A stretch of DNA of 64,000 nt, taken from positions 271,420 to 335,419 of the forward strand of contig NZ_JACESP010000001.1 of NCBI RefSeq assembly GCF_013911755.1, given 5' to 3'. Made by a program: the position numbers and the translations under genes. Positions 1 to 64,000 of the stretch are shown one piece after another (position 1 is the stretch's first letter; every line of letters begins with the position of its first letter). The notes under the pieces are model-generated. The model did no database searches. It saw nothing but the letters and a program-made list of their open reading frames with translations, and had not been told where the DNA came from. Source of the DNA: Sphingosinicella sp. (GTDB lineage: Bacteria; Pseudomonadota; Alphaproteobacteria; Sphingomonadales; Sphingomonadaceae).

Positions 1-306
1 ATGAATGCGCTTCCACGTCCGCGCCGTCAGCGGTGACTTGAACATCCAGCGGCTGTGGAGGACGTAGCGGTGCAGCAGGAACCACGCCAGCGGATAGGCC
101 GCGACGGCGATGGCGACGGAGGCCGCGCCGCGCAGCAGCGTCGTGGGATAGGCATAAGCGACATAGGCGCAAGCCACCGTCAGCAGCAGATACGCCTGAA
201 TGGCGTAATACTGGAAATAGGCGACGACGAGCTCGCGGAACGTCATCTTCGACAGGTTGTGGCTCTTGCTCCACATGCCGAGCCGATAGCCCTTGAGCAT
301 CTGCAT
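1..306 (-). CDS. Fatty acid hydroxylase / sterol desaturase family protein, C-terminal part missing
   Basis: Only the first 102 codons are in the window; the gene runs off the left edge. The visible part has two hydrophobic stretches (about residues 30-50 and 57-73), then HRYVLH and, at the edge, a second His after WKRI. That fits the first His boxes of the di-iron fatty acid hydroxylase superfamily, whose remaining His boxes would lie outside. The ATG at 306 has AGAGG upstream at suitable spacing. It follows the flippase gene after 74 bases in the same direction, so it is probably the last visible gene of the lptF-lptG-flippase operon. In that setting it may hydroxylate a ceramide acyl or long-chain base; this is inference. 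The family call rests on a partial sequence. Confidence 0.6.
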   Translation of the reverse strand, partial: MQMLKGYRLGMWSKSHNLSKMTFRELVVAYFQYYAIQAYLLLTVACAYVAYAYPTTLLRGAASVAIAVAAYPLAWFLLHRYVLHSRWMFKSPLTARTWKRIH

Positions 307-380
307 GGTACGGACCTCTGAGATTCGGGCGGCATTGCCGCAAACTACGGGGATCTTAATCCCGCCCCAATGCGGCAACT

Positions 381-1910
381 TTACGACGACGGCGTGGCGG
401 GAGCCAGACCGATGCGCGCGCCGAGGCTGCCGAGCGCGCCGCGATCGGAGCGGGCGAGCCCGAAACGCAGGCCGAGCCAGATGACGCCCAGCATCAGCGC
501 GAACATCGCGGGCAGCTCGATATAGAAGCGTGCGTGGGCGAGCCCGAGATCGGCGACCATGAGGATCGCCGCGCCCGCAAGCCCGAGGCCGACGCAGAGC
601 AGGAAACGCCAGCCGAACGGCCGGAAACCGTGCGCGATGGTAAGCTCGGCGAGCGGCAGAAAGGCGTTGGAAACGCTTGCCGCCGCGACCGCCCACGCCA
701 TGCCGACGGCGCCGTCGATGGGTACGCGCCACCACGTAACTGCGGCCCACACGCCGATGGTAAGCACGCCGTTCAGCGTCGGCAGCAGGCGGTGGCCGAT
801 CATCTCGATCACCGGACGGGCCGGGCCGATCGCGGTTTCGATGGCGCGCCCCAGAACGAGCACGACAAGCACCGGCAGCGCGGCGACAGCGTCCGGCGTG
901 AACAGCCACAGGATGCGGTCGCCGATCAGGCACAGGAACGCGGCCATCGGCAGCACGACCACGGTCGAAAGCCGCGTCGCGAAGGCGTAGAGCGGCTCGA
1001 TGGCGAGGCGGTTGACGGCGGCCTGCGCGGCGGTAAGCGGCGCCAGCACATACTGGAACACCTGCTGGAGCAGCTGCGGGATCGTCGCCACCTTGCGCGC
1101 GATGCCGTAAAGGCCCGAGGCGACGGCGCCCGCGTTGCCCGGAATGAGCGCGTTGATGACGAGCGGCGGCAGGTCGATCAGCACGCGGTAGACGACGTTG
1201 ATCGGCAGCAAGCTGATGCCGGTGACGAAGACATGCCGCGAAATTCGCCTGTCGAACGGTGTGTGCCACATGGCGCGGACATCGTAGTAGCGGGCGAGCA
1301 GGCGCACGGCGAGGATCGCAGTGACGAACAGCGACGCTGTGTGCGCGGTGACGAGCGCGAGCGTGTCCCACCCCGCGAGGAACAGGCCGAAGGCGAGCAC
1401 GAGGCGCACGCACTGCTCCCAGAATAGCCGCAGCCGCACCTCGGGGCCGAACGCGCGCCGCGCGCGGGCCGCTGCCGTCACCAGCTCGATGAACGACCAC
1501 AAAGGCAAGCCGGGCGCGAAGATCAGGATGGCAAGGCGCATGTCCGCCGCTTCGCGCGGGCCGGCGTTGACGAGGGCCGCCAGATCGCCCGCGAAGACCA
1601 TCACGAGCGCGGCGACGATGATGCTCGGCACGACGCCGAGCAGAAGTGCCGCCTTCAGCGCGGCGAGCACGTCGCGCTCGCTCCGCGACTGCGGGATCAC
1701 GCGCTGCAGCGCGCGCGTGATGGCAAGGTCTGCGACGTTGGAAACGGTGTTCACCGCCGCCCAGAGCACGGTGTAGACACCGTACACCGCGATGCCGAAC
1801 ATCCAGACGTAGGCGGGCTGCGACACCACCTCGACAAGCGCGCCGAGACGCGACAACGCTACGACGCCCGCGCCCTTGGCGACGTCAGACTTTCCAACGG
1901 CGGTGTTCAT
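381..1910 (-). CDS. Polysaccharide/lipid flippase of the MATE-like (Wzx/MurJ-type) superfamily
   Basis: A 509-residue protein made almost entirely of hydrophobic helices, starting with a short polar N-terminus and a motif-poor MATE-like fold typical of O-antigen or lipid-linked sugar flippases. It should sit in the inner membrane and move a lipid-linked substrate from the cytoplasmic to the periplasmic leaflet. Its ATG overlaps the lptG stop codon by 4 bases, so it is translationally coupled to the LptF/LptG pair. Because the surrounding genes make sphingolipids, a glycosylated or phosphorylated sphingolipid is a reasonable substrate guess, but the sequence does not show substrate. An ordinary exopolysaccharide or O-antigen flippase is the alternative. 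Confidence 0.75.
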   Translation of the reverse strand: MNTAVGKSDVAKGAGVVALSRLGALVEVVSQPAYVWMFGIAVYGVYTVLWAAVNTVSNVADLAITRALQRVIPQSRSERDVLAALKAALLLGVVPSIIVAALVMVFAGDLAALVNAGPREAADMRLAILIFAPGLPLWSFIELVTAAARARRAFGPEVRLRLFWEQCVRLVLAFGLFLAGWDTLALVTAHTASLFVTAILAVRLLARYYDVRAMWHTPFDRRISRHVFVTGISLLPINVVYRVLIDLPPLVINALIPGNAGAVASGLYGIARKVATIPQLLQQVFQYVLAPLTAAQAAVNRLAIEPLYAFATRLSTVVVLPMAAFLCLIGDRILWLFTPDAVAALPVLVVLVLGRAIETAIGPARPVIEMIGHRLLPTLNGVLTIGVWAAVTWWRVPIDGAVGMAWAVAAASVSNAFLPLAELTIAHGFRPFGWRFLLCVGLGLAGAAILMVADLGLAHARFYIELPAMFALMLGVIWLGLRFGLARSDRGALGSLGARIGLAPATPSS

Positions 1911-3010
1911 TCCTCGGTCCGGAACAGCACCGCTTCGCCGACGAGGAAGAACAGCAGGAACGGCGCCCAGCCCGCTGCCAAGGGCGGAACGGAGCCGAAC
2001 TCGCCCATCGCCACCATGAAGTTGTCGGCCACGAAATAGGCAAAGCCCAGCACCATGCCGACGACCGCGCGTGCGAACAGCCTCCCTGAGCGGGCGAGTC
2101 CGAAGGCGGTCACCGCGCCGAGCAACGGCATCAGCACGGCGGAAAGCGGCAGCGAGACCTTGTGGTAGAGCGCGACGCGCAGCGAATCCGTACTGCGCCC
2201 GACGGATTCGAGCAGGCGCGTCTGTTTCCAGAGGTCGACGATATTCGTTCGGTCGGGGTCGGGCGCACGCATCGTGAAGCGGTCGGGCTCGATACCCGCC
2301 CCGAGCCGCATCTGCGGCGCGTGCGAAAGCGCGCCCGTGCGCACGGTGAAGATACGGACGTTCTCGAGCTGCCAGGCGTTGCGGTCCGGGCGGGCGCTTG
2401 CGGCGTTGATGATCTGGCGCAGGCGGCTACCGTCGCGGCGGTCGACGCGCACGCCATGAAGCACGGTCGACGCGCCGCTTCCGGTCACGCTGTCGGCATG
2501 GATGATCTCGCGCCCCTCGCGCACCCACACGTCGGTGAGCGGATTGGTGTCGATTTTTGCGTCGCGCCGGTATTCGGCCTTTTCCCACGCGATGAGTTCC
2601 GCATTCGTGCGCACCAGCACCATCTCGTTGAACGCGAAGTGAAACAGCGAGACGCTGAGCGCCGCCGCCATCATCGGGTAGAGGATTTGATGCGCGGAAA
2701 GTCCTGCCGCGCGGAAGATCGTCACCTCGCTGTTCTGGCTTAGCGTCGCCATCGTCACGAGCGCGCCGAGCAGCACGGAGAAGGGCAGGAACTGCGAGAT
2801 GAGCTGCGGAACGCGAAGCTGCACGTAGCGCAGCAGCTCGGCGTTGCCGTTGCCGTCGATGGCAAGGATCTTGTTCGATTCCGTCAGCAGGTCGAGCGTC
2901 TGCAATATGGCGACGAGGCCGATCGCGAAGGCGAGCGTTCGCAGCATGAACATGCGCGCCGTGTAAGTCGCGATGGTGCGAGAGGGCCAGAATGTCAGCG
3001 CGCTGCTCAT
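1907..3010 (-). CDS. lptG: LptG-type permease (YjgP/YjgQ family), possibly for sphingolipid export
   Basis: A 367-residue LptF/LptG-family permease with the usual plan: two or three N-terminal membrane helices, a periplasmic beta-jellyroll domain in the middle (about residues 120-260) and three C-terminal helices. In LPS export such a protein pairs with LptF and the LptB ATPase to lift lipid out of the inner membrane. The open frame extends upstream, but ATG 3010 is chosen because it overlaps the lptF stop by 4 bases and begins at the family's normal N-terminus (MSSALTFWPSRTIATY). The neighbours are sphingolipid genes and many sphingomonads carry glycosphingolipid instead of LPS, so this may be a paralogue dedicated to sphingolipid. 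No lptB or lptC is visible here. Confidence 0.88.
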   Translation of the reverse strand: MSSALTFWPSRTIATYTARMFMLRTLAFAIGLVAILQTLDLLTESNKILAIDGNGNAELLRYVQLRVPQLISQFLPFSVLLGALVTMATLSQNSEVTIFRAAGLSAHQILYPMMAAALSVSLFHFAFNEMVLVRTNAELIAWEKAEYRRDAKIDTNPLTDVWVREGREIIHADSVTGSGASTVLHGVRVDRRDGSRLRQIINAASARPDRNAWQLENVRIFTVRTGALSHAPQMRLGAGIEPDRFTMRAPDPDRTNIVDLWKQTRLLESVGRSTDSLRVALYHKVSLPLSAVLMPLLGAVTAFGLARSGRLFARAVVGMVLGFAYFVADNFMVAMGEFGSVPPLAAGWAPFLLFFLVGEAVLFRTEE

Positions 3011-4257
3011 GCTGTGCGCACCCTTCCCAAGCGGCGCCGCAGCAGGCGCCACAGGCTGACGATCCACTTGGTGACGATGCCCGCGCCGCGCTCGATCATC
3101 GCGATCGGCTGGCCTCCCGGTACGTTCGCCAGCACGTGGAAGAACCACGCGCAGAGCAGGCTGAACGCGATGAAGCTGCCCCACTGGCTGAGCACGATGT
3201 CGGCCTTGCCCGCAGCGCCGGAGCGCTCGGCGGCTTCTGAAATCTCGTTATAGACGATGAGGATGGTGAGCGCGGCGAACACGCCAACCGCCGAGGTCGA
3301 GCGCTTCGGCGGCACCGCGAGCGCCACGGCGAGCAGCGGAATCACCATCACGGCGAACACCTGCACGAGCCGCCGATGCAGGTTCGCGCGCACGGCGTGC
3401 CGGTTTTCCTCGGTGGTGGTGCCCTGACCGAGATAGCCGACGCGGTAGAGTTCGGGGAGGGTCAGTTCATTGTCGTCAGCTTCGGCGCCCCGAATGCGGA
3501 ACAGCTCGATCTGCGGCAGATCGATCGGCAGGTCGTGCATCCGGAAGCTCAGGACGCGCGGTTGCCTGTAGCCAGGCGCGTCGTGCACGAGCGTACCATC
3601 GGTGAGCCGCAGCAGGATCACGTCGGGATCGTCGGTGGCAAGAAAGGTGCCTCGCGCGGCGGTGACAGAGACGGTCTTGCCGTCCGCGCTCTGGCCGCTG
3701 ACGAAGATGCCGCGCAGGTCGCGGCCATGATTGCGGCTTTCCTCGACGCGGAGCGTGGTGTTGCGCGCCACCTGCACGAACTCGCCCACGTCGATCGTCG
3801 CGCCGAGCGCGCCCGAACGCAGCTCGAATTCCAAGCCCTCATACGCATAGCGGCTGATCGGCTGGATGAAACCGACGATGAGCAGCGTGAGAAGCCCGAG
3901 GAGCAGCGCATACATGTAGGGGACGCGCAGCATCCGCATGTAGCTGATGCCGACGGCGCGCATCGCATCGAGTTCGCTCGAAAGCGCCAGATTCCGGAAA
4001 GCGAGCAATATGCCAAGGAGAAGGCCAACGGGAATTCCCAGGCCCAGATACTGCGGAATGAGGTTGCCGAGCATACGCCAGACGACTGAGGCCGGTCCGC
4101 CTTCGTTCACCACGAAGTCGAACAATTTCAGCATCTTCTCCAGCAATAGCAGCATGGCCGCGATCATCAGTGTCGCGAACAACGGCACCGCGATCAGCCG
4201 CGCCATGTACCTGTCGAACCGGGCCAGCATCTCTTGGTTTTGTCGATCCTTGGTCAA
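3007..4257 (-). CDS. lptF: LptF-type permease (YjgP/YjgQ family), partner of the downstream LptG
   Basis: A 416-residue permease of the same family as its neighbour. The N-terminal segment MLARFDRYMARLIA leads into membrane helices, followed by SSELDAMRAVGISYMRML, which resembles the coupling-helix region that contacts LptB in LPS exporters. A periplasmic domain and three C-terminal helices follow. It is first in a leftward operon lptF-lptG-flippase-hydroxylase and is divergent from the DUF2141/lipid kinase operon across a 90-base gap. It should form a heterodimer with LptG in the inner membrane. Whether the load is LPS or an anionic sphingolipid cannot be read from sequence; context favours the second. 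Confidence 0.88.
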   Translation of the reverse strand: MTKDRQNQEMLARFDRYMARLIAVPLFATLMIAAMLLLLEKMLKLFDFVVNEGGPASVVWRMLGNLIPQYLGLGIPVGLLLGILLAFRNLALSSELDAMRAVGISYMRMLRVPYMYALLLGLLTLLIVGFIQPISRYAYEGLEFELRSGALGATIDVGEFVQVARNTTLRVEESRNHGRDLRGIFVSGQSADGKTVSVTAARGTFLATDDPDVILLRLTDGTLVHDAPGYRQPRVLSFRMHDLPIDLPQIELFRIRGAEADDNELTLPELYRVGYLGQGTTTEENRHAVRANLHRRLVQVFAVMVIPLLAVALAVPPKRSTSAVGVFAALTILIVYNEISEAAERSGAAGKADIVLSQWGSFIAFSLLCAWFFHVLANVPGGQPIAMIERGAGIVTKWIVSLWRLLRRRLGRVRTA

Positions 4258-4347
4258 ATTTTGGCCGCAAGCGGACCCGATACCACGGTGAGACAGGGAT
4301 GCATCAACAATTTGGTGATTCGCGAAGGGGGAAGGTCGAGGAGGTTC
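4258..4347. promoter_or_regulatory. Divergent intergenic region between lptF and the DUF2141 gene
   Basis: Ninety bases separate the starts of two divergent operons and must hold both promoters. GAGGAGG at about 4338-4344 is a strong ribosome binding site for the plus-strand gene at 4348. I see no clear -35/-10 pair or operator that I would defend. Confidence 0.5.
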
Positions 4348-4896
4348 ATGGTGCTGAAGCGTTCAAATGCGGTTATCCGGGGGCTGGTCCGTTCGCTTGT
4401 CGCGTCAACGGTGGTTCTTGGTGCATTTTCAACGCCCGCCGTGGCTCAGACGATCATCGGCCCCGATGCCGCCGCCTGTGCGCCGGGCGCGCGCGGTCCG
4501 GCCGCGCTCGTGCGCGTGTATGGCTTCAAGGACCGCGAAGGGAACCTCCGTGTTCAGGTCTACAGCGACAAGCCCGACGAGTTTCTGGAAAAGGGCAAGT
4601 ATCTGAAGCGCATCCAGCTGCCCATGACAGCGTCCGGCGACATGAACGTCTGCATGGCCCTGCCGCGTTTCGGCGAATTCTCGATGGTCGTGCTTCACGA
4701 CCGCGACGTGAACGGCAAGCTCTCCGTCTCGAAGGACGGCGTCGGCTTTTCGGGCAATCCGAAACTTGGCCTGTCCAAGCCCGATTATGACGACGCGATG
4801 TTCGTCGCGCGCGACGGGGTGACGGTCGTCGATGTGATCCTGAATTACCGGCAGGGGCTGTTTTCCGTGAAGCCCCTTGTGGCAAGGCGCGACTGA
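4348..4896 (+). CDS. Exported DUF2141 domain protein of the sphingolipid locus
   Basis: A 182-residue protein with a Sec signal peptide (hydrophobic stretch about residues 12-28, then STPAVAQ) and a DUF2141 domain recognisable from the LVRVYGFKDREGNLRV opening and the conserved K..FSGNPKLGLSKP end. DUF2141 domains are beta-sandwich periplasmic modules of unknown biochemistry. The frame is open for 38 codons upstream, but ATG 4348 has GAGGAGG at ideal spacing and begins the signal peptide. Its stop codon abuts the start of the lipid kinase gene, so the two are co-translated. In Caulobacter a gene of this type sits in the ceramide phosphoglycerate cluster (Cpg proteins, from memory). A periplasmic role in finishing or carrying the sphingolipid is inference. 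Confidence 0.8.
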   Translation: MVLKRSNAVIRGLVRSLVASTVVLGAFSTPAVAQTIIGPDAAACAPGARGPAALVRVYGFKDREGNLRVQVYSDKPDEFLEKGKYLKRIQLPMTASGDMNVCMALPRFGEFSMVVLHDRDVNGKLSVSKDGVGFSGNPKLGLSKPDYDDAMFVARDGVTVVDVILNYRQGLFSVKPLVARRD

Positions 4897-5868
4897 ATGG
4901 CCTGCGTCGCGCTCCTCTCCAATCCGCGCTCGACCGGCAACAAGGCCGCGTTGCCGCGCATCCGGGAGTTCGTGGCGCAGCACCCGAACATCTTCCACTA
5001 CGAAGTGGGCGATATCTCCGAAGTGCCCGACGCGCTCGCCATGATCGCGCGCGTGAAGCCGGCTGTGCTCGTCATCAACGGCGGTGACGGCACGGTGCAG
5101 GCCGCGCTCACCGAGATTTACAACGGCCACCACTTCAAGGGCGCGGTGCCGCCGCTCGCGGTGCTGCCGAACGGCAAGACCAACCTTATCGCGCTCGATC
5201 TCGGCGCCGGTGCCAATCCGGTCGAGGCGCTTGGTAACATCCTCAAGATCGTGGAGACGGGTGTTGATCCGCACGTCGTCGCGCGGCAACTGATTGCGCT
5301 CAGCGACGGCATCGCGGCACGCCCGGTGTTCGGCATGTTCCTTGGCGGCGCTGGTCTTGCAGAGGCGATCCTGTTCTGCCGCAACAAGATTTACCCGCTC
5401 GGCTTGCCGAACTGGGTGAGCCATCTCATGGCGATCTTCGTGGTGCTCGCAAGCGTGCTCGTCGGCGTGGGTGCGCGCTGGAATCCCGTCAAGCCGAGCC
5501 CGATGCGCGTCTCGCTGCACCGTGGCGGCAAGCCTGTCGAGGGAAGCTTCTTCGTGCTGATGGTGACGACGCTCGAACGGTTGCTGCTGAATTTCGCGAC
5601 GCCGTTCAACGATCACGGCGGATCGCTGAAGCTGATGGCGATCGAGCAGCGCCGGGGCACGATCTTCAAGGCGCTGCTTTCGGCGCTCGCCGGGCGGCTC
5701 GGCAGCGCGCGCTTCAACGGCCTTCACCTGCGCCGCGGCGACGAGATCCGCATTGAGGGCAAGCGCGCCAGCGTCATCCTCGACGGTGAGCTTTACGAAG
5801 CGGGCGAAGGGCATTCGATCGTGCTGACGCCCACCGCGCCGGTGTCCTTCCTCAGCCTCGCGGCATGA
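4897..5868 (+). CDS. Diacylglycerol/ceramide kinase family protein (candidate ceramide kinase, CpgB-like)
   Basis: A 323-residue protein of the DAGK catalytic/LCB5 superfamily, which phosphorylates diacylglycerol, sphingosine or ceramide using ATP. Visible marks are the SNPRSTGNK nucleotide-loop start (residues 8-16) and GGDGT at 62-66, followed by LPNGKTN. The C-terminal half has the family's beta-rich lipid-binding domain and ends with the ILDGELYEAGEGHSI stretch. The gene starts directly after the DUF2141 stop and overlaps the next gene by 4 bases. Since spt, the carrier protein, cerR and the acyl-AMP ligase lie a few kilobases away in the order known from Caulobacter, ceramide is the most likely substrate. 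Substrate remains inference. Confidence 0.82.
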   Translation: MACVALLSNPRSTGNKAALPRIREFVAQHPNIFHYEVGDISEVPDALAMIARVKPAVLVINGGDGTVQAALTEIYNGHHFKGAVPPLAVLPNGKTNLIALDLGAGANPVEALGNILKIVETGVDPHVVARQLIALSDGIAARPVFGMFLGGAGLAEAILFCRNKIYPLGLPNWVSHLMAIFVVLASVLVGVGARWNPVKPSPMRVSLHRGGKPVEGSFFVLMVTTLERLLLNFATPFNDHGGSLKLMAIEQRRGTIFKALLSALAGRLGSARFNGLHLRRGDEIRIEGKRASVILDGELYEAGEGHSIVLTPTAPVSFLSLAA

Positions 5869-6782
5869 CGGCGCTCGTGCCGCTCGTTGCGGCCGAGCTG
5901 GAAACGCCTGCCGCGCCCGAAGTCGCCGATTTCGCCAAGGCGATCGCCGGTCGTTGCGGTGGCGCCGCGCAGGCGGTGCTGTTCTACGGCTCGTGCCTTA
6001 GAAGCGAAGACCTCGGCGATTCGCTTCTCGATTTCTATCTGCTCGTCGATTCCTACAACCGCGCCTACACGCGCCGCTGGATGGCGACGGCGAACCGGCT
6101 GATCCCGCCCAACGTCTTTTACGCGGAGCATGAAGGCCTGCGCGCCAAGTTCGCGGTGATGTCCCTCGAAGATTTCGCGCATGCGTGCTCCCCGGATTGC
6201 GACAACGTTTCGGTCTGGGCGCGGTTCGCGCAGCCCTCGCGGCTCGTCTGGGTGCGCGGCGATGCGGCGCGTGCGCGCGTCATCCGTGCGGTTGCGACGG
6301 CCGCGCCGACATTGCTCAAGACCGCGCGGCCGATGCTGGACGATGATCTCAGCATCGAAGCGCTGTGGACCGGCGCCTTCGCGCTCACCTACGCTTCCGA
6401 ACTCAGGTCCGAACGTGCCGGGCGTGGCCAGTCGATCTTCGAAACCGATCCCGCGCGCTATACCGCGTTTACCGCGCCCGCCATCGCGGACAGCGATCTC
6501 GCGGCGGAGGTGCGCGGCGGCATTGTGCATTTCCGCGCGCATACCGATCGCAAAGCCGGCGAACGCGCGTGGGCGAGACTCCGCCGCCGGGGCAAGCTGC
6601 TTTCGGTGCTGCGGCTCGCGAAGGCGAGTTTCACCTTCAAGGGCGGCGTGGATTACATCGCGTGGAAGGTGAACCGCCACGCGGGCGCGGGCATCATCGT
6701 GAAGCCCTGGCACCGCCGCTTCCCGATCCTCGCCGGGCTCGTGTTGTTGCCGAGGCTCATTCGCAAGGGGGCGGTGCGGTAG
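5865..6782 (+). CDS. Tam41-like nucleotidyltransferase of the sphingolipid locus
   Basis: A 305-residue soluble protein. Near the start it has FYGSCLR (residues 40-46), then DSLLDFYLLVDSY (52-64) and NVFYAEHEG, a layout resembling the GS..D.D catalytic core of nucleotidyltransferases and especially the mitochondrial CDP-diacylglycerol synthase Tam41. A basic C-terminal tail (PRLIRKGAVR) could touch membranes. It overlaps the lipid kinase gene by 4 bases, so it probably works on the phosphorylated lipid, for instance activating it with CTP before a head group is attached. A gene of this type is part of the Caulobacter ceramide phosphoglycerate set. The catalytic step is inference; the fold call is moderate. 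Confidence 0.65.
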   Translation: MTALVPLVAAELETPAAPEVADFAKAIAGRCGGAAQAVLFYGSCLRSEDLGDSLLDFYLLVDSYNRAYTRRWMATANRLIPPNVFYAEHEGLRAKFAVMSLEDFAHACSPDCDNVSVWARFAQPSRLVWVRGDAARARVIRAVATAAPTLLKTARPMLDDDLSIEALWTGAFALTYASELRSERAGRGQSIFETDPARYTAFTAPAIADSDLAAEVRGGIVHFRAHTDRKAGERAWARLRRRGKLLSVLRLAKASFTFKGGVDYIAWKVNRHAGAGIIVKPWHRRFPILAGLVLLPRLIRKGAVR

Positions 6783-6889
6783 CGGCGATCGAAAATCGCG
6801 CGGCTGGAAACCGAAACTCGACTTCTGTGACGGCTTGGTCAAAAAGACGGAAACATCCGTTCGGGTGACCTTTCGAGGGGGAGGACCGT

Positions 6890-7621
6890 ATCCAAACGCG
6901 AACCACCGAGATTGCTCCGGGCATCCACCGCGTGTCGACACATGTCGCTGATATTGCGCCGCCCGCGGGTTTCACATTCAATCAGTTCCTGATCGTTGCG
7001 GATGAACCCTTGCTCTTTCATTGCGGACCCCGCTCGCTCTTCGCATCGGTCTCGTCAGCCGTCGCAGCCATCCTGCCGCTTGATCGCCTCCGCTGGATCA
7101 GTTTCGGGCATATCGAGGCCGATGAATGCGGTGCGATGAACCTGTGGCTTGAAGCCGCGCCCCAAGCGCAGGTCGTCTACAGCCCGCTTGGATGCAATAT
7201 CTCGGTCAATGATCTCGCGGACCGTGCGCCTCGGGCTCTGGGCGAAGACGAGGTGATGGATCTTGGCGGCAAGAGCGTTCGGCTTGTTCCCACGCCGCAT
7301 GTCCCGCACGGCTGGGAAGCGCAGATGCTTTACGAGGAAACGACCGCCACACTCTTTTGCGGGGATGTGTTTACGCAGGTCGGGGACGGCGAGGCTGTAA
7401 CGGCAAGCGACATTGTTCCGGCAGCCATGGCCGCAGAAGACATGTTCCAGGCAACCAGTCTCACGCCCGATACCGCACCAACGCTGCGCCGATTGGCGGA
7501 TTTGGCGCCCAGCCTGCTCGCCGTCATGCACGGCTCATCCTTCCGGGGAGACGGGGCGGAGGCGCTTCGCAGGCTGGCCGACGAATACGAGCGACGCCTG
7601 AACGTCGCGGCTACGCGTTGA
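6890..7621 (+). CDS. Metallo-beta-lactamase-fold di-iron oxygen-binding (ODP-type) protein, start codon uncertain
   Basis: The protein has the metal ligands of the ODP domain of flavodiiron proteins rather than the hydrolase HxHxDH set. Counting from the GTG at 6932 these are H60-x-E62-x-D64, H123 or H126, D145 and H200. There is no flavodoxin domain. The first ordinary start is that GTG, but family-like sequence (TTEIAPGIHRVST) continues upstream, and a strong GGGGGAGGA at 6877-6885 is followed after a short gap by ATC at 6890, with an in-frame TGA at 6866. I therefore give 6890 as the likely start. It lies downstream of the Tam41-like gene and converges on spt, overlapping its 3' end by 11 bases. 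Function in the locus is unknown; an oxygen-dependent or redox step is possible. Confidence 0.7.
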   Translation: MQTRTTEIAPGIHRVSTHVADIAPPAGFTFNQFLIVADEPLLFHCGPRSLFASVSSAVAAILPLDRLRWISFGHIEADECGAMNLWLEAAPQAQVVYSPLGCNISVNDLADRAPRALGEDEVMDLGGKSVRLVPTPHVPHGWEAQMLYEETTATLFCGDVFTQVGDGEAVTASDIVPAAMAAEDMFQATSLTPDTAPTLRRLADLAPSLLAVMHGSSFRGDGAEALRRLADEYERRLNVAATR

Positions 7622-8819
7622 GCGAAATCCCCGCGATCTCCGCCGCCTGCACGAAGCGATCGATGATGATGTCCACCTGTTCGGCGCGATGCTCCGCGCA
7701 GAGCGAGCAGCGCAGCAGGAACATGCCAGCGGGCGTCGCGGGCGGACGCGCCATGTTGACGTAGACGCCAAGCTCGATGAGCGCGCTCCACATGCGCGCG
7801 CACGCTTCCTGGCCCGGCATCAGCACAGCGATGATGGCGCTTTCTGCGGTCTCGGTGGCGATCGTGAAGCCCTTGGCCTTGAGCCCCGAATGCAGCTTGC
7901 GACTGTTTTCCCACAGATGCTGGCGCTTGTTATGCGCGTGCTTCAGCTTGCGGATGGATGTCGCTGCCGTGGCGACGACGCTCGGCGGCAGCGAGGCAGT
8001 GAACACGTAAGGCCGGCAGACGAGGCGCAGCACCTCGAACTTCGGGTGGTTGGAAACGACGAAGCCGCCGACGGTGCCCACCGATTTCGAGAAGGTGCCA
8101 ACGACGAAATCGACGTCCGCCTCGACGCCTGCGGCCTCATAAACGCCGCGTCCGTTCGGGCCGAAGAAGCCCATGCCGTGCGCTTCGTCGACGACGACCA
8201 TGGCGCCGTATTTCTTGGCGACCGCGACCATTTCTTTGAGTGGCGCGATGTCGCCCAGCATCGAATAGACGCCTTCGAGGACGACGAGCTTGCCTGCCTC
8301 CGCCGGAAGGCGACCGAGACGCTTGTCGAGGTCTTCCACGCTGTTGTGACGGAAGCGCACGATGTCGGCGTTGCCCATCGCGCAGCCGTCGTAGATGGAG
8401 GCGTGGCTGTCGGCGTCGAGGATGATGTATTCGCCCCGTGCCGCCATCGTTGCCATCAGGCCGAGGTTCGCCTGGTAGCCGGTGGAGAAGACCATGGCGT
8501 GGCTGGTGCCGTAGAAATCCTTCAGCGCTTCCTCGACCTCGCGGTGGCCCTGATAGGTGCCGTTCAGCACGCGGCTGCCGGTGGTCCCTGCGCCGAATTC
8601 GTCGAGCGCCTGCTTGCCCGCCGCGATCACGTCGGGGTCGAAGGTCATGCCCATGTAATTATAGGTGCCGACGAGAATGGTCTCGCGCCCGTTCACCGTC
8701 GCTTCGGTCGGTGAATGGACCTTCTCCATCACGAGGTTGAACGGGTCGTTGACACCCGTCGCCAGCAGCGCGGCCTTTTCGGCGATGATCGGGTCGAATT
8801 TATCGAAAAGATCGCCCAT
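7611..8819 (-). CDS. spt: Serine palmitoyltransferase
   Basis: A 402-residue PLP enzyme of the alpha-oxoamine synthase family that condenses L-serine with an acyl thioester to 3-ketosphinganine, the committed step of sphingolipid synthesis. The PLP lysine is K245 in GTFSKSVGTVGG; D211 and H214 in VVDEAHGMG and H139 in DADSHAS are the expected cofactor contacts. Length and motifs match the soluble homodimeric enzyme of Sphingomonas. It is last in the leftward operon acyl-AMP ligase, cerR, acyl carrier protein, spt, with 9 bases between the carrier protein stop and this start. The neighbouring dedicated carrier protein suggests an acyl-ACP substrate. AONS or KBL are alternatives, but the context makes SPT far more likely. 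Confidence 0.95.
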   Translation of the reverse strand: MGDLFDKFDPIIAEKAALLATGVNDPFNLVMEKVHSPTEATVNGRETILVGTYNYMGMTFDPDVIAAGKQALDEFGAGTTGSRVLNGTYQGHREVEEALKDFYGTSHAMVFSTGYQANLGLMATMAARGEYIILDADSHASIYDGCAMGNADIVRFRHNSVEDLDKRLGRLPAEAGKLVVLEGVYSMLGDIAPLKEMVAVAKKYGAMVVVDEAHGMGFFGPNGRGVYEAAGVEADVDFVVGTFSKSVGTVGGFVVSNHPKFEVLRLVCRPYVFTASLPPSVVATAATSIRKLKHAHNKRQHLWENSRKLHSGLKAKGFTIATETAESAIIAVLMPGQEACARMWSALIELGVYVNMARPPATPAGMFLLRCSLCAEHRAEQVDIIIDRFVQAAEIAGISLNA

Positions 8820-8828
8820 CGTCTCGCC

Positions 8829-9077
8829 TCAGCCGTTCACGATCTTGGCGACGGCATCGGCAAGCTGGCCGATCGTCTCCAGCTCGGGGAGCAGGTTCAT
8901 CGGCAGGATGATGTCGTATTCGTCCTCGATGTTGGCGACGAGGTCCATCACGGTGAGCGAGTCCAGCTCAAGATCGCTCGCGAAGCTGGTGTCCTCGGAG
9001 AGCGCGATCCCCTTGCGGTTCAGCGGCTCGATCAGTTCCAGCAGCTTTGGGAGGATGGTGTCGCGTGTGTGCGCCAT
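8829..9077 (-). CDS. Dedicated acyl carrier protein of sphingolipid synthesis
   Basis: An 82-residue carrier protein with the phosphopantetheine serine in DLELDSLTVMDLV (around residue 40) and an acidic helix II (NIEDEYDIILP) as in acyl carrier proteins. The frame is open far upstream, but ATG 9077 has CAGGA in front and gives the normal ACP length. It lies between cerR and spt in one leftward operon. It should present the fatty acyl chain loaded by the neighbouring acyl-AMP ligase to serine palmitoyltransferase, as proposed for the equivalent protein in Caulobacter. It would need to be made active by AcpS, which is encoded at 40025. Confidence 0.92.
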   Translation of the reverse strand: MAHTRDTILPKLLELIEPLNRKGIALSEDTSFASDLELDSLTVMDLVANIEDEYDIILPMNLLPELETIGQLADAVAKIVNG

Positions 9078-9147
9078 GCGTATGTCCTGAAATGTCGTTG
9101 GGGCTCGATGCCAACAGATTGTGGCAGGGGATAGGCAGACAGGCGGT

Positions 9148-10056
9148 CTAAATCCAGCCTGCGTTCCGGTACCATGCCGCCGTTCGTGCGATGCCCTCTG
9201 CCGCGGGAACCTCAGGCGTCCAGATGCCGAGCGCGCGCAGGGGCGCGCTGTCCGCCACCCAGTCCGGATGCGCGAGATAGCGCGCACGGTCGAAGCTGAG
9301 CGCGGGCAAGCGCCCGGCGAGCTTCGCGCCGAGCGTGTCGATCGCGGCGCCGAGCCTCAGCGCCGCTGGGGGCAACGGAATGTAGGTCGGCGTCTTGTCG
9401 AGCGCTGCGGCGATATGCGCGGCCATCTCGCGGTGGCTGAGCCCGCCGGGCGTTCCATCGTCGATCTCGAAGGTGCCGCTTGGCGCCGGGTTTTCCGTGA
9501 GTGCGAGCAGCGCCCGCGCAAGGTCGGACACCTCGACGATCGAAAAGCGTCCACCACCCGGCAGCAGCGCCCAGCCGCGCGCGACGAGCTTGTAGACGTT
9601 CGCCGTCTCACGGTCGCCGGGTCCGTAGACAGCAGGCGGACGCACGATCGCTGCATCGGGGCGGGCGGTTTCGACGAGCGCGTCGGCGGCCGCCTTGGTG
9701 TTGCCGTAGATGGAAAGCGCCGGCTCGCGCGCTGCGAGCGAGGAGACGTGAACGAAACGCGGAACGTCCCGGCTCGCCTCCAGCATCGCGCGCGTGCCCT
9801 CCACATTGCCAGCAGCAAATTCCAGCGGCGTGCGGGCGTTGATGATGCCCGCGACATGGATCACCGCGTCCGCGCCCTCTGTCAGACGGGCGAGTGCATC
9901 GCGATTGCCGAGATCCCCCGCGATCCATTCGACGCCATGCCGTTCCGGTTGCGTGCGGCGCGCAAGCGCGCGAACAGCTTGGCCCTTTTCAAGCGCAAGA
10001 TCGATCAGCTTCGACCCGACGAAGCCGGTTCCGCCGGTGATGGCGAGTGTCGTCAT
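9148..10056 (-). CDS. cerR: NAD-dependent epimerase/dehydratase-family 3-ketosphinganine reductase candidate
   Basis: A 302-residue extended short-chain dehydrogenase. GGTGFVG at residues 8-14 is the dinucleotide-binding loop, VSS at 104-106 and Y117-x3-K121 (YGNTK) are the catalytic set, and HVAGIINA follows the usual HVAA pattern. In Caulobacter the gene between the carrier protein and the acyl-CoA synthetase in the same order encodes CerR, reported to reduce the 3-keto group after N-acylation. Here it sits between the acyl-AMP ligase (14 bases upstream) and the carrier protein (70 bases downstream). The family call is secure; the substrate is inferred from synteny. Confidence 0.82.
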   Translation of the reverse strand: MTTLAITGGTGFVGSKLIDLALEKGQAVRALARRTQPERHGVEWIAGDLGNRDALARLTEGADAVIHVAGIINARTPLEFAAGNVEGTRAMLEASRDVPRFVHVSSLAAREPALSIYGNTKAAADALVETARPDAAIVRPPAVYGPGDRETANVYKLVARGWALLPGGGRFSIVEVSDLARALLALTENPAPSGTFEIDDGTPGGLSHREMAAHIAAALDKTPTYIPLPPAALRLGAAIDTLGAKLAGRLPALSFDRARYLAHPDWVADSAPLRALGIWTPEVPAAEGIARTAAWYRNAGWI

Positions 10057-10069
10057 GCGCCGGGCGGCG

Positions 10070-11854
10070 TCAGGCCGCGATGTCGAGCGGCTGGATCTGG
10101 CCGGAGAGGTAGAGCGCGCGGGCCTTGGAGCGGCTGAGCTTGCCCGAGCTGGTGCGCGGCAGCGTGCGCGGCGGGACCAGTTCTACGATACAGTTCATGC
10201 CGGTGATGGCGCGCACCTTGGTCTTGATCGTTTCGCGCAGGTCGGCGCGTTCGGCGGCATCGCTGGTGCGGCACTGGACGAGCACGGCGGGCGCTTCCTC
10301 GCCGCCTTCCGTGGTGATCGAGAACGCGGCGATGTCGCCCGCCTTGAAGCCCGGAAGCTGCTCGATTGCCCACTCGATGTCCTGCGGCCAGTGGTTCTTG
10401 CCGTTGATGATGATCATGTCCTTGGCGCGGCCGACGATGTAGAGCGCGCCGTCCAGCATGTAGCCCATGTCACCGGTATCGAGCCAGCGGCCCTGCAGCG
10501 CTGCGCGGGTAGAGATTTCGTCGCGGAAATAGCCGGTCATGATGCTGGGGCCCGCCACGAACACTTTGCCGATCTGGCGGTCGCCAAGGCGGCGTCCGGC
10601 CTCGTCGCGGATTTCGATTTCCATGCCCGGCAGGGCGACACCGCAGTTCACGATCGCGCGCATCCGGCCCGTACCGGCACCAGTATCCTCGCGCTCGCCC
10701 GAAAGCAGACGCTCATCGACGAGATCGGTGACGATGCCCGTGCCCACCGGAGAAATGGTAACGGCAAGCGTCGCTTCTGCGAGGCCGTAGCTCGGCAGGA
10801 ACGCACCGCCCGAAAATCCTGCGGGCGCGAACGCTTCCACGAAGGCGTTCATGACGTCCGGGCGGATCATGTCGGCGCCGTTGCCTGCCACGCGCCAGCG
10901 CGACAGGTCGAACCGCTCGGCGATATCGGTCTGGCTGGAAACGCGGCGCGCGCAGATGTCGTAGCCGAAGGTCGGCGAGTAAGAGAGGCTGTGGCCCTCA
11001 TTGCGCGTGATGAGCGCGAGCCATGAGAGGGGACGGCGCGCGAAATCCTCAGTGGCGAGGTAATCGGCGGAAACCTGGTTCGCGATCGGCGCCATCAGGC
11101 AGCCGACGAGGCCCATGTCGTGATAATAAGGCAGCCAGGAGATGACGCGGTCGTCGCGGCGAAGCTGCACGCCGACGGCATGGCCGTTGAGGTTCGCGAG
11201 CAGCGCCTCGTGCGTGATTTCCACACCGTGCGGGAAGCGCGTCGAGCCGCTCGAATACTGGAGGTAGGCAATGTCGGCCTTGCGCGCCGACGGCAGCGCA
11301 GCGGGCTTCGCGTCGCGCGCCATGAAGTTCAGCCAGTCATGCGCGGTGCGGCAGCGCAGGCCGTGTGCGGCTTCCGCCACGATCGCAGCAAGGCCGGACG
11401 GCGCAAACACGATCTCGGGGTCGCAGGAGGTGAGCTGGCTGCGGATCTGCTCCACATAACCTTCGCGTCCGCCGAACGAGGTCGGCAGCGGCAGCGGCAC
11501 GGGCAGCGCACCGGCGTATATGGCGCCGAAGAACAGGCTTACGAAATCCGCGCTCGTCTCGGCGATCAGTGCCACGCGGTCACCCGGCTTGATGCCGGCG
11601 GCGATCAGCCGGTAGGCGTTGGCGGTCGCATCGACCTTGAGGTCCGAAAACGTCAGGACGCGCGCGAGCCGCGCCCGCGCATCGAAGAAGTTGAGGCCGC
11701 GCTTGCCCTGCGCCGCATAATCCAATGCTTCGCCAAGCGTGTTGAAGTCCGCCAGACGGCGCGGCAAATCGTCGAGCGTCGGCGTTGGCGCCAGCGCCGT
11801 TTCATCGGCGCCGGACAGCGCAAGCGCGCTCGAATCCGAAGTGCGATTCAGCAA
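10070..11854 (-). CDS. Fatty acyl-AMP ligase / acyl-ACP synthetase of the sphingolipid operon
   Basis: A 594-residue adenylate-forming enzyme. It shows YLQYSSGSTRFP (P-loop A3 motif), PYYHDMGLVG, SYGLAEATL (A5), LDTGDMGYM (A7) and RTLPRTSSGKLSR with the catalytic C-terminal Lys. The motif pattern is that of fatty acyl-AMP ligases, which load fatty acids onto a carrier protein, here probably the ACP two genes downstream. The open frame extends to 12130 but TTG 11854 has GAGGAGG nine bases upstream and starts the normal N-terminus; the extension would run across the recX promoter. It is first in the operon, so its divergent gap with recX holds the operon promoter. The equivalent Caulobacter gene is needed for ceramide synthesis. 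Confidence 0.88.
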   Translation of the reverse strand: MLNRTSDSSALALSGADETALAPTPTLDDLPRRLADFNTLGEALDYAAQGKRGLNFFDARARLARVLTFSDLKVDATANAYRLIAAGIKPGDRVALIAETSADFVSLFFGAIYAGALPVPLPLPTSFGGREGYVEQIRSQLTSCDPEIVFAPSGLAAIVAEAAHGLRCRTAHDWLNFMARDAKPAALPSARKADIAYLQYSSGSTRFPHGVEITHEALLANLNGHAVGVQLRRDDRVISWLPYYHDMGLVGCLMAPIANQVSADYLATEDFARRPLSWLALITRNEGHSLSYSPTFGYDICARRVSSQTDIAERFDLSRWRVAGNGADMIRPDVMNAFVEAFAPAGFSGGAFLPSYGLAEATLAVTISPVGTGIVTDLVDERLLSGEREDTGAGTGRMRAIVNCGVALPGMEIEIRDEAGRRLGDRQIGKVFVAGPSIMTGYFRDEISTRAALQGRWLDTGDMGYMLDGALYIVGRAKDMIIINGKNHWPQDIEWAIEQLPGFKAGDIAAFSITTEGGEEAPAVLVQCRTSDAAERADLRETIKTKVRAITGMNCIVELVPPRTLPRTSSGKLSRSKARALYLSGQIQPLDIAA

Positions 11855-12018
11855 GTCCCCGAACCTCCTCAGCTCTTCTCGGCGCAGCGGCGGCTTTTCC
11901 TGCCGCTCATAAACCTCGCCAAATACACGACTCCTTGGCCACTTGCAAAACAGGCCAGCGTCAGCCTTTGCCGGAATGTGACGTTCAAAATTGGGTCCGA
12001 CTATGGCAGGAACATGGC
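11855..12018. promoter_or_regulatory. Divergent intergenic region between the sphingolipid operon and recX
   Basis: A 164-base gap between two divergent starts. GAGGAGG at about 11864-11870 (minus strand) serves the TTG start of the acyl-AMP ligase, and GCAGGA at 12006-12011 serves the recX GTG. The promoters of both units must be here, but I see no convincing hexamers or operator. Confidence 0.45.
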
Positions 12019-12540
12019 GTGCGTACCGAAAAAAGCCGAAAACCGCCCCCGCCGCTCGATGAGGAAGCCCTTCGCGCGCTCGCGCTTCGGTATGTGGAAC
12101 GCTACGCGACCTCTGAAGGCAAGCTGGCATCCTACCTTACCCGGAAGCTGCGCGAGCGCGGCTGGGCCGGGGAACGCCCCGCCGACGTGGCGGCTATCGT
12201 CGTGCGTTTCGCGGAGTTGCGTTATGTCGATGATCGCACGTTTGGGGAGGCGCGGGCGCGGGGACTCGAGCGGCGCGGCTACGGCGCGCGGCGAATCGGG
12301 CAGGACCTGCGTGCGGCGGGCCTGGCCGAAGACCTGCGCGGAGAGATCACGGGCGCGGTCGACGCACGCGGGGCTGCAATAGCCTACGCGCGCCGCAAGC
12401 GCTTCGGACCGTTCGCGCGGGAAGCGCCCGATCGCGCAGCGCGGCAGAAGCAGTTCGCCGCGATGCTGCGTGCGGGCCACGATGTGCGCATGGCCGCCGA
12501 GATTCTCGACATGCGGGACGTGGACCCCGATTACGAGTAG
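12019..12540 (+). CDS. recX: Regulatory protein RecX
   Basis: A 173-residue, strongly basic, all-helical protein made of three-helix repeats, typical of RecX, which binds RecA filaments and limits recombination. Recognisable stretches are AIAYARRKRFGPF late in the protein and ALRYVERYATSEGKLASYL, a common RecX opening. The open frame begins at 11785, but GTG 12019 has GCAGGA upstream, and the earlier sequence lies in the promoter of the divergent operon. It stands alone and its last 10 bases overlap the end of the converging molybdenum cofactor gene. recA is not next to it, unlike in many bacteria. Confidence 0.88.
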   Translation: MRTEKSRKPPPPLDEEALRALALRYVERYATSEGKLASYLTRKLRERGWAGERPADVAAIVVRFAELRYVDDRTFGEARARGLERRGYGARRIGQDLRAAGLAEDLRGEITGAVDARGAAIAYARRKRFGPFAREAPDRAARQKQFAAMLRAGHDVRMAAEILDMRDVDPDYE

Positions 12541-14108
12541 CGCGCCCTCGCCGCCGCGAGGGCTTCGGGCGTATCGACATCCATGAAGATCGCGTCGCTC
12601 TCCACCGGCACTTCGACAATATCGTCTGCGAACTCGGCGAGCAGCGCCTTTCCGCCCACGTCGCCTTCAAGACCGCGCAGCCGCGCGAAATAGCGCCGGC
12701 CCCAGGCCACCGGATTCCCGCGCTTGCCCTTGTGCGCGGGCACCGCGATGCGGTTCGCGTCCGCAGCAGCAGCGAGGCTTGCGATATGCCCGGCGCTTAC
12801 CTCCGGCATGTCGCCCAGCAGCACCAGGGCTGCCGACCAGTCTTCGGGCACGGCGGCTATGCCCGTTGCGAGCGATTGGCTCAGCCCCTCCGCGTAGCGC
12901 GCAGCGTGGACGCTCGGAAAACCGTAGTGCCCCGCCAAGGCCGCGATTTCCGCTTCGGCGTTGCCCGTGACGACGATCGCGGAAAGTCCGGCTTCTTTCA
13001 CTGCGTCGAGCACGTGCGCGAGCACCGGCCTGCCGCCGAGGTCGGCGAGCAGCTTGTTCGCACCCATGCGCACCGAGCGTCCGGCCGCGAGCACTACAGC
13101 GCCAATGCTGCCGCCCACCGCCGGTTTCGGGCGGGGTTCGGGGCGGGGGACGTCGGCGAGAAGCCCGCCAGCGCCCATACGCGCGATGTCGCCGCCGCTG
13201 ACGTCGAGCCCCGCCCAAAGGCGTTCGAGGACCCAGTCAAAGCCGTTACGGCGCGGGCTCCGCGCACAGCCGGGTAGTCCGATCACGGGGCGCGTGCCGA
13301 TGCGGGCGAGGCACAGGAGATTGCCGGGGTCGACCGGCATTCCGAGCCGCAGCACCTCGCCGCCGGCCTGTTCGATCGCGGCGGGAATGACGTCGCGCCG
13401 GTCGCTGATCGCTGAGGCGCCGCTCACAAGGACGATGTCGGCATCTGCGGTCTCGGCGAGCACGGCGGCGAGTGCCTCTTCCGTGTGCGCGCAACGCATT
13501 TCGCGCCATGCGGCGAGGCCTAGCGCGGCGCAGCGCGCCTGCGTCACCTCGGCGGTTTTCGCGAGCAGCTTCGCCGATGTGCCGGGAAGTGTCGTCTGGA
13601 TGAAGGCGACGCGGAGCGTCCCGAACGGCGCCAGTCGCAGGACGCCTTTCGCGCTGGCTGACGCGCTTCGAACCAAGGCTTCGGGCGCGGCGAAGGGAAT
13701 GATCTTCACGGTCGCGACGATTTCGCTCTTGGCGGCGGGCGCGAACGGGGCGAGCGTGCCGAGCGTCACGGCCTCATCGTGGGCGTTCACGATGTCGACT
13801 GCGGCCGTTTCCACGAGCAGCAACCCGGCGGCATCGGCCACGATGTTGGCGCGGCCGTGCACGGGCGGATGGGCGGAGAGGCCGGGCCCGGCAGCAGCGG
13901 ACGCCAGCAGGGCGGCAGCGGCGTCTTCGTGCAGATCACCGCTTTCAAGGGTGGCCACGACGAGTTCGTCGAGCCCTGCCGCGCGGGCGTCAGCGATGTC
14001 CGCCGCATCGAGGCGTTTTCCCTTGGCGATTCGCCGCCCGCCGACATGCGCGGCGTGGGCGAGATACGCACCTTCCGCAAGGTCCAGAGGGACACGTCCG
14101 AACTTCAC
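12531..14108 (-). CDS. Fusion of molybdopterin-binding domain and MobA/MocA-like nucleotidyltransferase
   Basis: A 525-residue two-part protein. Residues 1 to about 330 resemble the MoaB/MoeA-type molybdopterin-binding domain (VLVSGASAISDRRDVIP). From about residue 340 an NTP-transferase domain begins, with LAAGRSVRMGANKLL as nucleotide loop and GDMPEVSAGH as metal site. Such fusions make the cytosine or guanine dinucleotide form of molybdenum cofactor for xanthine oxidase-family enzymes. The GTG start at 14108 overlaps the xdhC stop by 4 bases, so it forms a coxG-xdhC-fusion operon. The molybdenum hydroxylase subunits themselves are not in the window. Its 3' end overlaps recX by 10 bases. 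Confidence 0.83.
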   Translation of the reverse strand: MKFGRVPLDLAEGAYLAHAAHVGGRRIAKGKRLDAADIADARAAGLDELVVATLESGDLHEDAAAALLASAAAGPGLSAHPPVHGRANIVADAAGLLLVETAAVDIVNAHDEAVTLGTLAPFAPAAKSEIVATVKIIPFAAPEALVRSASASAKGVLRLAPFGTLRVAFIQTTLPGTSAKLLAKTAEVTQARCAALGLAAWREMRCAHTEEALAAVLAETADADIVLVSGASAISDRRDVIPAAIEQAGGEVLRLGMPVDPGNLLCLARIGTRPVIGLPGCARSPRRNGFDWVLERLWAGLDVSGGDIARMGAGGLLADVPRPEPRPKPAVGGSIGAVVLAAGRSVRMGANKLLADLGGRPVLAHVLDAVKEAGLSAIVVTGNAEAEIAALAGHYGFPSVHAARYAEGLSQSLATGIAAVPEDWSAALVLLGDMPEVSAGHIASLAAAADANRIAVPAHKGKRGNPVAWGRRYFARLRGLEGDVGGKALLAEFADDIVEVPVESDAIFMDVDTPEALAAARARYS

Positions 14109-15025
14109 GCGCCGCGCCGTACCGCGATCATCTGGGCGGCGATCGAAAGCGCGATCTCGGCGGGGTTCGCCGCGCCGATGGCGAGGCCCGCGGGGCCATG
14201 AACGCGCGCCAGCGCAGCCTCGTCGAAGCCCGCAGCGGCGAGCCGTTCGCGGCGGAGCGCCTGATTCTTCCGCGACCCAAGCGCGGCAATATAAAACGCA
14301 GGCGAGCGCAGCGCCGCGATAAGCGCAGGGTCGTCGAGCTTGGGATCGTGCGTCAGCGCGACGATCGCGCTCGCGCTGTCGGGCTTCCAGTCAGCGAGCG
14401 CCTCATCGGGCCAGCGCGGATCGACCGCGATGTGCTGGAAGCGCTCGGCGGCGGCGAAGCTCCCGCGCGGATCGACGACGAGCGGCACGTAGCCGAGCAG
14501 TTCCGCCATCGGCACGAGCGCCTGCGCGATGTGAACCGCACCGACGATCATCAGACGCCCTGCGGGCTCGTAAAGGCGCGCGAAACCTTCGCCTTCGCCT
14601 TCATGGGAAACACCATCGGCATCGGTGGTGACGCGAATGCTCTCACCGTTCGCGAACGCTTTGCCAAGGCGTTCGGCGAGGTCAGGGGCGAAGCCCGCAT
14701 CGGACACCGGCTGCACCAGAACCGCGATGCGCCCGCCGCAGGCAAGGCCCACCTCCCACGCGCGGGCATCGGCAACGCCGTATTCGAGGCGTCTCGGCGC
14801 GTTGTCGGCGATCACGTCCGCCGCTACCGCGATCACGTCACCCTCCACGCAGCCGCCGCTCACCGAGCCTTCGAAGAGCCCATCGTCGCGAATGATAAGG
14901 TGCGCGCCCGCGCGGCGTGGCGCGGAACCCCATGTTTCAATCACCGTGGCGATCGCGGCCTTGTGCCCGGCGGCGATCCAGCCGCGGAGCGTCGCGATCA
15001 GCGCGGCGGTGTCGTCTCCGTTCAC
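14105..15025 (-). CDS. xdhC: XdhC/CoxI family molybdenum hydroxylase maturation protein
   Basis: A 306-residue XdhC/CoxI protein, which holds sulfurated molybdenum cofactor and inserts it into xanthine dehydrogenase or CO dehydrogenase-like enzymes. The N-terminal XdhC_CoxI domain shows VIETWGSAPRRAGAHLII and VSGGCVEGDVI with the conserved GGC, then VGLACGG. The C-terminal half is a Rossmann-like domain (LMIVGAVHIAQALVPMA; ALGSRKNQ). The frame is open upstream to 15079, but GTG 15025 overlaps the coxG stop in the same GTGA pattern used for the next gene. It works with the carrier/transferase fusion downstream. The client enzyme is not encoded nearby. Confidence 0.88.
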   Translation of the reverse strand: MNGDDTAALIATLRGWIAAGHKAAIATVIETWGSAPRRAGAHLIIRDDGLFEGSVSGGCVEGDVIAVAADVIADNAPRRLEYGVADARAWEVGLACGGRIAVLVQPVSDAGFAPDLAERLGKAFANGESIRVTTDADGVSHEGEGEGFARLYEPAGRLMIVGAVHIAQALVPMAELLGYVPLVVDPRGSFAAAERFQHIAVDPRWPDEALADWKPDSASAIVALTHDPKLDDPALIAALRSPAFYIAALGSRKNQALRRERLAAAGFDEAALARVHGPAGLAIGAANPAEIALSIAAQMIAVRRGA

Positions 15026-15606
15026 AGCACCAGCCAGAGCACCAGCGCGGCGACGAGCGCGATCACGATGCTGCCCCACACGGTTGGGGAAAGCCCGGGC
15101 ATCTCCTCAGCGCCCTCGGAGAGATCGGTTTCGGGAAGCACCACGGGTGCAGGCTCTGGCGCGCCCTCACTTTCCACGCGCGCTTTGAAGGCTGCGAAGA
15201 AGGATTCGGCATAAGCCTTTGCGGTGCCTTCGATCAGCCGTGCGCCAAGCTGCGCGAGCTTGCCGCCGACGGTGGAACTCGCCTGCCAGGCGAGTCGCGT
15301 GCCGCCCGGGGCGTCTTCGAGCTTCACCGAAGCCTTGCCCTTCGCAAACCCCGCGACGCCGCCTTTGCCCTCACCGGAAATCACATAGGCGTTCGGCGCA
15401 TCGATTTCGGAGAGCTCGACGGCGCCGGTAAACTTCGCGCGTACCGGCCCGACCTTGGCGTTCATCGTGCCCTCGAAGCGGTTTTCCCCTGCACGCTCAA
15501 GCCGTTCCACGCCATCGATGCACGCGGCCAAAACTTCGGGGTCGTTGAGCGCCGCCCAGACCCTTTCGCGCGGTGCCGCGATCAGGGTCTCACCGTTCAG
15601 TTCCAT
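15022..15606 (-). CDS. coxG: CoxG-type SRPBCC protein with C-terminal membrane anchor
   Basis: A 194-residue CO dehydrogenase subunit G family protein. The SRPBCC domain (residues 1-150) begins MELNGETLIAAPRERVWAAL and contains GTRLAWQASSTVGGKLAQLG, both family hallmarks. After an acidic, proline-rich linker there is one C-terminal transmembrane helix (about residues 173-194). CoxG recruits carbon monoxide dehydrogenase-like enzymes to the inner membrane. It is first in the coxG-xdhC-cofactor transferase operon and divergent from the cold-shock gene. No coxMSL genes accompany it, so it may serve an unlinked molybdenum hydroxylase. Confidence 0.87.
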   Translation of the reverse strand: MELNGETLIAAPRERVWAALNDPEVLAACIDGVERLERAGENRFEGTMNAKVGPVRAKFTGAVELSEIDAPNAYVISGEGKGGVAGFAKGKASVKLEDAPGGTRLAWQASSTVGGKLAQLGARLIEGTAKAYAESFFAAFKARVESEGAPEPAPVVLPETDLSEGAEEMPGLSPTVWGSIVIALVAALVLWLVL

Positions 15607-15717
15607 CGGCGCAAATCCTTTGTCTTGTCGCTTTGAAAATTAACTATATAGTTCGTTGTTACGGGGTTTTGTGGTAGCGTTCTTTCTCGGAAAATTAAAT
15701 GTGCGTCGGAGGGGGTA

Positions 15718-16293
15718 ATGGCCGAGCACGCGTTGCTGCCAGAGGGTGAGCACGTGTCCGACCTTGCCGAAGTCGCCGAAGAATGCCGCGTCGATGGCAC
15801 GGTAAAGTGGTTCGATGCGGTACGGGGATATGGCTTCATCGTTCCCAGTGATGGGAGCGGCGATGTGTTGGTACACTTTTCCACGTTGCGCGAGGTTGGT
15901 CGCCGCACGCTGCCTGAAGGCGCGACAGTCGTCTGCATGGCGGTTGCGCGGGAACGCGGTCGGCAGGCGCGGCGTATCATTGAACTCGATTTGACGACGG
16001 CGATCGGGCCTGATCCCGAACTCGTCGTGCAGCGGGCTGCTGCGCGCGTCGATCCGATGCAGCTCATCGACGATGCGGGCGATTACGAGCGGCTTGAAGT
16101 CAAGTGGTTCAACCGCCTGAAAGGCTATGGTTTTCTCACGCGCGGGGAAGGTTCGCATGACATTTTCGTGCACATGGAAACCGTGCGTCGTGCCGGGCTT
16201 ATCGAACTGATACCGGGCCAGTACGTGATGGCGCGCATCGCGGAGGGCGACAAGGGCCCGCTCGCCGTTGCCATCGCGGTCGGAGAGGCATAG
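15718..16293 (+). CDS. Cold-shock protein with two cold-shock domains
   Basis: A 191-residue protein with two nucleic-acid binding cold-shock domains. Domain 1 (about 24-90) has the RNP1-like [14 protein letters not shown] and DVLVHFS; domain 2 (about 125-190) has [14 protein letters not shown] and DIFVHME. Both keep the aromatic surface. Duplicated CSD proteins are typical of alphaproteobacteria such as Caulobacter (CspC/CspD type). It would bind single-stranded RNA or DNA in the cytoplasm. GGAGGG precedes the ATG at 15718. It is followed after 10 bases by the DUF192 gene, which may be co-transcribed. The 111-base gap on its left is shared with divergent coxG and contains AT-rich sequence around 15640-15660. 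Confidence 0.93.
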
Positions 16294-16303
16294 AGCCCTT
16301 TTC

Positions 16304-16837
16304 ATGAATTCCGTTCGTCATCGGCCGCTTCTTGCGGCCTTCCTGCTCGCGGCCATCGTGTCGGGCTGTGGCAGCAAGCCGTCCGCCGCCACGCAGGAAC
16401 CTGCGGCCGAAACCGCTGGAGAGCCTGCGGTCCGGCGGCTTCGCACCGTCCCGCTCACCATCGTCACCAACGACGGCAAGCGGCATGTTTACACGGTCGA
16501 AGTCGCGCGCACGGCGGACGAGCAGGCGCAGGGGCTGATGTATCGCCGCGCGATGCCGAAGGATGCGGGCATGATCTTCCCGTTCCCGGCACCGCGCCCC
16601 GCGACGTTCTGGATGCGCAACACATATATCCCGCTCGATATGGTGTTCCTGCTTGCTGACGGGCGCATCGAGAGCATCCTTGCCGACGTTCCGCCGCTGA
16701 ATGATGCGCAGCGCAGCTCGCTCGGCCCCGTCGCCGCCGTGCTCGAACTGAGTGCCGGAGAGGCCGCGCGGATCGGTGCGACGCCCGGCGATCTCGTCGA
16801 ATACGACCTTCGGGACTTGCAAGGCGGCACGGAATAA
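16304..16837 (+). CDS. DUF192 family lipoprotein
   Basis: A 177-residue protein with a lipoprotein signal peptide: positive start, hydrophobic LLAAFLLAAIV and lipobox VSGC, so it is probably lipid-anchored in the envelope. The rest is a DUF192 domain, recognisable by QAQGLMYRRAMPKDAGMIFPF and FWMRNTYIPLDMVFL. DUF192 is a small beta-barrel fold of unknown function. The frame is open from 16268, but ATG 16304 begins a proper signal peptide. It lies between the cold-shock gene and the complex I accessory subunit, all on the same strand with small gaps, an order common in sphingomonads. Confidence 0.9.
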   Translation: MNSVRHRPLLAAFLLAAIVSGCGSKPSAATQEPAAETAGEPAVRRLRTVPLTIVTNDGKRHVYTVEVARTADEQAQGLMYRRAMPKDAGMIFPFPAPRPATFWMRNTYIPLDMVFLLADGRIESILADVPPLNDAQRSSLGPVAAVLELSAGEAARIGATPGDLVEYDLRDLQGGTE

Positions 16838-16874
16838 GGCTCTAAGGCGCCAACTGAAGTCAGCGGAGCCGGCA

Positions 16875-17264
16875 ATGGGTCTGTTCAAGTCGATTTTCAC
16901 CTGGTGGGACGGTCCGACGTGGGGCACGCGCTACATGACGCGTTTCCACGGCGAGGAAGTCGGCCAGGACGCGGAAGGCAACCGCTATTTCCGCAAGCCC
17001 GGCAAGCGCGAGCGCCGCTGGGTAATCTATAACGGCTTCAACGAGGCGAGCCGTGTGCCCCCCGAGTGGCACGGCTGGCTGCACAAATCCACCGACGTGC
17101 TGCCGAGCGACTCGAAGCTGCCGCGCAAGGTGTGGGAAAAGCCGCATCACGCGAACCTCACCGGCACTGCCGCGGCATGGCAGCGTCCCGGCACGCTCGC
17201 GAGCGAGGCGCCGCGCGCCCGCGCGACCGGCGACTATGAAGCGTGGAGCCCCGAAGAGGCATGA
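16875..17264 (+). CDS. NADH:ubiquinone oxidoreductase NDUFA12-family subunit
   Basis: A 129-residue member of the NDUFA12 (B17.2) family, an accessory subunit of complex I that alphaproteobacteria share with mitochondria. Conserved features are the GTRYMTRFHGEEVGQDAEGN opening and RRWVIYNGFNEASRVPPEWHGWLH. It associates with the membrane/peripheral arm junction of complex I on the cytoplasmic side. ATG 16875 is chosen because it gives the normal family start; the frame extends further upstream into the DUF192 gene. Its stop overlaps the mlaD start by 4 bases. The gene is away from the nuo operon, which is usual. Confidence 0.94.
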   Translation: MGLFKSIFTWWDGPTWGTRYMTRFHGEEVGQDAEGNRYFRKPGKRERRWVIYNGFNEASRVPPEWHGWLHKSTDVLPSDSKLPRKVWEKPHHANLTGTAAAWQRPGTLASEAPRARATGDYEAWSPEEA

Positions 17265-17767
17265 CCGCACTGTTCCGGCAGAACCTGATCGAGGCGATCG
17301 TCGGCGCGCTTGTCGTGGGCATCGCGGTCGTGTTCGTGCTGTTCTCGTATCAGCGGACGTCAGGCAATGTTGGCGCGGATCGCTACCGCGTCTCGGCGCT
17401 GTTCCCGAACGCCACGGGTGTCGCTGTCGGTACCGATGTGCGCGTCTCGGGCATCAAGGTGGGGTCGGTCGTCGATCAGTCGCTCGACCCGGATACGTTC
17501 CAGGCTCGGCTCGGCCTTTCGATCGACCAGCGAATCAAGCTGCCGCTCGACAGCAGTGCGGCGATCACCTCCGAAGGGATTCTCGGCGGCAGCTACATCT
17601 CGCTGACGCCGGGCGGCGACCCCGAGACGATGCGCGAGGGCGACGAGATCATCGATACGCAAGGTTCGGTCGATCTGATGACGCTGATCGGGGGCTTCAT
17701 CAACCAGAGCGGCAAGTCTGAAAACAAGGCCGGCGAGCCTGCGCCAGCGGAGCCCGCCGCACCGTGA
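17261..17767 (+). CDS. mlaD: MlaD-type substrate-binding protein of a phospholipid transport system
   Basis: A 168-residue MCE-domain protein with one N-terminal membrane helix (about residues 8-28) and a periplasmic MCE beta-barrel (YRVSALFPNATGVAVGTDVRVSGIKVG), ending ILGGSYISLTPGGDPE. MlaD forms a hexameric ring that carries phospholipid between MlaFE in the inner membrane and periplasmic MlaC. The C-terminus is a short Ala/Pro/Glu-rich tail. The genes for MlaE and MlaF are not adjacent in this window, so they must lie elsewhere. ATG 17261 overlaps the NDUFA12 stop by 4 bases, and its stop overlaps the DUF2155 gene by 4 bases, so the three are a unit. Confidence 0.92.
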   Translation: MTALFRQNLIEAIVGALVVGIAVVFVLFSYQRTSGNVGADRYRVSALFPNATGVAVGTDVRVSGIKVGSVVDQSLDPDTFQARLGLSIDQRIKLPLDSSAAITSEGILGGSYISLTPGGDPETMREGDEIIDTQGSVDLMTLIGGFINQSGKSENKAGEPAPAEPAAP

Positions 17768-18315
17768 TCCGTACGGCGGCCCGCGCCGCGTTTGGCATGG
17801 TGCTGCTCGCCGCGCCGGCGGTCGCGCAGCCCGCGCCTGCTGCCGAACCGGTGCCGGCTCCAACGCCTGCGGCGCCCAAAGCTGCGCCCGTGAAGCTCCC
17901 CACACCGAACGCGGAGCGCGTGCTCGTGATCGGCGTGCTCGACAAGGTGAGCAGCGAAACGCGTAACCTCACGTTGAAGCCGGGCGAGACCGTGCGCTTC
18001 GGCAAGCTGCGCATCGCGGCGCGCACCTGCGAGGCTTCGCCGCCGTGGCAGCGTCCGCACACAGGCGCCTTTCTTCAGATCGACGGGCCGGTGCGCGACA
18101 ACACGATGAAGCGCCTGTTTTCCGGCTGGCTCTTCGCCGAAAGTCCTTCGCTCAACAGCTTCGATAATGAGCGCTACGATGTCTGGGTCAGAAGCTGCGC
18201 GATGCGCTTCCCGGACACGGGGCCGCGCACGATCGTGGTCGGCAAATCGTCAGGCAGCGCATCGAGCGCGCCGAAATCCGCATCCGAAACCCCGGTCGCG
18301 CCGCCGAGCAACTGA
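17764..18315 (+). CDS. Exported DUF2155 domain protein
   Basis: A 183-residue protein with a Sec signal peptide ending around AVAQP, an Ala/Pro-rich linker, and a DUF2155 domain (about residues 50-145; VIGVLDKVSSETRNLTLKPGE, then WLFAESPSLNSFDNERYDVWV). The family is periplasmic and of unknown function, often next to mla and aat genes in alphaproteobacteria. The GTG start overlaps the mlaD stop by 4 bases. The last 142 bases, coding a Ser/Ala/Pro-rich tail of about 40 residues, overlap the 3' end of aat on the other strand. The tail is outside the conserved domain, so it may have been gained by loss of an earlier stop. Confidence 0.88.
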   Translation: MIRTAARAAFGMVLLAAPAVAQPAPAAEPVPAPTPAAPKAAPVKLPTPNAERVLVIGVLDKVSSETRNLTLKPGETVRFGKLRIAARTCEASPPWQRPHTGAFLQIDGPVRDNTMKRLFSGWLFAESPSLNSFDNERYDVWVRSCAMRFPDTGPRTIVVGKSSGSASSAPKSASETPVAPPSN

Positions 18316-18884
18316 AGATAGGCTTCGCGCTTGATCTCCACTGCGCCGAGGCTGGCGAGGTGACCGGTCATGAATTGGCAATCGAGGAGCCGGAAGCCGC
18401 CGACGCGCAGACGCGCAACGAGATGCGCGAGCGCAGTCTTCGACGCGTCCGTGCGGCGGCTGAACATGCTTTCGCCGAAGAACGCGCCGCCGATCCTGAC
18501 CCCGTAGAGACCTCCCACGAGCGCATCGCCTTCCCAGCACTCGACGCTGTGCGCGTGGCCGATGCGGTGCAGGAATGTGTAGGCCTCGCGGATCTGCCGG
18601 TTGATCCATGTGTCGGCGCGATCCGGTGCCGGCTCGGCGCAGGCGTCGATCACCGCGTCGAAGGCGCGGTCCACACTGTGCGCGAAGCGCTCCTGCTTCA
18701 GCGTTTTGGCGAGGCTGCGCGAGAGGTGGAAACCTTCGAGTGGCAGGATGGCGCGCTCCCGCGGCTCTACCCAGAACACGTCCTCGGCATCGCGGCTTTC
18801 CGCCATCGGGAAGATGCCGATCGAATAAGCGCGGAGCAGCAGCTCCGGGTCGAGCGCCGCGCCGCGCTGCTGCCGCGAGCTCAT
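18174..18884 (-). CDS. aat: Leucyl/phenylalanyl-tRNA--protein transferase
   Basis: A 236-residue enzyme that adds Leu or Phe from aminoacyl-tRNA to proteins with N-terminal Arg or Lys, marking them for ClpS/ClpAP degradation. Clear family motifs are AYSIGIFPMAE, the VFWVEPRERAILPL block, HSVECWEGDALVGGLYGV and FFGESMFSR, then DCQFMTGHLASLGA. It starts 4 bases inside the dprA stop (ATGA overlap), so it is the end of a plsY-dprA-aat operon. Its 3' 142 bases lie opposite the DUF2155 gene, encoding a tail beyond the catalytic core in both proteins. Confidence 0.95.
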   Translation of the reverse strand: MSSRQQRGAALDPELLLRAYSIGIFPMAESRDAEDVFWVEPRERAILPLEGFHLSRSLAKTLKQERFAHSVDRAFDAVIDACAEPAPDRADTWINRQIREAYTFLHRIGHAHSVECWEGDALVGGLYGVRIGGAFFGESMFSRRTDASKTALAHLVARLRVGGFRLLDCQFMTGHLASLGAVEIKREAYLQLLGGATGVSDADFGALDALPDDLPTTIVRGPVSGKRIAQLLTQTS

Positions 18885-19978
18885 GCGAGCGCGACGCGCG
18901 CGCCCGCGTGACGCACCAGCCGCCCGGCAAGTTCGAGTTCGAGAAGCACGGTCTGCACCACCGCTGGCGGTTCGCCCGACAGGCGCACGAGTTCATCGAT
19001 GGCAACGGGCGTGAGGCTGAGCAGCGCTGTCACGGCGTCGCGGGCGCTGTCGTCGGCGTCTGTGAGGGGAGGGGCTGAGAAGCGACTGCCGCCCGCGGCG
19101 AGTCGCGCGGCCCCGAAAGGCGCGATCGTCTCGGCGATGTCGGCGGCGGACTGCACGAGCGTCGCGCCGTCGCGAATCAGCTGGTTGCAGCCCTGCGCGC
19201 GCGGATCGAGCGGGAAGCCCGGCACCGCCATCACCTCGCGGCCCTGCTCGCCGGCGAACCGCGCGGTGATGAGCGAGCCCGAACGCGGCGCGGCCTCGAC
19301 GACGACAATGCCTGCGGAAAGCCCGGAGATCAGCCGGTTGCGGCGCGGAAAGTGGCGCGCCTGCGGCTCGGTGCCGAAGGGCTGCTCGGCGATCACGAGG
19401 CCGCGTTCGTAAAGCGCAGCATAAAGCTCGGCGTTTTCGGGCGGGTAGATATTGTCGATACCGCCCGCGATCACGCCGATCGTGCCGCCCGAAAGCGCGC
19501 CTGCGTGCGCCGCAGCGTCGATGCCGCGCGCGAGTCCCGAGACGACGACGATGTCTGCGGCAGCAAGATCGGTCGCAAGCCCGCGCGCGAACCGGATTGC
19601 CGCTGCCGACGCGTTGCGCGCGCCGACGATCCCGATGGTGCGGCGGTGCGCGAGCGCGGGATCGCCGCGCATGGCAAGCGCGGGCGGCGCGTCCTCGATC
19701 TCGGCGAGCAGCGGCGGATAATTGGCCTCGCCAAGAAAGACGAAGCGGGCGCCGGCTGCCTCCACCGCTTCCATCTCGCGCTGGACTGCCACGAGGTTCG
19801 CAATCCGGAAGTTGCGGCGTCCGCCACGCTCTGCCAGCTCGGGAAGCGCTTCAAGCGCCGCCGATGCACTGCCATAGCGCGCGGTGAGATGCCGGTAGCT
19901 TACCGGCCCAACGTTTTCACTGCGAAGCAGCCGCAGCTTTGCGATGCGTTCGACGTCGCTGCCCGGACGGTCAGCCAT
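18881..19978 (-). CDS. dprA: DNA processing protein DprA
   Basis: A 365-residue DprA/Smf protein. DprA loads RecA on incoming single-stranded DNA during transformation. The Rossmann core has GIVGARNASAAA, VSGLARGIDAAAH and PRRNRLISGLSAGIVVVEA; an N-terminal SAM-like domain (1-70) and a C-terminal winged-helix-like domain (about 300-360, VAIDELVRLSGEPPAVVQ) complete the usual three-part architecture. It overlaps plsY by 8 bases upstream and aat by 4 bases downstream. Competence genes beyond dprA are not visible, and dprA is kept in many bacteria not known to be competent. Confidence 0.95.
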   Translation of the reverse strand: MADRPGSDVERIAKLRLLRSENVGPVSYRHLTARYGSASAALEALPELAERGGRRNFRIANLVAVQREMEAVEAAGARFVFLGEANYPPLLAEIEDAPPALAMRGDPALAHRRTIGIVGARNASAAAIRFARGLATDLAAADIVVVSGLARGIDAAAHAGALSGGTIGVIAGGIDNIYPPENAELYAALYERGLVIAEQPFGTEPQARHFPRRNRLISGLSAGIVVVEAAPRSGSLITARFAGEQGREVMAVPGFPLDPRAQGCNQLIRDGATLVQSAADIAETIAPFGAARLAAGGSRFSAPPLTDADDSARDAVTALLSLTPVAIDELVRLSGEPPAVVQTVLLELELAGRLVRHAGARVALA

Positions 19979-20597
19979 TCGGATCGGGCGTGCCCCTGCG
20001 CCCGCCGATCTTGCCTTCGGTGCCCGCGCGCAGCCGCGCGATATTCTCGTCGTGCTTCGCGATCACGAGCACGGCCATCCCTGCGAACAGCAGCGCGGCA
20101 TCCCAGCGTCCGGCGAGCGCGGGCGCCAGCGGAGTGAGAGTCACCGCCATCAGCCCGGCAAGCGAGGAATAGCGTGTAACCCCGGCCACCAGCAGCCAGA
20201 CCGCCGCGAAGACGAGGCCCGCTGGCGGATGGATGGCGAGCGCGATGCCAAGCATCGTGGCGACGCCCTTGCCGCCGCGGAACAGCAGCCAAACCGGGAA
20301 AAGGTGGCCGATGAACGCGCCCATGCCGCCGAGGATGTCACCACCGTGAGCGAAGGTCTGCCCCAGCCAGACGGCAAGCGCGCCCTTGCCCGCATCGAGC
20401 AGCAGGGTAAGCGCGGCAAGGCTCTTTCCGCCGGTGCGCAGCACGTTGGTCGTGCCGATATTCCCCGATCCCAGGCGGCGGATATCGCCCATCCCGGCGA
20501 GGCGGGTGACGATCAGGCCGAAGGGAATCGCGCCCAGCAGATAGCCCACGACGAACCAGGTCCATGGATTGGCCAGAAGGGGTGTGTCGTCGAACAT
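19971..20597 (-). CDS. plsY: Glycerol-3-phosphate acyltransferase PlsY
   Basis: A 208-residue inner membrane acyltransferase that uses acyl-phosphate to acylate glycerol-3-phosphate, the first step of phospholipid synthesis. The three PlsY motifs are present: GYLLGAIPFGLIV, RRLGSGNIGTTNVLRTGGK and GGMGAFIGHLFPVWLLFRGGKGVAT. ATG 20597 gives the normal N-terminus; the frame continues upstream toward the divergent nadE gene. It is the first gene of plsY-dprA-aat. The gap to nadE (about 100 bases) must hold both promoters. Confidence 0.95.
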   Translation of the reverse strand: MFDDTPLLANPWTWFVVGYLLGAIPFGLIVTRLAGMGDIRRLGSGNIGTTNVLRTGGKSLAALTLLLDAGKGALAVWLGQTFAHGGDILGGMGAFIGHLFPVWLLFRGGKGVATMLGIALAIHPPAGLVFAAVWLLVAGVTRYSSLAGLMAVTLTPLAPALAGRWDAALLFAGMAVLVIAKHDENIARLRAGTEGKIGGRRGTPDPNG

Positions 20598-20698
20598 CGG
20601 CGCGGAACCTAAACGGAAGCCGTCGCGTTCGAAAGCCCCCTTTGCAAGACCGCGCGAAGGCATCGCCAAAGCCGTTTCGACAGCCTAGAAGACCCGCC

Positions 20699-22351
20699 AT
20701 GACTGACCGTCTCCTGATCGCTTTCGCGCAGCTCAACCAGACCATGGGCGATCTTCGCGGCAACGCCGACGCCATGCTCACGGCGCGCGCGAAACAGCCG
20801 CAAGCGGACCTCATCGTCACCTGCGAACTCTCGCTCATCGGTTATCCGCCCGAAGATCTCGTGCTGAAACCTTCGCTCGTGCGCGCTGCGGAGGCTGAGC
20901 TTGAACGCATGGCACAGGCCACGGCGGACGGCGGCCCGGCCATTCTCGTCGGCAGCGTGCTCCTTGAAGACGGCAAGCTCTACAATGCGATGGCGCTGCT
21001 CGACGGCGGCGAGATCGCGGCGTGGACACGCAAGCACGAACTGCCGAACTACGGCGTCTTCGATGAGAAGCGTGTGTTCGCGGCCGGCCCGTTGCCGGGT
21101 CCGCTTCCCTTCCGCGGCGTCCGTCTCGGCGTGCCGATCTGCGAGGACATCTGGTTCCCGAACGTCTGCGAATGCCTCGCCGAAACCGGCGCCGAGATCC
21201 TGATCGTGCCGAACGGCAGCCCGTATGAGCTCGACAAGGACGACAAGCGACTATCACTCGCCGCGATGCGCGTCGCCGAAACCGGCCTGCCGCTTGCGTA
21301 CCTCAACCGCGTCGGCGGGCAGGACGAAATCGTCTTCGACGGGGCGAGCTTCGTGATGAACGCGGACCGCCGCATCGCCGTGCAGTTCCCGGATTGGGAA
21401 GAGCGGACCACGCTCACCACCTGGTTCCGCTCGTCGAAGGGCTGGATCTGCGAGGAAGGCCACAAGCACCGCCTCGATCCGTACCCGGAGGATATCTATC
21501 ACGCGATGCAGATCGGCCTTGCCGATTATGTGAACCGCAACCGCTTCCCCGGCGTCGTGCTCGGCCTGTCGGGCGGCATCGATTCGGCGCTGTCGGCAGC
21601 GGTGGCGGTCGATGCGCTCGGCGCCGACCGGGTCTGGTGCGTGATGATGCCGTCACGCTTCACGTCGCAGGATAGTCTCGACGATGCGGCAGAATGCGCG
21701 GCGATGCTCGGTTGCCGGCTCGACACCATCCCGATCACGCCTGCCATGGAGGCCTTCGACGCGATGCTCGCGCACGCGTTCGAGGGCAAGGCGCGCGACA
21801 TCACCGAAGAGAACATCCAGTCGCGCATTCGCGGGATGACCTTGATGGCGCTTTCGAACAAGTTCGGTCACATGCTGCTCACCACCGGCAACAAGTCCGA
21901 GATGTCAGTCGGGTACGCCACGATCTACGGCGACATGGCGGGCGGCTATTCGGTGCTGAAGGACGCCTACAAGACCACCGTGTTCGCGCTCTCGCGCTGG
22001 CGGAATGCGAACCGACCGAAGCTCGCGCTTGGCCCTGGTGGGCCGGTAATGCCCGAGCGCGTCATCACCAAACCGCCCACGGCGGAGCTGCGCGAAAACC
22101 AGAAGGACCAGGATTCGCTGCCGCCCTACGACATCCTCGATCCCATCCTGCACGGCCTTGTCGAAGAGGAGCTTTCGGTCGCCGATATCGTCGCGCGCGG
22201 CTTCGAACGCGATACCGTGGCCCGCATTGAGCGCCTGCTCTACGTCGCCGAATACAAGCGCCGACAGTCGCCGCCGGGCGTCAAGATCGGCGTCCGCAAC
22301 TTCGGGCGCGACCGCCGCTACCCGATCACCAACGCCTTCCGGACATCATGA
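20699..22351 (+). CDS. nadE: Glutamine-dependent NAD+ synthetase
   Basis: A 550-residue two-domain enzyme. The N-terminal nitrilase-type glutaminase (1-260) shows TCELSLIGYPPEDL, ELPNYGVFDEKR and the catalytic Cys in VPICEDIWFP. The C-terminal synthetase (from about 280) has the ATP loop LGLSGGIDSALSA and TGNKSEMSVGYATIYGD. It makes NAD+ from deamido-NAD+ with ammonia from glutamine. The start ATG 20699 is where the glutaminase domain begins; the frame extends upstream without similarity. gltX starts 4 bases inside its stop, so the two are co-transcribed. Confidence 0.96.
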   Translation: MTDRLLIAFAQLNQTMGDLRGNADAMLTARAKQPQADLIVTCELSLIGYPPEDLVLKPSLVRAAEAELERMAQATADGGPAILVGSVLLEDGKLYNAMALLDGGEIAAWTRKHELPNYGVFDEKRVFAAGPLPGPLPFRGVRLGVPICEDIWFPNVCECLAETGAEILIVPNGSPYELDKDDKRLSLAAMRVAETGLPLAYLNRVGGQDEIVFDGASFVMNADRRIAVQFPDWEERTTLTTWFRSSKGWICEEGHKHRLDPYPEDIYHAMQIGLADYVNRNRFPGVVLGLSGGIDSALSAAVAVDALGADRVWCVMMPSRFTSQDSLDDAAECAAMLGCRLDTIPITPAMEAFDAMLAHAFEGKARDITEENIQSRIRGMTLMALSNKFGHMLLTTGNKSEMSVGYATIYGDMAGGYSVLKDAYKTTVFALSRWRNANRPKLALGPGGPVMPERVITKPPTAELRENQKDQDSLPPYDILDPILHGLVEEELSVADIVARGFERDTVARIERLLYVAEYKRRQSPPGVKIGVRNFGRDRRYPITNAFRTS

Positions 22352-23676
22352 CCGTAACCACCCGCTTCGCCCCGTCGCCGACGGGATATCTGCACGTCGG
22401 CAATGTCCGCACCGCGCTTCACAACTGGCTGTTCGCGAAGAAGCACGGCGGCCGCTTTCTGCTGCGCCTCGACGACACCGACGTTGAACGCTCCCGCGCG
22501 GAGTATGCGGACGCCATTCGCGACGATCTCGCATGGCTCGGCCTCGTACCTGACGCCGAATATCGTCAGTCGGACCGGCTCGCCCGCTACGACGAGCAGT
22601 TCGAAACGCTGGTCGCGGCCGGGCGGATTTACGCCTGCTTCGAAACCGCGGAGGAACTGGACGTCCGCCGCAAGATCCAGCTCGCGCGCGGCCTGCCGCC
22701 CGTCTACGACCGCGCCGCGCTGAAGCTCACACCGCAAGAGATCGCTGCGAAGCAGGCAACGGGCGAACGGCCGCACTGGCGTTTCCGCCTCGATACGAGC
22801 GCGCATGTTCACTGGGAGGATTTGATCCGCGGCGATTCCCATATCGATCCCGCCTCGCTCAGCGATCCGGTCGTGCGCCGTGCCGACGGCTCCTACCTCT
22901 ACATGCTGCCTTCGGTGATCGACGACATCGACATGGCCGTTACCCACGTCATCCGGGGCGAAGACCACGTCACCAACTCGGGCGTCCAGATCCAGATGTT
23001 CGAAGCGCTGGGCGCCAAACCGCCCGCCTTCGCGCACGAGGCACTGATCACGGGCACCGAAGGCGCGCTCTCGAAGCGGCTCGGCTCGGCAGGCATGGCG
23101 CATTTTCGGGAAGTGGGCATTGAGCCGATTGCCATCGCCGCGCTGCTCGCACGTCTCGGCACGTCCGATTCGGTGGAGCCGGTCACGCGCCTCGACCCGC
23201 TCGTTGATCATTTCGATTTTGCACACTTCGGCCGCTCGGCCGCGCGCTTCGACGAGGCGGAGCTGCGCCAGCTCAATGCGCGAATCCTGCATCAGCTCGA
23301 TTACGATGCCGTCGCGGAGCGTCTGCCGCCGGGCATGGATGAAGAGGCGTGGACGGTGCTGCGCCCGAACATCGAAACCCTCGCGGATGCCGCGGACTGG
23401 TGGCGGGTCGTCGAAGGTCCGGTCGTTTCGACTGCCGACGATGCTGATTATCTGGCTCTTGCCGCCCACACGCTCGAATCGCTGCCGTGGGAATCCGGCA
23501 TCTGGTCATCGCTCATCGGCGCGCTCAAGGCGGCGACCGGGCGCAAGGGCAAGGATCTTTTCCTCCCGCTCCGCCGCGCGCTCACGGGACGCGATCACGG
23601 GCCGGAAATGGCGGGGCTGCTGCTGCTGATCGGTCGAGACCGCGCCCTGGAACGGTTACGCCGCCGTACCAACTGA
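22348..23676 (+). CDS. gltX: Glutamate--tRNA ligase
   Basis: A 442-residue class I aminoacyl-tRNA synthetase. The HIGH motif appears as PTGYLHVGN (about residues 10-18), the KMSKS motif as ALSKRLGS, and VIRGEDHVTNSGVQ is the Glx-specific stretch. The protein is shorter than E. coli GltX and resembles the second GluRS type found in many alphaproteobacteria, where two genes share charging of tRNA-Glu and tRNA-Gln with GatCAB. Whether this copy charges tRNA-Glu, tRNA-Gln or both cannot be told here. It overlaps nadE by 4 bases. A hairpin but no T-tract follows. Confidence 0.93.
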   Translation: MTVTTRFAPSPTGYLHVGNVRTALHNWLFAKKHGGRFLLRLDDTDVERSRAEYADAIRDDLAWLGLVPDAEYRQSDRLARYDEQFETLVAAGRIYACFETAEELDVRRKIQLARGLPPVYDRAALKLTPQEIAAKQATGERPHWRFRLDTSAHVHWEDLIRGDSHIDPASLSDPVVRRADGSYLYMLPSVIDDIDMAVTHVIRGEDHVTNSGVQIQMFEALGAKPPAFAHEALITGTEGALSKRLGSAGMAHFREVGIEPIAIAALLARLGTSDSVEPVTRLDPLVDHFDFAHFGRSAARFDEAELRQLNARILHQLDYDAVAERLPPGMDEEAWTVLRPNIETLADAADWWRVVEGPVVSTADDADYLALAAHTLESLPWESGIWSSLIGALKAATGRKGKDLFLPLRRALTGRDHGPEMAGLLLLIGRDRALERLRRRTN

Positions 23677-23711
23677 GCGTGGCGCGAATGATCTGCTCGG
23701 CAGAGGTGAGG

Positions 23712-23728
23712 GTGTTATAGTATAACAC
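23712..23728. promoter_or_regulatory. Zur box (zinc uptake regulator operator) upstream of tonB
   Basis: GTGTTATA-G-TATAACAC is a perfect 8-base inverted repeat around one base. Its core TGTTATA-N-TATAACA is the established Zur operator core of proteobacteria. It lies 85 bases before the tonB ATG and 36 bases after the gltX stop, so it should repress the tonB gene when zinc is plentiful. No zur gene is in the window. Confidence 0.85.
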
Positions 23729-23732
23729 ACGG

Positions 23733-23776
23733 GCCGGCATGTTGCCGGCGGTGGAGCGGCGCTGCCGTTCGGCAAC
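23733..23776 (+). promoter_or_regulatory. Overlapping hairpins in the tonB leader
   Basis: A 7-base stem GCCGGCA/TGCCGGC (23733-23739 with 23743-23749) can form just after the Zur box. The segment 23741-23747 (GTTGCCG) can instead pair with 23770-23776 (CGGCAAC). The two structures exclude each other. No T-tract follows either, so this is not a standard terminator; it may be a leader structure or the end of the gltX transcript. Confidence 0.4.
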
Positions 23777-23812
23777 GCATGGGGCGCCCCTCCCTTGGGA
23801 TGGAGTCGTTCG

Positions 23813-24457
23813 ATGAAGTCAGCGTTCCCGACCCCCCGTGCCCTGCGAGACAGCAGCGGCATTCTCATCACTGCAGCCGTTCATCTCGTCCTCGGCTATG
23901 TGGCGCTCACTGCCACGGGTATCGTCAAGGTTCCGAACATCATCCGTCCGCAGGCGCCGGTCTGGATCGAGGAAGTCGAGCCAGCCCGGCCCGAAACGCC
24001 GCCGCTGCCAGCCATGAAAGACGACGTGGACATAACGGTCGTCGAGCCCGTCCTCGTCGTCGACACGCCGCAGCAGGCACCGATCGTCCGCGATGAACAG
24101 ACGCCGATTCTGCCGCGTGTTCCGGATGTCACCGGGCCGGTTGGGCCAGCACAGGTCGCGGAGCCTGTCTTCGTCGCGCCAAGCCTCGATCCGCGCTATC
24201 GTGATCGCTTCCAGCCCGCCTATCCGCCGGCATCGCGCCGTGCGGGCGAGGCGGGGAGCGTCGTGGTCAGCGTGCTCGTGGATGTGGACGGGCGCGTCGC
24301 CGATGCCGGAGTGGCGCGGTCCAGCGGCTATGAACGGCTCGATAGCGCGGCGATCCGGCAGGCCCTTTCCGCCTGGCGCTTCCGGCCCGCCACGCGCGAC
24401 GGCGTCGCGGTACAGAGCCGTCACCAGATTACGGTGACATTCGTGCTGAACCCGTAA
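23813..24457 (+). CDS. tonB: TonB-family energy transducer, probably for zinc uptake
   Basis: A 214-residue TonB-type protein: N-terminal membrane anchor (about residues 15-36), a Pro/Glu/Val-rich periplasmic spacer, and a C-terminal TonB domain (from about 125) with RFQPAYPPASRRAGEAGSVVVSV and LDSAAIRQALSAWRFRPA. It couples the ExbB/ExbD proton motor to TonB-dependent outer membrane receptors. ATG 23813 has GGAG seven bases upstream. The Zur box upstream makes a role in zinc-responsive metal or zincophore import likely, though exbBD and a receptor are not adjacent. It is monocistronic or followed by the small gene at 24513. Confidence 0.92.
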   Translation: MKSAFPTPRALRDSSGILITAAVHLVLGYVALTATGIVKVPNIIRPQAPVWIEEVEPARPETPPLPAMKDDVDITVVEPVLVVDTPQQAPIVRDEQTPILPRVPDVTGPVGPAQVAEPVFVAPSLDPRYRDRFQPAYPPASRRAGEAGSVVVSVLVDVDGRVADAGVARSSGYERLDSAAIRQALSAWRFRPATRDGVAVQSRHQITVTFVLNP

Positions 24458-24512
24458 AGGCGTAACGCAGGCACTGGCGCGGGTGCGTTCGAAACCCTAT
24501 CTGTGGCCCCAC

Positions 24513-24857
24513 ATGAGCACCGCCACAATTTTCGGGCGCATCCGCGCGCGCATCGCCGCTGTCGAACGACGTCAGTGGGTCATCGGCAGCCTTTCGGTGC
24601 TGATGACCTTCATCATCATGTTCACGTTCCTGATCGAGAACCGCTTCGGCTACCTCCCGCCCGATCCGATCATCGCCTACTTCAAGAACTGGGAAGACGG
24701 CCGCTCGCGCGCTGATGCGCTCGCCGAGCAGGAGGAAGAGGAGCGGCTGATGCAGGAACAGGCGGACGCGATCGCCGCGCAGCTCGATATCAACGCGGAG
24801 AAGGCGGCGCCCGAGCCTGCCGCCCCCCCCGAAACCAAAGAGCCCGCAAGCGAATGA
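24513..24857 (+). CDS. Small single-pass membrane protein of unknown function upstream of ribD
   Basis: About 114 residues if started at ATG 24513 (a GTG at 24483 in the same frame is also possible; neither has a clear ribosome binding site). It has one hydrophobic helix (about residues 24-42, VIGSLSVLMTFIIMFTFLIE) and then an acidic, Glu/Gln/Ala-rich, probably coiled region and a Pro/Glu-rich tail. YFKNWEDGRSRAD may be a conserved block. It overlaps ribD by 4 bases, so it is translated together with it. I do not recognise the family. Similar small membrane genes before ribD could be a sphingomonad feature. Confidence 0.65.
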   Translation: MSTATIFGRIRARIAAVERRQWVIGSLSVLMTFIIMFTFLIENRFGYLPPDPIIAYFKNWEDGRSRADALAEQEEEERLMQEQADAIAAQLDINAEKAAPEPAAPPETKEPASE

Positions 24858-25846
24858 ACGAGGCGGCGCGGCTGATGGATGCCGCTATCCGCTTGTCGCT
24901 CCGCGGTCTCGGCCGGACCGCACCCAATCCCAATGTCGGCTGCCTCGTCGTGAAGAACGGCGTGGTGATCGCGCGCGGCTGGACGCAGCCGGGCGGGCGC
25001 CCCCATGCCGAAGCCGTGGCGCTGGAGGCCGCGGGTGCGGGGGCCGAGGGCGCCGAACTTTATGTCAGCCTCGAACCTTGCGCGCATGTCAGCGTGCGGG
25101 GCCCGGCCTGTGCCGATCTCGTTGCCGCGTCAGGTGTTGCCAGCGTTCACGTCGCCGTGCTCGATCCCGATCCGCGCACGGCCGGGCAGGGGGTCGCGCG
25201 TCTCCAGGCCGCGGGAATTTCCGTCACGGTCGGCACCGGCGAGGCGGCGGCGCGCGCGGCGATGGCGGGATTTTTCTCCCGGATGGAGCGTGGCCGTCCC
25301 CGGATCACGCTCAAACTCGCCATGTCGATCGACGGGCGCGTGTCGATGCCCGGCGGCGAGAGCCAGTGGATCACGGGCCCCGAGGCGCGCGCCCATGTTC
25401 ATCTCGAGCGCGCGCTTGCGGACGTGATCGTCGTCGGGCGCGGTACGCTCGAAGCCGACGATCCTTCGCTCGATGTGCGCTTGCCGCGGCTGGAGGATCG
25501 CAGCCCGCGCCCCGCGGTGCTCAGTGCGACGCTCGATGCCATTCCGGCATCGGCAAGGCTCGCAGCGCGTGATGCGCTGCTGCTGGCGTCGACCGACGAT
25601 CTTTGCGGGCTCGCCGTCAACGACGTGTTCGTGGAGGGCGGCCCAGCAACCGCGAGCACGCTGCTCGCCGCCGATCTCGTCGACCGGATGCTCGTCTACC
25701 GCGCCCCCATCGTGATCGGCGACGGCGCGCCCGGCGCAGGGCGAATCGCGCTCGAACGGCTGGCCGATGCGCACGGCCGTTGGCGGCTCACCGAAACGCG
25801 CACGTTCGGCAACGACCGACTCGAAGTCTACGCGCGGACGCGCTAA
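24854..25846 (+). CDS. ribD: Bifunctional riboflavin deaminase/reductase RibD
   Basis: A 330-residue enzyme performing the second and third steps from GTP to riboflavin. The deaminase domain (1-145) has the zinc motif HAEAVAL and SLEPCAH...C; the spacing HVSVRGPAC replaces the more usual HHGRTPPC, but both Cys and His are kept. The reductase domain (about 148-330) has ITLKLAMSIDGRVSM, WITGPEARAHVH and FVEGGPATASTLL. The start overlaps the small membrane gene by 4 bases. ribE follows after 9 bases. No FMN riboswitch is visible upstream of the run. Confidence 0.95.
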   Translation: MNEAARLMDAAIRLSLRGLGRTAPNPNVGCLVVKNGVVIARGWTQPGGRPHAEAVALEAAGAGAEGAELYVSLEPCAHVSVRGPACADLVAASGVASVHVAVLDPDPRTAGQGVARLQAAGISVTVGTGEAAARAAMAGFFSRMERGRPRITLKLAMSIDGRVSMPGGESQWITGPEARAHVHLERALADVIVVGRGTLEADDPSLDVRLPRLEDRSPRPAVLSATLDAIPASARLAARDALLLASTDDLCGLAVNDVFVEGGPATASTLLAADLVDRMLVYRAPIVIGDGAPGAGRIALERLADAHGRWRLTETRTFGNDRLEVYARTR

Positions 25847-25855
25847 AGGGGCGCC

Positions 25856-26458
25856 ATGTTCACCGGGATCATCACCGACATCGGCACCGTCACCCGCGTT
25901 GAAGCGCGCGGCGACACGCGGCTTACGATTGCTTGCGGCTACGACATGGCGGGCGTCGATATGGGCGCCTCCATCGCCTGTGCGGGCGTCTGCCTTACCG
26001 TGGTGGACAAGGGGGCAGACTGGTTCGCGGTCGACGTGTCTGCTGAAACCCTGTCGAAAACCGCCGCGTCGCGCTGGCAACAGGGCGCCAGGCTCAACCT
26101 TGAGCGTGCGCTGAAGGTTGGCGACGAGCTCGGCGGCCATATCGTCACCGGCCATGTCGATGCGGTCGGCCGCGTCGAATCGGTGGAAGCGGTGGGCGAC
26201 AGCCACGCGTTCCGCATCTCTGCGCCCAAAAGTGTCGCCCCGTTCATCGCGCCGAAGGGCTCGGTGGCGCTCGATGGCGTCTCGCTCACCGTGAACACGG
26301 TGGAAGACAGGGCCGGCGGGGTCATCCTGTCGTTCAACCTCATCCCGCACAGCGCGGCGCACACCACGTTCGGCGATGCCGGCGCGGGAGACGCGGTGAA
26401 CATCGAGATTGATGTGCTCGCGCGCTATATCGGCCGGATGCGCGACGTCGCGGCCTGA
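25856..26458 (+). CDS. ribE: Riboflavin synthase alpha chain
   Basis: A 200-residue enzyme with two lumazine-binding repeats. It begins MFTGIITDIGTV, the conserved start of the family, and repeats the barrel pattern with GDELGGHIVTGHVDAVG at the start of the second half and DGVSLTVN later. It dismutates two 6,7-dimethyl-8-ribityllumazine molecules into riboflavin and the pyrimidine precursor. It lies between ribD and the HTH-ribBX gene in a plus-strand riboflavin run. A 59-base gap with an inverted repeat separates it from ribBX. Confidence 0.96.
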   Translation: MFTGIITDIGTVTRVEARGDTRLTIACGYDMAGVDMGASIACAGVCLTVVDKGADWFAVDVSAETLSKTAASRWQQGARLNLERALKVGDELGGHIVTGHVDAVGRVESVEAVGDSHAFRISAPKSVAPFIAPKGSVALDGVSLTVNTVEDRAGGVILSFNLIPHSAAHTTFGDAGAGDAVNIEIDVLARYIGRMRDVAA

Positions 26459-26486
26459 CACGACCCTGTGACAAATATGGATTGCG

Positions 26487-26504
26487 ATCACATCGTAGTG
26501 TGAT
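26487..26504. promoter_or_regulatory. Inverted repeat, candidate operator for HTH-RibBX
   Basis: ATCACA-N6-TGTGAT lies 13 bases before the ribBX ATG, inside the ribE-ribBX gap. A further TGTGA half site occurs at 26467-26471. The position over the ribosome binding region, and the XRE-like domain fused to the protein encoded just downstream, suggest autoregulation. This is inference. Confidence 0.5.
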
Positions 26505-26517
26505 ACGCTGCCATCCT

Positions 26518-27789
26518 ATGAGCCAGATCCTGATCGAAACGATTCGCGGCCTCGTCTCCAAGGGTGACGTGTCCCGCTCCGGCCTCGCCCGCGCGGCGGG
26601 GCTTCACGCCAACACGCTCCGCGACATCGATTCGCCCGAGTGGAATCCGACGGCTGAAACGCTCCGCAAGCTGGAGCTGTACATGGCCTCGAACAGCGAC
26701 CGCCCTGCGCTTGTTCCGATCGAGGAGATCATCGAGGAGGCGCGCAACGGCCGCATGTTCATCCTCGTCGACGACGAGGACCGCGAGAATGAGGGCGACC
26801 TCATCATCCCCGCGCAGATGGCGACGCCCGACGCGATCAACTTCATGGCGACGCACGGCCGCGGCCTGATCTGCCTTGCGATGACGAAAGCGCGCGTCGA
26901 TCAGCTCGGCCTCGGCCTGATGAGCCGCCAGAACGGCACGCGGCACGAAACCGCCTTCACCGTATCGATCGAGGCGCGGCAGGGCGTCACCACCGGGATT
27001 TCCGCTGCGGATCGCGCGAGAACGGTCGCGGTCGCCATCGATTCCGCGCGCGGTTCCGACGATATCGTGACGCCGGGCCACGTCTTCCCGCTCGTTGCGC
27101 GCGACGGCGGCGTGCTCGTGCGCACCGGCCATACCGAAGCGGCCGTGGATGTCGCCCGCCTCGCCGGGCTCAATCCCTCGGGCGTGATCTGCGAGATCAT
27201 GAAAGACGATGGCACAATGGCGCGCATGGACGATCTCGTCCCGTTCGCGCGCCTGCACGGCCTCAAGATGGGGACGATCCGCGATCTCATCGCCTATCGC
27301 CGCCGCCACGATCATCTCGTCGAGTGCGTCGCGCAGGCGCCGTTCACGTCGGATTACGGCGGGGATTGGCGGGTGCTGTCCTATCGAAACAAGATCGACG
27401 GATCGGTCAATGTCGTGCTCCAGAAGGGCAAGGTCAGCGCCGACGAGGCGACCCTCGTGCGTATGCACGGGCTTTCCATCTTTTCGGACGTGCTCGGTCA
27501 GCCCGGTCCGCGCAAGCGGATCCTGCAGCGCTCGATGGAGGAGATCGGACGTCTCGGCTCAGGGGTCATCGTGTTGCTCACGGGCTCGGGTACGGACGGT
27601 CTGACGCGCGAAATTGCGGGTGAACGCGGCGAGGACATGGATTTGCGTTCCTACGGCATCGGCGCGCAGATTCTCGCCGATCTCGGGATTCACGACATGA
27701 TCCTGCTCACCAATTCGCATCGCAACATCGTTGCGATCGAGGGTTACGGCATCAATGTCGTCGGCGAACGGCCCATTCCCACCAACTGA
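26518..27789 (+). CDS. ribB: HTH-fused DHBP synthase with degenerate GTP cyclohydrolase II domain (RibBX type)
   Basis: A 423-residue protein with three parts. Residues 1-56 form an XRE-like helix-turn-helix ([20 protein letters not shown]). Residues 64-265 are 3,4-dihydroxy-2-butanone-4-phosphate synthase with [11 protein letters not shown] (85-95), TPGHVFPL and [10 protein letters not shown] intact. Residues 270-423 resemble GTP cyclohydrolase II, but the three zinc Cys of the family are absent: the stretch [14 protein letters not shown] stands where the Cys-rich loop should be. The last domain is therefore probably inactive, as in RibBX proteins, and a separate ribA is expected elsewhere. 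ATG 26518 has no strong Shine-Dalgarno. A start at ATG 26683 would drop the HTH, but the HTH is well formed. Confidence 0.9.
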
Positions 27790-27808
27790 GATTACGGAAA
27801 GGCCGTTC

Positions 27809-28228
27809 ATGGCACGCGTCCTCATCGTCGAAGCCCGTTTCTATGCGCACCTCAACGACATGCTGCTCGCCGGCGCACGCGCCGCGCTTGAGGATGCGGG
27901 GCACAGCCACGAGACGATCACCGTCCCCGGCGCGCTCGAAATCCCGGGCGCCATCGCGCTTGCGGCGGAATCCGGCCGCTATGACGCGTTCGTCGGCATC
28001 GGCGTCGTCATTCGCGGCGAGACCTATCATTTCGAGATCGTGGCGGGCGAAAGCGCGCGCGGGCTGATGGCGCTGACGATGGATGGCCTTGCTGTCGGCA
28101 ACGGCATCCTCACGGTGGAAGATGAAGCGCAGGCGCTTGTGCGCGCCGATCCGAAACAAAAAGACAAGGGGGGCGAAGCGGCGAAGGCGGCACTTGCTCT
28201 CCTCGATCTCAAGAGCCGTTTCGCCTGA
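27809..28228 (+). CDS. ribH: 6,7-Dimethyl-8-ribityllumazine synthase
   Basis: A 139-residue lumazine synthase, which condenses the butanone phosphate made by RibB with the ribitylaminopyrimidine made by RibD. Family marks are [18 protein letters not shown], the [14 protein letters not shown] loop and [18 protein letters not shown]. It assembles into pentamers or larger shells. GGAAAGG precedes the ATG. It lies 19 bases after ribBX and 49 bases before nusB, the common ribH-nusB order. Confidence 0.96.
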
Positions 28229-28277
28229 CGCGTCTTTGGCGCTTGGGTTTCGAGGGCGGCGGCTCTACATAGCCGCC

Positions 28278-28751
28278 ATGTCCTCCAAGACCTCATCCCC
28301 CAAGACGAAAACACAACGACCATCGCGCGCGACTGCGCGTCTCGCCGCCGTTCAGGCGCTCTATCAGCGCGAGATGTCGGGCGATCCGATCCCGAAGCTG
28401 CTGCGCGAATTCCATGAACACCGCCTCGGCCGCACCCTCGAGGATACAGCCTTCGCGCCTGCGGACGCGGACTTCTTCGACGATCTCGTTTCCGGCGTGG
28501 CCGCGCGCGAGGCGGAGATCGACGAACGCATTGCCGGCGCACTCGCCGAAGGCTGGACGCTTGATCGCCTCGACCGGCCGATGCGACAGATTCTGCGCTG
28601 CGGCGTCTATGAACTCGTCGCCCGTCTCGACGTGCCGCGGGCGGCGGCAATCAGCGAATATGTCGATGTCGCGAAAGCGTTTTACGAAGCGCGCGAGGCG
28701 GGTTTCGTTAACGGCCTGCTCGATCGTATCGCGAAGGACGTGCGCGAGTAG
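28278..28751 (+). CDS. nusB: Transcription antitermination factor NusB
   Basis: A 157-residue all-helical NusB protein that binds boxA RNA with NusE in rRNA antitermination. It has a basic N-terminus, ATARLAAVQALYQREMSG, the WTLDRLDRPMRQILRCGVYEL block and SEYVDVAKAFYEAREAGFVNGLLD, all typical. The ATG at 28278 gives the usual start; upstream sequence in this frame is the end of ribH in another frame. The 83-base palindromic repeat begins 5 bases after the stop and separates it from thiL. Confidence 0.96.
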   Translation: MSSKTSSPKTKTQRPSRATARLAAVQALYQREMSGDPIPKLLREFHEHRLGRTLEDTAFAPADADFFDDLVSGVAAREAEIDERIAGALAEGWTLDRLDRPMRQILRCGVYELVARLDVPRAAAISEYVDVAKAFYEAREAGFVNGLLDRIAKDVRE

Positions 28752-28756
28752 AGAGT

Positions 28757-28839
28757 TTGTGCGTCCCTCGACTTCGCTTGGGATGAAAAACCTTTCTACT
28801 CCACGATCATCATCCCGAGCGAAGTCGAGGGACGCACAA
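28757..28839. repeat. Palindromic intergenic repeat between nusB and thiL
   Basis: Two 30-base arms (28757-28786 and 28810-28839) are inverted copies with one mismatch, separated by 23 bases. The arms carry GTCCCTCGACTTCGCT, a sequence I associate with dispersed intergenic repeats of sphingomonads. The RNA would form a very stable hairpin between the nusB stop and the thiL ribosome binding site (GGAG at 28845-28848). It may be a non-autonomous mobile element and may act as a terminator or processing site. Confidence 0.85.
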
Positions 28840-28854
28840 GAAGCTGGAGCAGTG

Positions 28855-29811
28855 ATGCGCGAAGGCGAGATCATCGAGCGGCTGCTGCGTCCGATTGCGA
28901 CGCACTCCGCAGCACGCGGCCTTGCGGACGACGCGGCGGTGTGGTCGCCCCCGATGGGCCGCGAACTCGTGCTCACGCACGACGTGATCGCCGAAGGCGT
29001 CCACTATCTCGGCACCGACGACCCTTCCGACATTGCGTGGAAGCTCGTCGCGGTGAATCTTTCCGATCTCGCCGCGAAAGGTGCGGAGCCCGCAGGCGTG
29101 CTCATCGGCCTTGGCCTTGCGCAGCCTGACGATGCCTGGCTCGAACGCTTCGCATCGGGCCTCGCCCGTGTGCTTGCCGAACACAGAACCGCGCTCTTCG
29201 GAGGCGACACGACGACCGGCGCCGCATCCGCCGTTCTCGGCTGCACAGCGATCGGACATGTGCCGCGCGGGCAATCGCTGTCGCGAACGGGCGCGCGGCC
29301 GGGCGACGACCTTTATGTCACCGGCACGATTGGCGACGCCGGACTCGGTCTTGCCATCGCGCGCGGCGAAGCGGCACCCGATCCTGCGTTACTCCGTCGC
29401 TACCGCTTGCCCGCCCCACGTCTTGCGATGGGGCAGGGCCTCGCGGCCGCGGGCGCGCACGCGGCGATGGATGTGTCGGACGGTCTCCTCATCGATGCCT
29501 CGCGTATGGCGAAGGCGTCGGGCGTGCGTGTCGAGATCACGCTTACCGACGTCCCCCTCTCGGAAGCCGCCGCCGCGCGCCTTGCTCCGGGCGATACGGG
29601 ACGCCTCGCTGCGGCGACCGCAGGCGACGATTACGAACTCCTGATCGCCGCGCCGCCGGAAAGTCGCGCCGCGCTCTTAACGCTTTCAGAAGCCGCACGG
29701 CTTAGGCTCACGCGCGTCGGCCGCGTTTCGGCCGGCGAGGGGTTTTCGGTGATCGGCGAGGGCGGCGCGCCCGTGCCGGTTCCGCGTTTGGGGTACGAGC
29801 ATGGGGCATGA
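28855..29811 (+). CDS. thiL: Thiamine-monophosphate kinase
   Basis: A 318-residue ThiL of the AIR synthase-like kinase family, converting thiamine phosphate to the active diphosphate. Recognisable stretches are GLADDAAVW, LTHDVIAEGVHYL, WKLVAVNLSDLAAKGA, FGGDTTTG and MDVSDGLLIDASRMA, with AGDDYELL near the end. The frame is open from 28414, but ATG 28855 has GGAG six bases upstream and is the family start. It is separated from nusB only by the palindromic repeat and overlaps the next gene by 11 bases. Confidence 0.95.
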   Translation: MREGEIIERLLRPIATHSAARGLADDAAVWSPPMGRELVLTHDVIAEGVHYLGTDDPSDIAWKLVAVNLSDLAAKGAEPAGVLIGLGLAQPDDAWLERFASGLARVLAEHRTALFGGDTTTGAASAVLGCTAIGHVPRGQSLSRTGARPGDDLYVTGTIGDAGLGLAIARGEAAPDPALLRRYRLPAPRLAMGQGLAAAGAHAAMDVSDGLLIDASRMAKASGVRVEITLTDVPLSEAAAARLAPGDTGRLAAATAGDDYELLIAAPPESRAALLTLSEAARLRLTRVGRVSAGEGFSVIGEGGAPVPVPRLGYEHGA

Positions 29812-30235
29812 AGCGCGGCAGGGAAGGCGGACGCTGCATGCGGGTCTCGCCGGCGTACTGCTCGGCGTGCTCGTCACCGCGAGCGTGCTTAGCGGTGAGA
29901 CCTTTCGCCGGCAAACGGCGGACGCCTCCGATATCGCCTATGTCCCCGTCGAACGCATGACTCTGCCGGTTATGGGCGCATCCGGCCCGCAGAGCTACGT
30001 CGTTGTCGCCTTCACGCTGGAGGTGCCGCGCACCCGCCGCGCGTGGGTTCGCAAGCGGGTGCCTGCGGTGCGCCACGCGGTGAATGAGGCGGCGTGGCAG
30101 TCCAGTCTCGTCGCCGAAAGTGCCGACCGGCTCGACATTGAAGCGATGCGCGCGGCGCTGCTCGTGGCGGCCCGCTCAGCGCTCGGCCCGTCCAATGTCC
30201 GACAGGTCCGCATTCTGACGGCGGTTCCTGTCTGA
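29801..30235 (+). CDS. Small membrane-anchored periplasmic protein, unknown function
   Basis: A 144-residue protein with a basic N-terminus and one hydrophobic segment (about residues 13-31, LAGVLLGVLVTASVLSG), which could be an uncleaved signal anchor. The remaining part has YVVVAFTLEVPRTRRAW, then a predicted helical stretch and VRQVRILTAVPV at the end. The general shape recalls the periplasmic domain of FliL-like proteins, but I would not assign that. It overlaps thiL by 11 bases, which makes it likely co-translated. No flagellar genes are nearby. Confidence 0.65.
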   Translation: MGHEARQGRRTLHAGLAGVLLGVLVTASVLSGETFRRQTADASDIAYVPVERMTLPVMGASGPQSYVVVAFTLEVPRTRRAWVRKRVPAVRHAVNEAAWQSSLVAESADRLDIEAMRAALLVAARSALGPSNVRQVRILTAVPV

Positions 30236-30357
30236 AATCCGTAGCTTGCCTGTTGCCATTCCATTTGCAATGCTCCGCCCCGACATAAAGTCAAACTTGG
30301 GGAAACGCGCCTGCCTGCCCGGCAAGGGCGGGTAAGGCGAGCAGCAGGGGTTCGTTC

Positions 30358-32445
30358 ATGGACGTTGTTGTTGTCGCCATATTGTGCGGCCTCGCGGCCG
30401 TGCTCTACGGCATTGTCACCACGAAGAGCGTAACAAGCGCCTCACCGGGCAATGCCAAGATGCAGGAAATCGCGGGCGCCATTCAGGAAGGCGCGGCCGC
30501 CTATCTCGGCCGCCAGTATCGCACCATCGCCGTCGTCGGCGTCGTCGTTGCGGCGCTCGTCGGTTATTTCCTGGGAGTCACGTCGGCCATCGGCTTCGTG
30601 CTCGGCGCCGTGCTTTCGGGGCTCACCGGGTTCATCGGCATGAACATCTCCGTCCGCGCCAACGTGCGCACGGCGGAGGCTGCGCGCGCCGGGCTCCAGC
30701 AGGGTCTCACGATGGCGTTCCGCGCCGGTGCGGTGACGGGTCTGCTCGTGGCGGGCCTCGCGCTCCTCGCGATCGCCGGCTTCTTCTACTATCTCGTCAA
30801 CATGGCGGGGAATGCGCCCGATAGCCGCCTCGTCATCGATGCGCTCGTCGCGCTCGCATTCGGCGCCTCGCTGATCTCGATCTTCGCGCGTCTCGGCGGC
30901 GGCATCTTCACCAAGGCTGCCGACGTCGGCGCCGACCTCGTCGGCAAGGTCGAAGCGGGCATCCCCGAGGACGACCCCCGCAACCCCGCGGTCATCGCGG
31001 ACAACGTCGGTGACAACGTCGGCGATTGCGCCGGCATGGCGGCCGACCTTTTCGAAACCTATGTCGTCACTGTCGGCGCCACGATGGTGCTGACTGCGCT
31101 TCTGGTCGGAACGGCTGCTGGCGATGCGCTCTACGGCCTCATGGGTCTGCCGCTCATCATCGGCGGCGTGTGCATCATCACCTCGATCATCGGCACGTTC
31201 TTCGTTCGCCTCGGTAAATCGCAGAACATCATGGGTGCGATGTACAAAGGCTTCGCGGTGTCGGCGATTCTTGCGATCCCGGCGCTCTGGTACGTCACCG
31301 GCATGGCGCTCGGCGGCATGGAGACGGAGATCGGCGGCCTCACCGGCCGTGCGCTCTTCTACTGCATGTTGATCGGCCTTGCCGTCACCGGCCTCATCGT
31401 CTGGATCACCGAGTATTATACGGGCACGAACTACCGCCCGGTGCGCTCGATCGCGAAGGCGTCGGAAACCGGTCACGGCACGAACGTCATCCAGGGTCTC
31501 GCCATCAGCCTTGAAGCGACCGCGCTGCCCACGCTCGTCATCTGCGCGGGTATGCTCGGCAGCTTCGCGCTCGCTGGTTACATCGGCATCGCCTTTGCGG
31601 CGACGGCGATGCTGGCGCTCGCGGGTATGGTTGTGGCGCTCGACGCTTACGGTCCTGTCACGGACAATGCGGGCGGCATCGCCGAAATGGCCGGCCTCGA
31701 CAAGGACGTGCGCCAGCGCACGGACGCGCTCGACGCCGTCGGCAACACCACCAAGGCAGTCACCAAGGGCTACGCGATCGGTTCGGCAGGCCTTGCCGCG
31801 TTGGTGCTGTTCGGTGCCTACACGGCCGACCTCAACACCTTCTTCGGGGACGTTCAGGTCGATTTCGCTCTGTCCAACCCTTATGTTGTGGTCGGCCTCC
31901 TGCTCGGCGCGCTGCTCCCGTATCTCTTCGGTGCGATGGGCATGACCGCCGTGGGCCGCGCGGCGGGCGACGTGGTGAAGGACGTGCGCGACCAGTTCGC
32001 CACCAACAAGGGCATTATGGAGGGCACCAGCCGTCCGGATTATGCCCGCACGGTGGACCTGGTCACCAAGGCGGCGATCAAGGAGATGATCATCCCCTCG
32101 CTGCTGCCGGTGCTGGCGCCGATCGTCGTGTATTTCGTGATTACCGCCATCGCGGGTCAGGCGCAGGGCTTCGCCGCCCTCGGCGCGTTGCTCCTCGGCG
32201 TCATCGTCTCGGGTCTCTTCGTGGCGCTCTCAATGACTTCCGGCGGCGGCGCGTGGGATAACGCCAAGAAGTATATTGAAGACGGCAATCACGGCGGCAA
32301 GGGCTCCGAGGCTCACAAGGCCGCGGTCACCGGCGACACTGTGGGCGACCCGTACAAGGATACGGCGGGCCCGGCGGTGAACCCGATGATCAAGATCACC
32401 AACATCGTGGCGCTGCTCCTCCTCGCGAGCCTCGCCGCGCACTGA
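30358..32445 (+). CDS. hppA: K+-independent H+-translocating membrane pyrophosphatase
   Basis: A 695-residue polytopic inner membrane pump that couples pyrophosphate hydrolysis to proton export. Pyrophosphate-binding Asp-rich motifs are clear: [35 protein letters not shown] and [18 protein letters not shown], with [17 protein letters not shown] near the C-terminus. In [19 protein letters not shown] a Lys stands where K+-dependent enzymes have Ala, which marks the K+-independent proton-pumping class. The gene is alone, with a 122-base upstream region and a strong terminator after it. Confidence 0.97.
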
Positions 32446-32466
32446 TCTGCGCATCTGCGCGAAAAA

Positions 32467-32502
32467 AGCCCCGCCGGAGCGATCCGGCGGGGCTCTTTTT
32501 TT
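32467..32502. terminator. Strong bidirectional rho-independent terminator
   Basis: A 12-base perfect stem AGCCCCGCCGGA/TCCGGCGGGGCT with a 4-base loop is followed by CTTTTTTT on the plus strand and preceded by a run of six A, which gives T's on the minus strand. It lies between the convergent hppA and bamE genes and serves both. Confidence 0.95.
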
Positions 32503-32524
32503 GCCCCTGGACGGGAAGGGTGGT

Positions 32525-32983
32525 TTATTGATCCCGGCTCGGGCCGGGGGCTACGGCGCCGACGGCACCGATGTTGCCGAAGATGTCCTCGAAGAAACCC
32601 GAGTCGCGGCCGTAAACCGGCGTCTTGTCGCCCGACGGTATCACTTGAACGATCTGGTCGAGCGTCTGGTCGCGGCTGACGCCGGTCACATTGCCCGCGC
32701 TGTCGAAGGTGATCTTCAGCATGTCCTGCGACGTCGGCTTCGACGGGAGGAAGGCCAGCTGGCTCGTCGTGCGGGCGAGATAGTACCAGCTGTTCTCGTC
32801 CCACTTGGAAACGAAGGTCGGCCGGCCCAGTGTCTTTTCAACAGAGGCGCGGTTGTCCACGCCCGGCGAGATCGCGGCGATCAGCTCCTGATCGGCAAGG
32901 AAGCCCTGCCGGTCGGTGATCCGCGTGCACGCGCCCAGCGCGACGACGATCGCAAGCGTTCCGACAACCCGTTTCACCGACAT
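32525..32983 (-). CDS. bamE: Outer membrane protein assembly factor BamE
   Basis: A 152-residue lipoprotein of the SmpA/OmlA family, part of the BAM complex that inserts beta-barrel proteins. Signal peptide with lipobox LGAC, then FLADQELIAAISPGVDNRASVEKTLGRPT and WYYLARTTSQLAF. The frame opens further upstream, but ATG 32983 has GGAG in front and begins the signal peptide. The C-terminal 50 residues are Gly/Pro-rich and beyond the core. It is divergent from the cytochrome bc1 chaperone gene across about 145 bases. Confidence 0.93.
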   Translation of the reverse strand: MSVKRVVGTLAIVVALGACTRITDRQGFLADQELIAAISPGVDNRASVEKTLGRPTFVSKWDENSWYYLARTTSQLAFLPSKPTSQDMLKITFDSAGNVTGVSRDQTLDQIVQVIPSGDKTPVYGRDSGFFEDIFGNIGAVGAVAPGPSRDQ

Positions 32984-33127
32984 GGACACTCCTGACCCTG
33001 GCCTGATCCTGGCGCGCTCCGCGCATTGACCTCGCGGCCTCGCCACTCAATATGCATGTTGCCGCGGCCCCGCAAGCTGGAGCCGTGCCTCTTCGTTAGC
33101 GCTTACAGGATGAAACGGGACTGAACC

Positions 33128-33652
33128 ATGTTGAAATGGCTGCAAAGGCGGAGTGCCGGGGCGGACGGAGAGGTGCGCGCGGCGGAGCTTTACGACGAGA
33201 TCGTCGCCGTTGCGCGCCGACCGGACTGGTATGTATCGGGCGGCGTGCCCGACACCGTCGACGGCCGTTTCGACATGGTCGTGCTGGCGCTGTCGTTGCT
33301 GCTCGTCCGGCTCGAACGCGATGCGGACGATGCGCGCGCGCGTGCGCTTTCCAGCCTGCTCATCGAGCGTTTCGTGGCGGATATGGACGGCAGCTTCCGT
33401 GAGATCGGCATCGGCGACATGGTGATCGGCAAGCACATGGGCCGCGCCATGCAGGCGCTCGGCGGCCGGCTCGGCAGCTACCGCGATGCCCTTGCCGCGG
33501 ATGCGGATTCCGCGCTGCTGCGCACGGCGCTCACCCGCAACGTGCTGCGCGGCGAGGATGTCGCAGCCGACCGGCTGGACTGGCTGGAGCTGAATGTGCG
33601 CGAGGAATGGGCGCGCTTCTCCGCGCGGCCGCTTTCGGAGTTTCTGGGATGA
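33128..33652 (+). CDS. Ubiquinol-cytochrome c chaperone family protein
   Basis: A 174-residue member of the CBP3/UQCC1 family, which in mitochondria assists cytochrome b synthesis and assembly of the bc1 complex. Typical parts are the helical AAELYDEIVAVARRPDWYVSGG opening, DTVDGRFDMVVLALSLLLVRL, and GIGDMVIGKHMGRAMQALGGRLGSY. It is restricted to alphaproteobacteria and mitochondria. Its stop overlaps the DUF177 gene start by 4 bases, a pairing conserved in alphaproteobacteria. The bc1 genes themselves are not in the window. Confidence 0.92.
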   Translation: MLKWLQRRSAGADGEVRAAELYDEIVAVARRPDWYVSGGVPDTVDGRFDMVVLALSLLLVRLERDADDARARALSSLLIERFVADMDGSFREIGIGDMVIGKHMGRAMQALGGRLGSYRDALAADADSALLRTALTRNVLRGEDVAADRLDWLELNVREEWARFSARPLSEFLG

Positions 33653-34179
33653 GCGAATTCGTGCGCATACTGGCGCTGGACGAGATCGGCGCGGGTGTCG
33701 AACGCCGTATCACGGCAAATCCGCAGGAGCGTGCCGCGCTTGCCGCGCGCTTCGATCTGCGGTCGCTGGACCGGCTGGATGCCGTGCTGACAGCCACGCC
33801 TGCGCCCGGCGGCGTCCGCCTGACCGGTCGTATCGAGGCCGAAGCGGTGCAGGCCTGCGTTACTTCCGGCGAGGATGTTCCGGCGCACATAGACGAACCT
33901 GTGGCACTGCTGTTCCTGCACGATCTCGGGCCGGCCGGCGATGAGGTCGAGCTTCACGAGGCGGACTGCGACGTGCTGCCCATCGAAGGGCGGAGCATCG
34001 ACCTCGGAGAAGCTGCCGCGCAGACCTTTGGTCTTGCGCTCGACCCCTATCCGCGCGCGTCTGCCGAGGTGCTCGCTGCGGCGCGCAAGCGGCTTTTGAG
34101 CGAGGAAGAGGCAGCGGCGCGCGAGGCTGCCGAAAAGGCAAACGCAAGCCCGTTCGCGGTCTTGAAGCGCAACAGCTGA
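33649..34179 (+). CDS. YceD/DUF177 family protein
   Basis: A 176-residue DUF177 (YceD) protein. In plants and bacteria this family is linked to 23S rRNA accumulation or processing. It shows ITANPQERAALAARFDL, VRLTGRIEAEAVQACVTSGEDVPAHIDEP with the conserved Cys-x2-Ser-like core, and a Glu/Ala-rich tail. Often the gene precedes rpmF and plsX; here rpmF is not next to it, and a 223-base gap with hairpins follows before ssb. It overlaps the bc1 chaperone gene by 4 bases. Confidence 0.9.
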   Translation: MSEFVRILALDEIGAGVERRITANPQERAALAARFDLRSLDRLDAVLTATPAPGGVRLTGRIEAEAVQACVTSGEDVPAHIDEPVALLFLHDLGPAGDEVELHEADCDVLPIEGRSIDLGEAAAQTFGLALDPYPRASAEVLAAARKRLLSEEEAAAREAAEKANASPFAVLKRNS

Positions 34180-34187
34180 AAAGGAGT

Positions 34188-34220
34188 GCAAGACCGGGAA
34201 GCGTGGCTCCCCGGTCTTGC
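34188..34220. terminator. Hairpin after the DUF177 gene
   Basis: An 11-base perfect stem (GCAAGACCGGG with CCCGGTCTTGC) and an 11-base loop begin 8 bases after the stop. No T-tract follows on the plus strand. It probably ends or stabilises the chaperone-DUF177 transcript. The rest of the gap to 34349 has weaker inverted repeats (34278-34284 with 34305-34311) and no supported gene. Confidence 0.55.
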
Positions 34221-34348
34221 GTGAGATCAGAGACATGGGACTCTGGTATGGGCGAGAGCCGTTGCCCACGCGGCATCCTCTGCAAGCCCTGTGCCAGCGG
34301 CGAATGCAGAGACCGTCTCTGAACGCGGCCAACCCCTTGAATGGTTAA

Positions 34349-34377
34349 TAAAAAGGGCGCCCGAACGGACGCCCCTT
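34349..34377 (-). terminator. Rho-independent terminator of ssb
   Basis: On the minus strand GGGGCGTCCG and CGGGCGCCC form a 9-10 base stem with one G-T pair, followed by TTTTTATT. It lies about 25 bases after the ssb stop. Confidence 0.85.
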
Positions 34378-34402
34378 CAAACTGTAAATCGTGCCGACAG
34401 AC

Positions 34403-34900
34403 TCAGAACGGCACGTCGTCGTCGAGATCGTCGTCGAAGCTCGGCCGGCTGCCCTGGCGCGATCCGCCGCCGCTTGCGCCGCCGAAGCCGCCGCCCGATC
34501 CGCCACTCGGCCCACCGCCGCCGTAGTTGCCGCCGCCACCGCCTTCACCGCGGCCATCGAGCAGGGTCAGCTCGCCGCGGAAACGCTGCAGTACTACCTC
34601 TGTGGTGTAGCGGTCCTGACCGGACTGGTCCTGCCACTTGCGGGTCTGCAACTGGCCCTCGACATAGACCTTGCTGCCCTTCTTCAGGTACTGCTCGGCA
34701 ACGCGCGCTAGGTTCTCGTTGAAGATCACGACGTTGTGCCACTCGGTCTTCTCGCGGCGTTCGCCGCTCGCCTTGTCGGTCCAGTTTTCGGATGTGGCGA
34801 TGCGCATGTTCACGACCTTGCCGCCGCTGCCCATCGTGCGCACTTCCGGGTCCGCGCCGAGATTGCCGATCAATATGACCTTGTTGACGCTGCCCGCCAT
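34403..34900 (-). CDS. ssb: Single-stranded DNA-binding protein
   Basis: A 165-residue SSB. The OB-fold (1-110) begins [20 protein letters not shown] and contains [22 protein letters not shown] and [12 protein letters not shown] flexible Gly-rich linker (about 115-150) leads to the acidic tip [10 protein letters not shown] that recruits repair and replication partners. It lies on the minus strand 24 bases downstream of feoB, but has its own ribosome binding site (AAGGAC); a separate promoter inside or before that short gap is uncertain. A strong terminator follows. Confidence 0.97.
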
Positions 34901-34924
34901 GCCTTGTCCTTGTTCGCTTGGGGA

Positions 34925-36778
34925 TCAGCCGATGAGTGCCCGGCTGATCCAGTACGTGAGTCCGGCCATGACATAGGCAAGAGCGAACAGGTACGCAAAC
35001 ATGAACAGCGGCCACTTCCACCCGTTGGTCTCGCGCTTCACCACGGCGAGCGTCGAGATGCACTGCGGGGCGAACACAACCCACGCGAGGAAGGCAAGCG
35101 CGGTGGGCAGGGGCCACGCCGTGCGCAGCCGTTCGACAAGGCCTTGCTGCAAGGCTTCGTCGTCGTCGGCCTGCAGGCTGTAGATCGTGCCGAGCGCCGC
35201 CACGGAGACTTCGCGCGCGGCGAGCGTGGGCAGCATGGTCATGCTGATCTCGTGATTGAAGCCGATGGGAGAGAACACCACTTCGAGCGCGCTGCCGATG
35301 CGCCCCGCGATCGAATATTCGATCGGGGATTCGTCGGAGCCTTCGGGGGGCACCGGATAGCTTGCGAACGCCCACAGCAGGATCGTCGAGGCGAGGATGA
35401 TGCCGCCGGCGCGCTTCATGAAGACGACGCCGCGCTGCCAAAGGCCAATGATAAGGTCGCGAAGGACCGGCCACTGGTATTTCGGCATCTCCATCATGAA
35501 GCCGCTGCCGGCGCCGCGCGTTACCGTGCGTCGCAGCACCAGCGCCGCCACCATCGCGCCAACGATGCCGAAGAGATAGAGGCCGAACAGTACGAGGCCC
35601 TGCAGGTTCGCGAAGCCCACCTGCCGATCGGGGATGAACGCGGCGATCATTACGGCGTAGACCGGAAGCCGCGCCGAGCACGTCATCAGCGGCGCGATCA
35701 GAATGGTGGTCAACCGGTCCTTCGGGTCGTCGATGCTGCGCGTCGCCATGATGCCGGGAATCGCGCAGGCGAAGGAGGAGAGGAGGGGGATGAACGCGCG
35801 CCCGTTGAGGCCCACATAGGCCATCAGCCGGTCCATCAGGAACGCCGCGCGCGTCATGTAGCCCGATTGTTCGAGCACGAGGATGAACGCGAACAGGATC
35901 AGGATCTGCGGCAGGAACACCACCACGCCGCCGACGCCGGCGAGCACGCCGTCCACGATCATCGATTCCACCCAGCCTTCGGGGATCACGCTGGCCGCGA
36001 TGGCCTGAAGCGCGGCGATTCCGTCCTCGATCCACGCCATCGGCGCTTCGGCCCAGGCGAACACCGCCTGGAACATGATGAACAGCAGCACGGCTAGGAT
36101 CACGGGTCCAAACACGGGATGGAGAGCGACATTGTCGATGCGGCGTGTCGCGGCTCCCGCGCCGCCGGAAAGCGTGGTCACCGCGTCGGCGATGCGCTGC
36201 GCCTCGTGCTGCAGCGCGCGAATGTCAGCGCCCGGTCCCGCGGGCACGGCCTCGCGCATCAGCATCGTCGCCGTTTCCTGCCCCAGATCGGCAAGACCAC
36301 GCCGTCGCACGGCAACGGTCGGCACCACGGGAAGCCCGAGAAGCTGGGAGAGCCTCGCCGTGTCGACCTTCGTGCCGTCGCGGTCGGCAAGGTCGATCAT
36401 GTTGAGCGCGACAACCATCGGCCGCCCGAGCCGCGCGAGTTCGAGCACGAATCGCAGGTGGTTGCGCAGGTTGGTGGCATCCACCACGCAGATGATGGCG
36501 TCCGGCGCCCGCTCGATGCCGTGCTCGCCCATCAGAACGTCGCGCGTCACCTGCTCGTCGGGGGAATGCGGGCTGAGGCTGTAGGTGCCGGGCAAGTCGA
36601 CGATCTCGACGTTCGAACCGTCGGGCAGCTGCATGGCACCGACCTTGCGCTCCACGGTGACGCCCGGATAGTTGCCGACCTTCTGCCGCGCGCCGGTCAG
36701 TGCGTTGAACAAGGATGTCTTGCCGGCATTGGGGTTGCCGACCAACGCCACCATCGGCACGGTGGTCACGGCATTCAT
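34925..36778 (-). CDS. feoB: Ferrous iron transporter FeoB
   Basis: A 617-residue Fe2+ transporter. The N-terminal G-protein domain has VGNPNAGKTSLFNALTG (G1), VDLPGTYSL (G3) and NMIDLAD (G4). Two Gate domains follow within the membrane part, with SSFACAIPGIMATR, TCSARLPVYA and the late FAPQCISTLAVVKRE holding the conserved Cys. It is somewhat shorter than E. coli FeoB and lacks the C-terminal FeoC-like end. ATG 36778 overlaps the feoA stop by 4 bases, so feoA-feoB is an operon. Confidence 0.97.
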   Translation of the reverse strand: MNAVTTVPMVALVGNPNAGKTSLFNALTGARQKVGNYPGVTVERKVGAMQLPDGSNVEIVDLPGTYSLSPHSPDEQVTRDVLMGEHGIERAPDAIICVVDATNLRNHLRFVLELARLGRPMVVALNMIDLADRDGTKVDTARLSQLLGLPVVPTVAVRRRGLADLGQETATMLMREAVPAGPGADIRALQHEAQRIADAVTTLSGGAGAATRRIDNVALHPVFGPVILAVLLFIMFQAVFAWAEAPMAWIEDGIAALQAIAASVIPEGWVESMIVDGVLAGVGGVVVFLPQILILFAFILVLEQSGYMTRAAFLMDRLMAYVGLNGRAFIPLLSSFACAIPGIMATRSIDDPKDRLTTILIAPLMTCSARLPVYAVMIAAFIPDRQVGFANLQGLVLFGLYLFGIVGAMVAALVLRRTVTRGAGSGFMMEMPKYQWPVLRDLIIGLWQRGVVFMKRAGGIILASTILLWAFASYPVPPEGSDESPIEYSIAGRIGSALEVVFSPIGFNHEISMTMLPTLAAREVSVAALGTIYSLQADDDEALQQGLVERLRTAWPLPTALAFLAWVVFAPQCISTLAVVKRETNGWKWPLFMFAYLFALAYVMAGLTYWISRALIG

Positions 36779-37047
36779 TCGGCGGCCTCGGCCTGTACCC
36801 CGGCAGGTATAACGTTGACCTCGATCAGCCGCGATGCGGCCTTGCGCAATGCGATGACATTGCTGCCCACGCGCAACGCGATCGGGCAACCGCCGATAAG
36901 GCCGCGGTGCAGCAGCTCGATCTCGATGCCCTCGTCGAATCCCATTTCACGCAGACGCAGCGCCTCGGCGGCGTGCGTACCGGTTTCCCTGATCTTCACG
37001 ATGCTGGCGGTTTGCCCGACCTTGAGATCCTCGATCTGCATGAACAC
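36775..37047 (-). CDS. feoA: Ferrous iron transport protein FeoA
   Basis: A 90-residue SH3-like FeoA domain protein that associates with FeoB. Typical features are LKVGQTASIVKI, ALRLREMGFDEGIEIELLHRG and PIALRVGSNVIALRKAAS. Start at 37047 or the second Met at 37041; CAG-rich sequence upstream gives no strong preference. It overlaps feoB by 4 bases. The 67-base gap to the upstream COQ9 gene contains an imperfect Fur-like sequence. Confidence 0.93.
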   Translation of the reverse strand: MFMQIEDLKVGQTASIVKIRETGTHAAEALRLREMGFDEGIEIELLHRGLIGGCPIALRVGSNVIALRKAASRLIEVNVIPAGVQAEAAE

Positions 37048-37069
37048 TCTGATCTGCCCGTACTGTTGC

Positions 37070-37088
37070 GAGCGATTATCATGTTCAA
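37070..37088. promoter_or_regulatory. Possible Fur-binding sequence before feoA
   Basis: On the minus strand the segment ATGATAATCGCTC resembles one and a half repeats of the Fur hexamer pattern (GATAAT). It lies about 25-40 bases before the feoA start. The other half is poor, so this is only a candidate operator. Confidence 0.35.
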
Positions 37089-37114
37089 TGAGGCTTGACT
37101 AGGGCAGGCGCGAC

Positions 37115-37789
37115 CTACGCGGCAGGATAACGCAGGCGGCCGAGGAAGCGGGAGAGGCGCGGGCGGTTGCCCGCCTGTTCGCGGAACCGCATCTTGGCCT
37201 TTTCCACCTGCATGATCGTGTCGATGCGGCGGCCGAGGAACGCGAACGTTTCCGCGTCGTCCTCGCTTTCGTCCTGCAGCCAATAGAGCAGTGTCGCGGC
37301 GTAGACGCCGCCAAGCGACAGGCGCTTGGTATAATGGTTGAAGTCGGTCGCCGTGTCGCCCGCGGCGCGCCACATGGCGTCGGCGCTGCGCCACAGCGTG
37401 CGTGCCGAAAGCGCGGCGTTCTGGGGCTGTGCGAGCACGGCGAACGCGCGGCGCACGGCTTCCTTGTGCGGCCGCGCCTGTTCGATGCGGATTCGGATCG
37501 CTGTGGTGATACGTTCGCGAATCTTCATGGCGGCGGTTCCGCGCCTCTCCATCTCGGCGGCCATGTCGCGGTCTGTCTTCAGAATCCAGGCATCGATCAT
37601 CTCGGCCGCGCCGCTGGGGAACACCAGCCGCGCCCGATCCGCCGGTATGCCGACGGCCGCTGCGGCCGCATCGAGCGCCGCCGCGCTCCAGCCGTCGAAC
37701 GCCACATTGGGTAACAGCGCTTCGATCAAGATCGGACGAAGCTCGTCGAGCGTCATGTCTGCGGGCGTGATGGCGTCGGTCATGGTCAT
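37115..37789 (-). CDS. COQ9 family protein (ubiquinone biosynthesis)
   Basis: A 224-residue COQ9-type protein, a lipid-binding TetR-like fold that in mitochondria helps COQ7 hydroxylate ubiquinone precursors. Recognised by LRPILIEALLPNVAFDGWS at the start and WRSADAMWRAAGDTATDFNHYTKR, the family's best conserved block, then LSLGGVYAATLLYWLQDES. ATG 37789 (MTMTD) is chosen over an upstream in-frame ATG without a good binding site. It precedes feoA on the same strand by 67 bases; whether they share a transcript is unclear. Confidence 0.92.
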   Translation of the reverse strand: MTMTDAITPADMTLDELRPILIEALLPNVAFDGWSAAALDAAAAAVGIPADRARLVFPSGAAEMIDAWILKTDRDMAAEMERRGTAAMKIRERITTAIRIRIEQARPHKEAVRRAFAVLAQPQNAALSARTLWRSADAMWRAAGDTATDFNHYTKRLSLGGVYAATLLYWLQDESEDDAETFAFLGRRIDTIMQVEKAKMRFREQAGNRPRLSRFLGRLRYPAA

Positions 37790-37821
37790 GTGATACACGA
37801 GGCGCGTCGGCGCGTCAGCCC

Positions 37822-37850
37822 TTGCTGCACGCACGCGAATCTGCTAGATC
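37822..37850 (+). promoter_or_regulatory. Candidate promoter of rpsU
   Basis: TTGCTG at 37822-37827 and TAGATC at 37845-37850, 17 bases apart, resemble a housekeeping sigma-factor promoter. Transcription would start near 37857, giving a leader of about 80 bases. Confidence 0.4.
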
Positions 37851-37861
37851 GCGCCCTCTTT

Positions 37862-37884
37862 CCGCCGAGGCTTGCCTCCGGCGG
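37862..37884 (+). promoter_or_regulatory. Leader hairpin upstream of rpsU
   Basis: CCGCCG-AGGC and GCCT-C-CGGCGG form a 10-base stem with one bulged C, followed by CTCATTTTATT. It sits just after the candidate start of transcription and 55 bases before the rpsU ATG. It could be an attenuator, a binding site for S21 or another regulator, or the end of an upstream transcript. Confidence 0.45.
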
Positions 37885-37938
37885 CTCATTTTATTGTGCC
37901 GGGCAAACGGCAAAACTGGATTGGAGTAGACGGCCGCA

Positions 37939-38145
37939 ATGCAAATCATCGTTCGCGACAACAACGTCGATCAGGCCCTTCGTGCGCTCAAGAAGAAGCT
38001 GCAGCGTGAAGGCGTCTACCGCGAGATGAAGCTGCGCCGTCACTACGAAAAGCCCTCTGAAAAGCGTGCTCGCGAGAAGGCCGCCGCCGTTCGCCGCGCC
38101 CGCAAGCTGGAACGCAAGCGCGCCGAGCGCGACGGCGTTCGTTAA
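37939..38145 (+). CDS. rpsU: 30S ribosomal protein S21
   Basis: A 68-residue, highly basic S21. It starts [25 protein letters not shown], the alphaproteobacterial S21 beginning, and ends in an Arg/Lys/Ala-rich helix. It helps 30S subunits engage mRNA start regions. The GGAG upstream lies 12 bases from the ATG, a little far. The gene is followed by a short GC hairpin (38144-38158) and after 62 bases by the FKBP gene on the same strand. Confidence 0.98.
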
Positions 38146-38207
38146 GCCGGTTTCCGGCTCGAAAGGGGCCGGGTCTCGTTCAGGTTTCAGGTCTGGAGTG
38201 TGCGCTG

Positions 38208-38699
38208 ATGGCGACTGTTGCGACGCGCGGTAGCGGCCTTGGCCGTTGGGTTCTGCTCATCGCGGTTCTTCTCGTCGGCATGGGCGCACTCGCATGGGCC
38301 GGAACACAGAAATTTGCGGTACCCAGCAATATGCAGACGACAGCCTCAGGCTTGATGTACGAAGTGGTCCGCGAAGCCGCCGGCCAGAAGCCGACCGCCG
38401 AGGACGTGGTGCTGGTCCACTATGAAGGTCGCCTGCTCGACGGTACCAAGTTCGATTCGAGCTACGATCGCGGCCAGCCCGCTGCCTTCCCGGTGAACGC
38501 CGTGATTCCCGGCTGGCAGGAAGGCATCCAGCTGATGTCGAAGGGCTCCAAATACCGCTTCCGCATCCCGCCGCAGCTCGCCTATGGCGCGGAAGGCGCA
38601 GGCGGCGTCATCCCGCCGAACGCGACGCTGGAGTTTGATGTCGAGCTCCTCGAAATCGCACCGCGCGAGGCTCTCGAACAGGGTGTGCTGGGTCAGTAA
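38208..38699 (+). CDS. FKBP-type peptidyl-prolyl isomerase, membrane anchored
   Basis: A 163-residue protein with one N-terminal hydrophobic helix (about residues 14-31) and an FKBP domain (about 50-155) in the periplasm. The domain has VLVHYEGRLLDGTKFDSSYDRGQPAAF, VIPGWQEGIQLMSKGSKYRFRIPPQLAYG and NATLEFDVELL, with the active-site aromatics and Asp present. It catalyses cis/trans isomerisation of prolines in exported proteins. It follows rpsU on the same strand. The helix may be a signal anchor rather than a cleaved signal peptide (no clear AxA site). Confidence 0.95.
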   Translation: MATVATRGSGLGRWVLLIAVLLVGMGALAWAGTQKFAVPSNMQTTASGLMYEVVREAAGQKPTAEDVVLVHYEGRLLDGTKFDSSYDRGQPAAFPVNAVIPGWQEGIQLMSKGSKYRFRIPPQLAYGAEGAGGVIPPNATLEFDVELLEIAPREALEQGVLGQ

Positions 38700-38704
38700 G
38701 ACGG

Positions 38705-39064
38705 CTAGTCGCAGTCGGTGAGGGTGGCTGCAGCGCCGATCGTTTCCATCACCCCATCCAGATTTTCCACGATCTCCGCGTTCCAGAACCGCAGCACGCG
38801 ATAGCCTTCGCCCTCCAGAAACCGGGTTCGCACCGCATCCGCTTCGATCTGGAACGCATGTCCGTCGCCATCGAGTTCGACAATCAGCCGCGCCCGATGA
38901 CTCGCAAAATCGGCGATGTAAGGTCCGAACGGCACCTGCCTGCGAAACCTCAATCCCGGCAGCCGTTCACGAAGCGCGGACCAAAGTATCCGTTCGAACA
39001 CGGTCGCGTCTCGCCGTAGTCGCCGTGCGCGGGGGATTGCTCCCGTCATTGGATAGCTTTTCAT
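38705..39064 (-). CDS. DUF559 (Vsr-like endonuclease fold) protein
   Basis: A 119-residue DUF559 protein with the restriction-endonuclease-like core: ATVFERILWSALRERLPGLRFRRQVPFGPYIADF, then ARLIVELDGDGHA with the catalytic Asp/Glu, and GYRVLRFWNAEI. The biological role is unknown; such genes are scattered in proteobacteria and often lie beside repeats. Here a GGTGAGGGTGGC repeat (38717-38728) encodes part of the C-terminus and an inverted copy (39068-39079) lies just upstream of the start, so the whole gene is bracketed. Confidence 0.9.
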   Translation of the reverse strand: MKSYPMTGAIPRARRLRRDATVFERILWSALRERLPGLRFRRQVPFGPYIADFASHRARLIVELDGDGHAFQIEADAVRTRFLEGEGYRVLRFWNAEIVENLDGVMETIGAAATLTDCD

Positions 39065-39067
39065 CCG

Positions 39068-39208
39068 GCCACCCTCACCCTCCCACCGCTTCGCGGCGGG
39101 CCCCTCCCTCTCCCATCAAGGGAGAGGGGATACAGACCAACCTCTCCCTTGATGGGAGAGGTTACGAAGCCTTGGCCGCAGGCCATAGGCGAAGTTGGTG
39201 AGGGTGGC
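39068..39208. repeat. MITE-like repeat element between lepB and the DUF559 gene
   Basis: The element begins with GCCACCCTCACC (39068-39079) and ends with its exact inverted copy GGTGAGGGTGGC (39197-39208). Inside are two inverted 21-base units (39107-39127 and 39141-39161, core CTCTCCCATCAAGGGAGAG), each nearly palindromic itself. A third copy of the terminal 12-mer is at 38717-38728. Similar sequences are widespread intergenic repeats; no transposase is encoded. Confidence 0.85.
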
Positions 39209-39218
39209 TGTGCCGCCG

Positions 39219-40028
39219 TTACTCTTCCCCGTCCCGCAGCGAAATCCACGCCCGGTCCCCGCGCAGCGCGGTGAACCAGCTCACCGGGTTCCAGAATCGC
39301 TGGCTGCCGTCGAGCGAGAAGGTCGTGAACTCGGCGCGGCCGATCACATTCTCGATCGGCAGCAGGCCGAGCCCGCCCTCTTCGGGTGAGAAGCGGCTGT
39401 CGGCGGAACGGTCGCGGTTGTCGCCCATCAGGAACACATGGCCCTGCGGCACGAGCACGGGCGGTGTATCGTCGGCGTAGCTGAACAGCAGGTCGAGTAC
39501 GGCATAGCTGCGCCCGCCGGGCAGCGTTTCGATGAAGCGCGGATAGCGGCAGAAGCGTGTTCCATCGGCCTCGGTCACGCGGAACTCCGGCCGCGCGCAG
39601 GGCATGTTCTCGGTTTCCAGAATCATCGTCGGCGATGCCGCCCGCTTCGGCACGGCGGTGTTGTTGAGGAAGAGCACGCCGCCCTGCATCTGTACGGTGT
39701 CGCCGGGCAGGCCGATCACGCGCTTGATCCAGTCCTTGTGGTCGCTCGGCGACTTCACGACCACGATGTCGCCGCGTTCTGGGAGCTTGCCGAACGCGCG
39801 GCCCTCCATCTTCGGCAGCACGGGCAGGAAGGGCGAGAGGTAGGAAAAGCCGTAGGGATATTTGCTGACGACGAGACGGTCGCCCACCAGAAGCGTCGGC
39901 ACCATCGATTCCGAAGGGATGAAGAAGGGCTTGGCGACGAAGGACCAGATGCCCATCACCGCGATGCCGAGGAGCGCCGCGTAGCGCAGCTCCTTCTTCC
40001 AGTCGATGCCCGGTTTCCTGCCGCTCAC
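39219..40028 (-). CDS. lepB: Signal peptidase I
   Basis: A 269-residue inner membrane protease that removes Sec signal peptides. An N-terminal helix (about residues 18-35) is followed by [19 protein letters not shown] with the nucleophilic Ser, [25 protein letters not shown] with the general-base Lys, and [15 protein letters not shown]. The frame is open further upstream, but GTG 40028 overlaps the acpS stop by 4 bases. It is the last gene of the leftward rsh-pyrE-pdxJ-acpS-lepB operon. The repeat element starts 11 bases after its stop. Confidence 0.95.
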
Positions 40029-40432
40029 AGTGCCCGCGCCGTGATGAGCACCATCGCCTGCGCCCACGGGTGGTCGTCGGTCAGTGTCAGGTGGATGTCG
40101 AGCGTGTGTCCCTCGGGCGTGATCTCAGCAAGCCGTAGCGCCGCGCCGCCGGTCAGTGCCAGCGTCGGCTGGCCCGAGGGGAGGTTGATGACGCCCATGT
40201 CGCGCAGGAACACGCCGCGCCGGAAGCCGGTGCCGAGCGCCTTCGAGCAGGCCTCCTTCGCCGCGAAGCGCTTGGCGTAGGAGGCGGCGCGCGTCAGCAC
40301 GCGGCGTTCTGAGCGGGCGATCTCGATCTCGGTGAACACGCGGTTGATGAAGCGCACGCCGAACCGGTCGAGGCTCGACTGGATTCGCTCGATGTTGCAG
40401 AGGTCAGAGCCGAGGCCGACGACGTGTGGCAG
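40025..40432 (-). CDS. acpS: Holo-[acyl-carrier-protein] synthase, non-canonical start
   Basis: A phosphopantetheinyl transferase of about 135 residues. The best ATG/GTG/TTG start in frame (GTG 40357) would remove the N-terminal [14 protein letters not shown], whose Asp binds the catalytic Mg2+, so it cannot be right. The frame stays open upstream. GGGAG is followed after 7 bases by CTG at 40432 and after 4 bases by ATC at 40435; I use CTG 40432. Later motifs [27 protein letters not shown] (with the second metal Glu) and [12 protein letters not shown] are normal. The region overlaps the pdxJ stop or lies 3 bases after it. AcpS would activate the fatty acid and sphingolipid carrier proteins. 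Confidence 0.85.
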
Positions 40433-40434
40433 GA

Positions 40435-41184
40435 TCAGGCTCCCGGGGCGGTGGATGCGGCGCGGGCTTCGTCCATCAGCCGCCGCATTTCGCGGATCGC
40501 GGCGTCGAGACCGATGAACACAGCCTCCCCGACAAGGAAATGCCCGATATTGAGCTCGACGACTTCGGGAATCGCCGCGATCGGGGCCACGTTGTCGAAG
40601 CGCAGGCCGTGCCCGGCGTGCACCTCGAGGCCGCGCTTCGCCGCCAGCGTGGCGCCTGCGATCAGGCGCTCCAGCTCTTCGTCGCGTGACATACCTTCGG
40701 TCAGCGCATAGCGGCCGGTGTGCAGCTCGACGACCGCGGCACCCATTGCGGCGGATGCCTCGATCTGCTCGGGGTCGGGCTCGATGAACAGGCTCACGCG
40801 GCAGCCGCGCCCGGAGAGGCGTTCTACGAAGGTTCGCAGATTGGGCTGGTTGCCGACAACGTCGAGACCGCCCTCGGTCGTGCGCTCCTCGCGTCGCTCG
40901 GGCACGATGCAGACAGCATGCGGCGCATGGCGGAGCGCGATGTCCAGCATCTCCTCGGTCGCCGCCATTTCGAGGTTGAGCGGCAGGTCGATCTCGGCGG
41001 CGAGGCGGGCGATGTCGTCGTCGCTGATGTGCCGCCGGTCTTCGCGCAGGTGCGCGGTGATGCCGTCCGCACCCGCTGCCGCCGCGATCAGCGCTGCTTT
41101 CACGGGATCGGGATGCACGCCCCCGCGCGCGTTGCGGATCGTGGCGACGTGATCGATGTTGACGCCGAGGCGCAGCGGGCTCAC
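40435..41184 (-). CDS. pdxJ: Pyridoxine 5'-phosphate synthase
   Basis: A 249-residue TIM-barrel enzyme closing the pyridoxine ring from 1-deoxyxylulose 5-phosphate and aminoacetone phosphate. It has [19 protein letters not shown] at the start, the phosphate site [16 protein letters not shown], and [10 protein letters not shown] with [15 protein letters not shown] near the end. Product PLP is the cofactor of the serine palmitoyltransferase in this window. It overlaps pyrE by 4 bases upstream and is followed at once by acpS; pdxJ-acpS-lepB is a common alphaproteobacterial order. Confidence 0.97.
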
Positions 41185-41765
41185 GCGGCCGCCCTCGACC
41201 CGGGCTTCACTGCGGGCAGTGCGGCGAGGTCCTGCGGCAGCCGGTCGGCGGCGTATGTCGGGACATCAAGACGGATCAGCGAATAGAGCGGCACGCCGAT
41301 GTCGGCGGCGCCGTTCGAGCGATCGACGAGGCAGCCGCCCGCGATCACCTTGCCGCCCGCCGCTTCGATGGCCGCGATGGCCTCGCGCGAGGAGAGCCCG
41401 GTCGTCACCACGTCTTCCATCATCAGTACCTTCGTGCCCGGTTCCAGCCGGAAACCGCGCCTCAGCTCGAATGTTCCCTGGGGCCGCTCGACGAACATCG
41501 AATCGACGCCGAGCGCGCGCGCCACTTCGTAACCGATGATGAGCCCGCCCATCGCGGGCGCCACCACCGCTTCGATCTGCCCGCGCAGGTCCGCCGGAAT
41601 TTTCGCTGCGAGCGCCTTTGCCAGCCGTTCGGCGCGCGCCGGGTCCATCAGCACGCGCGCGCACTGCAGGTACTTCGGCGAGCGCAGGCCGGAGGACAGA
41701 ATGAAATGCCCCTCAAGCAGCGCTTCGGCGGCGCGGAATTCCCCAAGAACCTCTTCGTCTGTCAT
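41181..41765 (-). CDS. pyrE: Orotate phosphoribosyltransferase
   Basis: A 194-residue type I phosphoribosyltransferase making orotidine 5'-phosphate in pyrimidine synthesis. The PRPP-binding motif appears as [18 protein letters not shown], and the N-terminal [20 protein letters not shown] is the family hallmark, with [15 protein letters not shown] before the PRPP loop. It starts 4 bases inside the rsh stop and ends 4 bases inside the pdxJ start, so it is fully embedded in the operon. Confidence 0.96.
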
Positions 41766-43867
41766 GCCTTCATGCGCTCCACGGATGTCACGGCGTCGGT
41801 CGCCCTTAACGCACCGATGATATTCGTGAGATGCGCCAGATTGTCCACCTCGACATCGACCACGAAGGTGTGGAAATCGCGGTCGCGGTGGTGCGTGCGC
41901 ATGTTCACGATGTTGGCGCCCTGCTTTGCAAGCACGCCCGTCATCGTGGCGAGGCTGCCTGTTTCGTTGCGAAGCACCGCGGAAAGCCGCACGACCGCGC
42001 CGTCATTGTCGTCGCCCCAACCAAGATCGAGCCATTCGCGCCCGTCCGCGTCGGCGAGCGTTGAGCAGTCGATCGTGTGCACGTCGATGCTGCCGCTCTG
42101 GCGCCGGATGCCGATGATGCGGTCGCCGGGGATCGGGCTGCAGCACTGAGCGAGATGCACTGAAACGCCGGGCGTGAGACCCTTGATCGAAAGCTTCGCC
42201 TTGGGGTTGCGCTTCGCCCGCCGCTTGGCGCGCGCGTTTAGGATGCGCCCCGGCAGCAGCGCGTCGATCACGGCGTCGTCCTCGATCCGGTGCGCGGCAA
42301 GCCCCATTACAAGGTCGTCGCGATCCTGCAGGCCGAGGCGGCCGAGCGCATCCGTGATCGCGGTGTCGTTCAGCTTCACGTCGAGCCGCTTGATGATATC
42401 GGCAAGCAGGCGTTCGCCGAGAGCGGCCTGTTCCTCGTGCTCCTTGTGGCGAATGAAGCGGCGGATCGCGGCGCGCGCCTTTGCCGTCACCACGAAGCTC
42501 TCCCACGTCGCGTCGGGCTGCTGGCGGGCGGAGCGCAGGATTTCCACCTGGTCGCCGTTCGCAAGCGTCGTGCGCAGCGGCACGACGCGCCCGTTCACCT
42601 TGGCGCCCACGGTTGTTTCGCCGATCTTCGAATGCACTGCATAGGCGAAATCCACCGGCGTCGCGCCGCGGGGCAACTGGATCAGTTCGCCCTTGGGGGT
42701 GAAGCAGAACACCTGGTCCTGATAGAGGCCGAGCTTGGCGTTCTCCATCAGCTCTTCGGGGCTTCCCGCCTGATCCAGGATTTCGAGAAGGTCGGAAAGC
42801 CAAGGGTAACGCTCGGAAGCGCGCGCGTTTTCGTCCTGCTTGTAGGCCCAGTGGGCGGCAAGGCCCATTTCGGCCTGTTCGTGCATCCCGCGCGTGCGGA
42901 TCTGGATTTCCACGCGCATCTGTTCGCCGTGGATGATCGTGGTGTGCAGCGAGCGGTAACCATTGCGCTTGGGCGTCGAGATGAAATCCTTGAACCGCCC
43001 CGGTACCATCGGCCAGCGCTGGTGGATGACACCGAGCGCACGGTAGCAGTCGTCCGGCCGGTTCACGATCACGCGGAACGCAATCACGTCCGAAAGCTGC
43101 TCGAACGGGATGTGCCGTTCCTGCATCTTGCGCCAGATCGAAAACGGCCGCTTCTCGCGTCCTGCCACATCGGCATCGACACCGTGGCTGCCGAGCACGT
43201 CCTTGATCTCCGTGCTGATCCGCGTCAGCTGGTCGCCACCCGCGGCGCGCAGGCGTTCGAGCCGGGTGGTGATGGACTGGTAGGCTTCCGGTTCCAGCTC
43301 CCGGAACGAGACCTGCTTCATCTCGTCCATGAACTCGTACATGCCGATCCGCTCGGCGAGCGGCGCGTAAATGTCCATGGTTTCGCGGGCGATGCGTTTG
43401 CGCTTCTCCGGGTCCTTGATGAAGTGCAGCGTGCGCATGTTGTGCAGCCGGTCGGCGAGCTTCACCAGCAGCACGCGAATGTCGTCGGACATCGCGAGCA
43501 GGAACTTGCGGAAATTCTCGGCGGCGCGCTCGCTTTCGGTCTGCGCCTCGATGCGGGAGAGCTTGGTCACGCCGTCCACGAGCCGCGCGACGTTTTTGCC
43601 AAAGAGCGCCTCGACCTCTTCCGGTGTCGCGACCGTATCTTCCAGCGTGTCGTGCAGAATGGCGGTGGCGATCGTCTCGTCGTCGAGCTTCAGGTCGGTC
43701 AGGATGCCCGCCACCTCGATGGGGTGCGAGAAATAGGGGTCGCCACTCGCGCGAAGCTGGCTGCCGTGCGCCTTCACGGAAAACACATAGGCGCGGTTCA
43801 GCAAATCCTCGTCCGCGCTGGGATCGTAGGCCTTTACCTTCTCGACAAGTTCGAACTGCCTGAGCAC
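41762..43867 (-). CDS. rsh: Bifunctional (p)ppGpp synthetase/hydrolase (Rel/SpoT homologue)
   Basis: A 701-residue RSH protein. The hydrolase domain keeps its HD motif ([12 protein letters not shown]) and HPIEVAGIL; the synthetase domain has [20 protein letters not shown] and the DVIAFRVIV strand. TGS ([24 protein letters not shown]), zinc-finger-like ([11 protein letters not shown]) and ACT ([21 protein letters not shown]) domains follow. With both activities intact it can make and break (p)ppGpp, as in other alphaproteobacteria with one long RSH. It heads the operon rsh-pyrE-pdxJ-acpS-lepB. rpoZ, its usual neighbour, is 3 kb away. Confidence 0.96.
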
Positions 43868-44068
43868 ACGCGCCTTTCTTTCATCCTCCCGTCACTATTT
43901 GGGGGCATGGGGCGGTGCGGGGCAAGGGGAGAGTTGATCGTTTTATGCGGCAGACGCTTTCATCGGCAAGTGCGTGTTGCGCAGGACGTTTCTGACTTTC
44001 AGCTCTTGAGTTCGCAGCGTCCTCTGTCGTTTTGTGTGAAACAGTGTTGTTCGGGGGAAAACAGAGAA
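43868..44068. other. 201-base divergent gap between rsh and the S9 peptidase gene
   Basis: It must hold promoters for both directions. A G-rich stretch lies at 43911-43935 and a 6-base inverted repeat AGGACG/CGTCCT at 43981-43986 and 44018-44023. I see no RNA gene and no strong promoter hexamers. Confidence 0.5.
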
Positions 44069-46018
44069 ATGCAATTTCATTTCTCAAAAGTAACGCTGGC
44101 GATTTTCCTGTCTTTACTCGCGGCACGGTTCGCCGTCGCGGCTCCGCCACCCGTCGAGATCTATGGGCAATTGCCCGGCTTCGAGATGGCTGCGATTTCC
44201 GGTTCCGGTGAACGCATCGCAGTTGTCGGCGTTGCCGCCGACGCGCGCAGGCTGATGGTTGTCGACAGGAACAACCAGCTCCTGCTCGCGGTGCCCCTGG
44301 GCGATAACAAGCTGCGCGATGTGTACTGGGCCGGGGAAGACCGGCTCCTGCTCGAAACGAGCCACACGGTTGATCTGGGGCCGAATTTTACGGCGGCACA
44401 GGCCGAACTCTCCTCAATCACCGTCGTGCCGCTGAATGGCGGCGCGGTCTGGAACATTTTCGACAAAACCAGGGAGATCACCGGCGGCGTTCGCGGATAT
44501 TACGGGGCGATCGAAAAGCAGGGGCGCTGGTACGGCTATTTCGGCGGTATAACGCTCGCCGGCAATTCGCGGGATGGGCTTCACCTCGGAAACACATCGC
44601 CCGAGCTCTACGAAGTCGATCTGGAGACTGGCAGGCCCAGCCGGGTTGCGCGCCGTACCAACGGCCCGGAAACGTACCGGCGCTGGCTGCTCGATGAAAA
44701 CGGCGCGGTGGCGGCGACGCTGGATTTCTCATCGCGGCAAGGCGACTGGCAGATCAAAACACCCGACAATCGCACGATCGTTTCTGGCAGGGCGCCTTTC
44801 GGAGATGTCGGCCTCGTGGGTCTCGGCAGTACGGCCGGCACGCTGGTTTACCGGATCGTCGACGAGGAAACAGGCGATCCGCGCTGGATCGAGCAGCCCT
44901 TGGCGGGCGGGCAGGGCAAGGAAATCACGTTTGGCGAGCAGGCGCGATGGCGGCTCACCGACAGGCGTACGCGCAGGATTATCGGGCATGTCGTCGAAGG
45001 CGACGTGCCGGTGGTGCGCTTCCACGACGCCCAGCGCGAAAAGGCGATGGAAGCGACGCGGAAGGCCTTTTCCGGCAAGCGCGTCGATCTCATCGACTGG
45101 AACGACGCCTTCGACCGCCTGATCGTGCGCACCGAGGCAACGGGCGAACCGCCGACATGGTGGATCGTCGACATCAAGGGCCGCTCAGCGAAGGTGCTCG
45201 GCGTTTCCTACACGGTCAAACCCGCGGATGTCGGACCCGTGCGAATGGTGTCCTACAAGGCGGGAGACGGGCTCGAGATGGCGGGTGTTCTCACGCTGCC
45301 GCCGCACCGCGAGGCGAAGGCCCTGCCGGTGGTCGTGCTCCCACATGGCGGCCCCGCCTCACGCGACTACCCGGTGTTCGACTGGTGGGCGCAGGCGTTC
45401 GCTTCACGCGGATACGCCGTGTTCCAACCGAATTTCCGCGGCTCGACCGGCCTTGGAACGGACTTTGAGCGGGCAGGGTACGGCGAATGGGGCCGCAAGA
45501 TGCAGACCGACATTTCGGATGGGCTAGCCGAACTCGTGCGGCAGGGGCTCGTCGATCCGAAACGCGCGTGCATCATGGGCGCAAGTTACGGCGGCTATGC
45601 GGCGCTCGCGGGTGTCACGCTCCAGCAGGGGCTCTATCGCTGTGCCGTCTCCGTCGCAGGCGTCAGCGACGTGAAGCGCCTGTATACGACCGAGGCGCGG
45701 GAAAGCGGGTTCAACAAGACCCTGATCCGCTCGCTTAAGGCAGAGATCGGCTTTGGGCGGGATCTCGATGTCGTTTCGCCGCTTCGCCTTGCGGAGCAAG
45801 CGGACGCGCCGGTCCTGCTCGTGCACGGCAAGGACGACACGGTGGTTCTCCACGAGCAGAGTGCGGCGATGCACCGCGCGCTGCAGAGAGCCAAAAGGCC
45901 CGTAGAGTTCGTCACGCTGAAAGGCGAGGATCACTGGCTTTCCAAAAGCGAAACGCGGCTTGCCATGCTGAAGGCTGCGCTTGCTTTCGTCGAGAAACAC
46001 AACCCTCCGACGCCCTGA
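44069..46018 (+). CDS. S9 family (prolyl oligopeptidase-type) secreted peptidase
   Basis: A 649-residue serine peptidase with a Sec signal peptide (LAIFLSLLAARFAVAA). Residues about 30-380 form a weakly conserved beta-propeller-like domain, and residues 390-649 an alpha/beta-hydrolase catalytic domain: GASYGGYAALAG holds the nucleophile, LLVHGKDDTVV the Asp and LKGEDHWLS the His. It would cleave peptides in the periplasm or at the surface. The frame is open over 590 codons upstream, opposite rsh, but similarity starts at ATG 44069. The gene stands alone and converges on the dioxygenase gene. Confidence 0.92.
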   Translation: MQFHFSKVTLAIFLSLLAARFAVAAPPPVEIYGQLPGFEMAAISGSGERIAVVGVAADARRLMVVDRNNQLLLAVPLGDNKLRDVYWAGEDRLLLETSHTVDLGPNFTAAQAELSSITVVPLNGGAVWNIFDKTREITGGVRGYYGAIEKQGRWYGYFGGITLAGNSRDGLHLGNTSPELYEVDLETGRPSRVARRTNGPETYRRWLLDENGAVAATLDFSSRQGDWQIKTPDNRTIVSGRAPFGDVGLVGLGSTAGTLVYRIVDEETGDPRWIEQPLAGGQGKEITFGEQARWRLTDRRTRRIIGHVVEGDVPVVRFHDAQREKAMEATRKAFSGKRVDLIDWNDAFDRLIVRTEATGEPPTWWIVDIKGRSAKVLGVSYTVKPADVGPVRMVSYKAGDGLEMAGVLTLPPHREAKALPVVVLPHGGPASRDYPVFDWWAQAFASRGYAVFQPNFRGSTGLGTDFERAGYGEWGRKMQTDISDGLAELVRQGLVDPKRACIMGASYGGYAALAGVTLQQGLYRCAVSVAGVSDVKRLYTTEARESGFNKTLIRSLKAEIGFGRDLDVVSPLRLAEQADAPVLLVHGKDDTVVLHEQSAAMHRALQRAKRPVEFVTLKGEDHWLSKSETRLAMLKAALAFVEKHNPPTP

Positions 46019-46043
46019 AATGGGCTGCTGCGCTTGAAGGACG

Positions 46044-46862
46044 TTAGGAGAAACGAAAGCCAGAGATCGCGGTTTCGAGAACCTGCTCCCGATAATCGCT
46101 CCGGCCCGGCCTATCCGATGCGCCGGCCGCGACCATAAGCGGGATCAGGTGCTCCTCGCGCGGGTGGCTGGCGCGGGCCGCGGGGGCGTCTTCCCAGCGG
46201 GTAAGCTCTGCGGCGCGGATATCTGCATCCGCTTCCACGGCCCTGGTCAGCCAGGCGTCGAATGCATCCGAAGGCGCGGTGAAGCGCGGGTCGCCGTAGC
46301 CGCGCATATTGTGGAAGCTCATGCCCGAGCCAATGATGAGCACGCCCTCATCGCGCAAAGGGGCGAGCGCGGGGCCCGCTGCGAGGTGAAGCGCGGGATC
46401 GAGGCCGCGATCGATCGACATTTCGACGACCGGTATCGCTGCGTCCGGGAAGGCCACCTTCAGCGGAATGAAGACGCCGTGATCGAGCCCGCGCGCTGCA
46501 TCGATGCTCGCCGGCAGACGGGCGTCGCGAAACAGCGCCGTAGCGCGCGCCGCGAGCGTGGGGTCGCCCGGCGCGTCGTAGCGTAGTTCATAGGTGTGCG
46601 GCGGGAAGTTGTAATAGTCGTACACCAGCGCCGGATGTTCAGCCCCCGTGAAGGCGAATCCTTCTGTCTCCCAATGGCCGGAAACGACGAGAATGGCACG
46701 GGGCCTTGCGGGCAGGGTTGCCGCGATGCCCCGGAGATACGCCTCCATACCGCGCCAGATGCCGCGCGGGTCGTCCATGAAGAAGCACGGGCCGCCGCCG
46801 TGCGGAATGAACAATGCGGGCTGTTTACTGTCGTGCATGAACGCGATGTGGGGCGCGGGCAC
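46044..46862 (-). CDS. DODA-type extradiol ring-opening dioxygenase family protein
   Basis: A 272-residue class III extradiol dioxygenase homologue (YgiD/4,5-DOPA dioxygenase type). The metal ligands are visible in LFIPHGGGPC, VVSGHWETEGFAF and LDHGVFIPLK, with GSGMSFHNMRGYG typical of the group. Natural substrate in bacteria is usually unknown; catechol-like compounds are plausible. Start at 46862 or the second Met (MHDSKQ, 46838), where the conserved part begins. It is monocistronic, between the S9 peptidase (convergent) and rpoZ (same strand, 113 bases upstream). Confidence 0.9.
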   Translation of the reverse strand: MPAPHIAFMHDSKQPALFIPHGGGPCFFMDDPRGIWRGMEAYLRGIAATLPARPRAILVVSGHWETEGFAFTGAEHPALVYDYYNFPPHTYELRYDAPGDPTLAARATALFRDARLPASIDAARGLDHGVFIPLKVAFPDAAIPVVEMSIDRGLDPALHLAAGPALAPLRDEGVLIIGSGMSFHNMRGYGDPRFTAPSDAFDAWLTRAVEADADIRAAELTRWEDAPAARASHPREEHLIPLMVAAGASDRPGRSDYREQVLETAISGFRFS

Positions 46863-46927
46863 GGCTTTGCAAAGCGCCGATTTCGCAAACCGGGGTTGCG
46901 CGGCCGGTAACGCTGCGCCTGAAACGA

Positions 46928-46954
46928 AAACGGCGGGGAAGACCCCCGCCGTTT
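46928..46954 (-). terminator. Terminator after rpoZ
   Basis: An 11-base perfect stem AAACGGCGGGG/CCCCGCCGTTT with a 5-base loop lies 22 bases after the rpoZ stop. On the minus strand TCGTTTC follows, a weak T-tract. Confidence 0.75.
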
Positions 46955-46975
46955 CAGTTCATTGTTTGCGCCCGA

Positions 46976-47317
46976 TCAGTCGTAGTCGGGAACGATCGGC
47001 GTCGGCTTGGGCGGCGCGGCGGCGGTGAGGCGGAGCGCTTCGGCGCTCTCGGCGAGGCTGCCGATCTCGTCCACCGTGTCTTCGTCGTCCATGATTACGC
47101 GCTGCATGCCCGAAACCAGCGCTTCGTTCAGCTGCACCGGCTTCACGGTTTCCTCGGCGATCTCGCGCAGCGCGACGACCGGATTCTTGTCGCGGTCGCG
47201 ATCGATGGTCAGTTCCGCGCCGCTCGAAATCTGGCGCGCGCGCTGGCCTGCGAGCAGCACGAGTTCGAAACGGTTGGGAACCTTGTCTACGCAATCTTCG
47301 ACGGTGACGCGCGCCAT
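46976..47317 (-). CDS. rpoZ: DNA-directed RNA polymerase omega subunit
   Basis: A 113-residue omega subunit that helps fold beta-prime and is one binding site of (p)ppGpp. It begins [29 protein letters not shown] and keeps [20 protein letters not shown] 47317 is the normal start; the open frame upstream has no similarity. It is not adjacent to rsh here, although both are in the window 3 kb apart. A terminator hairpin follows. Confidence 0.97.
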
Positions 47318-47455
47318 CGGGCAAACTCCAGCAAAAATCGGGAAATTCGTAAGGGCCGCGATGTAGGCGCGCGCGCAACAGGAGTCAAGGAAAAGCCCCG
47401 ATCCCGATGTTTCGGTACATTGCACGGCCCGCCCCGGATGCTATGCGAAAGGCGG

Positions 47456-48016
47456 ATGTCGACCCTCGAAATCATCGCTGCCCTGCTCGGCCTTGCCAAT
47501 GTCGCGCTCGTCGTCCGGCGCAGCGTGTGGAACTATCCGTTCGGCATTGCGATGGTCAGCCTCTATGCGGTCGTGTTCTACGAGGCGCAGCTCTACAGCG
47601 ACGCGCTGCTGCAGATTTTCTTCCTTGTTCTCAATGTCTACGGCTGGGTCAGCTGGCGGCGCGTGCAGCAGCGCGATACCGTTCCTGTGCGCTGGATGGG
47701 GTTTCGCGGCAACGCCGTGGTGATTGCCGTCACGGCGGTGCTCTGGTTCCTGTGGTCGAGCGTGATGCACCGTTTCACGGATGCCGCAGCGCCCTATGTC
47801 GACGGCGCCGTCGCTTGTCTCAGCGTGGCCGGACAGATCCTCATGGTGCGGCGCTTCGTCGAGAACTGGATTTACTGGATCGTGGTCAACATGCTCGCGA
47901 TCGGGCTGTTCTGGTGGCGCGATCTTCCAGTCACGTCGGCGCTTTACACCGTGTTCCTGGGCCTCGCCTTCGCCGGGCTTTTCCAGTGGCGCCGCGCCGC
48001 GGCGGTGGCGGCATGA
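47456..48016 (+). CDS. pnuC: Nicotinamide riboside transporter PnuC
   Basis: A 186-residue membrane protein with about seven hydrophobic segments. PnuC features are RRSVWNYPFGIAMVSLYAVVFYEAQLYSDALLQIFF (with the WNYPFG motif) and VYGWVSW, then WIYWIVVNMLAIGLFWWR. It facilitates uptake of nicotinamide riboside. ATG 47456 is 9 bases after AAAGG. The kinase gene downstream overlaps by 4 bases and would trap the imported riboside by phosphorylation. No riboswitch is obvious in the 138-base upstream gap. Confidence 0.95.
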   Translation: MSTLEIIAALLGLANVALVVRRSVWNYPFGIAMVSLYAVVFYEAQLYSDALLQIFFLVLNVYGWVSWRRVQQRDTVPVRWMGFRGNAVVIAVTAVLWFLWSSVMHRFTDAAAPYVDGAVACLSVAGQILMVRRFVENWIYWIVVNMLAIGLFWWRDLPVTSALYTVFLGLAFAGLFQWRRAAAVAA

Positions 48017-48549
48017 AGCGGCCCGCGAACGTCGTTCTGCACGGCCCCGAAAGCACGGGGAAGTCCACGCTCGGTGCCCGGCTCGCGGCGCACTACGACA
48101 CGCGGCTGGTGCCCGAATACGGGCGGCTTTACTGCGAGGTGCGTGGCAGCGAAACCGATGCCGACGATCTCGTTTCCATCATGCACGGCCACGTCGCGCT
48201 CACGGAGGCGGCGCGGGAGCAGGCGGCGGAGCGCGGCGCGCGCCTCATCATCTCCGATACCGATCCGCTGATGACGGCGGCGTGGGCCCTGATGGGGCTT
48301 GGGCAGCGGCTTCCCGCGCTCGATGACTTCACTGATGTCGGCGATCTTTACCTGCTGATGGCGGACGATATCTCGTGGGTCGATGATGGCATCCGCCTGC
48401 ACCGCACGCCGGAGGCACGCGCGCATTTCATGGCGCTGTCGCGGGCGGAACTGGAGCGCCGCGCGGTGCCGTGGGTGCTCGTTTCCGGTGATGCCGAGCA
48501 GCGGTTCGCCGCGGCGGTCGCGGCGATCGCGTCCGCCGGGATCGCATGA
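48013..48549 (+). CDS. NadR-like AAA-type ribosylnicotinamide kinase
   Basis: A 178-residue P-loop kinase matching the C-terminal kinase domain of NadR: VVLHGPESTGKSTLGARLA (Walker A), RLVPEYGRLYCE and LIISDTDPLMTAAW. It lacks the NMN adenylyltransferase domain and DNA-binding domain of enterobacterial NadR. Partnered with PnuC (4-base overlap), it should phosphorylate nicotinamide riboside to NMN. It overlaps the pseudouridine synthase gene by 4 bases. Together with nadE at 20699 it shows both salvage and late de novo steps of NAD synthesis in the window. Confidence 0.9.
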   Translation: MKRPANVVLHGPESTGKSTLGARLAAHYDTRLVPEYGRLYCEVRGSETDADDLVSIMHGHVALTEAAREQAAERGARLIISDTDPLMTAAWALMGLGQRLPALDDFTDVGDLYLLMADDISWVDDGIRLHRTPEARAHFMALSRAELERRAVPWVLVSGDAEQRFAAAVAAIASAGIA

Positions 48550-49229
48550 CGGCGCTGCCCGTCCTCCACATCGATGCGCACATGCTGGTGATCGACAAGC
48601 CGGCCGGGCTTGCCGTGCATCCGGGGCCGAAGACGCCCCGCAGTCTGGAGGAACGCCTCGGCGAACTCACCTTCGGGTTTCATCGCCTGCCGCAGCCCGC
48701 GCACCGGCTCGACCGCGACACCTCGGGTTGCCTCGTGCTCGCGCGGCACCCCAAGGCCGCGAAGCGCCTTGGTCAATTGTTCGCGGACGGGCGGATCGCC
48801 AAGACCTATCTCGCGCTTCTCGAAGGTGTGCCGGAGGGCGAAGGCCGCATCGACGCGCCGCTCGCCAAGGTTTCGAGCGCGGAGGCGGGTTGGCGCATGG
48901 TTGTCGATCCGGCCGGCAAGCCTGCCGCCACACGCTGGCGCCTGCTCACCGCGCACGAAGGGCAGGCGCTTGTCGCTTTCTTCCCCGAAACCGGCCGCAC
49001 GCACCAGATCCGCGTCCACGCTGCCCACGCGCTCGCGCCGATCGCGGGTGATCCGGTCTATGGCGATGGCGATGGCCCGATGCGGTTGCATTCGGCGGGC
49101 CTCGTCATTCCCTACCGCGACGAAGCACCCGTCTCCGTCAGCGCGCCGCTTCCCGAAGACTGGCCGTTCTGGGCGCGCGAGGCCGCAAATGAGAAGGGGC
49201 CGCCCTTTCGGGCGACCCCTTCCGCGTGA
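48546..49229 (+). CDS. RluA-family RNA pseudouridine synthase
   Basis: A 227-residue pseudouridine synthase without an S4 domain. The catalytic Asp is in PAHRLDRDTSGCLVLA; VIDKPAGLAVHPGP and GRTHQIRVHAAHALAPIAGDPVYG are the other hallmarks. It resembles RluA-type enzymes for 23S rRNA and tRNA but the target cannot be told. It overlaps the NadR-like kinase by 4 bases. A hairpin is encoded by its last codons and probably ends the transcript. Confidence 0.94.
   Translation: MTALPVLHIDAHMLVIDKPAGLAVHPGPKTPRSLEERLGELTFGFHRLPQPAHRLDRDTSGCLVLARHPKAAKRLGQLFADGRIAKTYLALLEGVPEGEGRIDAPLAKVSSAEAGWRMVVDPAGKPAATRWRLLTAHEGQALVAFFPETGRTHQIRVHAAHALAPIAGDPVYGDGDGPMRLHSAGLVIPYRDEAPVSVSAPLPEDWPFWAREAANEKGPPFRATPSA
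49194..49221. terminator. Hairpin overlapping the 3' end of the pseudouridine synthase gene
   Basis: AAGGGG-C-CGCCC-TTTC-GGGCG-A-CCCCTT forms an 11-base stem with one mismatch. It lies inside the last codons of the plus-strand gene and 23 bases after the stop of the convergent PEP-CTERM gene. T-tracts are weak on both strands. Confidence 0.6.
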
Positions 49230-49243
49230 CGAGACTGTAAGTC

Positions 49244-50161
49244 TTAGGCCTTGCGGCGACGACGGGCTGCCCCCAGCCCGAGGACACCGAGACCGAACAG
49301 CGCCAGCGCAGCCGGTTCCGGCACTTCGTCGATCGGCGGCAGGCCGAGACCGGCGAAGCCGTAGCCATACACGGTCTGGCGATCGCTCGCCGTCGTGTAG
49401 GAATAGGCTTCGACATCAACGTCGCCGAACGCTGCCAGCAGCGTGCGAACAGAGAACGCAGCGCCGATGTACGTGGTGAATTCAGCCGATTCACCAACTT
49501 CGAGATCGCCGAAGCCGAAGATGAAGTAGCTGCCCTTGTCACCGATCGAGTCGGAGATGTTGGTGTTGGCCTCCTGCGAACGCGTCACCATCGGGTTCGG
49601 CACGTCGAACGGGTTCGACGACGTGTGCAGGATATTTCCTTCCGGCGCGACGCCCGGAACGTAGATCGACGTGTAGTTGCTGCCGAAATAGCCCGGAGCA
49701 ACGTCCCAATCGAGCGTGCGGGCATAACGCACGTCGGTTGCCGCGGCTGCGCCCGTGTTGGTGATCACCACATCGATCTTGAACAGCGTACCGCCATCCA
49801 CAGCGGAATAGTTGTGAACGATGGTGAGGCCGTTGGACGTCACGACCGTGGACTTGGCGCTGCTCGCCGTCACGTCCGACATTGCCGCCGACGTGAAACC
49901 GGTCGAGCTGCCACCATAAACGTAATGGTTGCCATCGCCGTTGGCAGCCGCACCCCAGCCTTCGCAGAGGCAGCCGCGGTAAATCGCGTCGCCGCCGGTG
50001 TCGCCCGCACCAGCGAGGCGGAAGCCAACGCCGCCCGAACCGAGGCCGCCGTTGTCGAACAGGCCCATGCTGAGGTCGCCGTTGGTGATGGTGGTCGCCT
50101 GGGCGGTGCCCGCAATCGCGAGCGAGGCGCAGGCCGCCAGAATTGAGGTTGTGTAACGCAT
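49244..50161 (-). CDS. PEP-CTERM sorting-domain exported protein
   Basis: A 305-residue exported protein. A Sec signal peptide (ILAACASLAIAGTAQA) is followed by a beta-rich, Gly/Thr/Ser-rich domain and, at the C-terminus, the PEP-CTERM signal: VPEPAALALFGLGVLGLGAARRRRK, i.e. the PEP motif, a short hydrophobic helix and an Arg cluster. Such proteins are cleaved by an exosortase and often belong to exopolysaccharide-producing bacteria. No exosortase is in the window. GAGGGG precedes ATG 50161. A TTGACG-like sequence is upstream but no clear -10. The body domain is not one I recognise. Confidence 0.92.
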   Translation of the reverse strand: MRYTTSILAACASLAIAGTAQATTITNGDLSMGLFDNGGLGSGGVGFRLAGAGDTGGDAIYRGCLCEGWGAAANGDGNHYVYGGSSTGFTSAAMSDVTASSAKSTVVTSNGLTIVHNYSAVDGGTLFKIDVVITNTGAAAATDVRYARTLDWDVAPGYFGSNYTSIYVPGVAPEGNILHTSSNPFDVPNPMVTRSQEANTNISDSIGDKGSYFIFGFGDLEVGESAEFTTYIGAAFSVRTLLAAFGDVDVEAYSYTTASDRQTVYGYGFAGLGLPPIDEVPEPAALALFGLGVLGLGAARRRRKA

Positions 50162-50410
50162 GATCTTATCCCCTCTGTGTTTGTACGCACGTCGGCGGAA
50201 CGCTGCCAAACGGACACAATCGTCAAAACATGGGGAAAGCATAACGCGTGCCAAATCGGCGCGTGCGCGTACAAGTCACGGATTTGGGCCCCGTTTTTCC
50301 ATTTCGAAAGCGGGGCGATCCTTTTGCGTACCTCAGCTGTGTAAAAAACGTCGACAGTGCGCGGCCCCGCGCTTGCCGAAAACCGCGCGCGCCCGTAATT
50401 GGCCTCTCCC
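50162..50410. other. 249-base divergent gap between the PEP-CTERM gene and lepA
   Basis: It holds the promoters of both genes. A GCCCCG/CGGGGC inverted repeat with a 17-base loop lies at 50289-50317. I see no RNA gene or operator. The lepA start has no clear ribosome binding site. Confidence 0.45.
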
Positions 50411-52216
50411 ATGACCGATCTCGCGCACATCCGTAATTTCTCGATCATCGCCCACATCGACCACGGCAAGTCGACGCTGGCCGATCGCCTTATCCAGCGG
50501 ACGGGCGGGCTCACCGACCGCGAGATGTCGGAGCAGGTGCTCGACAACATGGATATCGAGCGCGAGCGCGGCATCACCATCAAGGCGCAGACCGTCCGGC
50601 TCGAATACATGGCGAAGAACGGCGAGACATACACGCTGAACCTCATGGATACGCCGGGCCATGTCGATTTCGCCTACGAAGTCTCGCGCAGTCTCGCCGC
50701 GTGCGAAGGCGCGCTGCTCGTGGTCGATGCCGCGCAGGGCGTCGAGGCGCAGACGCTCGCGAACGTCTACCAGTCGATCGAGCACGATCACGAGATCGTC
50801 CCCGTCATCAACAAGATCGATCTGCCCGCCGCCGACCCGGAGAAGGTGAAGGCGGAGATCGAGGACATCATCGGCCTCGATGCGTCGGAAGCCGTGCTCG
50901 CCAGCGCCAAGTCCGGCATCGGTATCGATGATGTGCTCGAAGCCGTGGTGAACAAGATCCCGCCGCCCAAGGGCGACCGCGACGCCCCGCTCGAAGCGAT
51001 GCTGGTGGACAGCTGGTACGATCCCTACCTCGGCGTCGTCATCCTCGTGCGCGTCGTCAACGGCGTGATCCGCAAGGGGCTCAACATCAAGTTCATGGCC
51101 GGCGGCACCGAGCACCTGATCGACCGCGTCGGCTGCATGCGTCCGAAGATCGAAACGCTCGACGAGATCGCGGCGGGCGAGATCGGCTTCATCACCGCGC
51201 AGATCAAGGACATTTCCGAAACCCGCGTCGGCGACACCATCACCACCGTGAAGAATCCCGCGAAGGTGCCGCTGCCCGGCTTCAAGGAAGTGCAGCCCGT
51301 CGTGTTCTGCGGCCTGTTCCCAGTGGACGCGGCGGATTTCGAAAAGCTGCGCGACAGCATTTCGAAGCTGCGTCTCAACGACGCCTCGTTCAGCTTCGAG
51401 ATGGAAACGTCCGCTGCGCTCGGCTTCGGCTTCCGCTGCGGCTTCCTCGGTCTTCTCCATCTGGAGATCATTCAGGAGCGGCTGACACGCGAGTATGATC
51501 TCGATCTCATCACCACCGCGCCCTCGGTCGTCTACCGGATGCACATGACGGATGGGACCGTGCAGGAACTCCACAATCCCGCCGATTACCCCGACGTCGT
51601 GAAGATCGATTTCGTCGAGGAGCCGTGGATCGAGGCGGTGATCTACGTGCCGGACGAATATTTGGGCTCGCTCCTGAAGCTCTGTCAGGATCGGCGCGGC
51701 ATTCAGAAGAACCTCACCTATGTGGGCGGCCGCGCGCAGATCACCTACGAGCTGCCCTTGAACGAGGTGGTGTTCGATTTCTACGACCGGCTGAAGTCGA
51801 TCAGCCGCGGTTACGCGAGCTTCGATTATCACCAGATCGGCTACCGCGAGGGCGACCTCGTCAAGATGTCGATCCTCGTCAACAACGAGCCAGTCGATGC
51901 GCTCAGCATGATCGTCCACCGCGTCGCCGCCGAGGCGCGCGGCCGCCATATGTGCGAGCGGCTGAAGGACCTCATCCCCCGCCACCTCTTCAAGATCCCG
52001 ATCCAGGCGGCGATCGGCGGCAAGGTGATCGCGCGCGAGACGATCGCGGCGCTCCGCAAGGACGTCACCGCCAAGTGCTACGGCGGCGACATCAGCCGCA
52101 AGCGCAAGCTCCTCGACAAGCAGAAGGAAGGCAAGAAGCGGATGCGCGAGTACGGCTCGGTCAGCATCCCGCAGGAAGCCTTCATCGCCGCGCTCCGCAT
52201 GGGCGACGAGGGGTAG
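50411..52216 (+). CDS. lepA: Elongation factor 4 (LepA)
   Basis: A 601-residue translational GTPase. G1 is [16 protein letters not shown]3 DTPGHVDF and G4 NKIDLPA; the C-terminus has the LepA-specific [22 protein letters not shown] block. It acts on ribosomes in back-translocation or subunit biogenesis. ATG 50411 starts the family N-terminus ([19 protein letters not shown]); a TTG four codons earlier is also possible. There is no clear Shine-Dalgarno. Signal peptidase (lepB), its partner in enterobacteria, is elsewhere. Confidence 0.97.
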
Positions 52217-52286
52217 AGGTTCAATTTAGGACGGTTGACAAGTATCTCCTCCGGGGCAGAGTATCCTTCTCTCTGGAGGTCGACCC

Positions 52287-52559
52287 GTGATGTGGAGAAA
52301 CCGTTCGCGTCTTCTGGCGCTCGCATTCGCGGCGCTCTCGTCCTCCGTCTCCGCGATGCCGCATCAATCGCAGCAGACGCTCACCCCCCAAACCTACCGC
52401 CAGCGCTGCCTGTTCTGCCACAAGAGTGCCGCCCCCGAAGGCGTCGCTCCCGAGATCCTCATCGGCCTCAATCCCCCGCCAGGCGTAAGGCCTGCCGACG
52501 TAATGCCTAACATCAAATGCTGGCGCCGCTGCGAGAAGTGCTGGCCGCAACGGAAATAG
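52287..52559 (+). CDS. Small exported Cys-rich protein with a CxxCH motif
   Basis: A 90-residue protein starting at GTG 52287 or the adjacent ATG 52290, with GGAGG upstream. It has a signal peptide (LLALAFAALSSSVSA) and, right after a short Gln-rich stretch, C41-x2-C44-H45 (CLFCH), the heme c attachment motif. Four further features are a Pro-rich middle, M73, and C78, C82, C85 near the end (CEKC). It is too short and too Cys-rich for an ordinary class I cytochrome c, so it may be a minimal heme or metal binding protein. I do not recognise the family. Confidence 0.7.
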   Translation: MMWRNRSRLLALAFAALSSSVSAMPHQSQQTLTPQTYRQRCLFCHKSAAPEGVAPEILIGLNPPPGVRPADVMPNIKCWRRCEKCWPQRK

Positions 52560-52582
52560 CGTCCCGTTCCGGGACAGGGCGT

Positions 52583-52984
52583 TCAGCCCAGCAGCAGCGC
52601 TGACAGCACCAGCACCACCCCCGCCAGCGAGGCGAGCCACACCAACGTCCGCAGCTTCGGGACGCCCGCAGCATAGAGCGGCAGGTAAATGAGCCGCGCC
52701 CAGAAATAGAGGTGCGCGCCAAGCTCCGTCTTCCAGCCGAGCCGGTCCGCCGCGACCGCTGCCAGCAACACCGCTGCGAACAGCGGGAAGGTCTCGAAGA
52801 AGTTCGCCTGCGCCCGCGCCAGCCGTCCGGCGAGCGGCTTCAAGGGCGGCATCTCGCCGTCGCGCGCGCCCATGTTCCATTCGATGCCGTACTGCGCGGT
52901 CTTCACGTTCACGGCCCACAGGATGTGGACAAGGCCCAGCACCACGGCAGCGCCCAGCAGATAGAGTTCGATCGGCATGGTCAT
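52583..52984 (-). CDS. MAPEG family membrane protein
   Basis: A 133-residue protein with four hydrophobic helices and the MAPEG pattern: RLARAQANFFETFPLFAAVLLA in the second helix region, LGAHLYFWARLIYLPLYAAGVPKLRTLVW near the end. Eukaryotic members handle glutathione and eicosanoids; the bacterial role is unknown. It lies alone between the small CxxCH gene (convergent) and class II DAHP synthase (same strand, 66 bases upstream). Start 52984 or the second Met 52978. Confidence 0.9.
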   Translation of the reverse strand: MTMPIELYLLGAAVVLGLVHILWAVNVKTAQYGIEWNMGARDGEMPPLKPLAGRLARAQANFFETFPLFAAVLLAAVAADRLGWKTELGAHLYFWARLIYLPLYAAGVPKLRTLVWLASLAGVVLVLSALLLG

Positions 52985-53050
52985 CTCTCCCCCTCGGAAG
53001 GGGCAGACGATCCCCTATTCCGCGCGGCTTCGCAAGCGGGGAGCAGGAAC

Positions 53051-54439
53051 TTAGGCGGCGGCCTGATTGCGGGCGGCGTGATCGACCTCGGTCTTGATGC
53101 ACTCGGCGAGCAGGAATGCGAGTTCGAGGCTCTGTCCGGCGTTGAGGCGCGGATCGCAGTGCGTGTGATAGCGGTCGGCGAGCGCCTCGTCGGTGATCGC
53201 CATCGCGCCGCCGGTGCATTCGGTGACGTTCTGGCCGGTCATCTCGGCGTGGATGCCGCCCGCGTGCGTGCCTTCGGCGCGGTGCACCGCGAAGAAGCCG
53301 CGCACCTCGGCGAGAATGCGGTCGAATGGCCGGGTCTTGTAGCCGCTGCCCGACTTGATGGTGTTGCCGTGCATCGGGTCGCACGACCAGACGACGTGGC
53401 GCCCCTCCTGCTTCACCGCGCGAACGAGCGGCGGCAGGCCGGCTTCTACCTTGTCGTGGCCGAAGCGGCTGATGATGGTTATGCGGCCGGGCACGTTTTC
53501 CGGGTTCAGCGTGTCGATCAGGCGGATGAGCGTGTCCGGCTGCAGGCTGGGGCCGGCCTTCAGGCCGAGCGGGTTGCCGACGCCGCGCAGGAACTCGATG
53601 TGCGCCGAGCCTTCGAAGCGCGTGCGGTCGCCCACCCACAGCATGTGCGCGCTGGTGTCGTACCAGCGGCCGGTCAGCGAATCCTGCCGCGTCATCGCCT
53701 GCTCGTAGCCGAGCAGCAGCGCCTCGTGGCTCGTGTAGAAGTCGGTGCCCTTCAGCTGTGGAACCGTCTCCGGGCTGATACCGCAGGCTTCCATGAAGGC
53801 GAGCGCGTCGCCGATCCGGTCCGCGACGTCCTTGTACTTCTCGGCCCACGGCGAGCGGCCCACGAAGTCGAGGTTCCACTTGTGGACCTGATGCAGGTTC
53901 GCAAAGCCGCCCTGCGCGAAGGCGCGCAGCAGGTTGAGCGTCGCGGCGGACTGCATGTACGCGCGCAGCATACGCTGCGGGTTCGGTTCGCGTGCGGCGC
54001 TCTCGAAATTGATGTCGTTGACGATATCGCCGCGATAGCTCGGCAGCGAGACACCGTTCAGCTCTTCCATGTCCGCCGAGCGGGGCTTGGCGAACTGGCC
54101 GGCGAGGCGGCCCACCTTTACCACCGGCATCCGGCTGGCGAAGGTCAGCACCACCGCCATCTGCAGGAGCACGCGGAACGTGTCGCGGATATGGTTCGGG
54201 TGGAACTCGGCGAAGCTTTCCGCGCAGTCGCCGCCCTGGAGCAGGAAAGCCTTGCCCGCAGCAACATCGGCAAGCTGGGCTTCAAGCGCGCGTGCCTCAC
54301 CCGCGAAGACGAGCGGTGGATAGCTCGAAAGCTCGCTTTCCACGGCCGCAAGGGCAGCCGTGTCCGGATAAGTGGGAAGCTGCCGCGCTTCGGAATTGCG
54401 CCAGCTGGCCGGGGCCCAGGATCGCTCGGACGTCTTCAT
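53051..54439 (-). CDS. Class II 3-deoxy-7-phosphoheptulonate synthase
   Basis: A 462-residue plant/mycobacterial-type (class II) DAHP synthase, first enzyme of the shikimate pathway, joining PEP and erythrose 4-phosphate. Conserved blocks are [82 protein letters not shown], and [10 protein letters not shown]. It is monocistronic. Upstream, the 207-base gap shared with the divergent TetR gene contains AT-rich DNA around 54580-54620. Confidence 0.96.
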
Positions 54440-54646
54440 CGGGCGCCTTTTGGCGTGTCACTTGCACGAGCGCAAGCAATGCTTTTTTGGGCCACGGGGC
54501 GCTCCAAAGACGTGTTTTTTGCGACGTGGTTAATGCTCTTGTAACACTTCGTCGCAAAAAGAAGGGCTAAGGCAATGAATGCACTTGATATTAACTATTG
54601 ATGCGTACATTGTTCACATGTTCCGGGGAGGCGAGGGGGAACTCCG
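54440..54646. promoter_or_regulatory. Divergent gap between DAHP synthase and the TetR gene
   Basis: A 207-base region. Around 54588-54630 it is unusually AT-rich for this window and contains ACAT-N7-ATGT (54607-54621), which could be a weak TetR operator. GGGGAGGCGAGGGGGA serves the tetR ATG. No other feature is clear. Confidence 0.4.
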
Positions 54647-55264
54647 ATGCTGAAACAGTCGCCGGTTTTTGAACGCAAGGCACCAAGCAGCTACCATCAC
54701 GGCAACCTTCAGGAGGCCCTTCTGAACGCCGGTCTGGAGCTTCTGGAACGGCGCGGCTGTGCAGAGCTTGCGCTCCGCGAAGTCGCTCGAGAGGTGGGGG
54801 TGAGCCCCGCAGCCGTCTATCGCCATTATGTTTCTAAAGAAGCGCTCCTTACCGCGATGGCCATCGAGGGGTTCAAACGCCTCACCGCCGTTCAGATCGA
54901 GCCGGTCTCGAACGCCGTGGTAACGCCGGTGCGTTTCGCAGAGATGGGCCGTGCCTATGTGCGCTTCGCGGTCCGCAATCCCGCGCTTTTCCGGCTGATG
55001 TTCAGCGACCAGATCGATTCCAGCCGCGATGCCGCGCTGATGTTCGCGATCGAACCGCTGACCGGCAACATCGAGGATGCCGTCGCCCGTCTCGCGGGTC
55101 CGCGCTTCTCGTCCGCGATGCGGCGCAAGGCGGCACTCCGCGCCTGGTCACTGGTGCACGGCCTGTCGATGCTGCTCATCGACGGCCAGCTGCGCATCGC
55201 GCACAGCGAGGTCGATCGCATGATCGAGGCCGTCGTCGACCCCAATCACGCGCTCGCCATTTAG
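54647..55264 (+). CDS. TetR/AcrR family regulator with WHG domain
   Basis: A 205-residue regulator. The DNA-binding domain (residues 15-65) starts SSYHHGNLQEALLNAGLELLERRGCAELALREVAREVGVSPAAVYRHYVSKEALL, a clear TetR HTH. The C-terminal WHG-type ligand domain has AYVRFAVRNPALFRLMFS and LVHGLSMLLIDGQ. YHHG before helix 1 is typical of this subgroup. Its effector and targets are unknown; the divergent DAHP synthase and the convergent glutathione reductase are its neighbours. Confidence 0.93.
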   Translation: MLKQSPVFERKAPSSYHHGNLQEALLNAGLELLERRGCAELALREVAREVGVSPAAVYRHYVSKEALLTAMAIEGFKRLTAVQIEPVSNAVVTPVRFAEMGRAYVRFAVRNPALFRLMFSDQIDSSRDAALMFAIEPLTGNIEDAVARLAGPRFSSAMRRKAALRAWSLVHGLSMLLIDGQLRIAHSEVDRMIEAVVDPNHALAI

Positions 55265-55271
55265 ACAGGCT

Positions 55272-56615
55272 CTAACGCATCAAGACAAGTTCTTCCGCCA
55301 TCGTCGGGTGAATGGCGACGGTTTCATCGAGCTGTGCCTTGGTCAGCCCTGCCTTCACGGCAATCGCGAGCGGTTGCATGATCTCGGCCGCCTCAGGCCC
55401 GATCATGTGCGCGCCAAGGATGCGGCCCGACGCTTCATCGACGACCAGTTTGTAAAGCGACCGCTCGCTCCGGCCCGCCAGCACGTTCTTCATCGGCCGG
55501 AAGTCCGAGGCGTAGACCCGCACCGAACCATAGGCGTTGCGCGCCTGCGATTCAGTGAGGCCGACGGCGGCGATCGGCGGATGGCTGAACACGGCGGACG
55601 GGATGCAGCTATGATCGACACGCCACGGCTTACCGCCAAACACGGTGTCGGCGAACGCGTGGCCCTCGCGGATCGCGACCGGGGTCAGCTGGACACGGTC
55701 GGTCACGTCGCCCACGGCATAAATGTTCTCGACAGTGGAGCGGCTGTCCGCATCGACCTTGATCGCACCGTTTTCGGCCAGTTCGACGCCAATCGCCTCA
55801 AGACCCAGCCCGGCGCTGTTGGGCGGCCGGCCGATTGCGTAGACGAGGAGATCGGTCTCGATCGGTGTATCCTTCCCGGCATGGACGAGAAGGCTTCCGT
55901 CAGCCTGCTTCTCGACCTTGCGGAACGGTGCGTTGAAGCGGAAGTCGATGCCCTTCGCGGTGCTGATCGCCTGCAGGCGCTCGGCGAGCTGCTGGTCGTA
56001 TTCGCGCAGCAGCCGGTCGCCGCGTAGCAGCAGCGTCACCTTCACGCCCAAAGCATTGAAGATGCCCGCGAATTCGTTGGCGATATAGCCGCCGCCAGCG
56101 ATCACGACGCGTTTCGGCAGTGCTTCCAGATGGAACACCTCGTTGGAGGTGATGCCGTGCTCAGCGCCCTCGCAGTCGGGCAGGCCTGGGCGCGCGCCAG
56201 TAGCGATCAGGATCTTGTCGGCGGTGACGGTCTTGTCACCGATCCGCACCGTGTGCGCGTCCTCCAGCACGGCGCGGCCGAGAAGAATCTTCACCTTCTG
56301 GCTTTCGAGCGTTGAGATATAGGCCTTGTTGAGCCGATCGACCTCCGACAGCACGTTGTCGCGCAATGTTACCCAGTCGAAGCGCTTCGCTTCCACCGTC
56401 CAGCCGAAGTTGCGCGCATCTTCAAGGTCTTCGGCGAAGTGCGCGCCGTAAACGAGCAGCTTCTTCGGTACGCAGCCGCGAATCACGCACGTGCCGCCGA
56501 CACGATACTCCTCGGCAATGGCCACGCGCGCGCCGTGGCCCGCGGAAATCCGCGCCGCGCGTACGCCGCCCGACCCGGCGCCGATGACGAAAAGATCGTA
56601 GTCGTGTGCGTTCAT
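55272..56615 (-). CDS. gor: Glutathione-disulfide reductase
   Basis: A 447-residue flavoprotein keeping glutathione reduced with NADPH. FAD loop DLFVIGAGSGGVRAAR, redox-active disulfide GGTCVIRGCVPKKLL, NADP loop VVIAGGGYIANEFAGIF, and VAIHPTMAEELVLMR near the end with the catalytic His-Glu pair. The plant/alphaproteobacterial class is clear from GCVPKKLLVYGA. It is monocistronic, separated by 7 bases from the convergent TetR gene and by 87 bases from the divergent receiver-domain gene. Confidence 0.96.
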   Translation of the reverse strand: MNAHDYDLFVIGAGSGGVRAARISAGHGARVAIAEEYRVGGTCVIRGCVPKKLLVYGAHFAEDLEDARNFGWTVEAKRFDWVTLRDNVLSEVDRLNKAYISTLESQKVKILLGRAVLEDAHTVRIGDKTVTADKILIATGARPGLPDCEGAEHGITSNEVFHLEALPKRVVIAGGGYIANEFAGIFNALGVKVTLLLRGDRLLREYDQQLAERLQAISTAKGIDFRFNAPFRKVEKQADGSLLVHAGKDTPIETDLLVYAIGRPPNSAGLGLEAIGVELAENGAIKVDADSRSTVENIYAVGDVTDRVQLTPVAIREGHAFADTVFGGKPWRVDHSCIPSAVFSHPPIAAVGLTESQARNAYGSVRVYASDFRPMKNVLAGRSERSLYKLVVDEASGRILGAHMIGPEAAEIMQPLAIAVKAGLTKAQLDETVAIHPTMAEELVLMR

Positions 56616-56702
56616 ATTTGCGGTCCGGCCCTTTGTGGCAGTAGATTACGGCTGTGTAGCGTTCGGCTGACATGGCGGCCGACGCGGAGAAGGTAAGGTG
56701 AG

Positions 56703-57098
56703 ATGACAACGGTCGCAACGGCGCCCCAGGACATATCTGCCCGGCGCAAGGTTCTACTGGTGGAAGATTCACCGCTTGTCGCCATGTCGCTCGAAACACT
56801 GTTCGAGGATATGGACTGGGACATGGAAGGCCCGGCCACCCGGCTTGCGGAGGCACTCGCACTTGCCGAAACGACGGATGCGGATATCGCGCTCCTTGAT
56901 GTAAACCTCGACGGCGAGATGAGCTGGGCGGTCGCGGATGTGCTCAAGAGCCGCGGCGTGCCGTTCGTGTTCGCCACGGGATACGACGGTGCGTCGATGC
57001 TGCCGGAAACGCACGGCGATGCGCGGCTCGTAAGCAAGCCGTTCCAGATCACGGAGCTTGAAGTCCTGCTTCGCGAGATCGTCGGCGAAGCGCTTTAG
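56703..57098 (+). CDS. Stand-alone response regulator receiver protein
   Basis: A 131-residue single receiver domain. After a short N-terminal extension it has KVLLVEDSPLVAMSLETLF (acidic pair), the phosphorylation site D66 in IALLDVNLDGE, T/ATGYDG in the switch region and K112 in LVSKPFQ. There is no output domain. It probably relays phosphate or acts through protein binding, in the manner of FATGYD-containing (FAT GUY-like) receivers of alphaproteobacterial general stress or envelope signalling. No histidine kinase is nearby. Its stop overlaps the GFA gene end by 4 bases, convergently. Confidence 0.92.
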   Translation: MTTVATAPQDISARRKVLLVEDSPLVAMSLETLFEDMDWDMEGPATRLAEALALAETTDADIALLDVNLDGEMSWAVADVLKSRGVPFVFATGYDGASMLPETHGDARLVSKPFQITELEVLLREIVGEAL

Positions 57099-57469
57099 CC
57101 GAGACGTTCCCGGGCGGCTTCCCAGTTACGGCCGTCGAAGGCCTCGATGGCGAAGCTCAGCGATGCATAATCATCAAGGCAGCGCGCGTTGACGCTGTAC
57201 CCGTCTGGGTGCGAGCGCGGCACGTAGAAGCTCTTGATGCCGCAGGTCTTGCAGAAGAGGTGGCGGGCGATCCCTTCACCAAAACGGTACTCGCCGAGAT
57301 TGTCGCTGCCCGACAGCAGACGGAATGCGTTCTGCGTGGCGATCAGATGCAGAAAACCCGTCGCCGAGCACATCGAGCAGTTGCAGTCGAGCAGCGGGAT
57401 GACGCCTTCGTATACGTCCACCTCGAAACGCACCGCCTTGCAATGGCAGCCGCCTGAGAGCGTCTTCAT
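57095..57469 (-). CDS. GFA (glutathione-dependent formaldehyde-activating) family protein
   Basis: A 124-residue Cys-rich zinc protein of the GFA/CENP-V fold. Zinc ligands: GGCHCKAVRFEV, DCNCSMCSATGFL and FCKTCGIKSFYVPRSHPDG. Family members bind zinc and some interact with glutathione; most are uncharacterised. It starts 4 bases inside the glmS stop and is therefore the last gene of the glmU-glmS-GFA operon. A role in glutathione or formaldehyde handling is possible but not shown; gor is 1.8 kb downstream. Confidence 0.9.
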   Translation of the reverse strand: MKTLSGGCHCKAVRFEVDVYEGVIPLLDCNCSMCSATGFLHLIATQNAFRLLSGSDNLGEYRFGEGIARHLFCKTCGIKSFYVPRSHPDGYSVNARCLDDYASLSFAIEAFDGRNWEAARERLG

Positions 57470-59289
57470 TCGACGGTGACGGACTTGGCAAGGTTGCGCG
57501 GCTGGTCGACGTCCGTGCCTTTCGCGACTGCGACGTGGTAGGCGAGGAGCTGCACGGGCACGGCGTAGACGAGCGGCTGGATGAGGGGATGGCAGTCCGG
57601 CATCTCGATCGTCGCGATTGCGCCGTCCCCGGCCTTGGCGATGCCCGCCGCGTCCGAGATCAGCACGATGCGGCCGCCGCGCGCGGCAACCTCCTGCATG
57701 TTGCTCACGGTCTTCTCAAAGAGCGGTCCCGAGGGCGCGATGACGATGACGGGAACGCTGTCGTCGATGAGCGCAATGGGGCCATGCTTCATCTCGCCTG
57801 CCGCATAACCTTCGGCATGGATGTAGCTGATTTCCTTGAGTTTCAGTGCGCCTTCGAGCGCCATCGGATAGTCCGGGCCGCGGCCTAGGTAGAGCACGTC
57901 GCGCGCTGCCGCGACGAGGGGCGCCATCTTCTCGATCTCCTCGTCATGCGCGAGCGCGGCGTTGAGCGCGGCGGGCGCTTCGGCGAGGTGCTTCACGATC
58001 TCGCGCTCCTCCTCGGCGGTCATCTTGCCCTTGGCGCGCGCGAGGTTGGCGGCAAACGCCGCGAGCACGGCAAGCTGGCATGTGAACGCCTTCGTCGAGG
58101 CGACGCCGATCTCCGGGCCTGCATTGGTCGGCAGCAGCAGGTCTGCCTCGCGTGCCATCGAGCTGGTCGGCACGTTGACGACGACCGCGATCTTCTGGCC
58201 TTCCGCGCGGCAGTGGCGGAGCGCGGCGAGCGTATCCGCCGTCTCGCCTGATTGGCTGATGAAGAGCGCGAGCCCGCCCGGGTCCAGCACCGGTTCGCGG
58301 TAGCGGAATTCGGATGCGACATCGATGTCCACGGGCACGCGCGCGAACTTTTCGAACCAGTATTTGGCAACGAGGCCGGCGTAGTAGCTGGTGCCGCAGG
58401 CGACGATCGTCACGCGCTTCACTTCGGCGAGGTCGAACTCGGGGATGGGGAGGGCCACCTTGCCGTCGAGCGGCTTCAGGTAGGCCTGCAGTGTTTGCGC
58501 CACGACGACCGGCTGCTCGAAGATCTCCTTCTGCATGAAGTGGCGGTGGTTGCCCTTGTCGATCATCGCCCCGGAAACGCCCGAAAGCGTCACTTCACGC
58601 GTCACGGGAGTATTGTCGCGATCGAAGATCTCGATCTTCTCACGGCTGAGCACGGCCCAGTCGCCCTCTTCGAGATAGGCGATCTTCTGCGTCATCGGCG
58701 CGAGCGCGAGCGCGTCGGATCCCAGGTAGTTCTCGCCCTCCCCGATCCCGACGACGAGCGGCGCGCCAAGGCGGGCACCGACGAGCAGGTTGTCCCGGCC
58801 CTTGAACATCATCGCAAGCGCGAAGGCGCCGTGGAGGCGCGGCAGCACAGCCTGCACCGCCTCGATCGGCGTCTTGCCATGCTCAAGTTCGCGCGCGACG
58901 AGGTGGGCGACGACCTCGGTGTCGGTCTGACTGGCGAAGGTGCGGCCCTCGGCGGAGAGTTCGTCGCGCAGTTCCTTGAAGTTCTCGATGATCCCGTTGT
59001 GGACGAGCGTTACGTCGCCGACGATGTGCGGGTGCGCGTTGTCCTCCGTCGGCGCGCCGTGCGTCGCCCAGCGCGTGTGCGCGATGCCGATGTGGCCGGG
59101 CAGGGGGTCGAGCGCGAGCTTCTTCGCGAGGTTGTCGAGCTTGCCTTCGGCACGGCGGCGCTCGAAGTGGCCATCCACGATCGTGCAGACGCCCGCCGAA
59201 TCATAGCCGCGATATTCGAGCCGCCGGAGGCCCGCGACCAGCTGGTCGGTGACGTCGCCTTTACCGAGAATGCCGATGATGCCGCACAT
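57466..59289 (-). CDS. glmS: Glutamine--fructose-6-phosphate aminotransferase (isomerizing)
   Basis: A 607-residue enzyme making glucosamine 6-phosphate. The N-terminal glutaminase starts MCGIIGILG with nucleophile Cys2 and has HTRWATHGAPTEDNAHPH; two SIS domains follow (ACGTSYYAGLVAKYWFEKFARVP; SQSGETADTLAALRHC; ARDVLYLGRGPDYPMALEGALKLKEISYIHAEGYAAGEMKHGPIALID). It ends with the typical KSVTVE. Its ATG overlaps the glmU stop by 1 base (TAATG). No glmS ribozyme is expected or seen. Confidence 0.97.
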   Translation of the reverse strand: MCGIIGILGKGDVTDQLVAGLRRLEYRGYDSAGVCTIVDGHFERRRAEGKLDNLAKKLALDPLPGHIGIAHTRWATHGAPTEDNAHPHIVGDVTLVHNGIIENFKELRDELSAEGRTFASQTDTEVVAHLVARELEHGKTPIEAVQAVLPRLHGAFALAMMFKGRDNLLVGARLGAPLVVGIGEGENYLGSDALALAPMTQKIAYLEEGDWAVLSREKIEIFDRDNTPVTREVTLSGVSGAMIDKGNHRHFMQKEIFEQPVVVAQTLQAYLKPLDGKVALPIPEFDLAEVKRVTIVACGTSYYAGLVAKYWFEKFARVPVDIDVASEFRYREPVLDPGGLALFISQSGETADTLAALRHCRAEGQKIAVVVNVPTSSMAREADLLLPTNAGPEIGVASTKAFTCQLAVLAAFAANLARAKGKMTAEEEREIVKHLAEAPAALNAALAHDEEIEKMAPLVAAARDVLYLGRGPDYPMALEGALKLKEISYIHAEGYAAGEMKHGPIALIDDSVPVIVIAPSGPLFEKTVSNMQEVAARGGRIVLISDAAGIAKAGDGAIATIEMPDCHPLIQPLVYAVPVQLLAYHVAVAKGTDVDQPRNLAKSVTVE

Positions 59290-60647
59290 TACTTCGCCGC
59301 TTTCTTTTTGGCCGTCATCGCCTCGCGGAATCGCGCGGCCCAGCCGGGTTTGCTGTCCTGAACACCGCGCGCCACTGCGAGCGCGTCGGCTTCCACATCC
59401 TTCGTCATCACCGAGCCCGCGCCGACGATGGCGCCGTCACCGATCTTCACCGGCGCGACGAGCGCGCTGTTGGAGCCGATGAAGGCACCCGCGCCGATCT
59501 CCGTCTTGTACTTGAAGAAACCGTCATAGTTGCAGGTGATCGTGCCTGCGCCGATGTTCGCCTTTGCGCCTACCGTGGCATCGCCGACGTAGGAGAGGTG
59601 GTTCGCCTTCGCGCCCTCGGCGAAGACAGCCTTCTTCGTCTCGACGAAGTTGCCGATCTTGACGCCCATCGCGAGGTCGGTGCCCGGGCGGAGGCGGGCA
59701 TAGGGTCCGATTTCCGCCTTTTCGCCGATCTTCGCGCCTTCGATATGCGAAAAGGCATGGATACGCGTGCCTGCGCCCACGGAAACGCCGGGGCCGAAGA
59801 CAACGCTCGGCGCGATGCTCACGTCGGCCGCGATTTTGGTGTCGAAGGCAAAGAACACGCTGCCCGGATCGGTGAGCGTGACGCCTTCCTTCATGAAATG
59901 GGCTCGGCGCTCACTTTGAAAGCGTGCCTCGGCGACCGCGAGTTCGGCGCGGCTGTTGATGCCCATCACTTCAGCCTCTGCGGTTTCGACGACGCGCGAT
60001 ACGCGCCCGTCCGCCTTCGCAAGCATGATGATGTCGGGCAGGTAGTATTCGCCTGCCGCATTGTCGTTGCCGACACGTTCGAGGAGGGGCCAGAGGTCGG
60101 CGGAACGAACGGCGAGAAGCCCCGAATTGCATAGGTCGATGGCACGCTCTGCAGCTGAGGCGTCCTTGAACTCCACCATCTTGCGGATCACGCCGTTGTC
60201 TGCATCGATGCGGCCGTAGGCGCCGGGATCGGCGGCGCGGAAGCCGAGAACGACGGCGGCAGGCGTATCCTTCTCATTGTTCAGCTTCGAAAGCATTAGC
60301 CGCATGGTGGCGCTCTCGATGAAGGGCACATCGCCGTAGAGCACGAGCACATCGCCGTCGAAGCCCGCGAGCGCCTCTTTTGCCTGAAGGACGGCATGGG
60401 CAGTGCCGAGCTGCGGTTCCTGCGTCACGACCACCGCGGCCGTATGCGCGACGGCCGCTTCCACCTGCTCGCGCCGCGCGCCGACCACAACGACCGTGCG
60501 CTCCGGCACGATCTCGTCGACGCTCGCCATCAAATGCAGCAGCATTGGCCGTCCCCCGATGGGGTGCAGCACCTTGTGCGTTTCGGATTTCATCCGCGTG
60601 CCCATTCCGGCGGCGAGGATGATGGCGGCGACAGGCCGGCGGCTCAT
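59289..60647 (-). CDS. glmU: Bifunctional UDP-GlcNAc pyrophosphorylase / GlcN-1-P acetyltransferase
   Basis: A 452-residue enzyme making UDP-N-acetylglucosamine. The uridyltransferase domain begins AIILAAGMGTRMKSETHKVLHPIGGRPM (residues 8-35) with LYGDVPFI; the left-handed beta-helix acetyltransferase domain has the hexapeptide repeats and NFVETKKAVFAEGAKANHLSYVGDATVGAKANIGAGTITCNYDGFFKYKT. It heads the glmU-glmS-GFA operon. Divergent from gph, with a gap of about 100 bases holding both promoters. Confidence 0.97.
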   Translation of the reverse strand: MSRRPVAAIILAAGMGTRMKSETHKVLHPIGGRPMLLHLMASVDEIVPERTVVVVGARREQVEAAVAHTAAVVVTQEPQLGTAHAVLQAKEALAGFDGDVLVLYGDVPFIESATMRLMLSKLNNEKDTPAAVVLGFRAADPGAYGRIDADNGVIRKMVEFKDASAAERAIDLCNSGLLAVRSADLWPLLERVGNDNAAGEYYLPDIIMLAKADGRVSRVVETAEAEVMGINSRAELAVAEARFQSERRAHFMKEGVTLTDPGSVFFAFDTKIAADVSIAPSVVFGPGVSVGAGTRIHAFSHIEGAKIGEKAEIGPYARLRPGTDLAMGVKIGNFVETKKAVFAEGAKANHLSYVGDATVGAKANIGAGTITCNYDGFFKYKTEIGAGAFIGSNSALVAPVKIGDGAIVGAGSVMTKDVEADALAVARGVQDSKPGWAARFREAMTAKKKAAK

Positions 60648-60745
60648 AAAACTCTCACAGACTCAATCGATTCCCTGGGGCGATTCCTCGCGCCGCTGTG
60701 CCATATCGGGATTGCCATTTCCATAACGCCGGGCAAAAGGCTTGC

Positions 60746-61429
60746 ATGAATCCGACACCTCCCTCCATCGTTTTCGACCTCGACGGCACGCTCGTCGATA
60801 CTGCCCCGGACCTTGCGGCGGCGATGAACCACGTTCTGGCGCATTTCGGACGCCCGGCGGTGGATCCAGAAGCCGTGCGTCACATGGTCGGTCACGGCGC
60901 GCGCCGCACGATCGAGCGCGGTCTCGCACTCACCGGGGGCGGTGATGAGGCGATGCTGGATGTGGGCGTGCCGGTATTCCTTGAATATTATGGCGCCAAT
61001 GTCTGCGTCGGCTCGCGGCCGTGGGAGGGTGTCGCGGCTTCGCTTGCTGCGCTTTCCGATGCCGGTGGCCGCCTCGCGATCTGCACCAACAAACCCGAAC
61101 GGCTTGCTATCGACCTCATCAACGCGCTCGGCTGGGGCGATCTGTTCGATGCGATCCTCGGCGGCGACAGCCTGCCGGTCCGGAAACCCCACCCGGCGCA
61201 CGTCCTCGAAACGCTGACGCGGATGGGCGGCGATCCGGCGCGTGCCGCGTTCGTGGGCGATTCGCGGCCCGACGTAGAAGCATCGCGGGCCGCAGGCCTT
61301 CCCGTGGTGCTCACCAGCTTCGGCTACAGCGACGTACCGCCGGACACGCTCGGCGCGGACGCGATGATCGACCATTTCGATGCGCTCGTGCCGACGCTCA
61401 AACGGGTTGCGCCCGCTCTTTTCGTCTGA
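60746..61429 (+). CDS. gph: Phosphoglycolate phosphatase (HAD family)
   Basis: A 227-residue HAD hydrolase. Motif I is FDLDGTLVDTAPDL, motif II CTNKPERLA, and motif III/IV K-PHP and VGDSRPDVEASRAAGLPVV. The helical cap follows motif I. It removes phosphate from 2-phosphoglycolate formed during DNA repair or carbon metabolism. ATG 60746 is chosen over an upstream in-frame codon because it starts at the family N-terminus. Its 3' end overlaps the convergent nucleotidyltransferase gene by 32 bases. Confidence 0.94.
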   Translation: MNPTPPSIVFDLDGTLVDTAPDLAAAMNHVLAHFGRPAVDPEAVRHMVGHGARRTIERGLALTGGGDEAMLDVGVPVFLEYYGANVCVGSRPWEGVAASLAALSDAGGRLAICTNKPERLAIDLINALGWGDLFDAILGGDSLPVRKPHPAHVLETLTRMGGDPARAAFVGDSRPDVEASRAAGLPVVLTSFGYSDVPPDTLGADAMIDHFDALVPTLKRVAPALFV

Positions 61430-62438
61430 ACGCTTTCCGCGCGAGGTGCTCGGCCAGCATCAGCGGCGGCATCCGCAGCCAGTGCCCCCGGATGTAAAGC
61501 AGCCGGTCGCTGAGCTTCGCGCCCTGGTGGCCGAAGCAGTCGCGACCATGAAGCTTGCGGAGCGCGAGCCGATCGACGAGGTCCATGCGGCCGACGAGCG
61601 TTTCCGGCACGTCCGTTCCGTAAAGCCGCCGGGCAAGCCGCAGCGCGCGTGACAGCGGCACGCGAAGCTGGTGCCGGTCGGCGGCCTGGGTGAGCCGGTC
61701 CCAGAAGCCGGGCGTTTGCGCGAAGTCGCTCACGAGGCAGTGAATGTCCCACAGATTGCGGGTCCCACCCTCGAACTCTCCATCGTAGGCGACGTGCGCG
61801 GCGCTGTGCAGCAGCATCTCCGCGGGGCCGAGCACGAAGAGTCCGTCCGCCACAGCCACGCGGCTTTCGATGAGTGCGTCGGCATCTGGCTTCAGCCGCG
61901 CCGTAAGCGGCAGGATCGTGTGGTGCACGTCGATCACGCCGCCGCGCTCCTTGTGCACCATCGGCGGCAGCTCGTGCATCCATGTACGGTAATAATGGTC
62001 GTCGTAAGCGTTTTCCTTCGCCTGAAGCCAGCCATGCGCCAGCAGCGCGGCTTCAACGGCGGGAAGCGCGGCGCGCGGCACGAGAATGTCGAGATCACCG
62101 ATTCGCCGCCCCTGCGCGGCGGGCAGCCCGGCATGGAGATATGCGGAGCCCTTCATCAGGATGACGGGACAGCCCACATTCCTGAGCGCCAGTCCGGCGC
62201 GGTCGATTTCCCACCGGGCGGCGAGATGATCGCCGCGGGTGATGTCGCGCTCTTCGGTGAGGCATGTCCATGCGCCCGCGGGAAGCGCATCCCACAGCGG
62301 CACGGCGCGCTCTGCGACCGTTCCCAGCAGCCGCTCGGCGCGACCGACGCGGATAAGCGTGTTCCAGCCGTCCGCCGACAGTGCCCGCATCGATTCGGGC
62401 TCGGAAAGCGCGCGGTGCAGGATTGCGGCCGGCGTCAT
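61398..62438 (-). CDS. Nucleotidyltransferase-family protein of the HPr-rel-A cassette
   Basis: A 346-residue protein of the uncharacterised nucleotidyltransferase group (NTP_transf_5 type) found beside HprK-related kinases and PqqD-like proteins. Core: VILMKGSAYLHAGLPAAQGRRIGDLDILVP (K-G and D-x-D catalytic pattern), then HKERGGVIDVHHTILP and LLHSAAHVAYDGEF. The frame is open beyond, but ATG 62438 overlaps the kinase stop by 4 bases. In lasso-peptide clusters related proteins accompany HprK-like kinases; the reaction is unknown. It is the last visible gene of the cassette and overlaps gph by 32 bases. Confidence 0.85.
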   Translation of the reverse strand: MTPAAILHRALSEPESMRALSADGWNTLIRVGRAERLLGTVAERAVPLWDALPAGAWTCLTEERDITRGDHLAARWEIDRAGLALRNVGCPVILMKGSAYLHAGLPAAQGRRIGDLDILVPRAALPAVEAALLAHGWLQAKENAYDDHYYRTWMHELPPMVHKERGGVIDVHHTILPLTARLKPDADALIESRVAVADGLFVLGPAEMLLHSAAHVAYDGEFEGGTRNLWDIHCLVSDFAQTPGFWDRLTQAADRHQLRVPLSRALRLARRLYGTDVPETLVGRMDLVDRLALRKLHGRDCFGHQGAKLSDRLLYIRGHWLRMPPLMLAEHLARKAFRRKERAQPV

Positions 62439-63325
62439 GCCGTCACCTTCCGCCACAGCGTCTCGAAAAGTTCGAGCGCGTCGTCGCTCGATCCGTACAT
62501 TATGTCGAAGGCGGGTGCGTGCGCGAGACAGCGCCAGACGGCCTCGAACCCGGCTTCCCCCATCAGCGCCTGATTGGTCGAGGAGGCAGCGAGGCGCACG
62601 TAGGTTTCGGTCCGTGTCATCGGCCGCCAAGCCGGCGCGGCGTTCTCGCGGAAGTGCGGAGCGACGACGAGCGCGATCTCGGCGGGCGTTTCCATTGCGT
62701 CGATCGCCGCGGCGGGCGGCAGCAGGTGCCGGATCGTGCCTTTTACCGTGCCTTCGAGCACCGGACCGAAGCGGTCGGCGGGCGCGCGGGCTTCCATTGC
62801 CGCGATCGATGCATTTTTGAGCGAGATGGGACGCGGGAAGGGGTGCAGCAGGGGCGCGTCGAGATCGAGCAGTGCGAACTCGTCGCCAAGATGACGCCAG
62901 CCCTCGCGGTACGCCAGCAAGGCCGACAGCGTGCTCTTGCCCGCGCCCGAATCGCCGATCAGCAGCGCGGCCTTGTCGCCGCTTGCCGATGAGGCTGCAT
63001 GAACCACGACATGCCTTCGGTAGCCGACCGCCATCTGCAGGTTCATGCCCATTTCGAGCCCGAGCATCCCAAGTTCGACCGGCAGCGGCAACGTGTCGAA
63101 CGGTTCGAAATCGCACTCGAGACGCAGGTTCGGGTTCACCCACCTTCGCAGCGGGCTCGAAGGGACGGCGCTCACGGCATAATCGTAGATGCCATCCGCC
63201 GTTTCGGCCGGATAGTCGCGGTAGAGCGCGTTCACCTCGTCGATGACGCGCCGGAAGGGCGAGCGCAGATGGAAGGACGCCGGGCCGATCCGCAGCGTCC
63301 GGGACGGCCAGCGGTCAGGCGTCAT
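62435..63325 (-). CDS. HprK-related kinase A
   Basis: A 296-residue P-loop kinase related to HPr kinase/phosphorylase. Walker A is ALLIGDSGAGKSTLSALLA (about residues 120-138), the HLGDEFALLDL stretch resembles the HprK catalytic region, and ISLKNASI follows. It lacks the N-terminal HprK domain; instead residues 1-100 form a distinct domain starting RTLRIGPASFHLRSPFRRV. In annotation systems this family is called HprK-related kinase A of the HPr-rel-A system, whose substrate is not known. It overlaps the PqqD-like gene by 4 bases upstream and the nucleotidyltransferase by 4 bases downstream. Confidence 0.9.
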   Translation of the reverse strand: MTPDRWPSRTLRIGPASFHLRSPFRRVIDEVNALYRDYPAETADGIYDYAVSAVPSSPLRRWVNPNLRLECDFEPFDTLPLPVELGMLGLEMGMNLQMAVGYRRHVVVHAASSASGDKAALLIGDSGAGKSTLSALLAYREGWRHLGDEFALLDLDAPLLHPFPRPISLKNASIAAMEARAPADRFGPVLEGTVKGTIRHLLPPAAAIDAMETPAEIALVVAPHFRENAAPAWRPMTRTETYVRLAASSTNQALMGEAGFEAVWRCLAHAPAFDIMYGSSDDALELFETLWRKVTA

Positions 63326-63600
63326 ACGATGCGGTCGATAATGTCCATCGCGGCCATTTCATCGAGGCGCGCGGCGACAACACGGGCGATATCGTCACCA
63401 TCGCCGTCGAGATCATGATGCTGTGCAAGCTGTTCGCAAACCTCCCCGATGCCGAGCGTCCGCTCGTGTAGCAGGTCGAGAATGGCGACGACAGCCGGGG
63501 AGACGACGTGCGTCATCCCCGAAGGCCGATGATAGACGAGCGTGAGGTCATCGACAGGGCGCACGACATAGGCTTCCCGCGCCGCGGCGCGGTAGCGCAC
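63322..63600 (-). CDS. PqqD-like protein of the HPr-rel-A system (peptide-binding RRE fold)
   Basis: A 92-residue PqqD-family protein. It has the winged-helix RRE pattern: VVRPVDDLTLVYHRPSGMTHVVSPAVVAILDLLHERTLGIGEVCEQL. PqqD proteins bind leader peptides of ribosomally made peptides and hand them to modifying enzymes. It starts at GTG 63600 and its stop overlaps the kinase start by 4 bases. The Gly/Tyr-rich small gene ends 14 bases upstream, so that product is a possible client. An annotated name of this family is HPr-rel-A system PqqD family peptide chaperone. Confidence 0.88.
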   Translation of the reverse strand: MRYRAAAREAYVVRPVDDLTLVYHRPSGMTHVVSPAVVAILDLLHERTLGIGEVCEQLAQHHDLDGDGDDIARVVAARLDEMAAMDIIDRIV

Positions 63601-63614
63601 GTCGATGCCCTCCG

Positions 63615-63977
63615 TCAGAGTTTGTGAACGAGCGAGGTGAGGCAGGTAAACCCGTTCTGACCCGGCTTCAGGTTCTTGATGTACTTGAGGTGGGCGTCGA
63701 ACTGTTTCGTTGAATAGATACCGTCAGGCAGCCTGCCGGACTGCTGATAGTCGATCAGTTCCTGGCCGTAGTAGTAACCCTTGGGCGGGGGAGCGTAGCA
63801 TTTGGTCTTGCCGCCGCCGCCATAACCGCCGCCGCCGTAACCGCCGCCGCCGCCGCCGTAACCACCGCCGCTATAGGCCACCATGCCTTCGTCATCGGCC
63901 GAGTCCATATCGTAGCCGTAGGCGTCGTAGCCCCTGCCGTCCTTGTCGCAGACCTTGTCGATCGGGATCTGGCACAT
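63615..63977 (-). CDS. Gly/Tyr-rich small protein, possible precursor or client of the HPr-rel-A cassette; N-terminus may lie outside the window
   Basis: At least 120 residues from ATG 63977, but the frame stays open to the right edge (codons for GATTSLA just before the ATG) and no Shine-Dalgarno sits at the ATG, so the true start may be outside and the preceding part could be a signal peptide or leader. Visible order: an Asp-rich Cys-bearing start (C2, C10), a Gly/Tyr tract at residues 37-56 made of GGGY-like units, C60, a KGYYYGQELIDYQQSGRLPDGIYS segment, and C112 near the end (GFTCLTSLVHKL). It is 14 bases from the PqqD-like gene and on the same strand. I do not recognise a family. A modified peptide precursor or an exported structural protein are both possible. 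Confidence 0.7.
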   Translation of the reverse strand: MCQIPIDKVCDKDGRGYDAYGYDMDSADDEGMVAYSGGGYGGGGGGYGGGGYGGGGKTKCYAPPPKGYYYGQELIDYQQSGRLPDGIYSTKQFDAHLKYIKNLKPGQNGFTCLTSLVHKL

Positions 63978-64000
63978 GGCGAGCGATGTCGTAGCTCCGC

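Follow-up and report, generated by a model that had tools for sequence, protein, structure and literature searches.

The route taken by bacterial sphingolipids to the outer membrane was called unknown in 2024 (PMC11324152), and the available text of a second source reports that no flippase or transporter had been identified for them (PMC11087976). For Caulobacter crescentus, Olea-Ozuna et al. proposed in 2024 that LptC2, LptF2 and LptG2, together with a flippase (CC_1168, CC_1156, CC_1155 and CC_1166), export phosphosphingolipids to the outer membrane, and this cluster has largely good orthologs in S. wittichii and Z. mobilis (PMC11324152). In the portion of that paper available, transport was not investigated further and the idea stands as a proposal; no tree or copy-number survey was found in it (PMC11324152). 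Here we describe a locus from a Sphingosinicella-like genome (99.94% complete) in which a sphingolipid biosynthesis cluster is probably joined to its own LptFG exporter. We give this reading a probability of about three in four, with the cargo predicted from gene content.

The window is the whole stretch of 64,000 nucleotides that was analysed. Its left end holds the block of 12 kb recognized in the preliminary description, and we confirmed that lptF, lptG, spt and genes for an acyl carrier protein, CerR, an acyl-AMP ligase, a kinase, a Tam41-like protein, a DUF2141 protein, a flippase and a hydroxylase are found together there:

Outside the window, to the left, 8 bases past the hydroxylase gene: GNAT-like ORF, probably ceramide synthase, named by position
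1..306, minus strand: 5' part of a fatty-acid hydroxylase gene, with its ATG at 306 and extending left beyond the window (PF04116, 9.1e-20 on the whole ORF, L003:15953-16726)
381..1910, minus strand: MOP/Wzx-type flippase (PF01943, 25.7 bits, just below the cut-off of 28.2)
1907..3010, minus strand: LptG of the sphingolipid-linked lineage (PF03739, 1.9e-70; TIGR04408, 285.7 bits; LptG tree)
3007..4257, minus strand: LptF of the sphingolipid-linked lineage (PF03739, 1.5e-56; TIGR04407, 227.1 bits; LptF trees)
About 4336..4896, plus strand: DUF2141 protein, divergent from lptF (PF09912, 4.2e-19; signal-like N terminus by eye)
4897..5868, plus strand: lipid kinase, probable CpgB-type ceramide kinase, function predicted (PF00781; neighbours match those of CC_1160, PMC11324152)
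5865..6782, plus strand: nucleotidyltransferase-like protein, probable CpgA/CC_1161 counterpart ("Tam41-like"; conserved YGS and D-Y motifs)
6932..7621, plus strand: ODP-family ORF of metallo-beta-lactamase fold, convergent with spt (PF19583)
7611..8819, minus strand: serine palmitoyltransferase, spt (NF047603, 758.2 bits, cut-off 670)
8829..9080, minus strand: acyl carrier protein, AcpR type (PF00550)
9148..10056, minus strand: ceramide reductase CerR, NAD-dependent epimerase family (PF01370; gene context as in PMC11324152)
10070..about 11890, minus strand: acyl-AMP ligase, AasR type (PF00501, 7.9e-53)

Four-base overlaps had been described throughout the lptF to hydroxylase series. They are present between lptF and lptG (3007-3010) and between lptG and the flippase gene (1907-1910), but the hydroxylase gene begins about 75 bases past the flippase stop. 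The kinase and Tam41-like ORFs also share four bases (5865-5868). The label "Tam41-like" was kept from the preliminary description and from gene position; sequence comparison gave no confirmation of a Tam41 identity, since no Pfam match was obtained up to E 1 and the match to a nucleotidyltransferase domain in the PDB was weak (E 0.015). The ODP-family and GNAT-like ORFs are additions to the preliminary description. The former probably lies outside the locus core, an ODP-family gene being present in one of 80 named loci; the ceramide-synthase-like ORF gave no NCBIfam match and a sub-threshold GNAT match. The DUF2141 gene adjoins lptF in 62 of the 80 loci, and a PDB search with its product returned no relative.

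Both LptG and LptF are full-length members of the PF03739 family. LptG passes its equivalog model (cut-off 240) and LptF falls just short (cut-off 230). The search of the whole genome for a second pair returned only these two PF03739 genes, which are hence its sole lptFG pair. LpxC is the committed enzyme of LPS synthesis. It was found neither in this genome nor in any of 118 genomes of the order, using a search that did detect it in 4 of 14 controls, including E. coli and Caulobacter. With LpxC as the single marker by which loss was judged, LPS appears to have been lost from this bacterium; the preliminary description had already taken sphingomonads to carry sphingolipid in place of LPS in the outer leaflet. 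A lone pair beside a complete LPS pathway, named beforehand as an outcome that would speak against a sphingolipid exporter, is not what the genome holds: the pair is alone, but LpxC is absent.

Other Lpt proteins were retained. LptB (TIGR04406, 363.7 bits, cut-off 240) and LptC (TIGR04409, 40.0 bits, cut-off 38) are present. LptA scores above the Pfam cut-off (PF03968, 69.2 over 20.4) but below that of TIGR03002 (55.9 under 71.7), and likewise LptD (PF04453, 224.4 over 22.4, but NF002997, 88.7 under 683). The genes form an LptC-LptA-LptB-RpoN cluster on C3, with LptD on C23. The canonical place of lptFG, between pepA and lptD, is empty of the pair in this genome. In E. coli and in 16 of 21 canonical loci pepA adjoins lptF or lptG. 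Of the 21 lptD regions from genomes lacking LpxC, 17 have pepA facing lptD with no lptFG between them; lptD-surA lies upstream of the sphingolipid-type pair in 5 of the 80 named loci. Since LpxC is missing and no lptFG separates pepA from lptD, the sphingolipid-linked pair would be the only extractor left. The best reading is that the canonical pair was lost along with LPS and that the old LptC/A/D bridge now receives its lipid from the sphingolipid-linked pair.

Sphingolipid-linked and canonical proteins separate on both the LptF and the LptG trees. With E. coli as outgroup, and with four long rows omitted (L058, L060, L044 and L010), the LptF tree recovers the sphingolipid type (43 rows) at 99/96 and the canonical type (20 rows) at 100/99; the LptG tree, from which L058 and L060 were omitted, recovers the canonical clade (20 rows) at 100/99. 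The comparison with canonical LptF and LptG proposed in the preliminary description places both locus proteins in the separate lineage, outside the canonical clades. Its term "paralogous exporter" therefore holds for descent, the lineage being apart from canonical pairs, but not for copy number, as the pair is the only one here and not a second. Pairs from all 18 one-pair genomes with SPT and without LpxC fall on the sphingolipid side. Nine genomes outside the order with both lipid markers each contribute one canonical and one sphingolipid-type pair to the trees. On the LptF tree of all 67 rows the spt label takes four changes, not one; there the label "other" includes sphingomonad pairs that are not close to spt, which were counted with the sphingolipid type for the outgroup tree. 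The spt-adjacent pair of G296 has a long branch, placed close to the canonical proteins.

These results bear on two alternative explanations. The pair might be an ordinary LPS exporter placed near spt by accident, as could be argued from the equivalog scores and from the presence of LptB, LptC, LptA and LptD. We regard this as very improbable, because LpxC is absent from this genome and all 118 of the order, the pair is outside the canonical clade and away from the pepA-lptD site, and the nine genomes with LPS and sphingolipid markers have a separate canonical pair. It might instead be a canonical pair recruited to sphingolipids within the order, its divergence a by-product of LPS loss. In favour of this, a single pair is the rule among sphingomonads, and trees can be distorted by rapid change once a ligand is lost. 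However, the same lineage occurs beside a canonical pair in the nine genomes outside the order, and the canonical site is empty in most LpxC-less regions. Recruitment within the order is thus already disfavoured, and we consider it highly unlikely.

We surveyed 193 alphaproteobacterial genomes, comprising 12 with SPT and LpxC, 19 with SPT only, 154 with LpxC only and eight with neither. At least four PF03739 matches, corresponding to two pairs, were observed in 11 of the 12 genomes with both markers versus 1 of the 154 with LpxC only, which usually have one pair (Fisher 3e-15, uncorrected for relatedness; the 11 dual-pair genomes span eight families). Among the 19 genomes with SPT only, 18 have two or three matches (one pair) and none has four. 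The rule of one pair for each lipid has exceptions: within the order, where all 118 genomes are without LpxC, three matches were found in nine genomes, four in three and five in two. G173 has spt with a canonical pair only, and G164 carries spt but lacks LptFG, LptD and LptC, so that sphingolipid synthesis and the sphingolipid-type pair do not always occur together.

The block is collinear across further families of the order and, beyond it, in G143 and G239. From this recurrence, linkage to sphingolipid genes is well above chance; the other adverse outcome named beforehand, nesting within canonical exporters and an absence of spt linkage elsewhere, is contradicted on both counts. Of 29 genomes with a sphingolipid-type pair, 18 have spt within 15 kb of it and 10 more have another sphingolipid gene next to it; the pairs of the remaining genome, G284, were left out of this comparison. 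At least one sphingolipid gene flanks the pair in all 80 named loci, and after rearrangement the pair is still linked to spt, CpgA/B-like or CerS-like genes. A CpgA-like gene is present in 26 of the 31 SPT-positive genomes of the class sample versus none of the other 162. Both the survival of this linkage and the way the pair tracks sphingolipid genes across the class argue against export of another envelope lipid (an anionic phospholipid, a hopanoid or a lipid-linked polysaccharide) that has only regulation in common with the sphingolipid genes. In favour of such a lipid, the sphingolipid cargo is a prediction from genes, some LpxC-less genomes of the order carry extra LptF/G copies, an lptFG pair is kept in three of the eight genomes with neither SPT nor LpxC, and cardiolipin can serve as a ligand of P. 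aeruginosa LptB2FG(C) in vitro, according to the available text of PMC12738788. We consider this explanation unlikely, although it deserves more weight than the two above.

In the favoured reading of a sphingolipid-dedicated exporter, AasR, AcpR, Spt, the CerS-like protein and CerR would make ceramide, which in many relatives CpgB- and CpgA-like enzymes would phosphorylate and decorate, as homology and position suggest. The flippase of the lptFG operon may flip the lipid across the inner membrane to its outer face. LptF and LptG with LptB would then draw it out of that membrane and hand it on to LptC, LptA and finally LptD, by which it would be set in the outer leaflet. The position of the only pair in the sphingolipid cluster, together with its separate branch, suggests that sphingolipids are now what the Lpt machine delivers to the cell surface. 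The preliminary description proposed an anionic or glycosylated sphingolipid as cargo. It is unlikely that ceramide phosphoglycerate makes up the whole cargo, since G005 and G012 have a sphingolipid-type pair without a CpgA-like gene.

Contact residues were considered as a sign of ligand change and rejected. In LptG, the residues equivalent to K40 and K41 of E. coli, which we take to contact LPS, are basic in 18 and 19 of 20 canonical proteins and mostly non-basic in 44 sphingolipid-type proteins. LptF position 33 is basic in 17 of the 20 and 38 of the 44, respectively. In the available text of PMC12738788, Lys33 of P. aeruginosa LptF contacts lipid A phosphate and the listed TM1 contacts of LptG are partly acidic. 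As position 33 is basic in both lineages, these residues give no proof of a new ligand.

None of 40 genomes searched gave more than one PF06835 match, and this genome gave exactly one; a diverged LptC2 could have escaped the search. In the nine genomes with a pair of each lineage, a single LptD and a single LptC were detected, so the Lpt bridge is probably shared. A modular bridge is a reasonable, somewhat favoured model, in which one LptB/C/A/D line serves interchangeable LPS and sphingolipid extractors; LPS and its extractor would have been discarded several times in Alphaproteobacteria, and the outer leaflet rebuilt on sphingolipid via the second extractor. If so, sphingomonad LptD would be a sphingolipid translocon. 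The Lpt machine, which is an antibiotic target, would then not be LPS-specific by design, and a comparison of the two sister LptF/LptG lineages could show where lipid choice lies. Sphingomonads, which lack both LpxC and the canonical extractor, provide a clean system, and the pattern offers a specific, testable answer on how sphingolipids reach the outer membrane.

Like the E. coli LptB2FGC-A-D machine, this genome encodes the same protein families, with LptC-LptA-LptB and LptD-SurA genes in the usual arrangement; unlike E. coli LPS export, it has no LpxC, and its LptF and LptG belong to a separate clade at another locus. As in the Caulobacter ceramide phosphoglycerate pathway, CpgA-D, a CpgB-like kinase and a CpgA-like protein are encoded beside spt (PMC10331486 and PMC12275187, available text). 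The closest likeness is to the Caulobacter export set, which also has lptF, lptG and a flippase gene in the spt/cpg region. Orthology with CC_1156 and CC_1155 is predicted from position and from the dual-pair genomes. The Caulobacter set is a second one in an LPS maker and includes a second LptC, whereas Sphingosinicella has this pair only, no LpxC and no second LptC by PF06835. Second LptC/F/G copies were already proposed for phosphosphingolipid export in Caulobacter (PMC11324152, available text), and what is new here is the class-wide test, the two lineages, the pepA-lptD scar and the single LptD, with its single LptC match, in dual-pair genomes.

The LptF/LptG pair beside spt in the window belongs to an exporter lineage that is real and conserved and whose cargo, judging from gene content and trees, is very probably a sphingolipid. 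The genome (G000) measures 3.63 Mb and is 99.94% complete, with the window at C1:271420-335419. The LptF of the window shares 97% identity with the Sphingosinicella microcystinivorans protein, which places the organism in Sphingosinicella or close to it. The locus and gene list of the preliminary description were borne out, except that the claimed overlap between the hydroxylase and flippase genes is absent. The features discussed here are:

1907-3010, minus strand: LptG
3007-4257, minus strand: LptF
4336-4896: DUF2141 protein, divergent from lptF, whose N terminus resembles a signal sequence
4897-5868, plus strand: CpgB-like kinase
5865-6782, plus strand: CpgA-like ("Tam41-like") gene
6932-7621: ODP-family metallo-beta-lactamase-fold ORF, convergent with spt
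C1:269798-270943, outside the window, beyond the hydroxylase: GNAT-like, ceramide-synthase-like (CerS-like) ORF

Homologs of the last ORF lie near sphingolipid-type lptFG in most loci and near spt in both SPT+ genomes without such a pair (loci L018 and L019). In Caulobacter, the ceramide gene CC_1154 comes after lptG2, CC_1155, by the gene numbers in a passage of PMC11324152. The ORF is thus probably a ceramide synthase. The DUF2141 protein is perhaps a periplasmic component of the transport path. We compared named loci (the best 80 of 565, with titles all from Sphingomonadales or Alphaproteobacteria) with flanks of up to 10 kb. The DUF2141 gene divergently adjoins lptF in 62 of these 80, and the ODP-family ORF is present in one, L087 from Sphingosinicella soli.

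The preliminary description had suggested a paralogous exporter, for which a second pair could be sought. None was found in G000, where the permease family PF03739 has two matches, both at the window locus. Exactly two matches are also found in 33 of 35 genomes of its family, with three in G019 and G110. The third LptF-like gene of G019, at locus L060 (G019:C1:249000-255000), is highly divergent and has a DUF2141 gene close by. Across 118 genomes of the order, there are two matches in 94, one in 1, none in 9, three in 9, four in 3 and five in 2. LpxC catalyses the committed step in making lipid A; it was not detected in G000 or in any of the 118 order genomes searched, and the same search was positive in 4 of 14 controls, including E. 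coli and Caulobacter. LptD (112/118), LptF/G (109/118) and SPT (112/118, the remaining six having only matches at or below related-enzyme level) are present, and G000 retains lptC-lptA-lptB-rpoN (L082) and lptD-surA (L083) in the usual order. The extra copies in the five order genomes with four or five LptF/G matches despite having no LpxC (G003, G058, G064, G079, G093) count against a strict rule.

We extended the comparison to 193 alphaproteobacterial genomes of at least 95% completeness. SPT scores fall into two clean groups (at least 362 versus at most 263 bits), giving 31 SPT+ genomes. Among the 12 SPT+LpxC+ genomes, 11 have at least four PF03739 matches (in G134, the five include one gene broken across contigs) and G173 has two. 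The 19 SPT+LpxC- genomes have two matches in 17 cases, three in G019 and none in G164. The 154 SPT-LpxC+ genomes have two in 143, three in 5, one in 4, none in 1 and four in G131; the 8 SPT-LpxC- genomes have none in 5 and two in 3. SPT is associated with at least four matches among LpxC+ genomes (Fisher 3e-15) and with pair retention among LpxC- genomes (Fisher 0.004), both values ignoring kinship; the 11 dual-pair genomes represent 8 families and the 19 SPT+LpxC- genomes 11. Families f26 and f75 each contain an LpxC-less genome with a sphingolipid-type pair and an LpxC+ relative (G232 and G184 versus G135 and G266), from which we infer that LPS loss has probably occurred more than once. G131, which is LpxC+ and lacks spt, has its second lptFG pair, a very divergent one, at locus L058 (G131:C2:498000-503500).

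The two pairs differ in placement and descent. At 21 canonical loci from LpxC+ genomes, the pair adjoins lptD in 15 and pepA in 16; pepA likewise adjoins lptF in E. coli. The non-canonical pair of dual-pair genomes is located among sphingolipid genes. In the LptF tree, computed after removal of four long-branched rows and with an E. coli outgroup whose long branch makes the rooting uncertain, the sphingolipid-type clade has 43 rows (99/96, starred) and the canonical clade 20 (100/99, starred). With all 67 rows, the canonical 20 remain one starred clade (100/94), and the LptG tree is concordant (canonical 20 rows, 100/99, starred). Nine of 10 dual-pair genomes placed (of 11, G284 being left out) have one pair of each lineage; the spt-adjacent pair of G296 is long-branched and falls close to the canonical side. 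All 18 pairs from SPT+LpxC- genomes fall on the sphingolipid side.

A non-canonical pair occurs in 29 SPT+ genomes (31 minus G173 and G164, the divergent pair of G296 included), and spt lies within 15 kb of it on the same contig in 18. Among the others, the kinase or CpgA-like gene is near the pair in 7 and a CerS-like gene in 3, G284 being left out. The flanks of 71 of the 80 named loci contain spt, the kinase or the CpgA-like gene, and the remaining nine a CerS-like gene. CerS-like and hydroxylase genes had no match at canonical loci, where most stretches compared were shorter.

In LpxC-less genomes, pepA lies divergently beside lptD with no intervening lptFG in 17 of 21 lptD regions (gap of about 1 kb in L171) and is absent from the 9-kb region in the other 4. 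A pepA|lptF-lptG-lptD arrangement would look like this after losing lptFG by deletion. lptD-surA is located upstream of sphingolipid-type lptFG, at a distance of a few kb, in five named loci (L103, L119, L127, L135, L137; two Sandarakinorhabdus, Sandaracinobacter, Sandaracinobacteroides and one UBA genome). Among 40 genomes, lptD has one match in 38, none in G164 and two in G284, which are complementary pieces at contig ends. LptC (PF06835) never exceeds one match in these 40 and has none in four, including G164; a second LptC was not found by this search, which would miss a diverged copy such as that reported in Caulobacter. The single lptD and lack of a second PF06835 match suggest that both pairs of dual-pair genomes probably share an outer-membrane translocon.

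The CpgA-like family occurs in 26 of the 193 genomes, all SPT+, and for 25 of these the trees show a sphingolipid-type pair (G284 left out). It is lacking in the SPT+ genomes G005, G012, G164, G173 and G296. G005 and G012, from the window's own family, carry the pair without the CpgA-like gene, so ceramide phosphoglycerate is unlikely as their cargo. Sphingomonads bear glycosphingolipids in place of LPS, and a glycosphingolipid is the natural candidate there. G164 and G173 have neither the CpgA-like gene nor a sphingolipid-type pair, which fits an exporter required for decorated sphingolipids, two genomes being few. G164 (L019, G164:C1:1500000-1519000), a single contig of 5.4 Mb, has spt, CerS-like, cerR and acyl-AMP ligase genes; searches for LptFG, LptD, LptC, LpxC and CpgA-like gave no match, making it a sphingolipid maker without a detectable Lpt system. 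G173 (L017, L018) has spt, LpxC and only a canonical lptFG pair; its sphingolipid is either unexported or carried by that pair.

A proposal of this kind is already in print. According to a passage of PMC11087976, neither a flippase nor a transporter had been identified. Olea-Ozuna et al. 2024 proposed that LptC2, LptF2, LptG2 and a flippase move Caulobacter phosphosphingolipids (PMC11324152); the relevant passages list cluster orthologs in S. wittichii and Z. mobilis, give the route as not known and do not pursue transport further. Literature searches on LptF2/LptG2/LptC2 and on sphingolipid with Lpt, with subscription papers mostly outside their scope, gave no later test among the matches listed. 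The sphingolipid-export idea is already published for Caulobacter. The pattern across the class, the finding of this pair as sole exporter in bacteria without LpxC, and the deletion scar strengthen it greatly and open it to direct testing.
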